Position numbers and translations under genes: made by a program. A DNA stretch of 64,000 nt from Steroidobacteraceae bacterium. Its GTDB lineage: Bacteria > Pseudomonadota > Gammaproteobacteria > Steroidobacterales > Steroidobacteraceae. Position 1 is the stretch's first letter. The number at the start of each line of letters is the position of its first letter. This document shows positions 1 to 64,000 of this stretch, one piece after another. Where the stretch lies: NCBI GenBank assembly GCA_019187495.1, contig JABAQN010000003.1, forward strand, positions 1 to 64,000, given 5' to 3'. The notes beneath the pieces were generated by a model that made no database searches, was not told where the DNA came from, and saw nothing but the letters and a program-made list of their open reading frames with translations.

Positions 1-2204
1 AGCGCTTCTCGCTCGAGGGCGGCGATGCTCTGATCCCGTTGCTCGACGACCTGATCCGCAACTGCGGCAGCTCGGGAGTCGAAGAGTGCGTCATCGGCAT
101 GGCGCATCGCGGCCGCCTGAACGTGCTGGTCAACGTGCTCGGCAAGTCACCCTCGGTGCTGTTCTCGGAATTCGAGGGCAAGTACGACGTCTCGAAGCTG
201 CAGGGTTCGGGCGACGTGAAGTACCACAAGGGCTTCTCGGCCGACCTGCGCACGCCGGGCGCCAACGTGCACGTGGCGCTCGCATTCAACCCCTCGCATC
301 TCGAGATCGTGGATCCGGTCGTCGAAGGATCGGTGCGCGCGCGGCAGGAACTGCGCGGCGACGACGCGGGCGATCGCGTGCTGCCGATCCTGATCCACGG
401 CGATGCGGCGTTTGCCGGCCAGGGCGTCGTGATGGAAACGCTGCAGCTGTCGCAGGTACGCGGCTTCGCCACCGGCGGCACGGTGCACGTGGTCGTCAAC
501 AACCAGGTCGGCTTCACGATCTCGAATCCCGACGATGCGCGCTCGACGATGTATTGCAGCGACATCGCGAAGATGCTCGAGGCGCCGATCTTCCACGTCA
601 ACGCCGATGATCCGGAAGCGGTCGTGTTCGTCACGCGGCTCGCGCTCGCGTATCGCATGCGCTTTCACCAGGACGTCGTCATCGATCTCGTCTGCTACCG
701 GCGCCACGGTCACAACGAGGCGGACGAGCCGGCGGCGACGCAGCCCGTCATGTACCAGGCGATCCGCCAGCATCCCACCGCGCGCCGGATCTATGCCGAC
801 CGCCTGGTCGCGGAGGGCGTGATGACGGCGCCCGAAGCGGATGATTTCGTCGAGCAGTACCGCACCGGGCTCGACGAGGGCCGCCCGCAGGCACGCGCCT
901 CGCTCGGCCTGATCGGCAACAAGTACACCGTCGACTGGAGCCGCTACGCCCAGGTCGATTGGCACGAGCGGGTCGCGAGCGGCATCGGCCCCGAGCGCCT
1001 GCAGGCGCTCGGTGCACGCATCACCGCGGTGCCGGAAGGCTTTGTGCTCCACCCGCGCGTCGCGCACCTGATGGCGAACCGCGTGAAGATGCTCGCCGGC
1101 GAACTGCCGTTCGACTGGGGCTGCGCCGAGACGCTCGCCTACGCCTCCCTCCTCGAGGAGGGTTACCCGATCCGCATCAGCGGCCAGGACTCCGGCCGCG
1201 GCACGTTCTTCCATCGCCATGCCGTATTGCACGAGCAGGCTACCGGTGCGACCTGGCTGCCGCTGCAGCACATCGCCCCCGACCAGCCGCGCTTCCAGGT
1301 GATCGACTCGGTGCTCTCGGAAGAAGCCGTGATGGGCTTCGAGTACGGCTACTCGACCACCGCGCCGCACGCGCTCGTGATCTGGGAGGCGCAGTTCGGG
1401 GACTTCATGAACGGCGCGCAGGTCGTGATCGACCAGTTCATCAGCTCCGGCGAGGCGAAGTGGGGCCGGATCTGCGGTCTCACGCTGTTCCTGCCGCACG
1501 GCTACGAAGGCCAGGGGCCCGAGCATTCGTCGGCGCGCCTCGAGCGCTTCCTGCAGCTCTGCGCCGAGAACAACATGCAGGTCTGCGTGCCGTCGACGCC
1601 CGCGCAGATGTTCCACATGATCCGCCGGCAGATGCTGCGCAGCTTCCGGAAGCCGCTCATCGTGCTGACGCCGAAGAGCCTGCTGCGGCACGACCTGTCG
1701 GTGTCCTCGCTCGACGATCTCGCGCGCGGCCGCTTCTCGAACCTGCTGGGCGAGATCGACGAGCTGCCCGCGGCCGGCGTGCGCCGTGTCGTGTTCTGCA
1801 GTGGCAAGGTGTATTTCGACCTGCTGAAGGCGCGCCGCAAGGAATCGATCCGCGACGTCGCGCTGGTGCGCATCGAGCAGCTCTATCCGTTCCCGGGCGA
1901 CGAGTACGAGGCGATCCTGCGCCGCTACCCCGCCGCGCGCGATGTCGTCTGGTGCCAGGAAGAGCCGCAGAACCAGGGCGCGTGGTACCAGATCCGCCAT
2001 CGCCTGCAGGAGCGGCTCCCCGCGAACGTCGAGCTGCTTTATGCCGGCCGCGCGCACGCCGCGGCGCCGGCGACCGGGCTGCTCGCGGTCCACGAGATCG
2101 AGCAGGCGGCGCTCATCGAGGCGGCGCTGCGCTCGCAGGCGAAGGAAGGTGCGGCGCGCGAAACCACGCGCCTCACCGCGACAGGTGTGAGGAAGAAATC
2201 ATGA
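1..2204 (+). CDS. sucA: 2-oxoglutarate dehydrogenase E1 component, 5' end outside window
   Basis: Thiamine-diphosphate-dependent E1 of the 2-oxoglutarate dehydrogenase complex, which decarboxylates 2-oxoglutarate and passes the succinyl group to the E2 lipoyl arm in the TCA cycle. The reading frame is already open at base 3 ([17 protein letters not shown]), so the real start is upstream and the TTG at 39 is not a start. About 733 codons are present. The ThDP/Mg region reads [15 protein letters not shown] then [12 protein letters not shown]. The transketolase-like pyrimidine-binding domain ([34 protein letters not shown]) and the C-terminal domain ([12 protein letters not shown]) follow. All match SucA rather than pyruvate dehydrogenase E1. 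The stop overlaps the sucB start (ATGA), and lpd follows, giving the standard sucAB-lpd order. Confidence 0.97.
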
Positions 2205-3439
2205 CGATCGAGATCAAGGTGCCGCAGCTGCCGGAATCCGTCGCCGACGCGACCCTCGTCGCCTGGCACAAGAAGGCGGGTGATGCCGTGCGGCGCGACG
2301 ACAACCTTGCGGATCTCGAAACCGACAAGGTGGTGCTCGAAGTGCCCGCACCGACCAACGGGGTGCTGAAGGAGATCCGGATCCAGGGCGGCACCACGGT
2401 GACGAGCGGGCAGGTGCTCGCGATCATTGAAGAGGGCGCGGCCGCTGCCGCGGTGGCGCCTCGCGAGCAGCCCGTGGCGGGCGGCGGACAGACAGAGGCG
2501 CAGCGTGTACCGCCTGCGCCGGGGCGTGATGCGGCGAAGCTGAGTCCTTCCGTGCGTCGCCTCGTCGAGGAGAACCAGCTCGATCCGGGGCAGATTCCGG
2601 CTTCCGGACGGGATGGGCGCCTCACGAAGTCGGACGTCGTCGGTTTCCTCGATCGCACGCCGGCCGCTGCCGCGACGCCAGCTGCGCCGCCGCCGGCAAG
2701 CCCCGCCGCACCGGCGGCGAGGCCGGGGCCGCGCGTCGGGCGGCGCGACCAGCGCGTACCCATGACCCGCCTGCGCCAGCGTATCGCAGAGCGACTCGTC
2801 GCCGCGCAGGCGACGCAGGCGCTGCTCACGACGTTCAACGAAGTCGACCTGTCGGCGGTGATCGCACTGCGAGCGCGTTACAAGGACCGCTTCGAGAAGG
2901 AGTTCGGCGTCAAGCTCGGTTTCATGGGCCTGTTCGTCAAGGCTTCGATCGAAGCGCTGCGCAGGTACCCGGTCGTCAACGCGTCGGTCGAGGGCGCGGA
3001 CATCGTCTACCACGAGTACTACGACATCGGCGTCGCCGTCTCGACGGATCGCGGCCTCATGGTGCCGATCGTGCGCGACGCGGACCAGAAGAACCTCGCG
3101 AGCGTCGAGAAGGAGATCGGCGACTATGCGGCGAAGGCGCGCCAGGGCGCGATCGCGATCGAGGATCTCACCGGCGGTACATTCACGATCACGAACGGTG
3201 GTGTGTTCGGCTCGCTGCTGTCGACGCCGATCGTGAATGCGCCGCAGAGCGCGATCCTCGGCATGCACAAGACCCAGGACCGGCCGGTCGTCGTCGGCGG
3301 CCAGGTGGTCGTGCGCCCGATGATGTATGTCGCGCTCACCTACGATCACCGCATCATCGATGGCCGCGAAGCCGTGCAGTTCCTCGTCGCCGTCAAGGAG
3401 GCGCTCGAGGACCCGGCGCGGATCCTGCTCGGCGTCTGA
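2201..3439 (+). CDS. sucB: Dihydrolipoyllysine-residue succinyltransferase (E2 of 2-oxoglutarate dehydrogenase)
   Basis: E2 core of the complex: it transfers succinyl from the lipoyl arm to CoA. The ATG at 2201 overlaps the sucA stop and is preceded by GAGGAAG, giving 412 residues, normal for SucB. The lipoyl domain covers about 1-80 with the lipoylated lysine K43 in [13 protein letters not shown] Pro/Ala linker, the E3-binding domain ([20 protein letters not shown], about 110-145) and a second Ala/Pro linker follow. The catalytic acyltransferase domain ends in the active-site motif [13 protein letters not shown]. One lipoyl domain and context directly behind sucA make it SucB rather than AceF or a branched-chain E2. 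Confidence 0.96.
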
Positions 3440-3450
3440 AAGGATGAACC

Positions 3451-4884
3451 ATGGCTGATTCATACGATGTCGTCGTCATCGGTGGCGGCCCGGCGGGCTA
3501 CCCGGCCGCGATCCGTGCCGCGCAGAACAGGCTGAGCGTCGCGTGCATCGACGCGTGGAAGAACCGCGACGGCTCGACGGCGCTCGGCGGAACTTGCCTC
3601 AATGCGGGCTGCATTCCGTCCAAGGTGCTGCTCGAATCGACCGAACTGTTGCATCGTGCGCAGCACGAGTTCGCGGCGCACGGCATCAGGGCAAGCGGCA
3701 TTTCAGTCGATCTCGCGGCGATGCAGAAGCGTCGCGCGACGATCGTCAAGGGCATGACCCAGGGCATCGCGGGGCTTTTCAAGGCGGCGGGCGTCACCGC
3801 GCTCGCGGGCCACGGCAAGCTGCTCGCGGCGGGCCGCGTGGCGTACACGTCGCACGACGGCGCGCAGCGCGAGATCAGTGCGAAGCACGTGATCCTCGCA
3901 TCCGGCTCCGTGCCGGTGGAGCTGAAGGCGATGCCGTTCGACGGCCGGCAGATCATCGATTCGTGGGGCGCGCTCGAACTCGACGCGGTGCCGCAGCGGC
4001 TCGGCGTGATCGGCGCCGGCGTGATCGGCCTCGAGCTCGGCAGCGTGTGGCGCCGGCTCGGTTCGGAAGTGGTGGTGCTGGAAGCGCTGCCGGACTTCCT
4101 GCCGATGGCGGACGGCGCCGTCTCGAAGGAGGCGCTGCGGCACTTCAAGAAACTCGGCCTCGACATCCGCCTCGGCACGAAGGTCACCGCCGCGAAGGCC
4201 GCCAAGGGCGCGGTCGACGTGGCGTACACCGATGCGCAGGGCGCCGCGCAGTCCGTCAAGGTCGACACGCTGGTCGTCGCCGTGGGCCGCCGCCCGAACT
4301 CGCGCGAACTCCTCGCGGACGGCACGGGGGTGAAGCTCGACGAGCGTGGCTTCGTCGTCGTCGACGAGGCCTGTCGAACCGGCGTGCCGAATGTCTGGGC
4401 GGTCGGCGACCTCGTGCGGGGCCCGATGCTCGCGCACAAGGGCAAGGAAGAGGGCGTGATGGTGGCGGACCTCATCGCCGGGCATTTCGCCGAGGTCAAC
4501 TACAAGACCATCCCCTCCGTGATCTACACCGCGCCGGAGATCGCGTGGGTGGGCGAGACCGAGGAGCAGGTGAAGGCGAGTGGCCGGCCCTACAAGGTCG
4601 GCACCTTCCCGTTCATGGCGAGCGGCCGCGCGCGCGCGATGGAAGCAGGCGCGGGCTTCGCGAAGATCGTCTCGGCAGCGGATGACGACGAGATCCTCGG
4701 CGTGCACGTCATCGGGCCGATGGCCGGTGAACTCATTGCCGAGGCGGTGCTCGCGATGGAGTACTCGGCGAGCACCGAGGACCTGCAGCGCACGATCCAT
4801 GCGCACCCGACCCTGTCCGAGGCGCTGCACGAAGCGGCGCTCGCCGCGGACAAGCGCGCCATCGACATCCCGAACAAGGCCTGA
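3451..4884 (+). CDS. lpd: Dihydrolipoyl dehydrogenase (E3)
   Basis: FAD-dependent disulfide oxidoreductase that reoxidises dihydrolipoyl groups with NAD+. The 477 residues show the N-terminal FAD dinucleotide fold (VVVIGGGPAGYPAA), the redox-active disulfide in GGTCLNAGCIPSK (C49 and C54), and an NAD-binding fold (GVIGAGVIGLELGSVW). The second FAD motif is VWAVGDLVRGPMLAHK, and the catalytic His-Glu dyad sits in the C-terminal HAHPTLSEALHEA. The start follows an AAAGGATG-type ribosome binding site 11 bp after sucB. Third gene of the sucAB-lpd operon; it may also serve other 2-oxoacid dehydrogenases. Confidence 0.97.
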   Translation: MADSYDVVVIGGGPAGYPAAIRAAQNRLSVACIDAWKNRDGSTALGGTCLNAGCIPSKVLLESTELLHRAQHEFAAHGIRASGISVDLAAMQKRRATIVKGMTQGIAGLFKAAGVTALAGHGKLLAAGRVAYTSHDGAQREISAKHVILASGSVPVELKAMPFDGRQIIDSWGALELDAVPQRLGVIGAGVIGLELGSVWRRLGSEVVVLEALPDFLPMADGAVSKEALRHFKKLGLDIRLGTKVTAAKAAKGAVDVAYTDAQGAAQSVKVDTLVVAVGRRPNSRELLADGTGVKLDERGFVVVDEACRTGVPNVWAVGDLVRGPMLAHKGKEEGVMVADLIAGHFAEVNYKTIPSVIYTAPEIAWVGETEEQVKASGRPYKVGTFPFMASGRARAMEAGAGFAKIVSAADDDEILGVHVIGPMAGELIAEAVLAMEYSASTEDLQRTIHAHPTLSEALHEAALAADKRAIDIPNKA

Positions 4885-4899
4885 GGGAGCCTGCGGGTC

Positions 4900-6480
4900 A
4901 TGCCTGGACTCATGCAGGACTGGCCGCTGACGCTCGACAAGGTCCTCGATCACGCCGCCCGCTGGCATGGCGATCGCGAAGTCGTCACGCGGCTGAACGA
5001 AGGGCCGATCACCCGCTGCACCTACGCGGATATACACCGACGCGCGAAACAGTTTTCGCACGCACTTCTCGGGCACGGCATCGCACGCGAGGACCGCATC
5101 GCGACGCTGGCCTTCAACTCGGCCCGCCACCTCGAGGCGTGGTACGGCATCATGGGGCTCGGCGCCGTCTGCCATACGCTGAATCCGCGCCTGCCGGTCG
5201 AGCAGCTCGCCTACATCGTCAATCACGCTGCGGACCGCCTGATCCTCGCGGACGCGCTGTGCACGCCGATCCTGCGGCAGCTCCTGCCGCGATGTCCCAC
5301 GATCGAGCGCGTGGTGCTGCTCGCCGACGAGGCGGAACTGCCGGCTGATTTCCCGGCGATTTCGTACGAGAGCTGGATCGCAGGGCGCGGCAGCGACTGC
5401 AAGTGGGGCGACTTTCCGGAGGACACCGCGGCGGGCCTCTGCTACACCTCGGGCACCACCGGCGATCCGAAGGGCGTGCTCTACTCGCACCGCTCGAACT
5501 ACCTGCACAGCCTCATCGCCCTGATGCCGGACGTGCTCGGTATCTCGGGTCGCGACGCGGTGCTCGCCATCGTGCCGATGTTCCACGCGAACGCCTGGGG
5601 CCTCGCATTTGCGGTGCCGGCGATCGGCGCGAAGTTCGTGCTGCCGGGCGCGAAGCTCGACGGCGCGTCCCTGTTCGACCTGATCGAGACCGAGGGCGTC
5701 ACGCTGTCGGCGGGCGTGCCCACCGTTTGGCAGGGGCTGCTGCAGTATCTCGAGAAGGAGCGCAAGCATCCCGCCACGTTGCAGCGCATCCTGACCGGTG
5801 GTGCGGCCTGTCCCGAATCGCTGGCGCGCGCTTACCAGGAAAGGCACGGCATCGAGGTGCGCCACGCGTGGGGCATGACGGAGATGTCGCCGATCGGTAC
5901 CGTGAATGTTCCGCCCGACCTCGCGACACCGGCGCTCAGGCAGGGTCGGGTGCCGTTCGGCATCGACATGATGCTCACCGATGACGCAGGGCGCGCGGTA
6001 GCGCACGACGGCAGGACGTTCGGACACCTCAAGGTGCGTGGCGCGGCAGTGGCGCGGGCCTATTTCAGGCGCGAGGCGGAGGACATCCTCGACGCGGACG
6101 GCTGGTTCGACACGGGCGATATCGCGACGATCGACGAAGCGGGTGCGCTGCAGATCACCGACCGCGCGAAGGATGTGATCAAGTCGGGCGGGGAGTGGAT
6201 CAGCTCGATCGACATCGAGAATGCCGCGGTGGCGCACCCGAAGGTCGCGCTCGCGGCCGTGATCGCGATACCGCACGCGAAGTGGGGCGAGCGGCCGCTG
6301 CTGATCGTGCAGCCGAAGGCCGGTGAGCCGGTGACGGCAGAGGAGCTGCTGGCCTTCCTCGAAGGCCGGATCGCACGCTGGTGGATGCCGGAAGCCGTGC
6401 AGTTCGTCGAGGCGATCCCGCTCGGCGCCACCGGCAAGATCGACAAGAAGCGGCTGCGGGCGGGCCTCGCGACGAACTGA
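4900..6480 (+). CDS. Fatty acyl-CoA ligase (AMP-forming, AlkK-like)
   Basis: ANL-superfamily ligase that adenylates a carboxylic acid and couples it to CoA. The 526 residues carry the P-loop CYTSGTTGDPKGVLYSH, the A5-type motif HAWGMTEMSPIGT, the A7/A8 motifs DGWFDTGDIATID and DRAKDVIKSGGEWIS, and the catalytic C-terminal lysine in ATGKIDKKRL. MFHANAWGLAF is typical of the medium/long-chain fatty acid group (AlkK and relatives). The gene begins 15 bp after lpd, so it is probably transcribed with the 2-oxoglutarate dehydrogenase genes, linking fatty acid activation to TCA-cycle expression. Chain length cannot be read from sequence. The next gene converges 3 bp away. Confidence 0.9.
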   Translation: MPGLMQDWPLTLDKVLDHAARWHGDREVVTRLNEGPITRCTYADIHRRAKQFSHALLGHGIAREDRIATLAFNSARHLEAWYGIMGLGAVCHTLNPRLPVEQLAYIVNHAADRLILADALCTPILRQLLPRCPTIERVVLLADEAELPADFPAISYESWIAGRGSDCKWGDFPEDTAAGLCYTSGTTGDPKGVLYSHRSNYLHSLIALMPDVLGISGRDAVLAIVPMFHANAWGLAFAVPAIGAKFVLPGAKLDGASLFDLIETEGVTLSAGVPTVWQGLLQYLEKERKHPATLQRILTGGAACPESLARAYQERHGIEVRHAWGMTEMSPIGTVNVPPDLATPALRQGRVPFGIDMMLTDDAGRAVAHDGRTFGHLKVRGAAVARAYFRREAEDILDADGWFDTGDIATIDEAGALQITDRAKDVIKSGGEWISSIDIENAAVAHPKVALAAVIAIPHAKWGERPLLIVQPKAGEPVTAEELLAFLEGRIARWWMPEAVQFVEAIPLGATGKIDKKRLRAGLATN

Positions 6481-6483
6481 AAC

Positions 6484-8415
6484 TTATTTGTCGAGCCGGA
6501 ACTCGAGGCGCACCCTGCCCGGATGGTCGACGGGCACGCCGTCTTCGCGGCGCGGATCGTAGCGCCACCGGCGCACGGCGGCGATGGCCTCGTCGTCGAA
6601 TACACCGGCGGGTGTGCTCTGGGTGACTGCGACGTCCCGCACCCGGCCGTCACTGCCGACCACGAATGCGAGGTCGACATGTCCCTCGATGTTCTTGCGG
6701 CGGGCCTCGTCCGGATAGCCGGGCTGCATGCCGCGCAGCAGTTTCATTTCCATGACAACAGGCGGCGGCCGATCCGGCGCCGCGCGTCGCGGCAAGGGTG
6801 CGGGCACGACGGGTTGCGGGCCTTCCTCGAGGGTCTTGCCAGCGAAGCTCACCGCGGTCAGCTTCGAAGGTCGCAGGTCGGTGGGAGATGCGACCGGGCG
6901 CGAGGGCACCTGTGCCGTGGGCGGTGACTCGCCGGCGGGTGCGGGCATTGTCGCGGGTGCCCCGGGCGGCGGGCCAGCCGGGCCCGTTGCCGGTGCCTGG
7001 GCCGGCGCGGTGTCGGTCGCGGGTGCGCCCGTTGCCTCGACGTGGAGCGTGACGCCCGGGGCGATCGATGTCGTTGCGGCGACGGGCCCCTCGGGCGGGG
7101 TGACGGCGAGCGTGCCGCTGGCAACTGGCGTGGAAGCGCGCGCGACGGATTCGGGTGCGCTCGATACAGCAGGTGTTGGCGCCGGAGCCGGAGTCGTGGC
7201 GCGTGAAAGTGGCGGCGGGGTGGCCGGCTGCGCAACGACCGCGACTTGCTGCGCGGGCGCATCCGCTGGCGCAGGCGTCGCGGGCGTGCGGGCGGGCTCG
7301 CCGTCACGCGAGAAGTAGAACCAGGCGGCGCCGAATGCGAGAAGACCCGCGACGGCGAGCGCCAGCGGCAGTGGCACACGCCCGGGATGGCGATCCGGCC
7401 GGGAACTGCGCGATGCAGGGCTGCGCGAGGCGGATCCCGCCCCCGGTGCCGGCCAATCGACGGTGCTGAGCGTGTGGCCACCGAGGCTCCTGACCGGATC
7501 GGCGAGCGCATCCTCATGGTCGATCGCGCGCACCGCGCGGGAAGGCGCAGGCGGCGCCGGCCGGGGTTCGATCGCTTCGGGCTCACGACCGCTGTTCAGC
7601 GTCTGCATGCGCAGCGCGGAATCGAGCACGAGGCGCATGCCCGCCTGCGTCACAGGCTTCGCGACGAAGCGGTTCACCACGCCTTCGCCGACCAGCGGTT
7701 CGAGCACCTGGCCATCGTTGCGCCGGCCGAGGGCGAGGAGCAGGGTCGACGGCGAGGCGCGATGCGCTTCGACGAACCAGTTGACCGGATCCATGCCGAG
7801 CGTACCGACGTCGATGAGCGCGAGCACGGGTTGGCGTGCGACGAGATCGGCACGCGCCTCGCCGGCGTCGCGCGCCGCGATGACCCGGTAGGGCTTGTCC
7901 GCAAGCGCGGCATTCGCACTCTCCGCTGCCGCGCTGTCGCGGGTCAGGAGCACGATCTGCGGCAATGACTCGAGGGGATGCTGTTCAGGCTCTTCGTCGA
8001 TCGCCGGCATGTCGGCGCCGAGCACGACGTTTTCGTACTCGCCCGAGAGCAGGTCGCCACGCTCGGCGATGGCGAGTGCCATGGCGGAGCGCAACTGCAT
8101 CGAGTCGAGCGGATAGCCGATCGTGTCGAAAAGCTTGAACGGCGTGAGGTGTGCGCCGAGCTTCTTCAGGCGCTCCGCGTCGGCGGCGAAGATCCGCAGC
8201 ACGTCCGGATGAGACATGCCCATCGTGGCGATGAGATCGAGACCGGAGCCGTCGGCGAGACGCTCGCAGGCGACGACGATGTCGCAGCCGCCCTCGCGCA
8301 GGCGCGCGAGGCAATCCTGTTTGCTCGTGACCTGCGCGCAGTCGATCAGGCCCTGCAGCGCACGCGCTGCGGCCGCCAGGACGGCTGGATCGTGATCCGC
8401 TAGAACGACTCTCAT
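6484..8415 (-). CDS. Receiver-like x2 / transmembrane / TonB C-terminal fusion protein
   Basis: A 643-residue protein with an unusual layout. Residues about 1-120 look like a response-regulator receiver (MRVVLADHDPAVL), but the phosphoacceptor position reads IVVACERL, with no Asp. A second receiver-like unit (about 150-275, IVLLTRDSAA) keeps an Asp in ALIDVGTLGMDP and a Lys in RFVAKPVT. One hydrophobic helix (LALAVAGLLAFGAAWFYF) follows, then some 180 residues of Pro/Ala/Thr-rich linker. A TonB-type C-terminal domain ends the protein (GYPDEARRKNIEGHVDLAF, RRWRYDPRRED). The order implies a cytoplasmic N-terminus, an inner-membrane anchor and a periplasm-spanning arm. No ExbB/ExbD lies next to it, although TolQR is about 5 kb away. 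Function unknown. It lies 76 bp downstream of relA on the same strand. Confidence 0.8.
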   Translation of the reverse strand: MRVVLADHDPAVLAAAARALQGLIDCAQVTSKQDCLARLREGGCDIVVACERLADGSGLDLIATMGMSHPDVLRIFAADAERLKKLGAHLTPFKLFDTIGYPLDSMQLRSAMALAIAERGDLLSGEYENVVLGADMPAIDEEPEQHPLESLPQIVLLTRDSAAAESANAALADKPYRVIAARDAGEARADLVARQPVLALIDVGTLGMDPVNWFVEAHRASPSTLLLALGRRNDGQVLEPLVGEGVVNRFVAKPVTQAGMRLVLDSALRMQTLNSGREPEAIEPRPAPPAPSRAVRAIDHEDALADPVRSLGGHTLSTVDWPAPGAGSASRSPASRSSRPDRHPGRVPLPLALAVAGLLAFGAAWFYFSRDGEPARTPATPAPADAPAQQVAVVAQPATPPPLSRATTPAPAPTPAVSSAPESVARASTPVASGTLAVTPPEGPVAATTSIAPGVTLHVEATGAPATDTAPAQAPATGPAGPPPGAPATMPAPAGESPPTAQVPSRPVASPTDLRPSKLTAVSFAGKTLEEGPQPVVPAPLPRRAAPDRPPPVVMEMKLLRGMQPGYPDEARRKNIEGHVDLAFVVGSDGRVRDVAVTQSTPAGVFDDEAIAAVRRWRYDPRREDGVPVDHPGRVRLEFRLDK

Positions 8416-8491
8416 CGGACTCCCTAATTACCTGCCTGCCGCGCCGGGGACTCCGTCATATGTCACGAAATCGGATGCTGCGTCGCACAAT

Positions 8492-10600
8492 TCACCGGGT
8501 TCGACGTGTACTCAACACGTTAGGCACCTTTTCCAGACGCTGTGTCACGCGCGCCAGGTCGCCGAGGTCGTGGATGTCGATGCGCAGCACGGTGGTCGCC
8601 GTGCCCTCGCCGCGCTGTGTGGTCGTCGACAATGAGTCGAGCCGCAAGCGTTCACTCGCGATCACGTCGGTGAGGTCGCGCACGAGGGCGCGCCGGTCGA
8701 GCCCGACGACCGTGATCTCGACGCTCTGCGTGAGTCCCTCGCCCTGCGTCCACTGGCAGTCGAGCACACGTTCCGGTCGGGTGGCGCGCATGCGGGTGAG
8801 CGATGCGCAATTCGCGCGATGCACGGTCACGCCCCGGCCTACGGTGACGTAGCCGACGATCGGTTGCGGCCGCACGGGCGCACAGCAGCGCGCGAGCGTG
8901 ATCGGCAGGTCGCCGACTCCCTCGATCGCCACCGGCGAACTGCGACTTCCAGGCGCGCGCGGGCGCGGTGCGGGGCGCGCCGGTGCCGGCGCGCTCACGC
9001 GCCCGAGGGCCTGTGCGAGTTGCGTTGCCGTGATCTCGCCTTCGCCCACCAGTCGATGGAGCGTATCGGCATCCGGTGCCTTCAGTTCCTGCACGAGTGC
9101 CGCGAGCAACCCTGCACCGGCCGGAAAGCGGGCGAGTTCGCGATCGACGGCGGCGCGACCGGCGAGGCGATTGTCGGCCTCGCCCTGGCGGCGGAACCAG
9201 GCTCGCACCCGCGAACGATTGCGCGCGGAGGCGAGATACCCCTGTTCGGGCGCCATCCAGTCACGGCTCGGCGACAGCGCCTTGCCGGTGATGATCTCGA
9301 CGACCTCGCCGTTCGCGAGCCGATGGGTGAGCGGCACGATACGCCCGTTCACCTTCGCGCCGCGGCAGCGGTGCCCGAGGTCGGTGTGCAGGTGATAGGC
9401 GAAGTCGAGTGGTGTCGCGGCGCGCGGCAGGTCGACCACTTCGCCCTTCGGCGTGAGGGCATAGATGCGGTCGGCGAACAATCCCGCCTGCACCCGGTCG
9501 AGGAAGTCATCGCCGTCGCGCTGGCCGCGGCCGGGCGCGAGCAGCGAACGGACGGCTTCGACCTTGCGCGCGTAGTCGGCGTCGCGCACGCCGCCTTCCT
9601 TGTAGTGCCAGTGCGCGGCGACGCCGAGTTCGGCCTGCTCGTGCATCTGCTGCGTGCGGATCTGCACCTCGACCGCTTTCGCCTCCGGCCCGATGACGGC
9701 CGTGTGGATCGAGCGGTAATTGTTGCCCTTGGGCGTCGCGATGTAGTCATCGAATTCACCCGGGATGTACGGCCAGCGGCCATGCACGACCCCGAGCGCC
9801 GCGTAGCAGGCCGGAATGTCCGCGCACACGATGCGCACGGCGCGCACGTCGAAGATGCGTTCGAAATCGAGCTGCTTGCGCTGCATTTTCCGGTGGATGC
9901 TGTAGATGTGCTTGGGGCGCCCGTAGACCTCGGCATCGATCCCCGCCGCGGCGAGCTCGCCGCGCAGCTCGCGGCAAAGCGCCTCGATGTAGCGCTCGCG
10001 CGCCTCGCGCTTCTCGTTGAGTGCCGTCGCGATGCGCTTGTAGCCCGCGGGATTTCGCAGCCGGAAAGCGAGATCCTCGAGCTCCCATTTCAGTTGCCAG
10101 ACCCCGAGCCGGTTGGCGAGCGGCGCGAAAATCTCCCGCGTTTCGGTGGCTATCCGGGTCTGCTCCGCGGGCGGCAGGTCGCGGGCGGCGCGCAGCGCCA
10201 CGAGCTGGATCGCGAGCCTTGCGAGCACGAGGCGTGGATCGCTGACGATCGCGAGCAGCATCTTGCGCAGCGTCTCGGCCTGGCGTGCGTCGAGCCCGCG
10301 TTCGGGCTGCCACTCGCGCGGCAGCCCGAGTTCACCGAGCGCCTCGAGTGCGCGCGCGAGTGCGGCGGCGCGCTCGCCCGCAATCCGCGCCCGCGCCGCT
10401 GCGTGCTCTTCGCCGGGCAGTGCGCTGTAGGCGAGCGTGCCGAGCGTGAGTGTCGCGTCGCCGGTCAGCGCACCGACGATTTCCGCGGCCGCCGTGCCGC
10501 GCGCGAGCGGTTCGTCGCGCGCACCCGCGTCGTGCAGCGCGTGTCCGATGCGCTCGATGTCGGTGGCGAGGGCGGATGGGCAGTGAAATGCGGTATCCAC
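8492..10600 (-). CDS. relA: RelA-type (p)ppGpp synthetase
   Basis: Ribosome-associated alarmone synthetase of the stringent response, 702 residues from a GTG start. The N-terminal HD-hydrolase region is degenerate. The synthetase core reads YGRPKHIYSIHRKMQRK, FDVRAVRIV, EFDDYIATPKGNNYRSIHT and VEIQIRT-like VEVQIRTQQMHEQAELG. The EFDD motif is the ExDD signature of synthetase-only RelA rather than the RxKD of bifunctional SpoT. A TGS domain (YALTPKGEVVDLPRAATPLDF), a Cys-containing region (ITLARCCAPVRPQPIVGYV) and a C-terminal ACT domain (VEITVVGLDRRALVRDLTD) follow. It is divergent from the yebC-like gene with 52 bp between. Confidence 0.93.
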   Translation of the reverse strand: MDTAFHCPSALATDIERIGHALHDAGARDEPLARGTAAAEIVGALTGDATLTLGTLAYSALPGEEHAAARARIAGERAAALARALEALGELGLPREWQPERGLDARQAETLRKMLLAIVSDPRLVLARLAIQLVALRAARDLPPAEQTRIATETREIFAPLANRLGVWQLKWELEDLAFRLRNPAGYKRIATALNEKREARERYIEALCRELRGELAAAGIDAEVYGRPKHIYSIHRKMQRKQLDFERIFDVRAVRIVCADIPACYAALGVVHGRWPYIPGEFDDYIATPKGNNYRSIHTAVIGPEAKAVEVQIRTQQMHEQAELGVAAHWHYKEGGVRDADYARKVEAVRSLLAPGRGQRDGDDFLDRVQAGLFADRIYALTPKGEVVDLPRAATPLDFAYHLHTDLGHRCRGAKVNGRIVPLTHRLANGEVVEIITGKALSPSRDWMAPEQGYLASARNRSRVRAWFRRQGEADNRLAGRAAVDRELARFPAGAGLLAALVQELKAPDADTLHRLVGEGEITATQLAQALGRVSAPAPARPAPRPRAPGSRSSPVAIEGVGDLPITLARCCAPVRPQPIVGYVTVGRGVTVHRANCASLTRMRATRPERVLDCQWTQGEGLTQSVEITVVGLDRRALVRDLTDVIASERLRLDSLSTTTQRGEGTATTVLRIDIHDLGDLARVTQRLEKVPNVLSTRRTR

Positions 10601-10652
10601 GAAGCGAGCCCGGCGGGTCCGGCTTTCCGAATCGGGTTATCATACCGATCGC

Positions 10653-11186
10653 ATGGCGGGACACAGCAAACGAGCCGATTTGCAGGCGGCACGCTTCGAA
10701 GGCTACGGCCCGGGCGGCTCGGCCGTGATGCTCGACTGCCTCACCGATAACCGTGAACGCACGGCCGCGGCGGTACGCCAGGCGTTTGCGAACCACGGAG
10801 GCCACCTCGGTGCGGACGGTTCAGTGTCGTATCTTTTCCAGCAGGTGGGGGTGCTCGGCTTCGCACCGGGCTCCGACGAGGATGCCGTGACGGATGCCGC
10901 GCTCGATGCGGGCGCGGAGGACGTCGTCGTGCGCCCGGACGGTACACTCGAAGCGCTGACCGCGCCCGCCGATCTCGATGCAGTGCGCGGCGCACTCGCC
11001 CGCCGCGGCTTTGTGGCGCTCAGGCGCGAGATCACCCAGCGCTCGGCAACGAGCGCCGTGCTCGAGCACGGAGCCGCGGTGACGCTGCTCGGACTGCTCG
11101 CGGCGCTCGAACGCCTCGAGGGCGTACAACACGTGTATTCGAATGCGGAAATTCCGGACGACGTCCTGGCGCGCATACCGGCCTGA
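10653..11186 (+). CDS. YebC/PmpR-family protein lacking the N-terminal domain
   Basis: The 177 residues begin with the invariant YebC N-terminus MAGHSK, then jump at once to ARFEGYGPGGSAVMLDCLTD, which in ordinary YebC (about 240-250 residues) lies near residue 80. Domain I, the helical module with its basic patch, is therefore absent, while domains II and III are intact through the conserved end ([14 protein letters not shown]). Family members act as transcription regulators or translation factors; whether this short form works is unknown. The position directly before ruvC is the usual one for yebC. The 3' end overlaps the likely ruvC start by 44 bp. There is no frameshift or stop, so it is a clean in-frame deletion. 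Confidence 0.85.
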   Translation: MAGHSKRADLQAARFEGYGPGGSAVMLDCLTDNRERTAAAVRQAFANHGGHLGADGSVSYLFQQVGVLGFAPGSDEDAVTDAALDAGAEDVVVRPDGTLEALTAPADLDAVRGALARRGFVALRREITQRSATSAVLEHGAAVTLLGLLAALERLEGVQHVYSNAEIPDDVLARIPA

Positions 11187-11724
11187 CGCCGCGCAGGTCC
11201 TGCGCGCGTCCGCCGGTGCAGGCTGTCGCATCCTCGGTCTCGATCCGGGCTCGCGGCGCACCGGTTACGGCATCCTCGCGTGGGAGGGTGGCGAGTGCGC
11301 GCACGTGGCGCACGGCTGCATCGACGTGTCGGGACTCGAGTTCGCGGCGCGCCTGCGGCAGATTTTCGAGGCGGTGCAGGCATTGATCGCGACCCACACG
11401 CCGGACGAGGTCGCGATCGAGCGCGTGTTCGTCAGCAGGAATGCCGACAGCGCGCTCAAGCTCGGGCAGGCGCGCGGCGCGGCGCTCGCGGCCGTGCCGG
11501 CGAGTACCGCGACCTTCGAATATGCGCCGCGCGAGGTGAAGCGCGCGGTCGTGGGCTACGGCGCGGCGGAGAAGGCCCAGGTCGGCCACATGATCGCGCG
11601 CCTCCTGGCGCTCGACGCGCGGCCACCCGTCGATGCCGCCGATGCGCTCGCCATCGCGTTGTGCCATCTGCAGACCCGTCGCCTCGCATGGCTCGCGCGC
11701 GCCGCCGCGGGAGAGCGCCGATGA
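11143..11724 (+). CDS. ruvC: Holliday junction resolvase RuvC
   Basis: Endonuclease that resolves Holliday junctions after RuvAB branch migration. The RNase H-like fold is clear: [18 protein letters not shown] with the first catalytic Asp, [19 protein letters not shown] with the catalytic Glu, and the C-terminal [12 protein letters not shown] with the last Asp. The only ATG/GTG in frame before the core is at 11143, inside the yebC-like gene. It gives 28 residues ahead of the usual RuvC start. A CTG at 11200 would give a more normal length, so the start is uncertain. It is followed by ruvA with an ATGA overlap. Confidence 0.93.
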
Positions 11725-12326
11725 TCGGCTCGTTGCGGGGCATCCTGCGCGCCAAGGCACCGCCACAGCTGCTGCTCGAGGTGGGAGGCGTCGGCTACGA
11801 AGTCGAAGCGCCGATGTCCACCTTCTATACGCTGCCGGCCGTCGGCCAGGAATTGCACGTGCTGACACACCTCGTCGTGCGCGAGGACGCCCACACGCTC
11901 TACGGTTTTGCGACCGAGACGGAGCGCCGGCTCTTTCGCGACCTGCTGCGCGTCACCGGCATCGGCCCGAAACTCGCGCTCGCCATCCTCTCCGGCAGCT
12001 CGGTCGAGGCGTTCACGCAGTGCGTGCTCGCGCAGGATGCCGGGGCGCTGACGAAGATCCCGGGTGTCGGGCGCAAGACCGCGGAGCGCCTGCTCGTCGA
12101 AATGCGCGACCGGCTGCAAGCGGCCGTGCAAGTCGATGGCGGCGCGCTGTCCGGCAACGGCGGGCCCGGAGGAGCCGGCGCCGAAGCCGAGGCCATGGGT
12201 GCGCTCGTGGCGCTCGGCTACAAGCCGGTGGAGGCCATGCGGCTGCTGAAGGGCGTGAGCGCGCCGGGCGCCTCGACCGAGGAACTGATACGTGGCGCGC
12301 TGCAGAGCGCGGCGCGCGAGGCGTGA
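11721..12326 (+). CDS. ruvA: Holliday junction branch migration protein RuvA
   Basis: Tetrameric DNA-junction-binding subunit of the RuvAB branch-migration motor. The ATG at 11721 overlaps the ruvC stop and gives 201 residues, the family length. It begins [20 protein letters not shown] with the OB-fold domain. Two helix-hairpin-helix motifs follow ([17 protein letters not shown] and [19 protein letters not shown]), then a flexible Gly-rich linker and domain III ([20 protein letters not shown]), which contacts RuvB. Confidence 0.96.
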
Positions 12327-13384
12327 GCGTGGAGAAGGCGATGCCAGGGCCCGAGCGGATCGTGAGCCCCGCGGTGGGGCGCGACGAGGAGGCGATCGAG
12401 CGTTCGATCCGTCCGCGCCGCTTCGCCGACTACGTCGGCCAGCCGAAGGTGAAGCAACAGCTCGGCATTTTCGTCGACGCCGCGCGCGCGCGCGGCGAGG
12501 CGCTCGACCACACGCTCATCTTCGGGCCACCGGGTCTCGGCAAGACGACGCTCGCGCACATCCTCGCCGAGGAACTCGGCGTGGGACTGCGCCAGACGTC
12601 GGGTCCCGTGCTCGAGCGGGCCGGCGACCTCGCGGCGATCCTGACGAACCTCAAGGCGCGCGACGTGCTCTTCATCGACGAGATCCACCGCCTGTCGGCG
12701 GTCGTCGAGGAGGTGCTGTATCCCGCGATGGAAGATTTCCAGCTCGACATCATGATCGGCGAGGGCCCCGCCGCCCGCTCGATCAAGCTCGACGTGCCGC
12801 CGTTCACGCTCGTCGGCGCGACCACGCGCGCCGGGCTCCTGACTTCGCCGCTGCGTGACCGCTTCGGCATCGTGCAGCGGCTCGAGTTCTACGGCGTCGA
12901 TGATCTCGAACGCATCGTCGCACGCTCGGCGGGCATCCTCGACGTGCCGATCGAGCCCGCGGGTGCGCGGCGCATCGGCGCGCGCGCGCGCGGCACGCCA
13001 CGCATCGCGAACCGGCTGTTGCGCCGGGTGCGGGACTACGCGCAGGTGAAGGCCGCGGGGCGCATCGACCAGGCGGTGGCCGACGCCGCGCTCGACCTGC
13101 TCGAAGTGGATGCGCATGGCTTCGATACGCTCGACCGGCGGCTCCTCCTCACCGTGATCGAGAAGTTCGACGGTGGTCCGGTCGGCATCGAGAGCATCGC
13201 GGCGGCGATCGGCGAGGAGCGCGGCACGCTCGAGGACGTGATCGAGCCGTTCCTGATCCAGCAGGGCTTCCTGATGCGCACGGCGCGCGGCCGCGTCGCG
13301 ACACGCATCGCCTACCGGCATTTCGGCCTCGCGGCGCCGCAGCGCGCCGCGCCGGCGCTGTCGCTGTTCGAAGACGGCCAGTGA
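12323..13384 (+). CDS. ruvB: Holliday junction branch migration helicase RuvB
   Basis: Hexameric AAA+ motor of RuvAB. The 353 residues carry the typical N-terminus [19 protein letters not shown], Walker [14 protein letters not shown], Walker [12 protein letters not shown], sensor 1 [20 protein letters not shown] and the C-terminal winged helix ([19 protein letters not shown]). The GTG at 12323 overlaps the ruvA stop (GTGA) and is chosen for coupling; an ATG at 12341 is the alternative. The stop overlaps the ybgC GTG. Confidence 0.96.
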
Positions 13385-13776
13385 GCGTGTTCAGCTGGCC
13401 GGTGCGGGTCTATGTGGAGGACACGGACTTCGGCGGCATCGTCTACTATGCGAACTACCTGCGCTTCTGCGAGCGCGCGCGCACGGAGTGGTTGCGCTCG
13501 AAGGGCTGGTCGCAATCGGTGCTCGCAGGCGAGCGCGGCGTGCTGTTCTCGGTCGTCGGCGCACAGGTGAACTACCGGCGGCCGGCGCGCCTCGACGACG
13601 AACTCGTGATCACCTGCGAGCCGCGCCGGGATGGCCGCGCGAGCATTTGCTTCGCGCAGCGCATCCTGCGAGGCGCGGAACTGCTCGCCGACGCCGATGT
13701 GCGGGTCGCATGCCTCGCGGCGGGCACCTTGCGCCCGATGCGCCTGCCGGAATTCGTCGTGGCGGAGGTCGGGTAG
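13381..13776 (+). CDS. ybgC: Tol-Pal-associated acyl-CoA thioesterase YbgC
   Basis: Small hot-dog-fold thioesterase of 131 residues. The 4-hydroxybenzoyl-CoA thioesterase signature is [20 protein letters not shown], with the catalytic Asp in DTD and the following GxVYxxNY. It begins with a GTG overlapping the ruvB stop (GTGA) and directly precedes tolQ, its usual place at the head of the tol-pal cluster. Family members hydrolyse short or long acyl-CoA and are tied to phospholipid metabolism; the substrate here is unknown. Confidence 0.93.
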
Positions 13777-14469
13777 ATGGGTGGGGAAATGTCGATTGCG
13801 CGTCTCGTGCTCGATGCGAGCCTGATCGTGCAGATCGTGCTGGCGCTGCTGCTCGGCGCCTCGATCGTCTCGTGGGCCATCATCTTCAGGAAGCGTGGCG
13901 TCATCCGCGGGGCGCGGGTCGAGGCGGAGCGCTTCGAGGAGCAGTTCTGGGTCGGCGGCAGTGACCTTTCGGCGCTCTACCGCGAGATCGACGCGCGGGC
14001 CGGCGTCACCGGCATGGCGAGCATTTTCGCGATGGGCTTTCGCGAGTTCGCGCGGCTGCGCCAGCAGGGCAGCGTCGCGCCCGAGCAGATGCTCGAGGGG
14101 GCGAGGCGCGCGATGAAGGTCGCGCAGCTGAAGGAGATCGAGCGGCTCGAGCAGAGCCTCGCGACGCTCGCCACCGTGGGTTCGATCAGTCCCTATGTCG
14201 GTCTCTTCGGTACCGTGTGGGGCATCATGAATGCGTTCGTGTCGCTCGGCAGCGTGCAACAGGCGACGCTCGCAATGGTCGCGCCAGGCATCGCCGAGGC
14301 ACTCGTCGCGACCGCGATGGGCCTCTTCGCCGCGATCCCCGCGGTGATCGCCTACAACCGCTATGCCGACCAGACGAGCCGGCTCGAGCTGCGCCACGAT
14401 GCCTTCATGGAGGAGTTCTCGACGATCCTGCAGCGCTATGTCGCGGCGCGCACCGGAACGGGAGGCTGA
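13777..14469 (+). CDS. tolQ: Tol-Pal system protein TolQ
   Basis: Inner-membrane proton-channel subunit (MotA/TolQ/ExbB family) that powers TolA with TolR during outer-membrane constriction. The 230 residues show three transmembrane helices: near residues 10-35 (VQIVLALLLGASIVSWAIIF), about 135-160 (ISPYVGLFGTVWGIMNAF) and about 165-190 (GIAEALVATAMGLFAAIPAV). The start at 13777 adjoins the ybgC stop; an ATG at 13789 (MSIARLVLDAS) is equally plausible. It is followed by tolR after 3 bp. Confidence 0.95.
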   Translation: MGGEMSIARLVLDASLIVQIVLALLLGASIVSWAIIFRKRGVIRGARVEAERFEEQFWVGGSDLSALYREIDARAGVTGMASIFAMGFREFARLRQQGSVAPEQMLEGARRAMKVAQLKEIERLEQSLATLATVGSISPYVGLFGTVWGIMNAFVSLGSVQQATLAMVAPGIAEALVATAMGLFAAIPAVIAYNRYADQTSRLELRHDAFMEEFSTILQRYVAARTGTGG

Positions 14470-14472
14470 CGC

Positions 14473-14925
14473 GTGGCGCAGGGCAAGCGCGGTCGCAGGC
14501 TGATGGGCGAGATCAACGTCGTGCCCTATATCGACGTGATGCTCGTGCTGCTGATCATCTTCATGGTGACCGCGCCACTGCTGACGCAGGGCGTGAAGGT
14601 CGATCTGCCGCGCGCGGGCGCCGAGCCGCTCGATGTGCGGCTCGCGAAGGGCGAGAAGCCGCTCGTGCTGTCGATCGATCGCAACGGACGATTGTTCCTC
14701 AACATCGGTTCGCGCCCGGAGCAGCCGCTCGACGAGGCGACCGTCGAGGCGCGGGCGGCGGCGCTGCTGCGGCGGGCGCCGGACCTGCCGGTGCTCGTGA
14801 AGGGTGACCGGCGCGTGGCGTATGGCCGGGTCGTCGAGGCCATGGTCATACTGCAGCGGGCAGGAGCGAGGAAGGTCGGGTTCCTGACCGATCCGCTGCC
14901 GGAGCGCCGCGGTGGAGCGGCATGA
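14473..14925 (+). CDS. tolR: Tol-Pal system protein TolR
   Basis: Partner of TolQ (ExbD/TolR family), 150 residues from a GTG start. It has the family opening MGEINVVPYIDVMLVLLIIF, in which the Asp within the single transmembrane helix is the proton-translocating residue, followed by a periplasmic domain (VLVKGDRRVAYGRVVEAM). GGAGGC lies just upstream at the end of tolQ. The stop overlaps the tolA start. Confidence 0.95.
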   Translation: MAQGKRGRRLMGEINVVPYIDVMLVLLIIFMVTAPLLTQGVKVDLPRAGAEPLDVRLAKGEKPLVLSIDRNGRLFLNIGSRPEQPLDEATVEARAAALLRRAPDLPVLVKGDRRVAYGRVVEAMVILQRAGARKVGFLTDPLPERRGGAA

Positions 14926-15737
14926 CGGAGCGCGCGCGCGCACGACCGGGCAGTGGAAGCCTGTTCGGACCGTATGCCGGCTCGGTGCTGCTGCACCTCG
15001 CGCTGTTCGCGGTGTTCGGGGTCGGCTGGTTGACCTGGAAGCGGGTCACGCCCCCGGCTGCGCAGGTGCTCGCGATCGATGCGGTCGTGGTCGACCCGGC
15101 CGCGGTGCCCGGATTGCGCGAACCGCGACGCGAGCCGGCGCCGGCGATTGCCGCGCCGCCACCGAAAGTGGCGCCGCCGGTGCGCGACGACGTGCAGGAA
15201 AGGCAGCGCGCCGAGGCGTTGCAGCGTGCGGAAGATGAGCGCCGCGCTGCCGCCGAGCGCGCGGCGGATGAGCGGCGCAAGGCCGAGGCGGAAGCGGAAC
15301 GGAAAGCGGAGGCGGAGCGCAAGGCGGAAGCGGAGCGCAAGGCCGAGGCGGACCGCAAGGCGGAGGCGGCGCGCAAGGCAGAGGCGGCGCGCCAGCGCGC
15401 GGAGCGTGAGGCGGATCTGCGGCGCGGCCTCGAGGCCGAAGAGCGGGCGCGGGCGCTGAGTGGCGCCGGTGCGCAGTGGAAGGATCTGATCCGCGCGAAG
15501 ATCATGAGCGCATGGCGACGCCCGCCGACCGCGCGCCCCGGCATCGAGTGCGTGGTGCAGGTCACGCAGGTGCCGGGTGGCGCCGTGGTCGCCGCGCGCA
15601 TCCTGTCGTGCAACGGCGACGCCGCCGTCCGGCAGTCGATCGAGCTGGCGGTCATGAATGCATCGCCGTTGCCGCCGCCGCCCGATCCGGCACTGTTCGA
15701 ACGCAACCTGGAAGTGGTATTCAAGCCGAATGACTGA
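14922..15737 (+). CDS. tolA: Tol-Pal system protein TolA
   Basis: Periplasm-spanning arm that links TolQR to Pal and TolB, 271 residues. One N-terminal transmembrane helix (SVLLHLALFAVFGVGWL, about 20-40) is followed by a Pro-rich stretch. A long charged Ala/Lys/Glu helix built on an ERKAEA hexapeptide occupies about 110-175. The small C-terminal domain (about 185-271) has a conserved Cys pair (CVVQVTQV and SCNGDAAVR) and ends RNLEVVFKPND. It starts by ATGA overlap with tolR and ends 8 bp inside tolB. Confidence 0.93.
   Translation: MTERARARPGSGSLFGPYAGSVLLHLALFAVFGVGWLTWKRVTPPAAQVLAIDAVVVDPAAVPGLREPRREPAPAIAAPPPKVAPPVRDDVQERQRAEALQRAEDERRAAAERAADERRKAEAEAERKAEAERKAEAERKAEADRKAEAARKAEAARQRAEREADLRRGLEAEERARALSGAGAQWKDLIRAKIMSAWRRPPTARPGIECVVQVTQVPGGAVVAARILSCNGDAAVRQSIELAVMNASPLPPPPDPALFERNLEVVFKPND
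15276..15393 (+). repeat. 18-bp in-frame tandem repeat inside tolA
   Basis: Imperfect direct repeats of an 18-bp unit (CGCAAGGCGGAAGCGGAG type) encode the hexapeptide ERKAEA about six times in the TolA helix. Copies differ mainly at third positions and in one Asp/Ala variant. Such arrays often change length between strains by slippage. Confidence 0.85.
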
Positions 15738-17043
15738 CAACCGATTTCTCGCCACGCTGTGGCTCGCGCTCGCCGGCGCGCTGCTCGCCACCCCGGTGCG
15801 CGCCCAACTGCGCATCGAAATCACCTCGGGCGTCACCGATCCGATTCCGGTCGCGATCGTGCCGTTTGCGCGCTCGGTACCGGGCGATGGTGGCCTCGAC
15901 GTCGCCGCCGTCGTGCAACGCGACCTCGAGGGCAGTGGCCGGTTCCGCGCCATGGCGCGCGCCGACATGATCGAGACGCCGTCGCGCGCCCTCGATGTGG
16001 TCACGGCGGACTGGCGCACGGCACGCAACGACTACATCGTCGTCGGCCGCGTGCTGCCGGGCGATGCCGGCGCCGTGCAGATCGAGGTCGAGGTCGTCAA
16101 CCTCGTCAATGGCCAGCGGATCGCCGGCCAGCGATTCGTGGCGGCGCCCGGCGCGATGCGCGAGGCGGCACACCGCGTCAGCGATCTCGTGTACGAAAAA
16201 ATCCTCGGCGTACCGGGAGCCTTCGCGACGCGCATCGCCTATGTGGCGGTCGACGGGCGGCCACCGCGGCAGACCTACAGGCTGATCGTGGCGGATGCGG
16301 ACGGCGAGGGCGCGCGCACGATCGCCGAATCGCCGCTGCCGCTGATGTCACCCGCCTGGTCGAACGACGGCGAATGGCTCGCCTACGTGTCGTTCGAGTC
16401 GCATGCCTCGGCGATCTGGATGCAGCGCGTCCGCACGGGCGAGCGCCGGCGCCTGGTCGCGCGGCCCGGGATCAATGGATCGCCGGCGTTCTCTCCCGAC
16501 GACAGGCAGCTCGCCGTGACGCTGTCGACGGCAGCCGGCAACCTCGACGTGTACCTGATCTCCGTTGCGGACGGCGCGCTGACGCGGGTGACTTCCGATC
16601 CGGCGATCGACACCGAGGCCGTGTTCAGTGCCGATGGCCGCACCCTCTATTTCACCTCGGACCGGGCCGGCAGCCCGCAGGTCTATCGGGCGGATGCGGC
16701 CGCGAATGGCACCGTGAAGCGCGTCAGCTTCACGGGGAGCTACAATGCGCGGCCGAGGCTGTCGCCCGACGGCAAGCAGCTCGCGATGGTGACGCTCGCC
16801 GGCGGTGCGTACCGCATCGCCGTGCAGGATCTCGCGACAGGCGTCCCGCGGCTCCTGTCGAAGGGTCCGCTCGACGAGTCGCCCAGCTTCGCGCCGAACG
16901 GTGCGATGCTGATCTACGCGGGCCGGGAGCGCGGGCAGGGCGTGCTCGCCACGGTGTCGGTCGACGGCCTGACGACGCAGCGCTTGAAATCCGACCAGGG
17001 TGAAGTGCGTGAGCCCGTCTGGGGACCCTGGCGGCGGAATTGA
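15730..17043 (+). CDS. tolB: Tol-Pal system beta-propeller protein TolB
   Basis: Periplasmic TolB of 437 residues. It has a signal peptide (LATLWLALAGALLATPVRA, cleavage near residue 25), an N-terminal alpha/beta domain (PIPVAIVPFARS) and a six-bladed WD40-like beta-propeller with repeats such as PAWSNDGEWLAYVSF, PAFSPDDRQLAVTLS, AVFSADGRTLYFTSD and PRLSPDGKQLAMVTL. It binds Pal and TolA. The ATG at 15730 overlaps the tolA end by 8 bp; pal follows 18 bp downstream. Confidence 0.96.
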   Translation: MTDNRFLATLWLALAGALLATPVRAQLRIEITSGVTDPIPVAIVPFARSVPGDGGLDVAAVVQRDLEGSGRFRAMARADMIETPSRALDVVTADWRTARNDYIVVGRVLPGDAGAVQIEVEVVNLVNGQRIAGQRFVAAPGAMREAAHRVSDLVYEKILGVPGAFATRIAYVAVDGRPPRQTYRLIVADADGEGARTIAESPLPLMSPAWSNDGEWLAYVSFESHASAIWMQRVRTGERRRLVARPGINGSPAFSPDDRQLAVTLSTAAGNLDVYLISVADGALTRVTSDPAIDTEAVFSADGRTLYFTSDRAGSPQVYRADAAANGTVKRVSFTGSYNARPRLSPDGKQLAMVTLAGGAYRIAVQDLATGVPRLLSKGPLDESPSFAPNGAMLIYAGRERGQGVLATVSVDGLTTQRLKSDQGEVREPVWGPWRRN

Positions 17044-17061
17044 ACAGCAGAGGAATCGACG

Positions 17062-17601
17062 ATGACGCGAAACATGATGTGGGTATGGCTGGCGGCAGGC
17101 GCACTCGCGCTGGGCGGCTGCGCCGCGAAGAAGCCCGCGCAGCAGCCGGATGCCGGCACATCGCAGGGTGCCGCAGTGGGTGCGGGCACTGAGGGCGCGG
17201 GTGGCGAGGGGGTGACGAGCGCGCCGCTCGGTGACGACACGGCGACGGCGGGCCCGCAGGGCGAACTCCTCGGCAAGCGCATCATCTATTTCGATTTCGA
17301 TCGCGCGGAACTGAAGCCGGCGGATGAAGCACTGATCAGTGCCCACGCCGCGTATCTCGCGTCGCATCCCGCAACCCGCGTGCGGCTCGAGGGTCACACC
17401 GACGAGCGCGGCACGCGTGAATACAACATCGGGCTCGGCGAGCGGCGCGCGCAGACCGTGCGCCGTGCGCTGCTGCTGCAGGGCGTGGCCGAAACACAGG
17501 TCGCGACCGTCAGCTATGGCGAGGAGCGCCCCGCCGCCGCGGGCAGCGACGAGGTCGCCTGGGCGCAGAACCGTCGCGTCGAAATCGTTTACCTGAACTG
17601 A
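17062..17601 (+). CDS. pal: Peptidoglycan-associated lipoprotein Pal
   Basis: Outer-membrane lipoprotein of 179 residues. The lipobox LALGGC puts the acylated Cys near residue 20. The OmpA-type peptidoglycan-binding domain reads IIYFDFDRAELKP, LEGHTDERGTREYNIGLGERRA and the closing QNRRVEIVYLN. The start is preceded by AGAGGA. The Gly/Ala-rich tether between lipid anchor and domain is longer than usual. It works with TolB and TolA to keep the outer membrane attached. Confidence 0.96.
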   Translation: MTRNMMWVWLAAGALALGGCAAKKPAQQPDAGTSQGAAVGAGTEGAGGEGVTSAPLGDDTATAGPQGELLGKRIIYFDFDRAELKPADEALISAHAAYLASHPATRVRLEGHTDERGTREYNIGLGERRAQTVRRALLLQGVAETQVATVSYGEERPAAAGSDEVAWAQNRRVEIVYLN

Positions 17602-17615
17602 CCGGACCTCAGCGC

Positions 17616-18401
17616 ATGCATCACAACGTCTTCGTGTCGGCGGGCACCGTCCTGTCGGTATTGCTGCTCGCCGGTTGCAGTCTGACGCCCGCGGCGGAAG
17701 ATCCCGTGCAGGTGCGCCTCACGGACCTCGATGCGCGCGTCGCGAAGATCGAGCGGATCATCGCGAACCAGAGCCTGGTCGAACTGTCGCAGCGCGTGGA
17801 GGCACTCGAGGCGCAGGCGCGCGATCTGCGCGGTCGCGCGGATGTGCAGGAAAACGCCGTCGCCGCGACGCAGAAGCAGCAACGCGATCTGTACCAGGAC
17901 CTCGATCGCCGTCTCGCGGCGCTGGAATCGGGCGTGGTCGCGTCGGGCCCGGCTGCCGGGGGTACCGCCGCCGCCGAATCGCCTTCGTCGGCGGCCGCAG
18001 CCGGCGCCGCGCCTGCGGATCCGCAGCGTGCCTATGACAGCGCATTCGCGGCTCTCAAGGATGCGCGTTACCCGGATGCGATTGCCGGCTTTCGCAGCGT
18101 GCTCGAGGGTGATCCCGACGGTGCGCTCGCGCCGAATGCGCAGTACTGGCTCGGCGAGGCCTGCTACGTGACGCGCGATTACGAGAATGCGGCCGCGGCA
18201 TTCGACAGCGTGGTCCGGCGCTGGCCCGGTTCGGCCAAGGCACCGGGCGCGATGCTCAAGCTCGGCTATTCGCAATACGAGCTGAAGCGCTTCGATGCCG
18301 CGAAGCAGAGCCTCGCGCAACTCGTCGCGCGCTATCCGGATACCGAGGCGGCGAAGCTCGCGCAGGAGCGCATGAAGCGCATCATCGCCGAAGGGCATTG
18401 A
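17616..18401 (+). CDS. cpoB: Cell division coordinator CpoB (YbgF)
   Basis: Periplasmic protein of 261 residues that coordinates peptidoglycan synthesis with Tol-Pal constriction. An N-terminal trimerising coiled coil (about 35-95) and an Ala/Ser-rich linker precede TPR repeats (AFAALKDARYPDAIAGFRSV, NAQYWLGEACYVTRDYENAA, AKAPGAMLKLGYSQYELKRF). The N-terminus ends in LLLAGCSLTP, a lipobox-like sequence, so this version may be a lipoprotein, unlike the soluble E. coli protein. The stop overlaps the queE TTG start. Confidence 0.9.
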   Translation: MHHNVFVSAGTVLSVLLLAGCSLTPAAEDPVQVRLTDLDARVAKIERIIANQSLVELSQRVEALEAQARDLRGRADVQENAVAATQKQQRDLYQDLDRRLAALESGVVASGPAAGGTAAAESPSSAAAAGAAPADPQRAYDSAFAALKDARYPDAIAGFRSVLEGDPDGALAPNAQYWLGEACYVTRDYENAAAAFDSVVRRWPGSAKAPGAMLKLGYSQYELKRFDAAKQSLAQLVARYPDTEAAKLAQERMKRIIAEGH

Positions 18402-19057
18402 ACGCCGCCGGCCGGGAGACGCGCCTGCGGATCACCGAACTCTTCCTGTCGCTGCAGGGTGAGGCGGAGACTGCCGGATTCCCGACCGTGTTCGTGCGTC
18501 TCACCGGCTGTCCGCTGCGCTGTACGTATTGCGATACGACCTATGCGTTCACGGGCGGCGAGTGGTGGTCGCAGGGTGACGTGCTCGCCAGGGTGGCCGG
18601 GTTCGGTGTCCGCCATGTCTGTGTGACGGGCGGGGAGCCGCTGGCGCAGCGCGCCTGCCTGCCGCTCCTCGCCGCGCTCTGCGACGCGGGCCACGTCGTC
18701 TCGCTCGAGACGAGTGGTGCGCTGTCGATCGCGGCCGTCGACCCGCGGGTGCAGCGGGTGGTCGATGTGAAAACGCCGGCCTCGGGCGAGTCGGCGCGCA
18801 ACCGCTGCGAGGATTTCGCGTTGCTGACGCCGCGCGACTTGCTGAAATTCGTCATCGCGGATCGCGCGGACTACGAGTGGAGCCTCGCGCAGATCGGGAC
18901 ACACGGGCTCGCTTCCCGCTGCACGGTGCTGTTCTCGCCGGTCCACGGCGCGCTTGCGGCACGCGATCTGGCGGAGTGGATCCTCGCGGATCGTGCGCCC
19001 GTGCGATTCCAGATCCAGCTGCACAAGGTGCTGTGGGGCGATGTCCCGGGTCGATGA
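18398..19057 (+). CDS. queE: 7-carboxy-7-deazaguanine synthase
   Basis: Radical-SAM enzyme that converts 6-carboxytetrahydropterin to 7-carboxy-7-deazaguanine in queuosine biosynthesis. The 219 residues contain the 4Fe-4S motif [14 protein letters not shown] (CxxxCxxC), a QueE substrate-binding opening [20 protein letters not shown], and the GGEPLAQ motif (VTGGEPLAQ) that binds the SAM methionine. The TTG start at 18398 overlaps the cpoB stop. The 3' end overlaps queC by 17 bp, so the two pathway genes are coupled. Confidence 0.93.
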
Positions 19058-19769
19058 ACAGCCATCCACCGCGTCCCGGCGCGCGGTCGTGCTGCTCTCG
19101 GGCGGGCTCGACTCGGCGACCGTGCTCGCCATGGCGCAACGCGACGGTTTCGCCTGCCATGCGCTGTCCGTGGCCTACGGCCAGCGGCACGGGGCCGAAC
19201 TCGCGGCGGCGGCGCGCGTCGCGGCGGCGCTCGGAGCGGCCGGGCATCGCGTGATGCAGGTCGATCTCGCGGGCATCGGCGGGTCGGCACTGACCGACGC
19301 CGCGATCGCCGTGCCGGTCGAGCCGGGCGATGGCATCCCGGTGACCTACGTGCCTGCCCGCAATACGCTGCTGCTCGCGCTGGCGCTCGGATGGGCCGAA
19401 GTCCTCGGGGCGGAGGATATTTTCATCGGCGTGAATGCGGTCGATTATTCCGGCTACCCGGACTGCCGGCCCGCGTTCGTCGCGGCGTTCGAAGCCCTCG
19501 CCCGGCTCGCCACCCGGGCCGGCATCGAGGGCCGGCCGTTGCGGATCCACGCGCCACTGCAGCATCTTGCGAAGGCGGACATCATCCAGGAGGGTTTGCG
19601 CCTCGGTGTCGACTATCGGACCACGGTCTCCTGCTACCAGGCGGATGCCGACGGCCGCGCCTGCGGGCAATGCGATGCCTGCCGCTTGCGCCGCGCGGGA
19701 TTCCAGGCGGCGGGAGTCGCCGACCCGACGTCTTATCGCTATGATGCGCACCCTTCCGCGGGCCGTTAG
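19041..19769 (+). CDS. queC: 7-cyano-7-deazaguanine (preQ0) synthase
   Basis: ATP-dependent enzyme that makes preQ0 from 7-carboxy-7-deazaguanine and ammonia. The 242 residues show the PP-loop [17 protein letters not shown], the family motif [35 protein letters not shown], and the C-terminal zinc site [17 protein letters not shown] followed by RRAGF. The ATG at 19041 lies inside queE. The stop codon TAG (19767-19769) is formed by bases of the downstream tRNA-Lys gene, an overlap of 10 bp. Confidence 0.94.
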
Positions 19770-19835
19770 CTCAGTTGGTAGAGCAGCTCCCTTTTAAGGA
19801 GTTGGTCGCTGGTTCGAGCCCAGCACGGCCCACCA
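19760..19835 (+). tRNA. tRNA-Lys (anticodon TTT)
   Basis: A complete 76-nt cloverleaf. The acceptor GGGCCGT pairs with ACGGCCC; the D-stem is GCTC/GAGC; the anticodon stem GCTCC/GGAGT encloses loop CTTTTAA with anticodon TTT; the T-arm is GCTGG-TTCGAGC-CCAGC. The discriminator is A and CCA is encoded. The first 10 bases are also the 3' end of queC. Confidence 0.97.
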
Positions 19836-19872
19836 GTCCCTTTCCGGACAACGCACGGCAGACGGCGCGGCA

Positions 19873-22092
<2,220 letters not shown>

Positions 22093-22099
22093 GACCTGA

Positions 22100-22111
22100 C
22101 CCCGCGCGGGG
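22100..22111. terminator. GC palindrome after maeB, possible terminator
   Basis: The perfect 12-bp palindrome CCCCGCGCGGGG starts 8 bp after the maeB stop, in the 112-bp gap before the RND adaptor gene. There is no T-run after it, so it is at best a weak or factor-assisted terminator. Confidence 0.3.
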
Positions 22112-22204
22112 CCTCTGTCCGCGGCGTGAAATGCGCTGAACCGAGGCGCCGCCGGCGGGTCACAGGGCGTAGACTTCGCCATTCCTCGCGTCACGGACCT
22201 GACT

Positions 22205-23305
22205 GTGCAGACCAGATTCTCCGGAAAGACCCTCCTCGTGGGCGGCGGCGTCGCCGCGGTCGCGATCATTGCGGTGATCATCGGCATGCGTGTCGCGGAT
22301 TCGCGCACCGAGCCCGCGGGGGATCCCGCGCCGCTCGTGACCGTCGCGGCGGTGACCATCGGGCCCGTGGCGTCCGTGGTGTCGATCAACGGCACGATCA
22401 GCGCGCGCAACGAGCTGCCGCTCGGCATCGATGGCGAAGGCGGGCGGATCGCCGCGGTCCTAGTCGATGTCGGCGACAAGGTGAAGCGCGGCCAGCGGCT
22501 CGCGGTGATCGATACCTCGGTGCTCGCGCCCCAGGTCGCACGGCTCGAGGCGGCGCTGGTGCAGGCGCGCGCCGATGCCGATCTCGCGCAGGCCGACTGG
22601 AATCGCGCCCAGGGTGTCGAGGCATCCGGAGCCCTGTCGAAAGAGGCGATCGAGCAGCGGCGCGCGAAGCTCGCGACCTCGACGGCCCAGGTGGCCGTCG
22701 TCGAGGCGCAGCTGAAGGAAATGCGTGCGCGGCTGGCGCGCTCCGAGGTGCGCGCGCCGCTCGACGGTATCGTGCTCACGCGCAAGGCCGAAGTCGGCCA
22801 GATCGTCTCGGCCGGCGGCGAGCCGCTCTTCCGCCTCGCGCAGGACGGCGCCGTCGAACTGCGCGGCAAGGTGGCCGAACAGGACCTGCCGCACCTTGCG
22901 GTGGGCCAGGCCGCCACGGTGCGCATCGCGGGGCTCGACGAGCCGTTCAAGGGCGCCGTGCGCCTGCTCGGCGCGACCATCGATCCGGACAGCCGGCTGG
23001 GTGAGGTGCGGATCGCGCTCGACCCGGATCCGAATCTGCGCCCCGGGGCGTTCGCGCGCGGCGAGGTGCTCGTCTCGGATGCGGCGCGCGCGGTCGTGCC
23101 GCAGACGGCGGTACTGGCCGATCGCAAGGGAAATTACGTGTTCGTCATCGGCCCCGACATGAAGGTCGTGCGCCGCGACGTGCAGGTCGCCGACACGACG
23201 TCGAAGGGCGTCGTGATCGCGTCGGGACTGCGGGGCGGCGAGCAGATCGTGGTGACGGCCGGCGCGTTCCTGCGCGAAGGCGAGACGGTGAGGACCACCA
23301 CATGA
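22205..23305 (+). CDS. RND efflux periplasmic adaptor (membrane fusion protein)
   Basis: AcrA/MexE-type adaptor of 366 residues from a GTG start. An N-terminal membrane anchor (LLVGGGVAAVAIIAVIIGM) precedes the barrel-sandwich halves (VVSINGTISARNELPLG and ARSEVRAPLDGIVLTRKAEVGQIVSAGG), which flank a helical hairpin (about 95-170). Beta-barrel and membrane-proximal domains end the protein (RPGAFARGEVLVSDAARAVV). The stop overlaps the permease start (ATGA). No TolC-type outer-membrane gene lies nearby, so a distant one is probably shared. Confidence 0.92.
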   Translation: MQTRFSGKTLLVGGGVAAVAIIAVIIGMRVADSRTEPAGDPAPLVTVAAVTIGPVASVVSINGTISARNELPLGIDGEGGRIAAVLVDVGDKVKRGQRLAVIDTSVLAPQVARLEAALVQARADADLAQADWNRAQGVEASGALSKEAIEQRRAKLATSTAQVAVVEAQLKEMRARLARSEVRAPLDGIVLTRKAEVGQIVSAGGEPLFRLAQDGAVELRGKVAEQDLPHLAVGQAATVRIAGLDEPFKGAVRLLGATIDPDSRLGEVRIALDPDPNLRPGAFARGEVLVSDAARAVVPQTAVLADRKGNYVFVIGPDMKVVRRDVQVADTTSKGVVIASGLRGGEQIVVTAGAFLREGETVRTTT

Positions 23306-26300
23306 AGAACATCTCCGCGTGGGCGATCAGGCATCCGACGCTCCCGCTCGTGCTCTTCGTCGTGCTGCTGTTCCTCGGCGTGAGCGCCTTCATCCGCCTG
23401 CCGATCAACCTGAACCCGGACATCGCCTACCCGCTGGTGATGGTCAGCGTGTCGCAGCCCGGCGCCGCGCCGAGCGAAATCGAGACCCAGGTGATGCAGA
23501 AGGTCGACGGCGCGGTGGCGAGCGTCGGCAACGTGCGCGAGATCACCTCGCGCGCGATCGAGGGGCAGAGCCTCACGTTCGTCGAGTTCCAGATCGGCAC
23601 GCCGATCGACCGTGCCGTCAACGATGTGCGCGACGCGGTGGCCAAGGTGCGCAGCGAGCTGCCCGAGGGCATCGAGGAGCCGGTCGTGCAGCGCGAGGAT
23701 GTCGAAGGGGGCGCGATCGCGTACTACGCGGTCAGCACCACCGACATGACGCCGCAGGAACTGTCCTGGTTCGTCGACAACACCATCACGAAGCGACTGC
23801 TCGCGGTGCCCGGCATCGCACAGGTGACCCGCGGCGGCGGCGTCGACCGCGAGATCCGCGTCGAGCTCGACCCGGCGCGCATGCAGGCGCTCGGCATCAC
23901 GGCGGTCGAGGTCAACCAGCAGCTGCGGCAACTCAACATCGACGCACCGGGCGGTCGCGCCCAGGTGGGCGGCGGCGAGCAGGCGATCCGGGTACTCGGG
24001 GGCGCGAAATCGGCCTTCGACCTCGGCGAGACCCGCATCGCGGTGCCGGGTGGCCGCGTGGTGCAGTTGAAGGACATCGCCGAAGTGCGCGACAGCGTCG
24101 CCGAAGTGCGCTCGCTGGCGCGCTTCAACGGCCGCGATGCGACGACCTTCGGCATCTTCAAGTCGAAGGGCAGCTCCGACGTCACGGTGCTCTCGCTCGT
24201 CAATGCCGAGCTCGACAAGGTGCGCAAGGAGTATCCGCGGGTCGCCATCAAGATGGTGTTCACGACCGTGGATTACACGCAGCACACCTACGATTCGGCG
24301 ATCCATGCGCTGCTCGAGGGATCGCTGCTCGCGGTGCTGGTCGTGTTCCTGTTCCTGCGCGACGGCCGCGCCACCGCGATCTCGGCGCTCGCAATCCCGC
24401 TGTCGGCGATCCCGACCTTCGCATTCATGCAATGGATGGGTTTCACGCTGAACCAGATCAGCCTGCTCGCCCTGTCGCTGGTGGCCGGCGTGCTGGTCGA
24501 CGACGCGATCGTCGAGATCGAGAACATCGTGCGGCACATGCGCACCGGCAAGAGCGCCTGGCAGGCGGCGCTCGACGCCGCGGACGAGATCGGGCTCGCG
24601 GTCGTCGCGACGTCGGCGACGATCATCGCGGTGTTCCTGCCGGTGAGCTTCATGGGCGGCATGACCGGCCAGTTCTTCCGGCAGTTCGGGCTCACGGTCG
24701 CCGTGGCCGTGTTCATGTCGCTGCTGGTCGCGCGGCTCATCACGCCGCTGGTCGCGGCCTACACGCTGAAGAGCCACGGGCGGATCCGGCACGGCGATGG
24801 CCCGATCACGACCTGGTATCTCGGCTTCCTGCGCCGCTGCATCCGGCATCGCTGGGCGACGATCGCCGGCGGCACGGCGTTCTTCATTGTTTCCGTGTTC
24901 GCGCTGGCGATGCTGCCGAAGGCGTTCATACCGGCGGTCGACATGTCTTCGTCGGCCATCAATGTCGAGCTGCCGCCCGGCGTGCGGCTCGAGGACACGG
25001 CGGCGACTTCGGCGCGCATTTCGGCGATGCTGCGCAAGGATCCGGTGGTCACCGACGTCGTCGAATCGGTCGGGGGCGGCGACGGCGGGGACATCCGGCA
25101 CGCGACCCTGTACGTCAATCTCGTGCCACCCTCCGAGCGCGCGCTCTCGCAGGTCGAATGGGAAGCGCAGGTCATCAAGAAGCTGCGCGAGACCCCGGAT
25201 GCGCGCGTCAGCTTCCAGAGCCAGCATGGCGGGCTCGGGCGAGACATCACGCTCTTCATCACCGGCGAGGATTCCGACCTCGTGCAGCGCACCGCGGAGA
25301 AGATCGTCGAGGAGATGCGCACGCTGCCCGAACTGCGCGATGCGCGCATCGACGGCGACCTGGCGCGCCCCGAGATCGTGATCCGTCCGCGGCTCGATCT
25401 CGCGGCCGATCTCGGCGTGACCGTGGCGAGCATCGGCCAGAGCGTGCGCATCGCGACGATCGGTGATCTTGCGCAGAACGGCGCGAAGTTTTCGCTGACC
25501 GACCGGCAGGTGCCGATCCGCGTGAGCCTCGTCGAGGCGGCGCGCTCGGACCTGTCCGCGATCGAAAACCTGCCGGTGCCGACCGCGGGCGGCGGCGCCG
25601 TGCCACTGAAGGCGGTCGCCGACATCCACTTCGGGCAGGGCCCGAGCACGATCCGGCGCTACAACCAGAGCCGCCGCGTCGCGATCGGCGCCGACCGCAA
25701 CGGCGTCGAGCCGAGCGTCGCCATGGCGAAGATCAAGGCGCTGCCGACGCTGCAGCACCTGCCGCAGGGCGTGCGCCTCGTCGAGAAGGGCGATGCCGAG
25801 ATGATGAACGAACTGTTCGCCAACTTCACGCTGGCGATCGTCACCGGCGTGCTGATGGTGTTCGCGGTGCTCGTGTTGCTGTTCGCGCGGGTTTTCCAGC
25901 CGATCACGATCCTCTCGGCGTTGCCGCTGTCGATCGGCGGCGCCGCGCTTGGACTCATGCTCGCCGGGCAGGCGCTGTCGCTGCCGGCCGTGATCGGCGT
26001 GCTGATGCTGATGGGCATCGTCGCGAAGAACTCGATCCTGCTGGTCGATTTCGCGATCGAGGAGATGCGCGCGGGCCGCGACCGGCTGACCGCGCTGATC
26101 GAATCCGGGCACAAGCGCGCCCGCCCGATCGTGATGACGACCGTCGCGATGGTCGCCGGCATGTTGCCGGTGGCGCTCAACGTGGGGGGCAGTTCCTCGT
26201 TCCGTGCGCCGATGGCGGTCGCCGTGATCGGCGGGCTCATCACCTCGACCGCGCTCACCCTGGTGGTGATCCCGGCGGTGTTCACGGTCATCGACGACCT

Positions 26301-26379
26301 CGAGCGTCGCGTCGGGCCGTGGTTCGGGCGCGTGGTGACGAAGGTAGAAGAAGCGGGCGGCGAGAAGCTCGGGGCCTGA
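23302..26379 (+). CDS. RND efflux permease (HAE-type inner-membrane pump)
   Basis: Proton-driven trimeric pump of 1025 residues with the twelve-helix, two-large-periplasmic-loop plan. TM1 is LPLVLFVVLLFLGVSAFI; TM4 carries the essential Asp pair in AGVLVDDAIVEIENIV; the family motif GQFFRQFGLTVAVAVFMSLL and the C-terminal GIVAKNSILLVDFAIEEM are present. Porter-domain segments include SQPGAAPSEIETQVMQKVDG. Substrate cannot be assigned. It is translationally coupled to the adaptor gene, and no regulator is adjacent. Confidence 0.94.
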   Translation: MKNISAWAIRHPTLPLVLFVVLLFLGVSAFIRLPINLNPDIAYPLVMVSVSQPGAAPSEIETQVMQKVDGAVASVGNVREITSRAIEGQSLTFVEFQIGTPIDRAVNDVRDAVAKVRSELPEGIEEPVVQREDVEGGAIAYYAVSTTDMTPQELSWFVDNTITKRLLAVPGIAQVTRGGGVDREIRVELDPARMQALGITAVEVNQQLRQLNIDAPGGRAQVGGGEQAIRVLGGAKSAFDLGETRIAVPGGRVVQLKDIAEVRDSVAEVRSLARFNGRDATTFGIFKSKGSSDVTVLSLVNAELDKVRKEYPRVAIKMVFTTVDYTQHTYDSAIHALLEGSLLAVLVVFLFLRDGRATAISALAIPLSAIPTFAFMQWMGFTLNQISLLALSLVAGVLVDDAIVEIENIVRHMRTGKSAWQAALDAADEIGLAVVATSATIIAVFLPVSFMGGMTGQFFRQFGLTVAVAVFMSLLVARLITPLVAAYTLKSHGRIRHGDGPITTWYLGFLRRCIRHRWATIAGGTAFFIVSVFALAMLPKAFIPAVDMSSSAINVELPPGVRLEDTAATSARISAMLRKDPVVTDVVESVGGGDGGDIRHATLYVNLVPPSERALSQVEWEAQVIKKLRETPDARVSFQSQHGGLGRDITLFITGEDSDLVQRTAEKIVEEMRTLPELRDARIDGDLARPEIVIRPRLDLAADLGVTVASIGQSVRIATIGDLAQNGAKFSLTDRQVPIRVSLVEAARSDLSAIENLPVPTAGGGAVPLKAVADIHFGQGPSTIRRYNQSRRVAIGADRNGVEPSVAMAKIKALPTLQHLPQGVRLVEKGDAEMMNELFANFTLAIVTGVLMVFAVLVLLFARVFQPITILSALPLSIGGAALGLMLAGQALSLPAVIGVLMLMGIVAKNSILLVDFAIEEMRAGRDRLTALIESGHKRARPIVMTTVAMVAGMLPVALNVGGSSSFRAPMAVAVIGGLITSTALTLVVIPAVFTVIDDLERRVGPWFGRVVTKVEEAGGEKLGA

Positions 26380-26394
26380 CTGAGGCCAGAGGCG

Positions 26395-26420
26395 CGGGCC
26401 GGAGGGTTATCTCCGGCCCG
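26395..26420. terminator. Bidirectional hairpin between convergent genes
   Basis: A perfect 10-bp stem, CGGGCCGGAG with CTCCGGCCCG, encloses a 6-nt loop GGTTAT. It sits between the RND permease stop (26379) and the convergent fasciclin gene end (26439). No U-tract is evident on either strand, but position and stability suit a shared transcription stop. Confidence 0.65.
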
Positions 26421-26438
26421 GACCGTCGCAGCGGGGCG

Positions 26439-26918
26439 TCAGCGCGTCAGGACGGCGTCGAGCGGCTGGACGACACCGTTTTCGCCGATGGTCTGGCGGC
26501 CGAAGACGCGCGCATCGGCGATGCGCAGACTCCCGCCGACCAGCTTCACGGCGAGCGTTTCGCCACCGACCGTCTCGAGCGCGCGCTGGCGCTTCAGGTC
26601 GTAGAGGTCGAGGTTGCCCGCGACGAAATGGCGCTTGAGCAGCGCTTCGAGGCTCGCCTTGTTTTCGGGCCTCAGCAGGTTGTCGAGTTCGCCGGCGGGC
26701 AACTTCGCGAAGGCGTCGTTGGTCGGCGCCAGCACCGTCACGCTGTCCTTGCCTTCGAGCAGGTTCGTGAGGCCGGCGGCATCGACCGCCTTCGCAAAGG
26801 TCGAGTAGCGCGCGTCGCTGTGGATGATGTCACCGACCTTCCTGTCCTGGGCGGTGGCGGCCGTGGCCGTGGCGAGGGCGGTCAGCGCCAGCACGGCGGC
26901 GATGGATTTCAGCATCAT
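26439..26918 (-). CDS. Secreted fasciclin-domain protein
   Basis: A 159-residue exported protein: signal peptide LKSIAAVLALTALATATAAT (cleavage near AQD), then one fasciclin (FAS1) domain. It has the usual H1-like segment (SVTVLAPTNDAFAKLPAGEL), the YH-type region (LKRHFVAGNLDLYDLK) and the H2-like end (IGENGVVQPLDAVL). Such proteins are thought to mediate adhesion; bacterial roles are mostly unknown. The start at 26918 has GGAG seven bases upstream. A longer upstream reading has no such support. Confidence 0.88.
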   Translation of the reverse strand: MMLKSIAAVLALTALATATAATAQDRKVGDIIHSDARYSTFAKAVDAAGLTNLLEGKDSVTVLAPTNDAFAKLPAGELDNLLRPENKASLEALLKRHFVAGNLDLYDLKRQRALETVGGETLAVKLVGGSLRIADARVFGRQTIGENGVVQPLDAVLTR

Positions 26919-27054
26919 GGGGGTCTCCTTCAAGATGGCACCAGCGTAGCCTCTGGCGCCGGGTCGCAACGTCGATGCGCGGCAAAGCTGTGCAAAGAAA
27001 TGCAAAGCCACCGCGTGCCGTGAGTTGCGCCGTGCGAGCGTCTACACTCCGCGG

Positions 27055-27744
27055 ATGCAGGCGCAGCTGCTTCTGATCGACGACGACCGGGATTTGTGCG
27101 CGATGCTGGAAGAACTCCTCGGCGGGGAGGGGTTTGGCGTCGCGAGCCTGCATTCCGGGCCGGCCGCGCTCGCCCATCTCGAGCAGCACCGCGTGGATCT
27201 CGTCGTGCTCGACGTCATGCTCCCCGGGATGAGCGGCTTCGATGTGCTGCGCGAGCTGCGCCGGCGCAGTGTCGTGCCGGTGCTGATGCTGACCGCGCGC
27301 GGCGATGCGGTCGATCGCATCGTCGGGCTCGAGGTCGGCGCGGATGACTACCTCGCGAAGCCCTTTCACCCGCGTGAACTGATCGCGCGCATCCGCGCGA
27401 TTCTGCGGCGGCCGGCGACGGCGCCTGCCGGTGCGGCGGACCGGTTGCTCACGGTCGGGCCGCTGGTGCTCGATCTCGCGCGCGGCAGGGCGACCGTCGA
27501 CGAGCGCCCGGTGGCGCTCACGGGTGCGGAAGTGCGCGTGCTCGAGGAGTTGATGCGCTCCGCGGGCCAGGTGCTGTCGCGCCAGCAGCTGTGTGACCGC
27601 GCGCTCGGTCGCCCGCTCGAGGCGTTCGACCGCAGCATCGATACCCACGTCGCGAACCTCAGGCGCAAGCTCGGCGAGGGCGCGCCGCAGATTCGCGGCG
27701 TGCGTGGTGCCGGCTACGCGATGGATCCGGGAGAGCCGGGTTGA
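27055..27744 (+). CDS. OmpR/CpxR-family response regulator
   Basis: A 229-residue DNA-binding regulator. The receiver domain (about 1-115) has the acidic pair LLIDDDRDLCAM, phosphoacceptor Asp in LVVLDVMLPGMSGFDVL and conserved Lys in DDYLAKPFHPRELIAR. The OmpR winged helix (about 130-225) reads ALTGAEVRVLEELMRS and DTHVANLRRKLGE. The ATG at 27055 is chosen because the receiver begins at once after it. The stop overlaps the TTG start of the kinase, so the pair is one operon. It resembles CpxR, but targets cannot be read from sequence. Confidence 0.92.
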   Translation: MQAQLLLIDDDRDLCAMLEELLGGEGFGVASLHSGPAALAHLEQHRVDLVVLDVMLPGMSGFDVLRELRRRSVVPVLMLTARGDAVDRIVGLEVGADDYLAKPFHPRELIARIRAILRRPATAPAGAADRLLTVGPLVLDLARGRATVDERPVALTGAEVRVLEELMRSAGQVLSRQQLCDRALGRPLEAFDRSIDTHVANLRRKLGEGAPQIRGVRGAGYAMDPGEPG

Positions 27745-29168
27745 AGAGTGTCTACAGCCGGATCTTCGTCATCGTGAGCGTCGCGAGCCTGCTGATGATC
27801 GGGCTCGGCACGGTGGTCAGTTTCCTGATGGTGAGCCAGCGCATCGAGCGCCTCGCGGGCCACGACGCTGCACATGTCGCGGCGGCCGCCGCCCGGGCGG
27901 TCGATCGGGGCGGCGAGCGCGGGCTGCGCGAATGGCTCGAGGCGCAGGAAGCGTCCCCCGATCCCGAGCGCGCGCTGCTGGTCGATCATGCGGGTGCCGA
28001 CCTGCTGGGCCGACCCGTGCCGGGCGGACTCGCGACGCGCGCACCCGCAATCCTCGCGCCCGATCCGGCCGATGATTCGCCGTCGCTCTACGCCTCGCGC
28101 TGGGTGCCGCAGGTCCGCCTGCCCGACGGGCGCCGCTTTGCCGTCTTCCTGTCGGATCGCGATCCGTCGCTGTGGTCACGGATCGGCATCCGGGAATTGC
28201 CGTTGCTGCTGATCGCGTTCGCGATCCTCGTGAGCGGCGCCGTCGCGGGCATCCTCGCGCGCAGCTTCAGTCGCCCGGTGCGCGAACTCGCCCGCGCGAC
28301 GCGCTCGTTCGCGGCGGGGCTCGCCGCGCCGAAGATCAGCGCGCGCGTGATCGGCCGCAGTGACGAACTCGGCACGCTCGCCCGTGACTTCACCGCGATG
28401 GCCGGCCGGCTCGGACACCTGCTGCAGGCACGGGACCAGCTGGTGCGCGACATGTCGCACGAGCTGCGCACGCCGCTCGCGCGGCTCAATGTCGCGCTCG
28501 AACTGCTGCGCCGCCACGACCCCGACGACAGGCTCGCGGCGGATGCCGCGCGGATCCAGCAGCAGGTCGACCGGCTCGATCACATGATCGGTTCGATCCT
28601 GAATCTCTCCAGGCTCGATGCGATGTCGTCGCCGCCGAAATTCCAGCTGATGGAACTCGTGCCCTTCGTCGAAGAGGTGGTCGAGGATGCCCGCCTCGAG
28701 GCGGCCGAGCGCCATTGCATCCTCGCGCTGCACGAGCCGCACGACGCAGGTGCCGTCGTCTACGCGAATGCGATGATCCTCGGCAGCGCGATCCAGAATG
28801 TGCTCCGCAATGCGATCCGCCACACCGCCGAGGGCACGACCATCGACATCGGCGTGCGCGCGAACGGCAACGCGGCCACGATCATCGTGGAGGATCGCGG
28901 ACCCGGCGTGCCGGCCGATGCGCTCGAGCACATCTTCGAGCCATTCTTCCGGGTCGATGCGGCGCGGTCGCGGGATCCCGGGGGTTCGGGCCTCGGCCTC
29001 GCCATCGTCGCACGCGCGATGCACCTGCATCGTGGCGAGGCGCGTGCGCGCAATCGCGAGGCGGGTGGCCTCGAGATCGCATTGACACTGCCGAGGGTCG
29101 AGCCGGGCGCGACTCCGCCCGAGCCCGACTACTTCGGGTCCGGCGCGCCGCGCGCCGCCAGTCAGTAG
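27741..29168 (+). CDS. CpxA-like sensor histidine kinase
   Basis: Inner-membrane kinase of 475 residues from a TTG overlapping the regulator stop. TM1 is IFVIVSVASLLMIGLGTVVS; a periplasmic sensor of about 130 residues follows; TM2 is LLLIAFAILVSGAVAGILA. A HAMP linker leads to the dimerisation/phosphoacceptor helix (LVRDMSHELRTPLARLN) and the ATPase domain (N box NVLRNAIRHT, DRGPGVPADALEHIFEPFFR, GSGLGLAIVARAM). Likely an envelope-stress sensor for the preceding regulator. Its end overlaps the convergent dehydrogenase gene by 7 bp. Confidence 0.92.
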   Translation: MKSVYSRIFVIVSVASLLMIGLGTVVSFLMVSQRIERLAGHDAAHVAAAAARAVDRGGERGLREWLEAQEASPDPERALLVDHAGADLLGRPVPGGLATRAPAILAPDPADDSPSLYASRWVPQVRLPDGRRFAVFLSDRDPSLWSRIGIRELPLLLIAFAILVSGAVAGILARSFSRPVRELARATRSFAAGLAAPKISARVIGRSDELGTLARDFTAMAGRLGHLLQARDQLVRDMSHELRTPLARLNVALELLRRHDPDDRLAADAARIQQQVDRLDHMIGSILNLSRLDAMSSPPKFQLMELVPFVEEVVEDARLEAAERHCILALHEPHDAGAVVYANAMILGSAIQNVLRNAIRHTAEGTTIDIGVRANGNAATIIVEDRGPGVPADALEHIFEPFFRVDAARSRDPGGSGLGLAIVARAMHLHRGEARARNREAGGLEIALTLPRVEPGATPPEPDYFGSGAPRAASQ

Positions 29169-30283
29169 CCGCGGGCGACGTCGACGACGGAAAGCAGCGG
29201 CTCGCCGGCCTGGTAGCGCCGCAGGTTCTCGCGTGTGATCAGCCGGCGGTATTCGTGCCCGGCATTATCCGTGGCCGACATGTGCGGCGTGATGATGGTG
29301 CGAGGCGCGTGCCACAGCGGGTGGTCGGGCGGAAGCGGTTCGGGGTCGGTCACGTCGAGGCCGGCGCCACCCACCTGGCCGGATCGAAGTGCGCCCACGA
29401 GATCGGCGGTGACGACGCTCGCGCCGCGACCGAGATTGATGAAATACGCGCCCCGCTTCATCGCGGCGAAGAAACGGGCATCGAAGAGGCCGCGGGTTGC
29501 ATCCGTCAGCGGCAGCGCCGCGATCACGGCATCGGCGTGCGCGGCGAGCGCCAGCAGTTCACCCGGCTTGCCGACGTATTCGACGAACGGCGGACCGCCC
29601 CGGCCGGATGCGCGCGTGGCGATCACCTTCATGCCGAGAGCATGGGCCCGTGTCGCCACTTCGGTGCCGATGCCGCCGAGTCCCACGACGAGCAGCGTCT
29701 TGCCGGCGAGCGTGCGCACCGGCACGCCGTCACCGGTCGAGTCGTCCCATCGGCCGGTCGCGGCGTGCGCGATCCAGGCGTCGAGCCTGCGGGCGAGTGC
29801 CAGCAGGAGCGCCATCGCGTGTTCGGCCATCGGCGGGCCGAGCACCCGCTGCATGTTGGTCAGCATGATCGGGCGCGCCCGCAGCACGGGGATATCCACG
29901 CAGTTCTCGACGCCGACCGAGAAAGCCTGGATCCACCGCGCCTCCTTCGCGGCGGCGAGCAGGGCCGCATCGCAGAAGCCGAGGAAAGCGTCGGTGCCGG
30001 GCGCCGCGGCGAGCGCTTCGGCCAGTGTCGATGCCACGATGATTCCGGCGCCCGCGGCGGCCGGCGCGAGGAATTCGCGCGCATCGGGGCCGAAGTTGCC
30101 GCGCACCACGATGCGGCGAAGTGGCCGCCAGTGCGGGTAAGCGCGCGCCGGCCGCGTATCGGCGCGCAATCCGAGCGTCGCGATCACCTGCGCGACATCG
30201 GCGGGCGCTTCGGTGGCTGCCACGGTACGCGTCGTTGCCGCGAGCATCGCGGCCACGGCGAGCAATGCGATGCGTGATTTCAT
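29162..30283 (-). CDS. D-2-hydroxyacid dehydrogenase family protein with signal peptide
   Basis: A 373-residue protein. The first 23 residues (RIALLAVAAMLAATTRTVAA) look like a Sec signal peptide, unusual for an NAD(H) enzyme. The rest is a full D-isomer 2-hydroxyacid dehydrogenase: dinucleotide-binding loop LLVVGLGGIGTEVATRA, substrate Arg region INLGRGASVVTADLVGAL, catalytic Glu region GAGLDVTDPEPLP, and the His of ITPHMSATDN. The ATG at 30283 is chosen because it begins the signal-like segment. The physiological substrate and compartment are unknown. The Tad pilus genes diverge from it. Confidence 0.87.
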   Translation of the reverse strand: MKSRIALLAVAAMLAATTRTVAATEAPADVAQVIATLGLRADTRPARAYPHWRPLRRIVVRGNFGPDAREFLAPAAAGAGIIVASTLAEALAAAPGTDAFLGFCDAALLAAAKEARWIQAFSVGVENCVDIPVLRARPIMLTNMQRVLGPPMAEHAMALLLALARRLDAWIAHAATGRWDDSTGDGVPVRTLAGKTLLVVGLGGIGTEVATRAHALGMKVIATRASGRGGPPFVEYVGKPGELLALAAHADAVIAALPLTDATRGLFDARFFAAMKRGAYFINLGRGASVVTADLVGALRSGQVGGAGLDVTDPEPLPPDHPLWHAPRTIITPHMSATDNAGHEYRRLITRENLRRYQAGEPLLSVVDVARGY

Positions 30284-30394
30284 GCGCGCGAGTGTCGCGC
30301 GTGCCGATTTCACCGTAAAGAGCCCCGATTCTCGGCGTGAGTTGCCGGCCGCACGGGGATTCAATGCAGTCTCGGCAGTGCGGAGGAAATGATC

Positions 30395-30643
30395 ATGACG
30401 ACGATGCGCAATTCCCGGGGTCAGGGCATGACCGAGTACATCATCATCGTGGCGCTGATCGCCGTTGCGGCCATCGGTGTCTACACGGCGTTCGGCGATA
30501 TCGTGCGCGGCCAGACCTCGGTCGCCGCGTCGGCACTCGCGGGCGCCAATTCGGGCGGGGCGCGGGGGGCCGTGACCCAGGCGCAGCAGCGCTCGAATAC
30601 CGAGGGGCAGTCGCAGAAGACCCTGCAGGATTTCGAGCAGTAG
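30395..30643 (+). CDS. flp: Flp/Fap-type pilin
   Basis: Small pilin of 82 residues and probably the main subunit of the Tad pilus below. The prepilin site is RG|QGMTEYI, with Gly at -1 and the Flp Glu/Tyr pair at +5/+6, followed by the hydrophobic helix IIIVALIAVAAIGVYTAF. The polar tail is Gln/Ser-rich. GGAGG at 30382-30386 lies eight bases before the ATG at 30395 but only two before an ATG at 30389, so the later start is chosen. First gene of the operon; the TadG-like gene follows after 3 bp. Confidence 0.9.
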   Translation: MTTMRNSRGQGMTEYIIIVALIAVAAIGVYTAFGDIVRGQTSVAASALAGANSGGARGAVTQAQQRSNTEGQSQKTLQDFEQ

Positions 30644-30646
30644 GCC

Positions 30647-31825
30647 GTGCGGCACGAACATGGACAGGCCGTGGTTTTCGTCGTGGCGCTGCTCGGGTGC
30701 CTCGCCGCGGCCGCGCTGTTCGTGTTCGAGGGCGGCCGGCTCACCGCGCAGAAGCGGCGTCTCATCGACGCCGCCGATGCCGCGGCGCTGTCGGCTGCGG
30801 TCTTCGAGGCGCGCGTGCTCAATTTCGAGAGCTACATGAACCGCGCGATCGTCGCGAACGAGGTGGCGACCGCGCAGGCGGTGAGCCTGCGTTCCTGGCT
30901 CGACTACATGACACGCACGGTGGCGCGCGCGAACCGCGTGACACGCTTCATCCCCTACCTCGGTGCCGCGGTCCAGTCGCTGCGCGGCGTGATGGCGGGC
31001 GCCAATCGTGCGGCGCAGCCGCTGCTCGTTGCGGGCGAGGGAACGCTCGCGGCGTTCACGGTCGACTTCGCGGCGGCGGCCGAGGCGCTGCACCAGGCGG
31101 CCTTGCCCGCCGCCCGGGAGCTGGCGCGCCGCACCGCAACGGACAACTTCCCCGGTGCAACCCTGAGCGCGCGCGGCGAGGCCGCGCTCGCCCTGCACGG
31201 GACACGCTGGGTCGCGTTCACCCGCTCGTACGGTGGTGCGCAGCGCACCCGGCAGAAAGACGTCATCGTCCGCTCGCTCGACCGGTTCACGGCCGATCGG
31301 GGCGCGGCATTTCGCGTACCCGTGATCGCGAGACTCGAGAAGCGCGGCGGCACCGATCTGCTCGGCTTCACCACCTGGCGCGGCATGGACACTTTCGCGC
31401 TGCACTTGCGGAGCCTTTTCGGCTGGCGCGAGGCGTTTTCGATCGGCTGGGGCGCGGCGGAGCAGGGGGCGCGCACGGCGCTGCGTGGCCAGCACGGCGG
31501 GAGCTATCGCGTGAACCGCCGCACTTCGCGCATGGCCACGCGCGATTTGCGAAGTTCGCGGCTGTCGCGGGGCCTGCCCGCCATGCGCGATGTCGCAAGG
31601 GTCGATTCACGGGACGAGGGTGTACTGCGGCTCGATCTCGAGTTCGCCGCCACCACGCGGCTGCAGTCGTCGACGGCGCCGGCCACGATGACCGCGCGCG
31701 CGGCGGCGCGCGTGTTCCACGAACGCGCCGAGCCGCGGCGCGATCGCCGGCGCGAACTCGCGAACCTCTACTCTCCGTATTGGCAGGCGCGGCTCGCGAC
31801 CCCTGCCGCGGTGCCTGCGCCATGA
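30647..31825 (+). CDS. TadG-like pilus assembly protein
   Basis: A 392-residue protein from a GTG start. The N-terminus HGQAVVFVVALLGCLAAAAL is a pseudopilin-like hydrophobic helix lacking the +5 Glu. The following FEGGRLTAQKRRLIDAADAAA matches the conserved stretch after the helix in TadG/TadE-like proteins (Asp/Ala-rich, AADAAALSAA). The remaining 340 residues are an Arg/Ala-rich exported region with no domain I recognise. It overlaps the next gene by 4 bp. Assignment rests on N-terminal features and operon position. Confidence 0.72.
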   Translation: MRHEHGQAVVFVVALLGCLAAAALFVFEGGRLTAQKRRLIDAADAAALSAAVFEARVLNFESYMNRAIVANEVATAQAVSLRSWLDYMTRTVARANRVTRFIPYLGAAVQSLRGVMAGANRAAQPLLVAGEGTLAAFTVDFAAAAEALHQAALPAARELARRTATDNFPGATLSARGEAALALHGTRWVAFTRSYGGAQRTRQKDVIVRSLDRFTADRGAAFRVPVIARLEKRGGTDLLGFTTWRGMDTFALHLRSLFGWREAFSIGWGAAEQGARTALRGQHGGSYRVNRRTSRMATRDLRSSRLSRGLPAMRDVARVDSRDEGVLRLDLEFAATTRLQSSTAPATMTARAAARVFHERAEPRRDRRRELANLYSPYWQARLATPAAVPAP

Positions 31826-32604
31826 ACCGCGCGCAAGGACAGGCGATGGCGGAAATGCTGGTGGTGCTGATGGCGCTCGTGCCACTCTGGCTCGCGCTCC
31901 TTGCCTATGCCGGCCTGCAGGACCTCGCCGCGACCACGCAGGCGGCGGCCCGCTATGCCGCATTCGACGCGGCGCGATCGCCGCAAGCCGTGGCGAGCCT
32001 CGCGCAGCGAATCCGCGCACACATCTTCGACGACTCGGTCGCGCCGGTCGCATCGGCCGGCAGGGCGAACGGCGATGCCTGGTCGAGGTATCCCGGGCTG
32101 TGGATCGATCCCGCGACGCGCACCAACTGGCTCGGCAGTCCCGCGAGTGTTTCCGCGCAGGTGACAACCCGGCCGCTCGGGGGCGTGGCCGGTGGCGCAA
32201 GCCGCGCCGCGCTCGCGGCGGTCGCGCCTGCGGCGCCACTCGCGCCCGGCCGTTTCGACTTGCGACCCACGGGCGTTTCGCTGGCACGGGTGCGCAGCGA
32301 ACTCGCCCCGGTGAGCCTGCCCTGGTTGTCCCGGCCATTCGTGCTCGAGGCGCGGGTGGGTGTGCTCGGCGATGCGTGGGCCGCTGACGATGCACGGGAA
32401 ACGGCGCGACGTGTCCGCGGCGCATCGCCGCTGCGCGTGCTCGCGCCGGTCACCGCCCTGATCGTGCCCCTCACGCCTGCGCTCGGGCTCCTCGAACCGA
32501 GGCTGCGGGAATTCTGCCCGGGGGAAGTCGCGCCGGACATCGTGCCGCCCGATCGCCTGCGGCCGCGGCCACTGGTGGCGCGCCGGGAGTACCTGCGATG
32601 CTGA
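31822..32604 (+). CDS. TadE-like pseudopilin
   Basis: A 260-residue protein starting with a class IV prepilin-like site, QGQAMAEMLVVLMALVPLW (Gly before Gln, Glu at +5), then a hydrophobic helix and AATTQAAARYAAFDAAR, typical of TadE-like proteins. The periplasmic part is Ala/Arg/Pro-rich with no known domain. It overlaps the TadG-like gene upstream (ATGA) and the next gene by 7 bp. Confidence 0.75.
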   Translation: MNRAQGQAMAEMLVVLMALVPLWLALLAYAGLQDLAATTQAAARYAAFDAARSPQAVASLAQRIRAHIFDDSVAPVASAGRANGDAWSRYPGLWIDPATRTNWLGSPASVSAQVTTRPLGGVAGGASRAALAAVAPAAPLAPGRFDLRPTGVSLARVRSELAPVSLPWLSRPFVLEARVGVLGDAWAADDARETARRVRGASPLRVLAPVTALIVPLTPALGLLEPRLREFCPGEVAPDIVPPDRLRPRPLVARREYLRC

Positions 32605-33212
32605 GGCTCGCATTGCTCGCCGTGCTGCCTGCGGGCGTGTTCGCGCTCGGCCACGATCGCGCGGTCGTCGATGGCATGACGATCGAGCTGCGGCGTTACC
32701 GCGCCTCGATGCCGCCCGCCGAGGTCCTTGCGCGCTGGCCGCTCGAGGGCACGGCCGGGCCCGAACGTCGCAGCGCCGGCGACTGGCTGGTCGTGAGCCG
32801 CCTGCAGGGGCGCCTGCAGGAGACGCTGCAGGCCCGGCCGGATGGCGCGGGCGGCAGCGAAGTGCTCCTGTCGCGGGTCGATCTGCGCGCGCCGCTCGCC
32901 GCCCTGGTGCCGCCGCCCTTCACGTTGCCGGCGGGCAGCTCGGTGCTGCGCACGATCGGGTTCGAAGAAGCGGCGGGGCGTGCCACCCAGTTCGTGATTT
33001 CGTTGCCCGGTCGACCCGGGCATGCGCTGCCGATCCTCTGTGCGCGACTCCTCGAGCGTGGCTGGCGGCCCTCGGGTTCGCGCGGCTGCGATGGCAGCCT
33101 GCCAACCGGTCCACGCTGGTTCCTGCGCGGTGGGGAGACGCTCGCCGTCGATCTGCGGGTGGACGGGGCGCGCAGCAGGGCGGTGATCGGCCATGTGGTG
33201 CCGCGGCCATGA
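32598..33212 (+). CDS. Exported protein of unknown function in the Tad locus
   Basis: A 204-residue protein with a short N-terminal signal-like segment (LRLALLAVLPAGVFALG). No family is recognised. The body is Arg-rich with two Cys (PILCARL and SRGCDGS) in the C-terminal third, which could form a disulfide in the periplasm. Overlaps with both neighbours (7 bp and 4 bp) make it part of the Tad operon, so a role in pilus assembly is likely but unproven. Confidence 0.7.
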   Translation: MLRLALLAVLPAGVFALGHDRAVVDGMTIELRRYRASMPPAEVLARWPLEGTAGPERRSAGDWLVVSRLQGRLQETLQARPDGAGGSEVLLSRVDLRAPLAALVPPPFTLPAGSSVLRTIGFEEAAGRATQFVISLPGRPGHALPILCARLLERGWRPSGSRGCDGSLPTGPRWFLRGGETLAVDLRVDGARSRAVIGHVVPRP

Positions 33213-33388
33213 CGCGCGCTGGCGGACAGGCACTCGCCGAATACGTGGGTCTGCTCGCCGCCGTCGTGGCCGCGCTCCTGCTGCCGGTGGTCGCGGGCGA
33301 GTCGATCGTGGTGCGCCTCTCGCGGGCGCTGCGCTTCTACTGGCGCGAATGGAGTGTCGCGCTCCTGAATGTCGTGGGGTGCTCGTGA
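33209..33388 (+). CDS. Second small Flp-pilin-like protein (59 codons)
   Basis: A 59-residue ORF with start and stop both overlapping neighbours (ATGA upstream, GTGA into cpaB). The N-terminus AGGQALAEYVGLLAAVVAAL has Gly at -1, Glu at +5 and Tyr at +6, exactly the Flp motif, followed by a hydrophobic helix. A short basic/aromatic tail follows (LRFYWREWSVALLNVVGC) ending in Cys. It is small enough to be missed by length-filtered gene finders. It could be a minor pilin or initiator. Confidence 0.8.
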   Translation: MTRAGGQALAEYVGLLAAVVAALLLPVVAGESIVVRLSRALRFYWREWSVALLNVVGCS

Positions 33389-34239
33389 CGAGGTGGCTGC
33401 CCTGGCTGGTTGCGGGACTTGCGGGCCTCGGCGCCGCGTTGCTGTCGTCGCGCTACATCGCGGCGCGCATCTCGGACTCCGAATCCGCCCTTGCGGCGCG
33501 CTTCGCGCTGCGTCCGATCATCGTTGCCGCGAAGGCGATTCCCGCGGGCCAGGTGCTCGGCGTCGAGGACCTGGCGCTGCGGCGCGTGCCCGCGCAGTTC
33601 GCACCGAGCGATGCACGCGGTGCCGAGGCGACCGGCGACATCCTCGGGCGCACGGCATTGCATGCGCTGGCCGCCGGTGATCCGGTATTGCCGGCCAGCC
33701 TGCAGTCGAACGACCTGCCGACACTTGCCTCGCTCGTCGGTGCCGATCGTCGGGCGATCACGCTCGCGGTCGACGAAATCAACGGCTTTGCCGGGCTGCT
33801 GTCGCCGGGCGATATCATCGATCTCGTCTATGTCGCGGATGCCGACAGCGTCGGAGCCCGTGACGCGACCGTGCGACCACTCCTCGAGGCGGTGACCGTC
33901 ATCGCGACCGGCCGCAGCACCCGGCGCGTGCGCACGACCGATGGCGACGGTGTCGCACGCGATATCGATGTCGACTACGCCACGGTGGCGCTCGATGTCG
34001 CGCCTGTCGATGCGCAGCGGCTGGTCCTTGCACAGCGCACCGGCGAAGTCACCGTGCTGCTGCGCGGCGCCGAACCGGCGAGTGCCGCGGCGCTGCGGGT
34101 GATCGACGTGAGCGCGATCATGGGTGAACGACCGAGCGCGCGTGCGCGGCGGGGCGATTTCGTGGAGCTGATCGTCGGCGGGACCGCGGCGCAACCCGCG
34201 CAGGCGCTCGTGTCGCCGCTCCCGGTCGGTGCGCCATGA
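33385..34239 (+). CDS. cpaB: Flp pilus assembly protein CpaB (RcpC)
   Basis: A 284-residue protein with an N-terminal anchor (LPWLVAGLAGLGAALLS), then an SAF domain (IIVAAKAIPAGQVLGVEDLALRR-type sequence at about 50-115) and the CpaB/RcpC domain (AITLAVDEINGFAGLLSPGD then IIDLVYVADADS). It is thought to act in the periplasm, possibly gating the secretin. The GTG at 33385 overlaps the small pilin stop, and the end overlaps the secretin start (ATGA). Confidence 0.92.
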   Translation: MTRWLPWLVAGLAGLGAALLSSRYIAARISDSESALAARFALRPIIVAAKAIPAGQVLGVEDLALRRVPAQFAPSDARGAEATGDILGRTALHALAAGDPVLPASLQSNDLPTLASLVGADRRAITLAVDEINGFAGLLSPGDIIDLVYVADADSVGARDATVRPLLEAVTVIATGRSTRRVRTTDGDGVARDIDVDYATVALDVAPVDAQRLVLAQRTGEVTVLLRGAEPASAAALRVIDVSAIMGERPSARARRGDFVELIVGGTAAQPAQALVSPLPVGAP

Positions 34240-35504
34240 GCGCGCGCTGGTGCATCGCTTTGCTGTGCGCCGCGTTCGCGCCGCACGGCGCGCCCGCGAT
34301 CGGCGCGGATCTGCCGGCGCACGTCGATCTCTTCGTCGGCGACAGCCGCGTCCTCGGCGTTCGACCGGTCCGCATCGCCGTTGGAAATGGCGCAATCGTT
34401 TCCGTGACCAGCCTGCCCGAAGGCGAACTGCTGCTGCTGGGAGAAAGCGCCGGGCGCACGGCGGTGCAGCTGTGGTTGCGTGATGGCAGCCAGCATCGCG
34501 TGGTGATCGACGTGGCCGCCAGCGACACGGAGGCGATCCTGCGCGTCGTGCGCGAACTGCTGGTCGGCGTGGAAGGCATCGGCGCCCGCCCGATCGGCAA
34601 CCGGATCGTGCTCGACGGGCAGGCCGCCGGCGCCCGCGCGCAGGAGCGCGCGGCGGCGATCGCCACGCTCTATCCCGGCGTCGTGCTTAATTTCGTCGGC
34701 AAGGTGGCGTGGGAAAGCATGATCCACTTCGACGTGCGCATCGTCGAGGTGCGCAGCAGCGCGCTGCGCGACGTCGGCGTGCGGTGGAACGAGGAGATGG
34801 CAGGCCCCGGGGCCGGCATCGTCGCGAACCTCACCGACAACGATCCGGGCGGCACGCAGGTCTGGCCGCCGCAACTGCGGCTCGGCTGGGCCGCGACCCT
34901 CGATTCGCGGCTGCGGCTCCTCGAGCAGCGCGGCGACGCGGTGATCGTCGCCGAGCCGATGCTGAGTTGCCGCAGCGGCGGCAGTGCGCGGTTCGTCTCG
35001 GGCGGCGAGCTGCCGATCCCGGTGATCGACTCGCTCGGCGGCGCGGATGTCGAGTTCAAGGAGTATGGCGTGATCCTCGACGTCAAGCCGGTCGCGGAAC
35101 CGGACGGCAGCATCCATGCGCGCATCGATACGCAGATCAGCCAGGTCGACGAGGCGCAGCGCGTCCTCGGCGTTCCGGGTTTCCTCAAGCGGCAATCGGC
35201 GACCGAGGTAAACCTGCGGGAGGGCGAAACGCTGGTGATCGCGGGCCTCGTCGATCGCCAGGCCACCGGCGAGCGCAGGCAGGTGCCCGGCCTCGGCCGG
35301 CTGCCCGTCGTGGGGAGCGCCTTCCGGCATCGCACGCGGCGCAACGTCGACGCGGAACTCGCGATCTTCATCACGCCACGCATCGTGACCGCCGAACGGC
35401 TCGGCGGCCCGGCGCCCGAGTCGACGGCCGCGCGATCCGGGCGGCTGAAGGAAGAGGCGGAAGGCCTTGCGCGCCAACTGGCGCCCCGCAGGCCGCCGCC
35501 GTGA
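34236..35504 (+). CDS. cpaC: Tad secretin CpaC (RcpA)
   Basis: Outer-membrane secretin of 422 residues through which the pilus exits. It has a signal peptide (LLCAAFAPHGAPAIGA), the N-terminal pilus-secretin domain (HVDLFVGDSRVLGVRPV, TAVQLWLRDGSQHRVVI), a BON-like/N1 region and the secretin core (VRIVEVRSSALRDVGVRWNE; LSCRSGGSARFVSGGELPIP). The conserved secretin end reads VNLREGETLVIAGLVDRQ, VPGLGRLPVVGSAFRHRTRR and ELAIFITPRIV. It is shorter than many CpaC but complete. Confidence 0.94.
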   Translation: MSARWCIALLCAAFAPHGAPAIGADLPAHVDLFVGDSRVLGVRPVRIAVGNGAIVSVTSLPEGELLLLGESAGRTAVQLWLRDGSQHRVVIDVAASDTEAILRVVRELLVGVEGIGARPIGNRIVLDGQAAGARAQERAAAIATLYPGVVLNFVGKVAWESMIHFDVRIVEVRSSALRDVGVRWNEEMAGPGAGIVANLTDNDPGGTQVWPPQLRLGWAATLDSRLRLLEQRGDAVIVAEPMLSCRSGGSARFVSGGELPIPVIDSLGGADVEFKEYGVILDVKPVAEPDGSIHARIDTQISQVDEAQRVLGVPGFLKRQSATEVNLREGETLVIAGLVDRQATGERRQVPGLGRLPVVGSAFRHRTRRNVDAELAIFITPRIVTAERLGGPAPESTAARSGRLKEEAEGLARQLAPRRPPP

Positions 35505-35517
35505 GGAGCGTGTCGTG

Positions 35518-36786
<1,269 letters not shown>

Positions 36787-36789
36787 CCC

Positions 36790-37635
36790 ATGGAAGCCGT
36801 CACCGTCCTCCTGTGCGCGATTGCTTCGGGTGCCCTCGCGCTCGGTGCGGCAGCCCTCGTGCAGCCGGCCGCGACCTCGTTGCGACGCGAGGCGATCGAT
36901 GCGCCGGCCGGCGCGCTCGCCGATCTCTTTGTATTCGTCGAACCCGAACGCCTGCTGCGGGCCAGCGCGGCGGGGGCGATGGCGGCGCTCCTCCTCGCGA
37001 TGGCGATGACGCGCTCGTGGCTCGCCTCGCTGGCCGGAGCCGCCATCGTCTTCGCCGCACCGCGTGTCCTGCAGCGCGTGTGGCGGCGGCGTTACGTGCG
37101 GCGCATCGGCGAGCAGCTTCCCGATGCGATGTCGATGCTGGCCGGCGCCGTGCGCGCCGGCGCCGCACTCGCGCAGGCGCTCGACCAGCTGGCGATGCGT
37201 GTCGGGCCGCCGCTCGGCCACGAGCTTTCGCTCGTGATGCGGCGTCATCGCCTCGGGATGCGCTTCGAAGAGGCCCTGCACGATTTCGTGCGCCGCGTGC
37301 CGCTGCCTGAAGTGCAGCTCCTCGTCATGGCGCTGACCCTGACCCTGCAGGTCGGCGGCAGTCTCGCGGGCGCGCTCGATCGACTCACCGATACCCTGCG
37401 CCGCAAGCACGTCGTCGAGGCGAAGCTGCGCGCCCTGACCTCGCAGGGCCGGCTGCAGGCCGTGATCGTGACGGCACTCCCGCTCGCGCTGATGCTCGCG
37501 CTCACGGCGCTCGATCCCGCGTCGATGCGCCCGCTCTATTCGACCCCCGGGGGGTGGATGGTGCTCGGCGGGATCGCGCTGCTCGAGACGACCGGATGGC
37601 TGCTCATCCGCAGGATCGTGGCGGTGGAGCTGTGA
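36790..37635 (+). CDS. tadB: Tad platform protein TadB
   Basis: Inner-membrane platform protein of 281 residues (type II secretion F family). It has N-terminal helices (VTVLLCAIASGALALGAAAL and ASAAGAMAALLLAMAM), a cytoplasmic T2SF domain (LPDAMSMLAGAVRAGAALAQ, VQLLVMALTLTLQVGGSLAG) and C-terminal helices (AVIVTALPLALMLALTAL; MVLGGIALLETTGWLLI). It starts 3 bp after cpaF and is coupled to tadC. Confidence 0.93.
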   Translation: MEAVTVLLCAIASGALALGAAALVQPAATSLRREAIDAPAGALADLFVFVEPERLLRASAAGAMAALLLAMAMTRSWLASLAGAAIVFAAPRVLQRVWRRRYVRRIGEQLPDAMSMLAGAVRAGAALAQALDQLAMRVGPPLGHELSLVMRRHRLGMRFEEALHDFVRRVPLPEVQLLVMALTLTLQVGGSLAGALDRLTDTLRRKHVVEAKLRALTSQGRLQAVIVTALPLALMLALTALDPASMRPLYSTPGGWMVLGGIALLETTGWLLIRRIVAVEL

Positions 37636-38513
37636 TTCCCGTGGATCCCTGGATCGGCGCACTCGCCGCGATGCTGGGCGCCTCGGCCGCGGGTCTCGGC
37701 GGGCTCACGACGCGCGCCGTGCTTGCAGCGCGCCCCGGTGTGACGCGTCAGGAGTGCGGGATCCCGCGCTGGCTGCGCTGGTCGCTGCCGATCGCGCGCG
37801 CGGCGGCGCCGCTGCTCCGTCCGGTGCTGCGCGGCGGACTGCCCGGTCGCACGCAGGCGAGCCTGCGGCGCGCCGATCTCGACGAAGCCATCGCGCCCGC
37901 CGAATGGCTGGTCCTGCCGCTCGTTCTCGCGCTCGCCTGCGCGGCGTGCGCCGCGGGCGCAGGCATGCTGACGTCGAAGAGCGGGGCGGCGCCCCTCGTG
38001 ATGGCGGGCCTTGCCGGTGCCGCGTGGCCCGCCCTGTGGCTGCGCGACCGGCGTCGCGCGATCGCGCGCGCCATCGATCGCGAGCTGCCGCGCCTCCTCG
38101 AACTGCTGACGTTGGCGGTGGAGGGAGGCTGCGCGTTGGGCGCCGCGCTGCGGATTGCGGTCGATGCCGGTGGCGCGGGCGTGCTGCAGCGGGGTCTCGC
38201 CGAGGCGCTGCGAGGCATCCGCGCGGGCCGCCCCCGCGCCGATGCGCTCGCCGAGCTCGGCGCGCGGTATGACCATACGGGCCTGCTCGCCATGATCAGC
38301 GCCATCGTGCACGCCGAGGCGAGCGGTGCCGGCGTGGCCGCAACGCTGCGCGCACAAGCCGTGCAACGGACCGAGGAGCGCTTCGCGCGCGCCGAGCGGC
38401 TCGCGATGGAAAGTCCGGTCAAGATGCTGGCGCCGCTGATCCTCTGCATCTTCCCCTGCGCCTTTCTCGTGATCGGCTTTCCGATCGCGCATCGCCTGCT
38501 GCAGTGGGCCTGA
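37632..38513 (+). CDS. tadC: Tad platform protein TadC
   Basis: Second platform protein, 293 residues from a GTG overlapping the tadB stop. It has an N-terminal helix (IGALAAMLGASAAGLGGL), a middle pair (LVLPLVLALACAACAAGAGM; APLVMAGLAGAAWPALWL), a T2SF domain (LPRLLELLTLAVEGGCALGA, YDHTGLLAMISAIVHAEASG) and a final helix (MLAPLILCIFPCAFLVIGF). TadB and TadC together form the inner-membrane base on which CpaF acts. Confidence 0.93.
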   Translation: MIPVDPWIGALAAMLGASAAGLGGLTTRAVLAARPGVTRQECGIPRWLRWSLPIARAAAPLLRPVLRGGLPGRTQASLRRADLDEAIAPAEWLVLPLVLALACAACAAGAGMLTSKSGAAPLVMAGLAGAAWPALWLRDRRRAIARAIDRELPRLLELLTLAVEGGCALGAALRIAVDAGGAGVLQRGLAEALRGIRAGRPRADALAELGARYDHTGLLAMISAIVHAEASGAGVAATLRAQAVQRTEERFARAERLAMESPVKMLAPLILCIFPCAFLVIGFPIAHRLLQWA

Positions 38514-38523
38514 GGGCCTCGTC

Positions 38524-38877
38524 ATGCGTGAATGCTGCCTGCTCCACAATGGTCACCGCCTCGCGCCCCGCGTGTATGCCTGCGAGTCGTTCCTCGAACG
38601 CGCGCGTGGCGTGTTGCTCGCCCGGCGCCGTCACGCACCCGCCGTCGTCAAGATCGCGCCCTGCGCGGGCGTGCACACCTTCGGGCTGCGTCGTGCGATC
38701 GACGTCGTGTTCACGAATCGCACCGGACGGGTCCTGCGCTGCGTGCACGAACTGCCGCCCTGGCGGATCGCCGTGTGTGGTGGTGCACTCGCCGCGTGGG
38801 AAATGCCGGCGGGGCTCTGTCGCCAGCTCGCGATCGAACCCGGGGATCGTCTCGATGACCAGGCACCGCACACCTGA
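38524..38877 (+). CDS. DUF192 (UPF0127)-type protein
   Basis: A 117-residue protein whose middle and end match the DUF192 pattern: HTFGLRRAIDVVFTNRTGRV, where the family has F-x-M-x-x-x-x-LDVxFxD, and AAWEMPAGLCRQLAIEPGDR, where it has a Glu-x-x-x-G...GD end. Family function is unknown; such genes occur in Tad pilus loci. Six Cys are notable for a short protein. It follows tadC by 10 bp and overlaps the tadE start by 23 bp. Confidence 0.7.
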   Translation: MRECCLLHNGHRLAPRVYACESFLERARGVLLARRRHAPAVVKIAPCAGVHTFGLRRAIDVVFTNRTGRVLRCVHELPPWRIAVCGGALAAWEMPAGLCRQLAIEPGDRLDDQAPHT

Positions 38878-39520
38878 GGGGCATCCCGCGCCTGCCCGCC
38901 GCGAGGCACGCGGGACCGCGACCATCGAGTTCCTGGTCGTGGCATTCGCCGTGCTCATACCGCTGGTGTTCGGCACGCTCGAGTTCGCGTTGCTCGTCGT
39001 CGCACGCCAGAACCTCGGCGTCGCGACGCTGCTCGCGGCGCGTGCCGGTGCCACCGGGAATGGCGATCGGGGAGCGATGCGTGCCGCGCTCGCGCGCGGG
39101 CTCGTGCCGCTGTATGCGACGCGCGGCGCAGCGGCGGCGTTCGCCGCGAGCCGTCTCGATGCGGGGCGCCCGGATCGCACGCAGATCGAAATCTGGAATC
39201 CGGTACCCGCCAGCTTCACCGACTTCGGCGTGCGGGTCGACGGCCGGGTCGAGATTCCGAATGTCTGGCCGCGCACCCGCACGCGCACCGGCGCGGCGTC
39301 ACGCCAGACGATGGCCGAAGCCAATCAGCTCGGCGTGCGCGTCAGCATCTGCCGGCCGCTTTTCTTTCCGATCACGGCGCCGCTGTTCATCGCGGGCCTG
39401 CGGCTCGCGGATTCCAGCCCGTTCGCGTTGTCGTGCTATGCGCAGCGCGGCATCGTGATCCGCGCCCGCGCACTCGTGCACATGCACTCGCCCGCGCGTC
39501 GCGCCGCCATGGCACTGTAG
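38855..39520 (+). CDS. tadE: TadE-family pseudopilin
   Basis: A 221-residue protein. After a short basic leader comes a TadE-type site, [20 protein letters not shown] (Gly before Thr, Glu at +5), and a hydrophobic helix through [20 protein letters not shown]. The periplasmic remainder holds two Cys (VSICRPLFF and FALSCYAQ). TadE-type minor pseudopilins are processed by the prepilin peptidase and are needed for Flp pilus assembly. The start at 38855 overlaps the DUF192-type gene; it is the last gene of the operon. Confidence 0.85.
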
Positions 39521-39538
39521 AACGAGCCGACCCTTTTG

Positions 39539-39568
39539 CCGCGGGAAGCGGCCTGCGCCGGCCCGCGG
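39539..39568 (+). terminator. Inverted repeat after the Tad operon
   Basis: CCGCGGG (39539-39545) pairs with CCCGCGG (39562-39568), with further GC pairing possible in the loop, 18 bp after the tadE stop. No T-run follows. It may end Tad transcription; the rest of the 119-bp gap probably holds the liuA promoter. Confidence 0.35.
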
Positions 39569-39639
39569 CCCGCGCACGCCGTGGCCGGTGTAAACTGCCG
39601 CCCCAAACTCCGGTCCGACCGACGGGCAAGAGAGGGATC

Positions 39640-40797
39640 TTGGCGGAATTCGACTTCGACCTGGGCGAGAGTGTCGAACTCTTGCGCCAGACGGTGAGGG
39701 TGTTCGCCGCGGAGCGCATCGCGCCGCGTGCGCAGGCGATCGACCGCGAAAACCGCTTCCCGCGCGACCTGTGGCCGGAACTCGGTGAGATCGGCCTGCA
39801 CGGCATCACGGTCGCGATCGAGGACGGCGGCAGCGGCCTCGGCTATCTCGAGCATGTCATCGCGATGGAAGAGGTGAGCCGGGCGTCGGCGTCGGTGGGG
39901 CTGTCCTACGGCGCGCACTCGAATCTCTGCATCAATCAGCTGCGCCGCTGGGGCTCGACCGAACAGAAGCGCCGCCACCTGCCGAAGCTGCTCTCGGGCG
40001 AGCACGTCGGGGCGCTCGCGATGAGCGAACCCGGGTCGGGCTCGGACGTCGTCGGCATGCGCCTCACCGCCGCGCTCGCCGGTGACCACTACGTGCTGAA
40101 CGGCCGCAAGATGTGGATCACGAACGGCCCCGAGGCGGATCTCGTGATCGTCTACGCACGCCTGCCGGGCACGCGCGGGCCGCAGGGCATCACCGCTTTC
40201 ATCGTCGAGCGCGGCATGCCGGGATTCCATCCGGCGCAGAAGCTCGACAAGCTCGGCATGCGCGGCTCCGACACTTCCGAACTCGTGTTCGACGGCTGTC
40301 GCGTGCCGCTCGCGAACCTGCTGCACGAGCCGGGCCGCGGCGTCGAAGTGCTGATGAGCGGGCTCGACTACGAACGCGTGGTGCTCGCGGGAGGTCCGCT
40401 CGGCATCATGCAGGCCTGCCTCGACACCGTGCTGCCGTACGTGCGGGAGCGCAAACAGTTCGGCCAGCCGATCGGGCAGTTCCAGCTGATGCAGGGCAAG
40501 CTCGCCGATCTCTACACCACGCTGAACGCCTGTCGCGCCTACGTGTACAGCGTGGCGCGCGCCTGCGACCGCGGGCGCACCACGCGTTACGACGCCGCGG
40601 GCTGCATCCTCTACGCGAGCGAACGCGCCACGCAATGCGCGCTCGACACCATCCAGGCGCTCGGCGGCAATGGCTATATCAACGACTATCCGGCCGGCCG
40701 CCTGCTGCGTGATGCGAAGCTGTACGAAATCGGCGCCGGCACGAGCGAGATCCGCCGCATGCTGATCGGCCGCGAACTGTTCAGTGCCAATGAGTAG
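39640..40797 (+). CDS. liuA: Isovaleryl-CoA dehydrogenase
   Basis: FAD acyl-CoA dehydrogenase of leucine breakdown (isovaleryl-CoA to 3-methylcrotonyl-CoA), 385 residues. It follows the isovaleryl-CoA dehydrogenase pattern closely: [33 protein letters not shown], the catalytic Glu in [19 protein letters not shown], and the end [20 protein letters not shown] then [17 protein letters not shown]. The TTG at 39640 is the only reasonable start near the family N-terminus, with AGAGGG just before it. The stop overlaps the following carboxylase gene by 8 bp. Confidence 0.92.
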
Positions 40798-42730
40798 GGG
40801 GAGCACGCGGAAACTGCGCACGCTGCTCGTCGCGAACCGCGGCGAGATCGCCTGCCGCGTGATGCGCACCGCGCGACGGCTCGGCATGCGCACGGTGGCG
40901 GTCTATTCCGATGCCGATATCGATGCACTGCACGTCCGTACGGCCGATGCTGCCGTGCGGATCGGGCCCGCGGCGGCGCGTGAAAGCTACCTCGACATCG
41001 AGGCGGTGATTCGCGCCGCGCGGGAAAGCGGTGCCGATGCGATCCATCCGGGTTACGGATTCCTTTCGCAGAATGCCGAGTTCGCGGACGCCTGCGCGGC
41101 GGCCGATATCGTGTTCGTCGGGCCGAGCGGCGCCGCGATGCGCGCGATGGGCCGCAAGGATGAAGCGAAGGCGCTGATGCACGCGGCCGGCGTGCCGGTC
41201 GTGCCCGGCTGGCAGGGCGAGGACCAGTCGGATGCGACGCTGCTGCGCGAAGCGGAGCGGATCGGCTTTCCGCTGCTCGTCAAGGCGGTCGCGGGCGGGG
41301 GCGGAAAGGGCATGCGCGTGGCGCGCAGCTCCGCGGAACTGCCTGCGGCGCTCCCGGCCGCGCGCGGCGAGGCGATGCGCGCGTTCGGCGATGGCCGATT
41401 GCTGCTCGAGCGATTCATCGAGGCGCCGCGGCACGTCGAAGTGCAGGTGATCGCGGACCGGCACGGCCGCTGCCTGCATCTTCACGAGCGCGACTGCTCG
41501 CTGCAGCGGCGCTACCAGAAAGTGATCGAGGAATGTCCGGCGCCCGGGCTCTCGCCTGCATTGCGCGAGCGGCTCCACGACGCGGCCGTGCGCGCCGCGC
41601 AGGCCGTGCACTACGAGAACGCCGGCACGGTCGAGTTCATCGTCGCGGGCGATGACGGCTGGTTCCTCGAGATGAACACGCGCCTGCAGGTCGAACACCC
41701 GGTGACCGAGGCGGTGCTCGGCATCGATCTCGTCGAATGGCAGCTTCGGGTCGCGGCCGGCGAGCCGCTGCCGGCACAGGTCGCGGCGCCGCGCGGCCAC
41801 GCGTTCGAGGCGCGTGTCTACGCCGAGGACCCCCGCAACGGCTACCTGCCGACGGGCGGCCGCGTCGAAGTGCTGCGCTGGCCCGAGCGCGACGTGCGCG
41901 TCGACGCCGCGGTCGAGGAGGGCGATCGCGTGGTGACCGATTACGACGCGCTGCTCGCCAAGGTGATCGTCCACGCCGATTCGCGCGCGGCGGCGCTCAC
42001 GCGTCTCGAGGAGGCACTCCTCGAAACCCGCATCGAAGGCGTCACGACGAATCTCGCGGCGCTCGTGGCACTGACGCGCGACGCGGATTTCCGCGCCGGC
42101 CGCATGACCACGGGCCTCATCGACGCGCGCGGTGAGGCACTCCTTCCCGAGTCCTCCGCGCAGCGAGAACGCGCGGCGCAGCTCGCCGCCGCGGCGCTCC
42201 TTGCACCGTCCGGCGCGGAGGCCGCGGATCCCTGGGCCGCGAAGGACAACTGGCGCCTGCAAGGTCCGGTCGACGTCGCACTGCGCTTCACACCGGTTGG
42301 AGGGGCGCAGGTGCTGAAGGTGGCGGGCACAGGGCATTCGGCTATTGCGCCCAGGCCGCCAATGACGGAACACCCGGCGCCCGGCACCAATGCTTCGCCC
42401 GGCGTTCTCGTGCTGCCCGACGAAGTGCAGGTCTGGCTCGACGGCGAGTTCTTCCGCCTCGCCCGCGTGGCGCGCGGCGCGCCGGCCGAGGTGGCGGGCG
42501 GTGGCGGCGATGTGCTCGCGCCGATGCCGGGCGCCGTGCTCGACGTACGGGTCAAGGAAGGCGAGGAGGTTACTCGCGGCCAGCCGCTCGTCGTGCTCGA
42601 GGCGATGAAGATGGAGCATACGCTGCGCGCCGCCGGGCGCGGGCGCGTGGCCAGCGTGCATGTGCGCGCGGGCACGCGGGTGCGCGAGGGCGAGCGCCTG
42701 TTGTCGATCGAGGAAGCGAGCGACGCGTGA
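40790..42730 (+). CDS. liuD: Biotin-dependent acyl-CoA carboxylase alpha subunit (probably 3-methylcrotonyl-CoA)
   Basis: A 646-residue fusion of biotin carboxylase and biotin carrier. The carboxylase domain has [37 protein letters not shown], the Gly-rich ATP loop [14 protein letters not shown] and [20 protein letters not shown]. The carrier domain is at the end with the biotinyl Lys K607 in [13 protein letters not shown]. Coupling to liuA suggests 3-methylcrotonyl-CoA carboxylase; propionyl- or geranyl-CoA types remain possible. The beta (carboxyltransferase) subunit is not here. The ATG at 40790 is chosen over a GTG at 40784. Confidence 0.85.
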
Positions 42731-43410
42731 CAGTTCCGAATGGCCGCTACGCGCTGCTACTGCTCGCCGCCTGGTTCCTGCTGTGGCTGCCGCTCGCATT
42801 CGATCCGTTCGATCGCAGCGACTGGCTGCTCGAGAACGCGCTGCTCCTCGCCGCGATCGCACTGCTCGCCATCACCTGGCGCCCGTTTCCGCTGTCGCGC
42901 ACCTCGTACACGCTGATCTTCGTGTTCCTGTGCCTGCATACGATCGGCGCGCACTACACGTATGCACAGGTGCCGTACGACGCCTGGTCGCGCAACACGC
43001 TCGGCGTTTCGATCGATGCGCTCTTCGGCTGGGAGCGCAACAACTTCGATCGCGTCGTGCATTTCTCCTATGGCCTGCTGCTCGCCTACCCGATCCGGGA
43101 ACTCTTCCTTCGTGTCGCCGCGGTCAAGGGGTTCTGGGGCTACTTCCTGCCGCTCGATCTCACGATGTCGACCTCGGCACTCTACGAAATGATCGAATGG
43201 GCGGCGGCGGTCATGTTCGGCGGCGATCTCGGCGCGGCGTTCCTCGGCACGCAGGGCGACCAGTGGGACGCGCAGAAGGACATGGCGCTCGCGAGCCTCG
43301 GCGCGCTCGCGGCGATGTGCATCACCGCGGCCGTGAACTACCGCTACCAGCGTGATTTCGCGCGCGAGTGGCTCGAGAGCCTGCGGGTGAAGCGGCGCGC
43401 GCCGTTGTAG
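42727..43410 (+). CDS. DUF2238 membrane protein (first copy)
   Basis: Polytopic inner-membrane protein of 227 residues from a GTG overlapping the carboxylase stop. It has about six helices (for example LLLLAAWFLLWLPLAF, LLAAIALLAITW, LIFVFLCLHTIGAHYTYAQV) and the DUF2238 signatures GWERNNFDRVVHFSYGLLL, YEMIEWAAAV and LGTQGDQWDAQKDMALA, rich in His, Asp and Glu at membrane borders. Function unknown. A clear paralogue is at 55456-56181 on the other strand. Confidence 0.88.
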   Translation: MTVPNGRYALLLLAAWFLLWLPLAFDPFDRSDWLLENALLLAAIALLAITWRPFPLSRTSYTLIFVFLCLHTIGAHYTYAQVPYDAWSRNTLGVSIDALFGWERNNFDRVVHFSYGLLLAYPIRELFLRVAAVKGFWGYFLPLDLTMSTSALYEMIEWAAAVMFGGDLGAAFLGTQGDQWDAQKDMALASLGALAAMCITAAVNYRYQRDFAREWLESLRVKRRAPL

Positions 43411-43439
43411 CGGCTACGGGCATCCGTACCGCGCCCGCT

Positions 43440-43622
43440 CAATGCGACGTTGGATTTCGTATCCTGCGCCATCATTATCCTTGGCGCCTCACGCAGGCGC
43501 GTTCGCTCGACGAGCTTATGTCGCGTGTGAAGGAAGCGATTGAGCTTTGTATCGAAGAGCAGGGAACGGATCCGGCGCCGCTCGACTTTGTCGGGGTGCA
43601 ACGCGTCACGGTCAATGCGTGA
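43440..43622 (+). pseudogene. HicB-type antitoxin remnant
   Basis: Only the C-terminal part of a HicB antitoxin is recognisable: SLDELMSRVKEAIELCIEEQ, then PLDFVGVQRVTVNA, the typical HicB end. The frame runs back into the DUF2238 gene without a HicB N-terminus or plausible start, so the 5' part is degraded. Its stop overlaps the GTG of the HicA-like ORF, the normal coupling for hicBA pairs. Confidence 0.6.
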
Positions 43623-43783
43623 CTTCCTGCCCCGCGGTCGGGGGAAAGGAACCTGTGGCGGCGCTGATGGGCGCCGGTTTCGTGGTGGCAAGAATCATAG
43701 GAAGCCATCACTTCCTCCGCCGTGCCGACGGTCGTGTGACGGTGATTCCGGTCCACGCCGGTGAAACAATTGGATTCAAATGA
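43619..43783 (+). pseudogene. HicA-type toxin, C-terminally truncated
   Basis: A 54-residue ORF starting at a GTG overlapping hicB. It matches the YcfA/HicA mRNA-interferase fold: LMGAGFVVARIIGSHHFLRR, with the catalytic His in GSHH, then VTVIPVHAGETIG. The frame stops at IGFK, where family members continue with G-x-L-R-x-I-L-x-x-A. The last helix is missing, so the toxin is probably inactive. Confidence 0.6.
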
Positions 43784-43800
43784 CCGTCAGTGATGGCAGG

Positions 43801-43946
43801 TCACTTCTTCTGCAAGAATACTTCCGGTTCAATACCGGCTTGCCTGAGGATGGCGCGCAGCGTGCCCTCGGGCATATCGCCGGGATGGTTGAGGATCGTG
43901 GTGTAGCGATTGGTCTTGGGGTGATGGCGCGATAGCAAAAACCACT
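43801..43946 (-). pseudogene. HicA-type toxin fragment, 5'-truncated
   Basis: In a frame with no start codon, this strand reads WFLLSRHHPKTNRYTTILNH, then PGDMPEGTLRAILRQAGIEP and FLQKK. This is the C-terminal half of a HicA-like toxin (GDxPxGTLRxILRQAG). The preceding HicB-like gene ends 12 bp upstream on the same strand, so this was its partner. The N-terminal strand and helix are lost. Confidence 0.65.
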
Positions 43947-43957
43947 CAGCCGTCCCA

Positions 43958-44179
43958 TCAGGTGGCGACGATCACCGGGTAGTCGAAGGACTCGGCGACG
44001 GTGGGCAGCCGGGTGCCGCTCTGCGCCTCAATGAGCTTCTTGGCGACATCGCGCGCAATCTCGATGGTCGCCTGGATCGTGCGCCCCTGAGCGATGAGCC
44101 CCTGCACATCGTCGCTGATGGCGAGATAGACGCCTTGTAGCGCGAATTCCGGCAAAGCCGGGCCACCATTCCGACTCAC
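43958..44179 (-). CDS. HicB-family antitoxin
   Basis: A 73-residue ORF from a GTG. The core VYLAISDDVQGLIAQGRTIQ then IEIARDVAKKLIEAQ matches the HicB partial RNase-H fold used to bind HicA, and it ends FDYPVIVAT. The usual HicB C-terminal DNA-binding segment is absent, but short forms exist. Its toxin partner downstream is a fragment, so it is probably an orphan. An in-frame start further upstream was not found. Confidence 0.65.
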   Translation of the reverse strand: MSRNGGPALPEFALQGVYLAISDDVQGLIAQGRTIQATIEIARDVAKKLIEAQSGTRLPTVAESFDYPVIVAT

Positions 44180-44257
44180 GCGGGGTCATCATTCCGGACG
44201 ATGCCGGGCTGGCGGGGTATTGCGCCCGAGGCGATGCCGGTGCATACAGTCCTCTCC

Positions 44258-45247
44258 ATGAAAGCGATGTGCCTGCAAAGGGCGGGTGAGCCGCTCGTCG
44301 CCGTCGTGCGGTCCACGCCGGTACCGGGTCCGCGACAGCTGCTGATCGAGGTCCTGGCCTGCGGCGTGTGCCGGACCGACCTGCACGTGCGCGACGCGGA
44401 ACTGCCCGGCATCCGCTATCCGATAGTTCCGGGGCACGAGATCGTCGGCCGCGTCGTCCAGGCCGGTGCATCCGTGCAGGGGATCGCGGCGGGAAGCCGC
44501 GTCGGCGTGCCGTGGCTGGGATCGACCTGCGGCAAATGCCTCTATTGCACGAGCAGGCGGGAGAATCTCTGCGACGAGGCCCGCTTCACCGGGTACTCGA
44601 TCGACGGCGGCTACGCGGAGTTCGTGGTGGCCGATGCGGACTTCTGCCTGCGGATTCCGGAGCGTTACTCGAACGTGGAAGCGGCACCTCTCCTTTGCGC
44701 CGGCCTGATCGGCTATCGCGCGCTCGCTGCCGCGGGCAGCGCGCGCGATGTCGGGCTCTATGGCTTCGGGGCCGCGGCGCATCTGATCGCGCAGATCTGT
44801 CGCGCGCAGGGGCGGCGGGTGTTTGCATTCACGCGGCCCGGCGATCGGGCCGGACAGGGCTTCGCGCGGCGCCTCGGTGCGGCCTGGGCTGGCGGGTCGG
44901 ACGAGCCGCCCCCGGAATTGCTCGATGCGGCGATCATTTTCGCGCCGGTCGGGGCCCTGGTGCCCGCGGCTCTCGCCGCGACGCGCAAGGGCGGCAAGGT
45001 CGTGTGCGCCGGCATTCACATGAGCGACATCCCGTCTTTTCCCTACGACGCGTTGTGGGGCGAACGCTCGATCCAGTCGGTGGCGAATCTCACGCGGGCG
45101 GACGGCGCGGCGTTCATGAAGCTCGCAGCCGACGTGCGTCTCGAAGTCGACGCGCAGGTGTTTGCGCTCGAGGCGGCGAACGAGGCGCTCGAGCGCCTTC
45201 GTTCGGGTGAGGTAGAGGGCGCGGCCGTGCTCGAAATTGCAAGGTAG
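44258..45247 (+). CDS. Zinc-dependent alcohol dehydrogenase
   Basis: Medium-chain NAD(P)-dependent alcohol dehydrogenase of 329 residues. Catalytic zinc ligands lie in LACGVCRTDLHV (Cys) and VPGHEIVGRV (His-Glu). The structural zinc site is STCGKCLYCTSRRENLC. The nucleotide fold reads VGLYGFGAAAHLIAQI, and DARFTGYSIDGGYAE-like sequence precedes it. The ATG at 44258 begins the domain directly; an in-frame ATG at 44234 is possible. As first gene of the stress-type island it may dispose of reducing power under low oxygen (inference). Confidence 0.9.
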   Translation: MKAMCLQRAGEPLVAVVRSTPVPGPRQLLIEVLACGVCRTDLHVRDAELPGIRYPIVPGHEIVGRVVQAGASVQGIAAGSRVGVPWLGSTCGKCLYCTSRRENLCDEARFTGYSIDGGYAEFVVADADFCLRIPERYSNVEAAPLLCAGLIGYRALAAAGSARDVGLYGFGAAAHLIAQICRAQGRRVFAFTRPGDRAGQGFARRLGAAWAGGSDEPPPELLDAAIIFAPVGALVPAALAATRKGGKVVCAGIHMSDIPSFPYDALWGERSIQSVANLTRADGAAFMKLAADVRLEVDAQVFALEAANEALERLRSGEVEGAAVLEIAR

Positions 45248-45275
45248 GCACGAATCCCGTCGCAGCCGTCTCCGC

Positions 45276-45743
45276 TCAGGGGCGCAGTGCGGCTTCGGTC
45301 CTGCGCCCGGCGCGCATCGTTCCTTTCACGTCGTCGAACACGCCAGCGAGCGAATCGAGGACGTCATCGAGTGACAGCACACCGCGCAGCTCGCCGCGGG
45401 TGCCGACAATCGGCAGGCGTCGTACCCCGATGCGGCGCATCTCCCGCAGGGCGGTTCCCACCGGTTCCGTTTCCTGCACGGTGACCGGCTGGCGGGTCAT
45501 CACGTCGCCGACGCGAAGTGCCTGCGGGTTCTCTCCGGGCGCTACCACGGTGACCACTATGTCCCGATCCGTGATCACGCCGACGGGCTTTTCGTCACCG
45601 GAGGCCAGATCTGGTTCGGTGACGATGAGATAACCCACATGTCGCTGGCGCATGACCTTGGCGGCCGCGACGAGTTCGTCGAAGGCGCGTACCGTGACCA
45701 CGTCGCGCTGCATGAGTGTGCTGATGTTCATGAGCAGTTCCAT
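45276..45743 (-). CDS. CBS-domain-pair protein
   Basis: A stand-alone Bateman module of 155 residues. CBS1 is ISTLMQRDVVTVRAFDELVA to VGVITDRDIVVTVVA; CBS2 is VGDVMTRQPVTVQETEPVGT to LRGVLSLDDVLDSLAGVFD. Such modules bind adenosyl ligands; in M. tuberculosis the similar Hrp1 belongs to the DosR regulon. The start at 45743 is used; an ATG at 45731 (MNISTLM) is as likely. It follows the EF-hand gene by 15 bp, so the two form an operon reading away from the CTACGTAG boxes. Confidence 0.9.
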   Translation of the reverse strand: MELLMNISTLMQRDVVTVRAFDELVAAAKVMRQRHVGYLIVTEPDLASGDEKPVGVITDRDIVVTVVAPGENPQALRVGDVMTRQPVTVQETEPVGTALREMRRIGVRRLPIVGTRGELRGVLSLDDVLDSLAGVFDDVKGTMRAGRRTEAALRP

Positions 45744-45758
45744 TTTCGTGATGAGAGG

Positions 45759-46004
45759 TCAGTCGATCCACCAGGCATGGAATTCGTCGAAACCGATGCT
45801 TCCGTCCCGATCGGTGTCGATCTCGTCGAAGCCGATCTCGAGTTCCTGCCTGGACATGCCGGCATCCTGCGCCGCGAGGAATTGCACGAACTCATCGAAT
45901 TCCATGCGATCGTCATGATTGCGATCGAAGTGGGTGAAGTCCTCGCGGAGACGGGTGCGATCGTCTGCGTTGTCCGATAGCGGAAGATCCATGGCTTGAT
46001 TCAT
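45759..46004 (-). CDS. Small cytoplasmic EF-hand protein
   Basis: An 81-residue acidic protein with two EF-hand loops. The first, DRNHDDRMEFDEF, has Asp/Asn/Asp and the closing Glu; the second, DTDRDGSIGFDEF, is fully canonical with Gly at 6, Ile at 8 and Glu at 12. There is no signal peptide, so it should sense or buffer Ca2+ inside the cell, which is rare in bacteria. The ATG at 46004 is chosen because homologous sequence begins near it. A P-type ATPase of P2-like type is encoded in the same island. Confidence 0.88.
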   Translation of the reverse strand: MNQAMDLPLSDNADDRTRLREDFTHFDRNHDDRMEFDEFVQFLAAQDAGMSRQELEIGFDEIDTDRDGSIGFDEFHAWWID

Positions 46005-46092
46005 GGGTGAGGAGCGCCATTGCCTGCCTGTGTGCTTCGTGCATCGTGCCGCGCGATGATCCGGGAACCTATCCGGAGTAATCCGGGCGCGT

Positions 46093-46152
46093 CTACGTAG
46101 AAGAAGCGATGCGCACTCGGCCGCGGCGCGTCTGCGCCGCGAAGCTACGTAG
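46093..46152. promoter_or_regulatory. Twin CTACGTAG palindromes flanking a perfect hairpin
   Basis: Identical 8-bp palindromes CTACGTAG lie at 46093-46100 and 46145-46152, 52 bp apart (about five helical turns). Between them an 8-bp inverted repeat, CGCGGCGC / GCGCCGCG, with loop GTCT occupies 46122-46141. The block sits near the middle of the 240-bp gap between the EF-hand gene (88 bp away) and the DUF2934 gene (92 bp away). The boxes resemble FixJ-type sites ending in ACGTAG. They are candidate operators for both divergent operons. Confidence 0.55.
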
Positions 46153-46244
46153 GCTCCGAAGCAATCCGCGGAAAGTGCCGATCGCGAGCCGCACGTCTCG
46201 TGCCTAACATCTTGCATTCGCATGCCGTGCAGGAGGAGCAAGAA

Positions 46245-46553
46245 ATGAATACGCAGATCCAGGGCAGTTCCTGGCAGGCCAACCAGCGCGGTCAGCCGAA
46301 GGTGACTGACGTACCGGCGAATCCGGCCAGAGGTGAGGCCCAGACCAACCCCGGGCCCGGCTCTGCCTCGGACCGCTCGAATACTTCCATGTCCGCCGAG
46401 CAGCGCTGCGTCTGGATTTCCCGGGCCGCGTACTTCCGCGCCGAACATCGCGGCTTCGAGCCGGGGCACGACGTCGAGGACTGGCTGGCGGCCGAAGACG
46501 AGATCGACGCCATTCTGATGCGGGGGGAAGCCCCGGATCCGGATCATCTCTGA
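46245..46553 (+). CDS. DUF2934-domain protein
   Basis: A 102-residue soluble protein: a disordered Gln/Asn/Pro/Ser-rich first half, then the DUF2934 motif (IAYxLAExRGxxPGxxxxDWxxAExE) seen as AYFRAEHRGFEPGHDVEDWL then AAEDEI. Function unknown; the domain often sits beside stress genes. AGGAGG at 46231-46236 lies eight bases before the ATG at 46245 and decides the start against an upstream ATG at 46200. Hsp20 follows 23 bp downstream. Confidence 0.85.
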   Translation: MNTQIQGSSWQANQRGQPKVTDVPANPARGEAQTNPGPGSASDRSNTSMSAEQRCVWISRAAYFRAEHRGFEPGHDVEDWLAAEDEIDAILMRGEAPDPDHL

Positions 46554-46576
46554 CAGGTATAACGAGGAGGAAATCC

Positions 46577-47020
46577 ATGAACATCATTCGCTGGGAGCCG
46601 TTCCGGTCGATCGAGGATGCCTTCGGGCGTCTGCCGAGTCTCTTCGACCGGTGGCAGTGGATGCGCGATTCGGACGGCGAGACACGCTTCGAGTGGTCAC
46701 CGTCCGCCGATATCAGCGAGACCGAGGCCGAGTATCTGGTGCGCGCGGTGCTGCCTGCCGTGAAGAAGGAGGATGTGCAGGTCACGTACGACGATGGGAT
46801 GCTGACCGTCTCGGGGGAGCGCAAGCAGGAGAAGGAGGCGAAGGGCGAGAAATTCCATCGCGTCGAGAGTTTCTACGGAAAGTTCTCGCGCAGTTTCTCG
46901 CTGCCGAACAACGTGGACAGCAGCGCGATTCGCGCCGAATCAAAGGATGGAGTGCTGACCATCCGTGTGCCCAAGGTCAGCAAGGAGAGCAAGAAGGCTA
47001 CGGAAATCCGGGTGCAATAG
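46577..47020 (+). CDS. Small heat shock protein, Hsp20 family
   Basis: ATP-independent holdase of 147 residues. The alpha-crystallin domain runs about 45-140: WSPSADISETEAEYLVRAVL, PAVKKEDVQVTYDDGMLTVS, FYGKFSRSFSLPNNVD and DGVLTIRVPKV. GAGGAGG lies 8 bases before the ATG. No classic CIRCE or ROSE element was seen. It is co-directional with the DUF2934 gene. The 3' end overlaps the convergent ribonucleotide reductase gene by 23 bp. Confidence 0.94.
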   Translation: MNIIRWEPFRSIEDAFGRLPSLFDRWQWMRDSDGETRFEWSPSADISETEAEYLVRAVLPAVKKEDVQVTYDDGMLTVSGERKQEKEAKGEKFHRVESFYGKFSRSFSLPNNVDSSAIRAESKDGVLTIRVPKVSKESKKATEIRVQ

Positions 47021-48854
47021 CCGCCGCAGGCCCGCAGTTTGCGCACTCCGCCGGCGCGGACTCCGCCGAGTCGGGTCCGCGCGGGCGGAGAATGCCCGCT
47101 CGCGCCTCCGGGCGGTGCAGCGTGCAGCCCTTCAGCCCGAGATCGTAGGCTGCTTCCAGGATGGTCGCTGCGGCGCCGCGATCGATGTCACGACCGAGCG
47201 TGATCGTCTTCGAGATCGCTCCGTCGACGAATGGCTGCAAGGCCGCCTGCATCAGCAGGTGCCCGGTTGGCGCAATGGTGTCGCCGGTCGCGAAACAGGC
47301 GGGTGGTTCGATGGTGCGGCCCGGGTTGCGGGTACGCCAGCAGGCGTACGCGAAGTCGACCACGGGGAACTCTCTTTGCTCGCCCCGGGCACCGGCGACG
47401 CGGCGTGTGGCCTCCGTCGCGAAGATCGGCTCGATACCACTGCTCACGTTGCCCGCAAGGAGGCTGATGGTGCCTGCCGGCGCCAGTGCGAGCAGGTGAC
47501 TGTTGCGGATGCCGTGACGGCGGATTCCGGCGCAAATGCCGGCCGGGAGCGCACGAACGAACGGGCTTTCGAGATGGCGCGCACCGTCGAAAGCCGGGAA
47601 AGGGCCGCGGCTGGCAGCGAGGTCGATCGAGGCGCCGTAGGCGGTATCGCGGATGGTTCGCAAAATGCCGGCGGCTGCGTTGCGGGCCTCCGGCGTGTCA
47701 TATCCCAGCCCGAGCATCGCGAGCGCATCAGCGAGCCCCGTGACTCCCAGGCCGATTCGACGTGTGCGGCAGGCCTCCTCGCGTTGTCGCGGAAGCGGGA
47801 AACCCGAGATGTCGATGACGTTGTCGAGAAACCGGACGGCGAGACGCACAGCCCCGCAAATCGCCGCCTGGTCGACGCGAGCGGCGGGCGTGAATGGATC
47901 GTCGATGAACCGTGTGAGATTGATCGATCCAAGGTTGCAGGCACCATACTGCGGCAAGGGTTCCTCGGCGCACGGGTTCGTGGCGCTCAGCGTTTCGCGA
48001 TAACCGAGGTTGTTGGCGGCGTTGATCCGGTCGATGAACAACACCCCCGGCTCGGCCGTTTCATATGCGCTGGCGCAGAGTTTCGACCACAGTTGCCGCG
48101 CGGATACCCGCTTCATGATGCTGCAGGGCTGCGGTTCCCGCGATCCGCTCCAGGGACGTTCGACGCATCCGGAATGATCAGTAGCCGCGAGCGCAGCAGC
48201 GGGGAAGACGAGTGGCCACGGTGCATCGGCGCGGACGGCCTGCATGAATGCATCAGTGATCAGGACCGACAGGTTGAAGTGGCTCAGTGCATCCGCTTTT
48301 CGCTTTGCATCGATGAATTCCTCGATGTCGGGGTGATCACAACGCAAGGTCGCCATCATCGCGCCGCGCCGCGCACCGGTCGACCCGATCGTTGCGCACG
48401 TGGCATCCCACACGCGCAGGTAGGACACCGGGCCCGCGGCGACGAGTCCCGTCGCATGGATCCGGCTGCCGCGCGGCCGGAGCGTGGAGAAGTCGTAGCC
48501 GACGCCGCCGCCCTGCTGCATCGTCAGGGCGCCTTCCCTGAGTGCCTCGAAGATGCCATCGACGGAGTCATCGAGTGCGCCCATGACGAAGCAGCTGAAA
48601 AGCGTGACCGGGCGGCGCGTGCCCGCGCCCGCGATGATGCGTCCGCCGGGCAGGAACTGATAGTCACGCAGCAGCGCGGAGAAGCGCCCGCTCCACTCGC
48701 CGGGATCGGCTTCGGCGGCGGCAACGGCCAGCGCGACGCGCTCCCAAGTGTCCTCGATGGCGCGCTCGGGGGGGCGGGCATCGGGGTCGCGATAGCGCGT
48801 GCGCCAGATGTACTCGGGCAGACCGCCCGCAATCGACCTCGACACGGCTGTCAC
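46998..48854 (-). CDS. nrdJ: Adenosylcobalamin-dependent (class II) ribonucleotide reductase
   Basis: Reduces ribonucleotides without oxygen, using a B12-generated radical. The 618 residues show the first redox Cys (C88, TLFSCFVMGALDDS), GGGVGYDFSTLRPRGS, the active site NPCAEEPLPQYGACNLGSIN (C294, E296, C306), the loop LAPAGTISLLAGNVSSGIEP and a C-terminal CxxC tail (ECANCG) for re-reduction. This short architecture without an ATP cone fits class II. The GTG start (48854) overlaps the P-type ATPase stop, so it is coupled to that gene. Confidence 0.9.
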   Translation of the reverse strand: MTAVSRSIAGGLPEYIWRTRYRDPDARPPERAIEDTWERVALAVAAAEADPGEWSGRFSALLRDYQFLPGGRIIAGAGTRRPVTLFSCFVMGALDDSVDGIFEALREGALTMQQGGGVGYDFSTLRPRGSRIHATGLVAAGPVSYLRVWDATCATIGSTGARRGAMMATLRCDHPDIEEFIDAKRKADALSHFNLSVLITDAFMQAVRADAPWPLVFPAAALAATDHSGCVERPWSGSREPQPCSIMKRVSARQLWSKLCASAYETAEPGVLFIDRINAANNLGYRETLSATNPCAEEPLPQYGACNLGSINLTRFIDDPFTPAARVDQAAICGAVRLAVRFLDNVIDISGFPLPRQREEACRTRRIGLGVTGLADALAMLGLGYDTPEARNAAAGILRTIRDTAYGASIDLAASRGPFPAFDGARHLESPFVRALPAGICAGIRRHGIRNSHLLALAPAGTISLLAGNVSSGIEPIFATEATRRVAGARGEQREFPVVDFAYACWRTRNPGRTIEPPACFATGDTIAPTGHLLMQAALQPFVDGAISKTITLGRDIDRGAAATILEAAYDLGLKGCTLHRPEARAGILRPRGPDSAESAPAECANCGPAAAIAPGFP

Positions 48855-51397
48855 GACGGTCCAATCGCAATCGCCGGGGGGCGGGTCCGCGACAGGCGTC
48901 CGACCAGCAGGATGCAAAGTGCGGCGGCCAGCGGCGTGGCGACGAGCAGCGCACCGGGAGGTGCTGCGAACCCGAACAACGCGGCGACCGGCGGGCTCAG
49001 CAGGGTAAGCGCGAGTATCACCAGGGTCACCCCGACAATCCACCAGAAGACCCGGTTTTGTCGCGCGACCAGGGCGATGAACGTCTGGCTCCGGGACCGG
49101 GCCACGAAAATGAGCGCGAGATTGGCGCAGACGAGCGCCGCGAATGCCAGTGCCCGGGCCTGGCTCGCGGGCAAGTGCTCGAGGCTCGCGGCGTAGACGC
49201 CCAGGGTCAGCAGCAACGTGACGCCGCCCAGCAGCGCGCTGTGGCGCAGCGACTCCAGAGTGAAGAGCCGGGTGCGGGGATCGCGCGGCGGGCGCTGCAT
49301 GCTGCCGGGAGCCTGCGGATCGGCCTCGAAGACAAAGGCGCACGCGGGATCGATGATGAACTCGAGGAACAGTACGTGCAGCGGAAAGAACAGCAATGGC
49401 CAGCCGAACACGATCGGCAGCAGGCCGAGGCCGGCGATCGGAATATGGACCGCGACGATGAACGTCATGGCGTGACGGATATTCTCGTAGATTCGCCGGC
49501 CGAGGCGGACCGCGGCAACGAGCGAGCCGAAGTCATCGTTCACGAGGACCATGTCGGCCGCCTCGCGCGCCACGTCGGTTCCACGGCCCCCCATCGCGAC
49601 CCCGATGTGGGCCGCTTTCAGTGCCGGTGCGTCGTTCACGCCGTCGCCGGTCATGGCGACGATTTCGCCGTTGGACTTCAGAGCCCTGACCAGATTGAGC
49701 TTCTGCTCCGGGCTGACGCGCGCGAACACGTTGACGGAGCGCGCCCGCTCCCGAAGCTGCTCTTCATCCATCGAGGCAAGTTCACTCCCGGTGAGCGCGC
49801 CACCCCGGGTGTCGAAGCCCGCCTGCCGGGCGATCGCGAGTGCCGTGCCCGGGTGGTCGCCCGTTATCATGACGACGCGGATGCCCGCTTGCGCGCAGAC
49901 GTGAAGTGCTTCGGGCACATCACTGCGCAATGGATCGGCCAGGCAGATGAACCCGCGAAACTGCAACCGGAACCCCCGTGCGTCTGCCGGCAGGGGTCCG
50001 TCCGCGTGAATGCCACTCGCGACTCCGAGAATCCGCAGGCCATCCTTCGCATGGGATGCGGCTTGCGCCAGCAACCGGCTGCGAAGCTCCGCCTCGATGC
50101 CGCACAGCTCGAGCATGGTCTCCGGCGCCCCCTTGGCCGCCACCGTGAACGGGCCGGCTCCGCCGTCATGCCATACGTGCGTTACGGCGAGAAGCGCGGG
50201 CGTGAGTTCGTACTCGCGCACCAGTTGCATGTCGCGCAGGCGCTCGATCGCCGCCGGTGCGAGTTTCAAGGCAGTCTCATGGATGGCGCGCTCCATTGGG
50301 TCGAATGCCTGCAACTCGTTCGCCGCCGCTGCCACCTCCAGGACGGAAAGCAGCTGCGCGTCAGGCGTGCTTCGCTCGCGCCGCAGATCGATCCGATGCT
50401 GCGCCGATTCGATCACGGCCACTTGCATCCGGTTCTCGGTGAGTGTGCCGGTCTTGTCGACGGCGAGCACGGTCACGGCGCCCATCGTTTCGATGGCTGC
50501 CATACGGCGTGTCAGCACGCCGGCCTTCGAGATTCGCCACGCCCCCATGGCGAGGAACACGGTCAGCACCACCGGGAACTCCTCAGGAAGAATCCCCATC
50601 GCGACGGTGATGCCGGCGAGCACGCCATTCAACCAATCGCCGCGCGAGAGCGCATAGACCGCCGTGATGAGAGCACAGAAGAACAGGGCGGCGGTCGCGA
50701 CCCACCGGACGATGCGCCGGACCTCGGCAAAGAGCGGTGTCGCCTCGGTACCCATGCCATGCAATGCCCGGCCGATCCTGCCGATTTCGCTGCGTCCCCC
50801 GGTGGCGACGACGATGGCGGTGCCATAGCCGCGCACGACGAGCGTCCCTGAAAAGACTCGCGTCTGCGCATCGCCACAAAGAGAGCCTGCCGGAAGCTTC
50901 TCCACGGGCAGCGATTCGCCAGTGAGGATCGATTCATCGACGTTGAGCGCGTTGGCGGCATGCAGCACCGCATCGGCGGGGACGCGGTCGCCCTCGCGCA
51001 GGATGACGACATCGCCCACAACGACTTCACGGCCGGGGATGCGTCGTTCGGCGCCATCGCGGACCACCAGCGCCCGCGGACTCGAAAGGTCCCGCAGCCG
51101 CGCCAGCGCGTGCTCGGTGCGCCGCTCCTGCAGGATCGTGATGACGATCACGAGGATGATCGTGGCAGCCAGCGCCACGGCCTCCCGAATTTCGCCGACC
51201 ACGAAGTAGATCGCTGCCGCGGCGAGCAGCAGCAGGAACATCGGCTCGGTCAGGACTTCCCGCCCGATGTTGAGCACGGTGCGCGGGCGCTGGGCGGCCA
51301 GTTCATTCGCGCCATCACTGGCCAGCCGCCGGGCGGCTTCTTCGGTGGGCAGGCCGGCAGCGAGATGGCGCGGGGTTTCCGGCGGCGCAGGGGACAT
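48851..51397 (-). CDS. Cation-transporting P-type ATPase (P2-like)
   Basis: An 848-residue pump with an N-terminal cation-ATPase domain, actuator motif TGES (159-162), phosphorylated Asp D314 in DKTGTLTENRM, hinge TGDGVNDAPALKAAHIGVAM and about ten helices. TM4 has GILPEEFPVVLTVF, where SERCA-type pumps have PEGLP, so Ca2+ or a related hard cation is plausible but unproven. No metal-binding N-terminal Cys motif of P1B pumps is present. It resembles mycobacterial CtpF-type pumps. First gene of the operon with nrdJ; 128 bp divergent from the nucleotidyltransferase gene. Confidence 0.92.
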   Translation of the reverse strand: MSPAPPETPRHLAAGLPTEEAARRLASDGANELAAQRPRTVLNIGREVLTEPMFLLLLAAAAIYFVVGEIREAVALAATIILVIVITILQERRTEHALARLRDLSSPRALVVRDGAERRIPGREVVVGDVVILREGDRVPADAVLHAANALNVDESILTGESLPVEKLPAGSLCGDAQTRVFSGTLVVRGYGTAIVVATGGRSEIGRIGRALHGMGTEATPLFAEVRRIVRWVATAALFFCALITAVYALSRGDWLNGVLAGITVAMGILPEEFPVVLTVFLAMGAWRISKAGVLTRRMAAIETMGAVTVLAVDKTGTLTENRMQVAVIESAQHRIDLRRERSTPDAQLLSVLEVAAAANELQAFDPMERAIHETALKLAPAAIERLRDMQLVREYELTPALLAVTHVWHDGGAGPFTVAAKGAPETMLELCGIEAELRSRLLAQAASHAKDGLRILGVASGIHADGPLPADARGFRLQFRGFICLADPLRSDVPEALHVCAQAGIRVVMITGDHPGTALAIARQAGFDTRGGALTGSELASMDEEQLRERARSVNVFARVSPEQKLNLVRALKSNGEIVAMTGDGVNDAPALKAAHIGVAMGGRGTDVAREAADMVLVNDDFGSLVAAVRLGRRIYENIRHAMTFIVAVHIPIAGLGLLPIVFGWPLLFFPLHVLFLEFIIDPACAFVFEADPQAPGSMQRPPRDPRTRLFTLESLRHSALLGGVTLLLTLGVYAASLEHLPASQARALAFAALVCANLALIFVARSRSQTFIALVARQNRVFWWIVGVTLVILALTLLSPPVAALFGFAAPPGALLVATPLAAALCILLVGRLSRTRPPAIAIGPS

Positions 51398-51474
51398 GGC
51401 GAAATGGTATCGGGACTGCCCGCCGGAGTGCCATTCGAAGGCGGATTCCCGGGGCCCGGCGAGGTCCGGTCATT

Positions 51475-51481
51475 TACGTAG
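51475..51481 (+). promoter_or_regulatory. TACGTAG box in a divergent promoter gap
   Basis: TACGTAG matches seven of eight bases of the twin palindromes near 46.1 kb. It lies 77 bp upstream of the P-type ATPase start and 44 bp upstream of the nucleotidyltransferase start. A single 7-mer can occur by chance; its position is the argument for function. Confidence 0.3.
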
Positions 51482-51525
51482 CGACTCGCGGGCTTTCACG
51501 ACTGCAGTCGGGCGTCGGGGGTGCG

Positions 51526-52575
51526 ATGCTGGCAATGGATTCTGCCAACTGGTCATCCATCGAAATGGAGGGCGCGGAAATGCCCGGTTCACTCGAACGC
51601 CCCGACACGGCGGAAACCGCGCATGAGTGGGCACTGGTCCTGGCGGCCGGTGAGGGGAGCCGGCTGCGCCAACTCACGACCATGGCATCGGGCATCGCGG
51701 TGCCGAAACAGTTCTGCTCGCTGGCGGGCGGCACATCACTGCTGTACGACACCTTGCGGCGCGCACAGGTGATTGCGCCCGCGCAACGCACCGTCGCGAT
51801 CGTTTCCGGTGCGCATCGACGCTGGTGGTGCTCGCTTGCTCAGTTACTTCCCGATTCGAACATCGTGGTGCAGCCGGGCAATCGCGGTACCGCGATCGGA
51901 ATCCTGCTGCCGCTGCTGTCGATTCTGCAGCGCGATGCGGAGGCGGTCCTGATCGTCCTGCCGTCGGATCACTTCGTCGGCGACGAGGGGGTGCTGGCGG
52001 ATGCGACGCGACAGGCGATGAGTCATGCGCGTTCGATGCCCGCACTGGTCCTGCTCGGCTTCACGCCCGAGGACAGCGATCCGGAACTCGGCTACATCGT
52101 CGTGCGCGAGACGCCTGCAACGGATGTGCTCGAAGTCAGCGAGTTCGTCGAGAAACCGGATCCCGTCTCGGCCGGCTTCCTGATGCAGCGGGGCGCCTTG
52201 TGGAATTCGTTCATTTTCGCGATACGCGCCCGAGTGCTGCTGCAGACGTTCATGCAACTCATTCCCGGCATCGTCGCCGAGATGGCCGACGTGGTACGGC
52301 AGAGCGGCCCGGATGCGCTGCGCGCGGCGAGATTGGCCCGGTTGTATGTGCAGCTGCCGAACATCGATTTTTCACGCGACGTCATGCGCCGTCATCCGCA
52401 TCTGCTGCGCGTGCTGCGGGTGCCCGCCTGCGGCTGGAGTGATCTCGGGACGCCACGCCGGGTGGCGGATGCACTGCGAAGAGGCGGTCGCGGAAAGGCA
52501 CGGGCCGGGCCGCCGGCGCACCTGGCCGGCTTCCTGGACCTCGAGTCACAGCAGCTGCAGGCCAGGCGTGCGTAG
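51526..52575 (+). CDS. Sugar nucleotidyltransferase (mannose-1-phosphate guanylyltransferase-like)
   Basis: A 349-residue NTP transferase: nucleotide loop LVLAAGEGSRLRQL followed by VPKQFCSLAGGTSLL, then QPGNRGTAIGILLPLLSIL, LIVLPSDHFVGDE (metal Asp), GYIVVRE and VSEFVEKPDP, as in GDP-mannose pyrophosphorylases. It lacks the C-terminal isomerase half of bifunctional ManC. The N-terminal 34 residues are extra, and an internal ATG may be the true start. Its role in a stress island could be glycan or compatible-solute synthesis, but this is inference. Confidence 0.82.
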   Translation: MLAMDSANWSSIEMEGAEMPGSLERPDTAETAHEWALVLAAGEGSRLRQLTTMASGIAVPKQFCSLAGGTSLLYDTLRRAQVIAPAQRTVAIVSGAHRRWWCSLAQLLPDSNIVVQPGNRGTAIGILLPLLSILQRDAEAVLIVLPSDHFVGDEGVLADATRQAMSHARSMPALVLLGFTPEDSDPELGYIVVRETPATDVLEVSEFVEKPDPVSAGFLMQRGALWNSFIFAIRARVLLQTFMQLIPGIVAEMADVVRQSGPDALRAARLARLYVQLPNIDFSRDVMRRHPHLLRVLRVPACGWSDLGTPRRVADALRRGGRGKARAGPPAHLAGFLDLESQQLQARRA

Positions 52576-52608
52576 CACGGCATCCGGCGTCACACTCGGG
52601 AGAGCAGT

Positions 52609-53079
52609 ATGTATCGCAAGATTCTCGTTCCCGTCGACGGCAGTCCGACATCCGGGGCGGGTCTTCGGGAAGCGCTGAGACTCGCGAGCGAGGCGCGCGC
52701 GCAACTGCGAATCGTGCACGCGGTGGACGAGTCGGTATTCAGTTCCGGCTATCTCGTTCCGGAGGCAATGGATCCCAGGACCTATGAATCCCTGCGGGAC
52801 ATGATCCATGCGGAGGGAGCGAGGATACTGGAAGCGGCCGAGGCGGTCGTGCGTCCATCCGGCGTGGAATACAGCACGCAATTGATCGAGACCGTCGGCG
52901 GCAGGGCCGCACAGCACATACTGGATGCCGCGCGCCAATGGCAGGCGGACCTGATCGTCATGGGGACGCATGGGCGACGCGGGATAAGTCGCCTGGTGCT
53001 CGGCAGTGATGCCGAGCTGGTGCTGCGCTCCTCGTCCGTGCCCGTGCTCTTCGTCCGTAGCCCGGCGGAGGCGGTCTGA
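52609..53079 (+). CDS. Universal stress protein, UspA family
   Basis: A single-domain Usp of 156 residues: KILVPVDGSPTSGAGLREAL at the start and the ATP-binding Gly motif MGTHGRRGISRLVLGSDAEL followed by VPVLFVRS at the end. The GxxGxxxxxxxxGS pattern suggests an ATP-binding type. It starts 33 bp after the nucleotidyltransferase gene and is probably in the same operon. Usp proteins help survival under growth arrest and low oxygen. Confidence 0.93.
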   Translation: MYRKILVPVDGSPTSGAGLREALRLASEARAQLRIVHAVDESVFSSGYLVPEAMDPRTYESLRDMIHAEGARILEAAEAVVRPSGVEYSTQLIETVGGRAAQHILDAARQWQADLIVMGTHGRRGISRLVLGSDAELVLRSSSVPVLFVRSPAEAV

Positions 53080-53227
53080 CTCCCAGCCGGCGTACAGGTG
53101 CGACCGGGTTGTCGCTGCGGCGGCAGCCCGGGGAATGCGAAGCATCCTGCGTGGATCTCCGGATGGCTCATGACGATGAAGCGAGGCATCTTTCGCGGCA
53201 CATTCCGAAGGATCAACGGAGACTTCA

Positions 53228-53539
53228 ATGAACCTGTTGGTGCGATCGATGTGGGCGTTGTCCGTGGTATTCGCGATGGGTCTCGGGATTGCGGCTGCGG
53301 AGCCACCCGCAGGCCCGGCGGCGCCGGGTCAGGCGCCATCCAGGGAACTGCGGGAAAAGATGGCGGCCGCCCACGAGAAAATGGCGCAGTGACTGCGCTC
53401 GGAGCGCGATATCGCCGAATGCCGCAAGGAGATGCGGGCCGCGTGCGGGTACATGGGCAGGGACGGTTGCCCGTGGATGGAGAACGGCCGGCGCAATCAG
53501 ATGATGTCGCCACGACAGCAGGCGCCGCGCGACTATTGA
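53228..53539 (+). CDS. Small secreted Cys-containing protein interrupted by in-frame TGA
   Basis: An ATG at 53228 with GGAG before it opens a signal peptide (LVRSMWALSVVFAMGLGIAA, then AEPPAG) and a mature start REKMAAAHEKMAQ. A TGA at 53390-53392 interrupts the frame. The same frame continues convincingly for 48 codons with LRSERDIAECRKEMRAACGY, MGRDGCPWMENGRRNQ and a TGA at 53537. Cys-rich helical pattern and codon use persist after the stop, which falls where a Cys would suit the spacing. It is either a recent nonsense mutation (TGC to TGA) or selenocysteine. Family not recognised. Confidence 0.5.
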
Positions 53540-53612
53540 GCCCATCCATCAGCATGCAGCATGTGTCGTGGATGCGTTGCCCGCACCGGGATCCGGGCCC
53601 ACGCCGGGGCCG

Positions 53613-55262
53613 TCATCTCCGGGGCTCCGTCCCGGGGAAGCAGGCGAGGCGCGCTTGCACCGCAGCCGCGACGCGCTCGGCCACTTCAGGCTCGCTGGTA
53701 TCGATGAGTAGCGCCCGCGCCCGTTCCGTGCTGCTCAGGGGTTGAGCGGACTGGAGCTGGGCGGCGAGGACGTCGAGATCGGCATCCGAGGCGTCGGTCG
53801 CGCACATGGCTCGTTTCCGAATGCGTTGCTCGAGCGTTTCCGGATCCGCGTGGCAAGACAGGAGAAGACTGGGCGCGTTCAGGCGTTCGGCCAGTGCAGC
53901 GAACACTTCCCGATCCTTCGCCTCGAGGAAGGTGGCGTCGACGATCACGTGAAAGCCGGCCCGCAGGCAGATGGCGGCGCAGCCCGCAAGGCGCCGGTAG
54001 GTGCGCCGGGTGCACGCGTGCGCATAAAGGCCTTGCCGCAGTGGCGCTGCGCTGCTTACGGCCGGTTGCAGGCCCGCCAACCGCTTGCGCTCGACGTCGG
54101 AGCGCAGACGAATCGCGGGCACGGCCGGTACGAGTCGCTCGCTCAGCCACGATTTGCCGGAGCCTGACAGGCCATGCATGAGCAGGAGTGCCGGCGCCGG
54201 GCGCCCGGTCCAGGAGGCGGCCGCCTCGATCCGCTCGCGCATCCGGCGGCGGAATTCATCGGCACGCGCGGGAAGCTGCTCCGCGGACAAACGGTCCACC
54301 AGCGCGCGGACCAGGGCGCGATGGGTCGCGTAGAAAGGCAGCAGGCGAACGCCCTGGTAGTCTCCGCTCGTCTCGAGATACTGGCTGAGCATGGCCATGG
54401 CCAGACCGGCGCGGCGACGGCTGAAAAGATCCATCACGAGGAACGCGACGTCGTTCATCACATCGATCCATCGCAGCCGAGGGTCGAACTCGATGCAGTC
54501 GAACGGTGTCAATCTGCCGAGCGATCGGACGATGTTGCCGCAGTGCAGGTCACCGTGGCACTCGCGAACGAACCCGGACCGTTCCCGTCGCCGCAACGCG
54601 GGATCCAGTTGCGTGACCCGATCGCGCATCCAGTCGGCCAGCCTCTCGAGCATTGGTGCGACGGCGGGTTGCGTGTTTGAGTCGGCCAACTGCGCGAGAT
54701 TCCCGAGGATCGATTCATGCATATGCCCGGTATGCCCGTACCCACCTGTCCAGGCGTCGACAGAGACGCTGCGGTGAAAGCGCGCGAGGAGTTCTCCGAG
54801 CGCTGAACAATCGCCGACGGATACCGCGCCCTCCTCGAGCAGGGACGGCATCTCATCCGCCTCTCCGAACTGTCGCATCCGGACCGCATAGTCGATAACG
54901 GGCCCGGGGCCGTCGATCATCGCGCAGCCGTCGGCGCGGGTGACCGGCACGACATCCAGGTACAGTTCGGGTGCGAGCCTGCGATTCAGCCGCAGCTCTT
55001 CGCGGCAGAAGTGCAGCCGTTGCGCGAGCGTCGTGGCATCGATGAAAGGGAAGCGCACGGGCTTCTTGATCTTGTACGCGAATCGACCGGTGAGGACGAC
55101 CCACGACACGTGCGTCTCCCGCAGCCGCAGCGCGCTGACGGCGTGCGGGAAGGCCTGCGGACGCAGCAGATCCCCGATCCGCAGCGGCGCTGCATCGGCG
55201 GGGCCCGACATCGCGGCTGGCTGCGCCGGCACGGTCCCCGATCCGGAGACCTCGCCATTCAT
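53613..55262 (-). CDS. Bifunctional aminoglycoside-phosphotransferase-like / P-loop ATPase protein
   Basis: A 549-residue two-domain protein. The N-terminal part is an APH-like kinase fold: KIKKPVRFPFID, catalytic loop FVRECHGDLHCGNIV and metal-binding CIEFDPRLRWIDVMNDVAF. The C-terminal part (about 365-549) is a zeta-toxin/adenylate-kinase-like P-loop domain with Walker A LMHGLSGSGKSWLSERL and FHVIVDATFLEAKDRE. The same fusion occurs in M. tuberculosis Rv2004c, a DosR-regulon gene. Substrate unknown; true aminoglycoside resistance is unlikely. Confidence 0.87.
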   Translation of the reverse strand: MNGEVSGSGTVPAQPAAMSGPADAAPLRIGDLLRPQAFPHAVSALRLRETHVSWVVLTGRFAYKIKKPVRFPFIDATTLAQRLHFCREELRLNRRLAPELYLDVVPVTRADGCAMIDGPGPVIDYAVRMRQFGEADEMPSLLEEGAVSVGDCSALGELLARFHRSVSVDAWTGGYGHTGHMHESILGNLAQLADSNTQPAVAPMLERLADWMRDRVTQLDPALRRRERSGFVRECHGDLHCGNIVRSLGRLTPFDCIEFDPRLRWIDVMNDVAFLVMDLFSRRRAGLAMAMLSQYLETSGDYQGVRLLPFYATHRALVRALVDRLSAEQLPARADEFRRRMRERIEAAASWTGRPAPALLLMHGLSGSGKSWLSERLVPAVPAIRLRSDVERKRLAGLQPAVSSAAPLRQGLYAHACTRRTYRRLAGCAAICLRAGFHVIVDATFLEAKDREVFAALAERLNAPSLLLSCHADPETLEQRIRKRAMCATDASDADLDVLAAQLQSAQPLSSTERARALLIDTSEPEVAERVAAAVQARLACFPGTEPRR

Positions 55263-55455
55263 CGCCGCGATTCCGCGCGCCGGGCGGGCCGCTGCTGCGG
55301 CAGACGATCATGGCCGCAGATGTCGTCGAACAATGACCTGCCCTGCGATTCACCGGGGACCGCGGTGCCGTGGAACACTAGGACGCGGACTGCAAGCGGT
55401 GTCGTCGAGGCCGCGAAGGTCCGACTGCCGATCACCGCATCGGCGCCGGGGGCAT

Positions 55456-56181
55456 TCACGGACCCGGATCCCGGCGTGCATCGGTCGATGCGGCGGGGCG
55501 CAATCCCAGCACCATCATGGCGAGCACCGCTCCACCTGTTGCGAGTGCCATGTCCTTTTGCGCATCCCATTCATCTCCCTGGGTTCCGAGATACGCGTTG
55601 CCCAGATCGGGGGCCACGACCAGGGCTGCGATCCACTCCATCATCTCGTAGATCACCGAATGCGACATCACGAACAGGACGGGCAGGAGATATCGCCACG
55701 GGCCCCGCGGACGAGCGTAGCTGTCGAGCAGTTCCACCGCGGGCAGCAACATCAATGCACCGTAGAGGAAGTGAACGAAGCGATCGAAGTGATTGCGTTC
55801 CCACCCCAGCATTCCGTTCAGCGTGTGACCGGTCATGAAGCGCCACCACTGGTCGTAGGGGACCAGCGAGTATGTGTAGTGGGCGCCGAGGGAGTGCAGC
55901 AGCAGAAAGACGAACAGGCAGACGTAAGCGGCGTTCGAGAAACGCAGGCGGTGGCGCGTTGCGACGAGCAACGGCACGCTCACCAGGACGAGGAGGTTTT
56001 CCAGCAGCCAGTCCTCGCGGCTTACGGGCGTGATGGCCAGCGCGAACCAGGCGACGCCCAACAGCAGCAGCAGCCATGCCGGCAGACGCCCGCCTGTCGG
56101 TCCCGGTCGGGCACCTGCCGCGCTGTCTGCACGGGGCAGCCTTGACGGCGAACTCGGTTGCCGGCTGATCATCATGCGCAC
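55456..56181 (-). CDS. DUF2238 membrane protein (second copy)
   Basis: A 241-residue polytopic membrane protein with the same signatures as the copy at 42727: VCLFVFLLLHSLGAHYTYSL, GWERNHFDRFVHFLYGALML, IYEMMEWIAALVV and YLGTQGDEWDAQKDMALATG. The N-terminus carries about 30 extra polar residues; starts at 56181, 56175 or 56172 are all possible. Function unknown. It diverges from groEL with a 172-bp gap in which I see no clear operator. The 193 bp on its other side hold no recognisable gene. Confidence 0.87.
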   Translation of the reverse strand: MRMMISRQPSSPSRLPRADSAAGARPGPTGGRLPAWLLLLLGVAWFALAITPVSREDWLLENLLVLVSVPLLVATRHRLRFSNAAYVCLFVFLLLHSLGAHYTYSLVPYDQWWRFMTGHTLNGMLGWERNHFDRFVHFLYGALMLLPAVELLDSYARPRGPWRYLLPVLFVMSHSVIYEMMEWIAALVVAPDLGNAYLGTQGDEWDAQKDMALATGGAVLAMMVLGLRPAASTDARRDPGP

Positions 56182-56353
56182 CGGGAATCAATGGTGCCCG
56201 GCGCTCGCGCCGCGCCCATCCGTGGAAACCGGCACGCCCCCGTGGCGGCCACGGACGCGGAAATTCCACGAGCCGGCTGCAGATTCCCCGTAAAGGAAGC
56301 CGCGGGCCGTCGCGGCAGAATGGATGCTGCTCCGGTCCGGTCGAGGAGGCTGT

Positions 56354-57976
56354 ATGGCGCACAAACGGGTGACATTCCGGTCGGCGGCTCGCGAGAAAAT
56401 AATGGCCGGCGCGACACAACTGGCCGACACGATCCGGATCACGCTCGGGCCGAGGTCGAAGTCCGTGCTGATCCAGAAGTCCTGGGGTGCGCCGATCGTC
56501 TGCAATGACGGTGTGACGATCGCGAAGCAGATGGAACTGGCGGATCCGGAAGAGAACCTGGGGGCGCAGATGCTGCGCCAGGCGGCCGAGAAGACCGGCG
56601 AACTCGTGGGCGACGGCACCAGCACGGCCACCATCCTGGCGCACGCCATCCTGTCCGACGGCGTCCGCAATATCACCGCAGGTGCGAGTGCCATCGACAT
56701 CAAGCGAGGGCTCGATCAGGCGCTGAAGGTCGCAGTGACGAAGCTCCGGGAGCAATCCCGGCCGGTGGTGAGTCGCAAGGAGAAGGCGCAGGTCGCCGCC
56801 ATCTCCGCGCACAACGACGAGAGTATCGGGGAGCTGGTCGCCGATGCGATGGAAAAGGTGGGCGGCGAGGGCGTGATCACCGTCGAAGAATCGAAGACCA
56901 CGGAAACGGTCCTCGAGATCGTCGAGGGGATGCAGTTCGATCGAGGCTATCTGTCGCCGTATTTCGTCACCGACCTCGAAAAGGGCGAGGCGGTGCTCGA
57001 GGATGCCCTGGTGCTGGTCGCCGACCGCAAGATCAACATCATGTCGGACCTCATCCGGCTGCTCGAGCAGATCGCCAAGAGTGCGCGGCCGCTGCTGGTG
57101 GTGGCCGAGGACGTCGAGGGCGAAGCACTCGCCACGCTGATCGTCAACCAGGTGCGCGGCGTGTTGAAGAGCGTGGCGGTGAAGGCACCCGGCTTCGGGG
57201 ACAGGCGCAGGGCCATGCTCGAAGACATGGCGGTGCTCTGCGGTGGGCAACTGATCGCCATGGATCTCGGCATGAAGCTCGAGGATACGAAGCCCGAGCA
57301 ACTCGGGCGCGCCAAGCGGGTAGTGGTCGACAAGGACAAGACGACCATCATCGGTGGCAGCGGCGAGCGCGTGGCCATCGAGGCGCGCGTCGCGCAGCTA
57401 CGACGCGAGATCGAAAAGGCAACGAGCGACTACGACCGGGAGAAGCTCGAAGAGCGCCTGGCGAAGCTCTCCGGCGGCGTTGCCGTCATACGCGTCGGTG
57501 CGCCATCAGAGCCGGAAATGAAAGCTCGCAAGGATGCACTCGATGACGCCATCAGCGCGACCCGTGCGGCGGTTGCCGAAGGCATCGTCGCGGGCGGCGG
57601 TCTGGCGCTGCTGCGATGCATGGCGGCGGTCGGCGGGAATGAGGCCGAATGCGAGGGTGACATGCGGACGGGTGTGCGGATCCTCGCGCGTGCGCTCGAG
57701 GCTCCCGCCAGACAGATTGCGACCAACTCGGCGGTCGATGCCGGGGTGGTGCTGAGCCGGATGCTCGAATCACCGGCGAATCAGGGCTTCGATGCCGCGC
57801 ACAATCGATACGTCGACATGTTCGAAGCGGGCATCATCGACCCGACCAAGGTAGTCCGCGTCGCATTGGAGAATGCCGTCTCGGTCGCGAGCGTCCTGCT
57901 GCTGACCGAAGCGACCATGACCGAAATTCCCGGGGAGAAGCACAGTCCTGCTGCCGGCGCCGGGCTCGAAACCTGA
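56354..57976 (+). CDS. groEL: Solitary divergent chaperonin GroEL
   Basis: A 540-residue Hsp60: [23 protein letters not shown] loop [51 protein letters not shown] and the final [15 protein letters not shown]. The N-terminus is shorter and divergent ([20 protein letters not shown]). The tail reads [14 protein letters not shown] instead of the usual Gly-Gly-Met repeats, and no groES lies nearby. It is therefore probably an accessory paralogue of the housekeeping GroEL. GAGGAGG precedes the ATG at 56354. Confidence 0.92.
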
Positions 57977-57989
57977 TTCCCGCCAGCCA

Positions 57990-58631
57990 TCAGTCGCGCT
58001 CGGCCTGCAGCAGCATATGCATTTTCACGAGATGCGCCACGGATGTGGCAGCCATCTTGGCCATGACATTGGCCCGGTGGATTTCCACGGTACGCTCGCT
58101 CAGTCCGAGATCGATCGCAATTGCCTTGTTCGCGCGTCCGTCGACGACGAGCGTCATGACCTCGCGCTCGCGGGGCGTGAGTTTGCCGGCGCGATGCCTC
58201 AGATCCGCCAACCGGTCGATGCTGCGCCGATTGGCGGCGTCGAGCTCGAGCGCTGCATTGATGCGGTCGAGCAGGTCCTGGTCGCGAAAGGGTTTCTGCA
58301 GGAAATCGAACGCACCGGCCTTCATCGCCTGGACGGCCATCGGAATGTCGGCATGGCCGCTGACCAGGATGACCGGCAGGATCGAGCCCGAGCGGTTGAG
58401 CTGCTGCTGGACTTCGAGGCCGCTCATCTCCGGCATGCGCACATCGAGCACCAGGCAGCCCGGCTGGCTCCGGTCGAGCCTGGCGAGGAATTCGCCGGGT
58501 CTCGCGAAGGCGACGGGATGGTATCCGACGGTGGTGACGAGCAGCGCCATCGCCCGGCGCATGCCGTCGTCGTCATCGACGATATAGACGACCGGTTTGC
58601 GCCGCGCCTCCGGGCGCATTTCGATGGCCAT
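57990..58631 (-). CDS. FixJ-type response regulator
   Basis: A 213-residue regulator. The receiver (about 12-130) has acidic residues in VVYIVDDDDGMRRAM, phosphoacceptor D63 in LVLDVRMPEMSGLEV and Lys in AFDFLQKPFRDQDLL. The LuxR-type helix-turn-helix (about 145-205) reads KLTPREREVMTLVVDGRANK then LSERTVEIHRANVMAKM, the FixJ/NodW subgroup pattern. It lies 18 bp after the kinase gene on the same strand. It is the best candidate for binding the CTACGTAG boxes of the island. Confidence 0.93.
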   Translation of the reverse strand: MAIEMRPEARRKPVVYIVDDDDGMRRAMALLVTTVGYHPVAFARPGEFLARLDRSQPGCLVLDVRMPEMSGLEVQQQLNRSGSILPVILVSGHADIPMAVQAMKAGAFDFLQKPFRDQDLLDRINAALELDAANRRSIDRLADLRHRAGKLTPREREVMTLVVDGRANKAIAIDLGLSERTVEIHRANVMAKMAATSVAHLVKMHMLLQAERD

Positions 58632-58649
58632 GGCCTGGTTCCTCGCATG

Positions 58650-59495
58650 TCATGCGGCAGCGGAGGCCGGCAGGCGAAACCAGAACCGCGCGCCGCCAGC
58701 CGGCAGATTCTCGAAGCCGATCGTGCCCTCGTGCGCCTCGATGATAGCCCGGCCGGAAGCGAGATCGAGCCCCGTTCCATGCGGCTTGGTCGTGAAGAAC
58801 GGGTGGAACAGCCGCGCACGCGCCGTTTCCGGTACACCGGGACCCTGGTCCTCGACGGCAATGCGCACGCCGTAGCCGTTGCCCGTCAGCCCGATGCGCA
58901 CGACGGGTGCGGCAGCAAATCCGGCCTGCGCTTCGAGTGCGTTCTGCGTCAGCGCGTAGAGCACATACTGGATACGCAGCCGGTCGATCGACACTGTGGG
59001 CAGATCGGGTTGCAGGGACAATTCCAGATTCGAGCCCCGTCGGCCGGCGAGCAACTGGAGTACCGGCATCAGCTCCATGACGATTTCGGCCGGCTCGCAG
59101 GCGGAGCGGACCATCTCCCGCGCCCTGAGCAGTTCACGGATGTAGCCGATGCCCCGTCCGGCGATCAGCGCCTGTTCGCTGGTGTGCTGCAGGGCCTCGA
59201 TGGCGGAAGCGATCATCGGCTCGGGGCGATCGAGCATGCGCCGGCCCGCATGCGCAAAAGTGGTGATCGCGCCGATGGGCTGATTGAGTTCGTGCGCGAT
59301 GCCGGAGCCCATCGACTCGAGGGCGGAGCGCCGTGCCAGCAGCAGCAATCGCTCGAGCAGAAGCAGCGCGGCGCCGTCATTCTGCGGATCGGGTGACGGA
59401 CTTTTCACGGGTCCTGTCCCGGAATCGCCCGCGAACTCCGGCGCTTCGGCGTGCACAAGATCACGGTCATCCCGATCGTCATGATGACAGATCAT
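58650..59495 (-). CDS. Histidine kinase without recognisable sensor domain (FixL-like transmitter)
   Basis: A 281-residue soluble kinase. A short polar N-terminus leads straight to the phosphoacceptor (H68, MGSGIAHELNQPIGAI, the FixL/DctB HELNQP type). The ATPase domain follows: N box LTQNALEAQ, DQGPGVPETARARLFHPFF and TTKPHGTGLDLASGRAII. No PAS, GAF or transmembrane segment is visible, so the signal must come from a partner. The G2 loop has Asp where GTGLGLA is usual. The start at 59495 is the longest option. It lies 159 bp after the hybrid kinase gene. Confidence 0.85.
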   Translation of the reverse strand: MICHHDDRDDRDLVHAEAPEFAGDSGTGPVKSPSPDPQNDGAALLLLERLLLLARRSALESMGSGIAHELNQPIGAITTFAHAGRRMLDRPEPMIASAIEALQHTSEQALIAGRGIGYIRELLRAREMVRSACEPAEIVMELMPVLQLLAGRRGSNLELSLQPDLPTVSIDRLRIQYVLYALTQNALEAQAGFAAAPVVRIGLTGNGYGVRIAVEDQGPGVPETARARLFHPFFTTKPHGTGLDLASGRAIIEAHEGTIGFENLPAGGARFWFRLPASAAA

Positions 59496-59654
59496 GCCGC
59501 AAGGGCGCGCCGGTCGCAGTCGCCGGAACCACGCAGCATCCTGCGCCTGGCCCCTAATGGCGAGACACTGGATAGCATGGTGATCTCCACCTTTTCAATA
59601 GTGCGCGTCGCTGACTCCGGCAACACGTGGACTCGTCCGGCGACGCCACCCGAA

Positions 59655-62180
59655 TCAGGCCTGCCGCTGCCCGAGCGCCCGGAAGATCTCCGCCAGTTGT
59701 CCGGGATCCAGCGGCTTGACGATGTGTCGATCGAAACCCGCCGCGATGCAGCGCTGCGCATCCGTGTCCGACCCACGTCCCGTGAGCGCGACGAGATAGA
59801 GTGATTTGAAGGCCTCCTCGGCACGCAGTTGCCGGGCGACTTCGAAGCCATCCATGGCAGGAAGGCCTATGTCGCAGAACATGACCTGCGGGCGAAAGGC
59901 GCGTGCCTTCGCCAGTGCCCCGGCGCCGTCGTGGGCGACCTCGACGATGTGACCATCCAGTTCGAGCAGTGTTTGCAGACCCTTGGCCGCGTCGATGTAG
60001 TCGTCGACGACAAGGACCCGCCAGCGGCTTCGGATGGAAGCCTCCGTGGATGTCGCCGCGGGCCCGGGCGCCGGCAGCAGCCGCATGCATGGCACGCCGA
60101 GCGGCAGGCGCACGATGAACTCCGAACCGCGGCCCGGCCCTTCGCTTCGCGCCTCGACCGTACCATCGTGCAGCGATACCAGCATCTTCACGAGTGCGAG
60201 GCCGAGACCGAGACCCGCATCCGGGCGCTCGAGGCTGCTCGCCCCCTGGCGGAAAGGCTCGAAGATCCGCGGGATCAGCCCGGCGTCCATCCCCTCGCCG
60301 CTGTCGATGACATGCAGCACAGCCAGCTTGCGCGAGAGATCCTCGTGGAGCCGCAGCCGGACACATCCGCCAGGATTCGTGAACTTGATCGCATTGGAAA
60401 CCAGGTTGTCGATGACCTGCACGAGGCGGACTCGATCGCCATGCACGAGAAGCGGACGATCTGGCAGATCCAGATCGCTTCTGATCGAGCGATCGGCAAG
60501 GACCGGCGCGTGGTCCGCGGCGCAGGCACGTACGACCTGGACGATGTCCAGCGGTTCGCGTTGCAGCCGCAGTTTGTGCTGCGATCCGCGCGAGAGATCG
60601 AGCAGGTCGTCGACGAGACGCGCGAGCAGCCGCGTCTGACGGCGGATGACGTCCAGCGCCTGGCGCGCAGGCGTGGTGCCCGGCGCCACGCGCTTCAGGA
60701 TCTCGAGATTGATCGTGATCGGGACCATCGGATTGCGCAGTTCGTGCGCCAGCATCGCCAGGAAGCGGTTCTTGTGCTCGTCGGCCGTGGCGAGCGCCAC
60801 GGCCTGGGAGCGAAGTTCCTCGCTCTGCCGGCGCAGCGTCTCGTTCTGCGCCTGGATCCGCTCGTTGCGCTCGGTGATTTCCGTGAGGAGCTGCCGGGTG
60901 TGCTCCCGCGAGACGGCATTCTGCATTCCGGTCCCGAGTTCGCGCGCAACGGTTTCGAGGAAGATGACCGCCGCCTCGTCGAAATCCTTCGAGCCCGCGA
61001 CCAGCAGGACGCCGTGCAGCGTGTCCTGGAAGAGGATCGGTACGGCAACGATCGTCCTCGTTCCGGCCGGCCCGTATCCAGGATTCGCGCCGCCCGCGCC
61101 GTCGCGTGGCTCGGCGCGCGTGACGATCGTGCGCCGCATGCGCGTCGCCTCTCGTGGCGCTCCCTCATCCTGCTGCGGGCCGGTCGGGCTTCCTGCGGCC
61201 GGGATGGCCGCGAGTACCCGCAACCGGGGCGCTCCCTCGATGTGCTGGTAGAGGATACCGAGTTCGGCATGCACCTGCTCCACGACGGGTGCAAGCGCCC
61301 GGTTCGCGAGCAGCGCGATGTCTGCCGTCGACGAGATGGCGGCGGACACGGCGGCACGGGCACGCAACCGGCGCTCGCGGCTCTCGATCTGCAGTGCCGC
61401 TGTCGCGACGGCACGCGTGAGCGCGCGTGTTTCGCTGCGCACGGCAACAGCCTCGTCATGCGTCGGCAGTTCGTGGGCCGTCAGGCGCAGCGCCTCGGAC
61501 CAGTCGCCGCGCCCGAGCGATGCGGCCACCCGGGTCAGTCTGCGCAGCGGGTGGCGCACCGCGCGAGTCGTGAGCCATGCAATCGCGAGCGTGAAGAGGG
61601 TGGCGAACACGACCATCGCGACCGAACCCGTCGCGACGCGTTCGCGGGCGGTGGCCATGGTGGCAAGCGCCGCATCGGTATCTTTCTGCAGCGTCGCCAG
61701 GTAGCGCTCGAGATCGACCAGCACTGATGCGCGCAGTGCCCCGAGCTCGCGGGCGCGGGCCAGGCGGGCCTCAGTCGTGAGGGCCGGCGCGAGGAGCGCC
61801 GTCGCCTCCGCGAGATAGGTGCGTGCATCCGGGCCGAAGCGCGCCCGGTGGTCCATGTTTCCCGGTATCGTCGAATGCTCCTCGAGCTGTCCGAGAGTTT
61901 TCCGCGCAGCTTCGATGCGCGTGGCCAGCTCGGCCCGGCTCGCATTCTCGGGAAACAGCGCGAAGTCGCGCATGCCGATCGCCACGTACAGCAGATCATG
62001 CTCGAGTTCCAGGGCGCGATCGCGCAGCGGCACGATGTCTCCGGAATAGGCGAGCTGGGCGCGGGCGCTCTGGTGCTCCCAGTGGAGCACGATGGTCGTG
62101 AACAGGCCGAGTCCGACGAGGAGTACCCCGAAACCGATTCCGAGGCGAGTGCCCAACGACAAGTCGACTTTGCGCTTCAC
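59655..62180 (-). CDS. Membrane hybrid histidine kinase with GAF and receiver domains
   Basis: An 841-residue sensor. TM1 is LGIGFGVLLVGLGLFTTIVL; a periplasmic four-helix-type sensor (about 35-185) follows; TM2 is VAMVVFATLFTLAIAWL; then HAMP. A GAF domain (about 275-410, IALLANRALAPVVEQVHAEL) precedes a coiled coil. The phosphoacceptor is FLAMLAHELRNPMVPITINL; the ATPase has DNLVSNAIKFTNPGG and GLGLGLALVKMLVSLHDG. The C-terminal receiver (about 715-835) has VLVVDDYIDAAKGLQ and VMFCDIGLPAMDGFEV. It heads the FixL/FixJ-like genes and may supply their missing input. Confidence 0.92.
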   Translation of the reverse strand: MKRKVDLSLGTRLGIGFGVLLVGLGLFTTIVLHWEHQSARAQLAYSGDIVPLRDRALELEHDLLYVAIGMRDFALFPENASRAELATRIEAARKTLGQLEEHSTIPGNMDHRARFGPDARTYLAEATALLAPALTTEARLARARELGALRASVLVDLERYLATLQKDTDAALATMATARERVATGSVAMVVFATLFTLAIAWLTTRAVRHPLRRLTRVAASLGRGDWSEALRLTAHELPTHDEAVAVRSETRALTRAVATAALQIESRERRLRARAAVSAAISSTADIALLANRALAPVVEQVHAELGILYQHIEGAPRLRVLAAIPAAGSPTGPQQDEGAPREATRMRRTIVTRAEPRDGAGGANPGYGPAGTRTIVAVPILFQDTLHGVLLVAGSKDFDEAAVIFLETVARELGTGMQNAVSREHTRQLLTEITERNERIQAQNETLRRQSEELRSQAVALATADEHKNRFLAMLAHELRNPMVPITINLEILKRVAPGTTPARQALDVIRRQTRLLARLVDDLLDLSRGSQHKLRLQREPLDIVQVVRACAADHAPVLADRSIRSDLDLPDRPLLVHGDRVRLVQVIDNLVSNAIKFTNPGGCVRLRLHEDLSRKLAVLHVIDSGEGMDAGLIPRIFEPFRQGASSLERPDAGLGLGLALVKMLVSLHDGTVEARSEGPGRGSEFIVRLPLGVPCMRLLPAPGPAATSTEASIRSRWRVLVVDDYIDAAKGLQTLLELDGHIVEVAHDGAGALAKARAFRPQVMFCDIGLPAMDGFEVARQLRAEEAFKSLYLVALTGRGSDTDAQRCIAAGFDRHIVKPLDPGQLAEIFRALGQRQA

Positions 62181-62320
62181 GCGCCTCTCCCAGCGTGCGC
62201 GACGGGCCCCGCACAGTACCCGCGCGCATGGCGACAGAAGTTCCGCTCATTCTAGCCGGAAACTGCCGCGGACCGGCAGGCGAGCGGAGCGCCACGCGCG
62301 AGGTCCGCCCGTCGTTGCAT

Positions 62321-62358
62321 TTGCAAGCAGACAGGTGCTAGAGTAGTAATTGATTACT
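62321..62358 (+). promoter_or_regulatory. Candidate promoter and TetR operator of the efflux operon
   Basis: A perfect inverted repeat AGTAAT-TG-ATTACT (62345-62358) ends 18 bp before the regulator start, in locally AT-rich sequence unlike its surroundings. A -35-like TTGCAA (62321-62326) with 17-bp spacing to TAGTAA (62344-62349) would place the palindrome over the -10 region. This is the expected layout for TetR self-repression. Confidence 0.6.
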
Positions 62359-62376
62359 CACTTGTTGGAGAACCGG

Positions 62377-62982
62377 ATGGTGAACGAACGCCCGCCACAC
62401 CTGCCCGCCGATGAACGCCGCGCGGCCACGGTGCAAGCCGTCGTCGATCTCGCCGCCGAGCAGAATCCGGCCGAGATCACCACCGCCGCCATCGCCGATC
62501 GAATGGGCCTGACCCAGGGAGCGCTGTTTCGCCACTTCCCGACCAAGGACGCGATCCTGGAAGCCGCGATGTCGTGGGTCAGCGAACGCTTGCTGGCGCG
62601 CATCGACGAGGCCGCCGCCGCCGCGTCCGCCGGCGCGGCGCTCGAAGCGATGTTCATGGCGCACATCGATTTCGTGGCGAAGCATCCCGGGGTGCCGCGC
62701 ATGTTGTTTGGAGAGTTGCAGCGCCCGGGCGAAACGCTCGCGAAGCGAATGGTGCAGACCCTGATTCGCCGCTATGAGCAGCGGCTGCGCCGCATCATGG
62801 AGGCGGGCAAGGAACAGGGTGAGTTGGACGCGGGGCTCGACGTGGATGCCGCCGCCGTGCTGTTCATCGGCACGATTCAGGGTCTCGTCATGCAATCGCT
62901 GCTCGCCGGCAAGGTCAGCCGGATCCGCCGGCACGCGCCGGCTGTCTTCGCCATCTATCGCCGCGGCATCGGTGCGCCATGA
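62377..62982 (+). CDS. TetR-family repressor (CecR/YbiH-like)
   Basis: A 201-residue repressor. The helix-turn-helix at about 15-60 reads ATVQAVVDLAAEQNPAEITT, AAIADRMGLTQGALFRHFPT and KDAILEAAM. The C-terminal ligand domain contains MFMAHIDFVAKHPGVPRMLF. The ATG at 62377 has TTGGAG before it and is preferred over one at 62350 lying inside the operator. The stop overlaps the HlyD gene (ATGA). The order TetR then YbhG-like adaptor matches the E. coli cecR-ybhGFSR operon. Confidence 0.9.
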   Translation: MVNERPPHLPADERRAATVQAVVDLAAEQNPAEITTAAIADRMGLTQGALFRHFPTKDAILEAAMSWVSERLLARIDEAAAAASAGAALEAMFMAHIDFVAKHPGVPRMLFGELQRPGETLAKRMVQTLIRRYEQRLRRIMEAGKEQGELDAGLDVDAAAVLFIGTIQGLVMQSLLAGKVSRIRRHAPAVFAIYRRGIGAP

Positions 62983-64000
62983 GCGGGGTGGTTCCGGGCC
63001 GCGCGGCGAAGGCGGCAATCGTCATCGCCGCCGTCCTGGTCGTGGGCGGCGGCGCGGCGTACTTTTGGTCGCAGCGCATCGATGGGAGCAGCGATCCGCT
63101 GCGGCTCTACGGCAACGTCGACATCCGCGAGGTGCAGCTGGCGTTTCGCCAGCCGGGTCGCCTGGCGGAGATGGCTTTCGACGAAGGCGATGCCGTCCGC
63201 GTCGGCACGCGGCTGGCCGCTCTCGATGCGCAGCCCTATCGTGAAGCCCTTGCAGCCGCCTCGGCCGCCGCGCAGGTGGCGGAGGCGGAACTCGCGAAGC
63301 TGCGCCGAGGTCTCCGACCACAGGAAATCAAGCAGGCGAAGGAGACCCTGAAGCAGGCGCAGGCCGTCGCCGAAGACGCCGAGCGCAACTACCTGCGCCA
63401 AAGCAGCCTGCTCGCGTCGGGCGCGAGCAGTGCAAGGACCGTCGATGGGGCCCGCGCGGCCCGCGACCAGGCCGCCGCTCGCGTCGAGGCCGCAAAGGCC
63501 GCGCTGTCCCAGGCTTCAGAGGGCTTTCGCGAGGAGGACATTGCAGCCGGCGAGGCACGCCTCGCCGCCGCGCGTGCTGCCGAGGCGCTGGCCACGACCG
63601 CACTCGCGGACACGGAGTTGCAGGCGCCGAGCGATGGCACGGTGATCGCGCGGGTGCGTGAACCGGGCAGCATGGTCACGAGCCAGAGCACCGTGTACAG
63701 CCTGAGCCTGGACAAGCCTGTATACGTGCGTGCCTACGTGGGCGAGCCGGACCTGGGACGCGTCGCGCCAGGCGGCGCGGTGCGCGTCACGAGTGACTCC
63801 TCCGGCAAGGTTTACCACGGACGGATCGGCTTCATATCGTCGCGCGCCGAGTTCACGCCGAAGACGGTCGAAACCACCGATCTGCGTACGGACCTCGTGT
63901 ATCGCCTGCGCATCGTCATCGACGAGGCCGATCGCGACAGCGCATTGCGCCAGGGCATGCCGGTGACGATCGAGGTCGACGTCGAGTCCGGCACCGGCAA
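62979..64000 (+). CDS. HlyD-family membrane fusion protein (YbhG-like), cut by window end
   Basis: The open frame runs from the ATG at 62979 to the last base (340 codons) without a stop. An N-terminal membrane helix (AAIVIAAVLVVGGGAAYFW) is followed by YGNVDIREVQLAFRQPGRL, the adaptor lipoyl-like half. A long Ala/Glu-rich helical hairpin (about 80-190) and TELQAPSDGTVIARVREPGS follow, then the beta-barrel (DKPVYVRAYVGEPDLGRVAP). This matches YbhG-type adaptors of ABC exporters; the ATPase and permease genes should lie beyond the window. Confidence 0.92.
   Translation, partial: MSGVVPGRAAKAAIVIAAVLVVGGGAAYFWSQRIDGSSDPLRLYGNVDIREVQLAFRQPGRLAEMAFDEGDAVRVGTRLAALDAQPYREALAAASAAAQVAEAELAKLRRGLRPQEIKQAKETLKQAQAVAEDAERNYLRQSSLLASGASSARTVDGARAARDQAAARVEAAKAALSQASEGFREEDIAAGEARLAAARAAEALATTALADTELQAPSDGTVIARVREPGSMVTSQSTVYSLSLDKPVYVRAYVGEPDLGRVAPGGAVRVTSDSSGKVYHGRIGFISSRAEFTPKTVETTDLRTDLVYRLRIVIDEADRDSALRQGMPVTIEVDVESGTG

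Follow-up and report, generated by a model that had tools for sequence, protein, structure and literature searches.

A relA-linked protein joining two pseudo-receivers to a TonB_C domain belongs to an apparently undescribed family common to related bacteria

One gene encodes two receivers, a membrane helix and a TonB_C domain

The DNA analysed here, called the window below, is a stretch of 64,000 nucleotides from a Steroidobacteraceae bacterium (assembly GCA_019187495.1, contig JABAQN010000003.1, positions 1 to 64,000 of the forward strand). Within it, one open frame of 643 amino acids occupies positions 6484-8415 on the minus strand. The locus has the following layout:

8492..10600, minus strand: RelA-type GTP diphosphokinase gene, directly upstream (Pfam and NCBIfam)
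6484..8415, minus strand: whole target gene, 643 amino acids (pseudo-receiver 1, pseudo-receiver 2, membrane helix, Pro/Ala arm, TonB_C)
8047..8415, minus strand: receiver 1, residues 1-123, Asp-less (HupR profile match, AlphaFold2 fold, residue table)
7591..7959, minus strand: receiver 2, residues 153-275 (3hv2 profile match, AlphaFold2 fold, residue table)
7315..7377, minus strand: predicted membrane helix, residues 347-367, without Ser-xxx-His (hydropathy and charge)
6751..7311, minus strand: Pro/Ala arm, residues 369-555 (composition)
6484..6750, minus strand: TonB_C domain, residues 556-643, with the stop codon (Pfam, TonB2 match, AlphaFold2)

The original prediction had proposed this order of receiver, receiver, helix, arm and TonB_C, and it was borne out by Pfam, profile searches, AlphaFold2 and hydropathy. 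On the whole protein, the Pfam Response_reg model narrowly missed its cut-off of 30.2 bits (8.9e-7, 29.5 bits over two stretches). When residues 2-272 were scanned alone, it exceeded the cut-off (4.5e-8, 33.7 bits), so that a profile search did find receiver folds in residues 1-280. Structure prediction of the N-terminal part agreed with the proposal: AlphaFold2, run with 14 sequences, modelled two full five-strand/five-helix (beta-alpha)5 receivers at residues 2-123 and 153-275 (mean pLDDT 78.5), with an uncertain mutual placement (pTM 0.48). Foldseek searches with the receiver model matched HupR (2jk1, TMt 0.75), 3hv2_A (0.78) and FrzS (2i6f_A, 0.80). The best match of the receiver pair was the tandem-receiver protein PleD (3.1e-11), and its TMq of 0.41 and rmsd of 12 Å indicate that the relative placement of the two receivers in the target is not matched.

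An orthologue of the target was present in all seven genomes of the genus that we examined, the other six at 62-73% identity, which rules out a fusion created by misassembly or chance. In three of these genomes (G002, G003 and G005) the orthologue is broken by contig ends, and the TonB_C matches lie on separate contigs. Neither Pfam nor NCBIfam holds a model that covers the full receiver-receiver-helix-TonB_C architecture. AGGGAG precedes the ATG of the target. A scan of positions 6300-8700 found no promoter-like site and one terminator-like site, on the opposite strand, which is roughly at chance level.

The helix and arm show few signs of energy coupling

TonB_C proteins are usually read as energy transducers for transporters. 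The single hydrophobic helix of the target (residues ~347-367, mean KD 1.79) has a net charge of +3 on its N-terminal side and 0 on its C-terminal side, which suits a cytoplasmic N-terminus. It is followed by the arm, in which 44 Pro and 40 Ala make up much of the 187 residues, and by a clear TonB_C domain: the Pfam model matched at 1.5e-21, the region matched TonB2 (2k9k) at 4.9e-15, and AlphaFold2 modelled it well, with blocks from model residue 41 onward at pLDDT 85-96. By eye, a repeat stretch just after the helix is present in several genus orthologues (L012, L013, L059 and L060) and absent from the target and from its sister genome G001. Because TPR matches stayed below the Pfam cut-offs wherever we scanned, we call these repeats TPR-like.

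We considered whether the target might be a specialised, signal-gated TonB, in which the helix would couple to ExbBD or TolQR, the proton-motive force would drive the arm and the receivers would switch the coupling. An excerpt of PMC12215075 describes the residues that make such contacts in E. coli, Ser16/His20 of TonB with ExbB and Ser18/His22 of TolA with TolQ. We looked for this Ser/His pair in the target helix and found no Ser-xxx-His. The same was true of 26 receiver-TonB_C rows, none of which had a His in the helix or a Ser-xxx-His around it (L016 and L039 are one protein in this count, and the duplicate or cut rows L072, L074-L077, L079, L080 and L083 were left out). Receiver-less TonB_C proteins of relatives (L033 and L035-L038) also have His-less helices, so the loss of His is not peculiar to the receiver-TonB_C proteins and is no proof of uncoupling. 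The D-box, described in part of PMC10907165 as a beta-strand after the TonB helix that binds ExbD, has a possible counterpart in a beta-prone octet of the target (QQVAVVAQ, residues 389-396). This stretch was recognized by eye in the target only and is absent from L010 and L012, which may speak against a gated TonB.

An ExbD search of the window's genome found no ExbD match adjoining the target gene. The genome holds five ExbD-family genes, one of which (tolR) lies ~6 kb from the target within the window, and in f158 the relative L203 has two ExbD genes at a distance of 3-4 kb; both observations fit a gated TonB, as does the clear TonB_C domain. So do the 50 plug domains over the cut-off, among 52 listed, which offer possible docking partners for TonB_C. 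Against it, contig C8 encodes a separate TonB candidate (L003) whose helix contains a His and which lies within ~1.5 kb of two ExbD genes. Taken together, we regard a signal-gated TonB as unlikely. The original prediction had spoken of an energy-transducing arm, and this wording failed on the missing Ser-xxx-His, the absence of His from all 26 rows and the lack of an adjoining ExbD match. As judged from the sequence, energy transduction by the target protein is not supported.

Both receivers lack active-site residues

Excerpts of PMC12632262 define a phosphorylatable receiver by five active-site residues (two acidic residues, an Asp, a Thr/Ser and a Lys) and a pseudo-receiver as a receiver fold that misses one or more of the five; they describe the switching mechanism of pseudo-receivers as an open question. 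Receiver 1 of the target keeps one of the five residues and receiver 2 keeps only the Asp and the Lys, so both are pseudo-receivers by this definition, as far as the excerpts give it.

A receiver 1 profile of nine sequences matched the HupR receiver at 8e-8. Four of the five active-site residues are gone from the target: Cys50 stands at the acceptor position, Tyr101 in place of the Lys, Ala78 in place of the Thr/Ser and His8 at the second acidic position, and the first acidic residue, Asp7, is kept. In 14 rows aligned to HupR, the acceptor position was Cys in 11, Thr in two, Gly in one and Asp in none, which upholds the claim of a degenerate first receiver without a phosphoacceptor. The Lys was replaced by Tyr in every row, the Thr/Ser by Ala in 12 (Ile and Val in the other two) and the second acidic residue by His in nine, Gln in four and Arg in one; the first acidic residue was kept in all 14. 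The motif ACERxxDGSGL was identical across the nine rows of alignment A2. That the receiver stays conserved after losing its catalytic residues suggests a surface used for binding. Receiver 1 is also rare. At 1e-15 it was found in one of 369 class genomes, the window's own. At 1e-10 it matched 14 of 150 family genomes, or 13 once G425 (1.3e-11) had been rejected, its sequence being that of an NtrC-type regulator. The collection scan that gave 13 of the receiver 1 loci compared below was run with the receiver 1 alignment; the whole-family alignment was too diverse.

Receiver 2 alone scored weakly in Pfam (0.022), and a profile of the target and 15 relatives (A3) matched the solved receiver 3hv2 at 1.3e-14. 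Because three of these 16 sequences come from the genus, the target's own A3 score is inflated, and independent support comes from the search with the target alone, described below. In the target, Asp202 and Lys253 are present, as had been noted from the sequence. Thr158 and Arg159 occupy the positions of the acidic pair, with Asp160 next to them, and Gly230 that of the Thr/Ser. The second receiver with Asp and Lys was correctly observed, but it lacks the usual metal site. We compiled these positions in 48 rows of the wider family, eight of them from the genus, with some rows partly duplicating others. The Asp was present in all 47 rows that have a letter at that position and the Lys in 44 of 48. 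The first acidic residue was Thr or Ser in all 44 rows with a letter, the second position was acidic (Glu) in one of 44, and the Thr/Ser was Gly in 48 of 48. On these residues we rejected the reading of receiver 2 as a regular receiver. Two features count against a pseudo-receiver. An Asp directly after the lost acidic pair, Asp160 in the target, was present in 43 of 44 rows and might in theory contribute to the metal site, and the conservation of the Asp and the Lys would be odd if phosphorylation were irrelevant. In a receiver 2 tree, the genus sat on a long branch (length 2.8) without a settled place. The receiver found in paralogous receiver-helix-(TPR-like)-TonB_C proteins is similar to receiver 2, which the genus has either acquired or kept while its relatives lost it.

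The same domain order recurs in related bacteria

Searching with the target alone, we found that the receiver 2 region matched, among the matches listed, receivers of genomes G009, G033, G034, G055 and G013. TonB_C lies in the same frame in four of these five and is missing from the frame in G033. The receiver 2 profile matched 67 of 196 order genomes at 1e-22, 20 of 274 class genomes at 1e-14 (over 130 bits only in the window's genome and G041, with a next best of 77) and, at 1e-20, one of 398 phylum genomes, again the window's own. Of 20 order loci fetched, 16 encode a receiver, a helix and TonB_C in one frame, with two receivers in ten (L152-L160 and L163) and one in six (L161, L162, L164, L165, L167 and L171). 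The other four lack the full order: L166 is receiver-helix and L168-L170 are receiver-receiver. Single-receiver versions of the receiver-helix-TonB_C order are common.

The full two-receiver order was present in 11 of the 11 loci of family f7 examined with strong matches, namely the nine fetched loci L152-L160 together with L043 and L049; the count leaves out three weaker or short-frame matches (G652:C106, G627:C21 and G630:C51). The 11 proteins are 915-1127 amino acids long, and all carry Ala at the acceptor of the first receiver. For L043, the Pfam match covers two receiver stretches (53.9 bits). Another f7 locus, L107, encodes two receivers with no TonB_C in the frame. The neighbours of L043 and L049, judged by eye, are housekeeping genes and not signalling genes. 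We also examined L163 for an Asp-less first receiver and rejected it, its Asp being kept. With the same order in the 11 f7 loci and L163, the architecture of the target is not unique. The original prediction knew of no named family with this order, which holds for the libraries and literature searched; the order itself is less exceptional than it had seemed.

Searching beyond the order, and from the other end of the protein, we found TonB_C matches at 1e-14 in 104 of 369 class genomes and took 30 loci. A receiver lay in the stretch for three of the 30 (the window's own, L174 and L191), and the receivers of L178 fall outside its stretch. In the genus of L191, three of three stretches encode a receiver of divergent sequence, then a helix recognized by eye, TPR-like repeats and TonB_C; the receiver profile gave 29-34 bits and TonB_C 69-72 bits, and Pfam itself reports no receiver. 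L175 (G422:C8), also outside the order, is a helix-TPR-like-TonB_C protein with no receiver match, and is possibly a receiver-less relative of the receiver-helix-TonB_C family. The target combines a cytoplasmic pseudo-receiver, a single helix and TonB_C within one frame, and is a member of what is apparently an undescribed family common to related bacteria.

Several relatives lie beside signalling genes

On contig C18 of the window's genome, locus L056 (7890-12660) encodes a helix-TPR-like-TonB_C protein of 589 amino acids, followed by genes for a CheA-like Hpt/HATPase kinase, CheY and CheX. Its N-terminus is receiver-like by eye only, and no profile reported a receiver. This compact signalling cluster is of separate interest. 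Genes for an Hpt/HATPase kinase, CheY and CheX also adjoin the receiver-helix genes of L040, L045 and L051; that of L045 has no TonB_C in its frame. A further receiver-helix gene (receiver 137 bits) lies downstream of GspA- and GspB-like genes on contig C36, which ends within it, so that any TonB_C would lie beyond the contig end. Its complete counterpart in sister genome G001, L149, encodes 671 amino acids, with a receiver at 134 bits and TonB_C at 111 bits. Receiver-TonB_C genes are adjoined by receiver-Ser/Thr-kinase genes in four stretches, each of which also holds a GspB gene:

L050:8012-9319, receiver-Ser/Thr-kinase gene
L054:275-1606, receiver-Ser/Thr-kinase gene
L149:8283-9707, receiver-Ser/Thr-kinase gene
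L150:4832-6277, receiver-Ser/Thr-kinase gene

The target could alternatively be a true response regulator, with a kinase, CheA-like or otherwise, that phosphorylates Asp202 of receiver 2 and with the TonB_C arm as the output. The kinase, CheY and CheX genes beside L040, L045, L051 and L056 fit this explanation, as do the conserved Asp and Lys of receiver 2 and the Asp after its lost acidic pair. We nonetheless consider it improbable, given the near-complete loss of the acidic pair and the complete loss of the Thr/Ser across the family, and a direct neighbour that is relA and not a kinase gene. The two-component-type input that had been proposed is likewise not upheld: both receivers lack defining residues, though relatives adjoin CheA-like, CheY and CheX genes.

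Receiver 1 is linked to relA

The enzyme encoded upstream of the target belongs to the RelA/SpoT family of GTP diphosphokinases (Pfam and NCBIfam). We found relA directly upstream, on the same strand, in 14 of 14 receiver 1 loci, comprising 13 from the receiver 1 scan (six of them, L059-L064, in the genus) and L039 of G016; in this count, L062 matches relA residues 265-701 only and the contig of L067 starts inside relA. The gap between the relA stop and the target start is 76 bp in the window, and the largest among the other loci is ~440 bp (L067). An lpd gene lies downstream in nine of the 14; in L059, L060 and L063 the contig runs out, and other genes take its place in L065 and L066. Beside relA in the window, a YebC-like gene (10593-11186, plus strand) lacks residues ~32-102 of the intact YebC of the sister genome (L064), with its flanks in frame. 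The N-terminal part of YebC had no match in L060, L065, L066 and L071, and L059, L061, L063 and L064 match nearly throughout. Elsewhere in the window's genome there is one YebC N-domain, at C2:107703.

The protein encoded behind relA varies. It is receiver 1 alone in L071 (120 amino acids), receiver 1 with a tail in L067 (298 amino acids) and receiver 1-helix-arm-TonB_C without receiver 2 in L039, L065, L066, L068, L069 and L070. In the genus loci, receiver 2 sits in the linker of this last arrangement. A TonB_C tree grouped the genus with L039, L068 and L069 (85/77), and placed these in a larger group with other receiver 1 proteins and also L027 and L032 (81/88), both with modest support; rows with fewer than 77 aligned residues and L004, L005, L007, L072, L076 and L079 were left out. 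These comparisons suggest that the shared core of the locus is receiver 1 and its linkage to relA.

The linkage to relA may reflect gene order alone. It also bears on an outside-in explanation, in which TonB_C would sense the state of the outer membrane or cell wall and the receivers would inform cytoplasmic partners, perhaps the RelA enzyme encoded upstream. The position of relA in all 14 loci fits such a role. Against it, this is a matter of gene order, and lpd is a conserved neighbour too, one that gives no function. TonB_C is not known to serve as a sensor input, and we consider this explanation very unlikely. A neutral fusion without joint function, which the frequent gain and loss of domains at the relA locus might suggest (L071, L067 and the six loci without receiver 2), is barely credible for an architecture kept in all seven genus genomes examined and found in the same order in all 11 strong-match f7 loci examined.

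Discussion

Our favoured explanation, which we put forward tentatively, is that the target acts as a signal-responsive tether across the envelope, worked by protein docking and not by phosphorylation or proton-motive force. The sequence predicts two cytoplasmic receiver folds, one membrane helix, a periplasmic Pro/Ala arm and a TonB_C domain at its far end. Docking of a partner protein, or pairing of the two receivers, would take the place of Asp phosphorylation as the switch. The bound state might then alter the position of the protein in the inner membrane or the clustering of its copies, and this in turn could set where TonB_C engages a TonB-box protein or another outer-membrane target. Drive by ExbBD or TolQR seems unlikely. 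In this way, intracellular signals may act on the outer layers of the cell through the target.

A broader possibility, which we hold more loosely than the tether itself, is an undescribed trans-envelope class, with a periplasmic arm that is tipped by TonB_C, uncoupled from ExbBD and under the control of pseudo-receivers in the cytoplasm. Three kinds would occur in one genus: one behind relA, one beside the CheA-like/CheY/CheX cluster and one adjoining a receiver-Ser/Thr-kinase gene downstream of GspB. Through such direct mechanical or positional linkage, different signals from inside the cell might reach the outer membrane with no transcriptional step. If this is true, a TonB_C family with pseudo-receivers would connect cytoplasmic signalling physically and directly to the outer membrane, and pseudo-receivers would gain a testable output. 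A TonB_C match in these genomes would then not be sufficient ground for annotating an energy transducer.

A literature search for TonB together with receiver domains, made at the level of titles and abstracts, with few subscription journals and main articles without supplements, found no such fusion. The closest known systems each share part of the design. The TonB energy transducer (PF03544; E. coli TonB) resembles the target in its C-terminal domain and in the single helix before a proline-rich arm, whereas the target has ~346 residues with two receivers before its helix, no Ser-xxx-His and no adjoining ExbD match. PleD also carries two receivers in tandem, but the target has no GGDEF domain and its two-receiver arrangement does not superpose. 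Also close are the unnamed receiver-helix-(TPR-like)-TonB_C proteins (L040, L041, L043, L050, L055 and others), which share the cytoplasmic pseudo-receiver, the helix and TonB_C; unlike the target, they have no receiver 1, carry TPR-like repeats and have neighbours other than relA. Pseudo-receivers such as FrzS, as described in parts of PMC1974792, PMC4395418 and PMC12632262, keep the fold without the acceptor Asp, as receiver 1 does, and receiver 2 is alike in its lost metal site. The main texts of PMC12632262 and PMC4395418 do not mention TonB. What sets the target apart from these known pseudo-receivers is its output, a membrane helix and a TonB_C domain.
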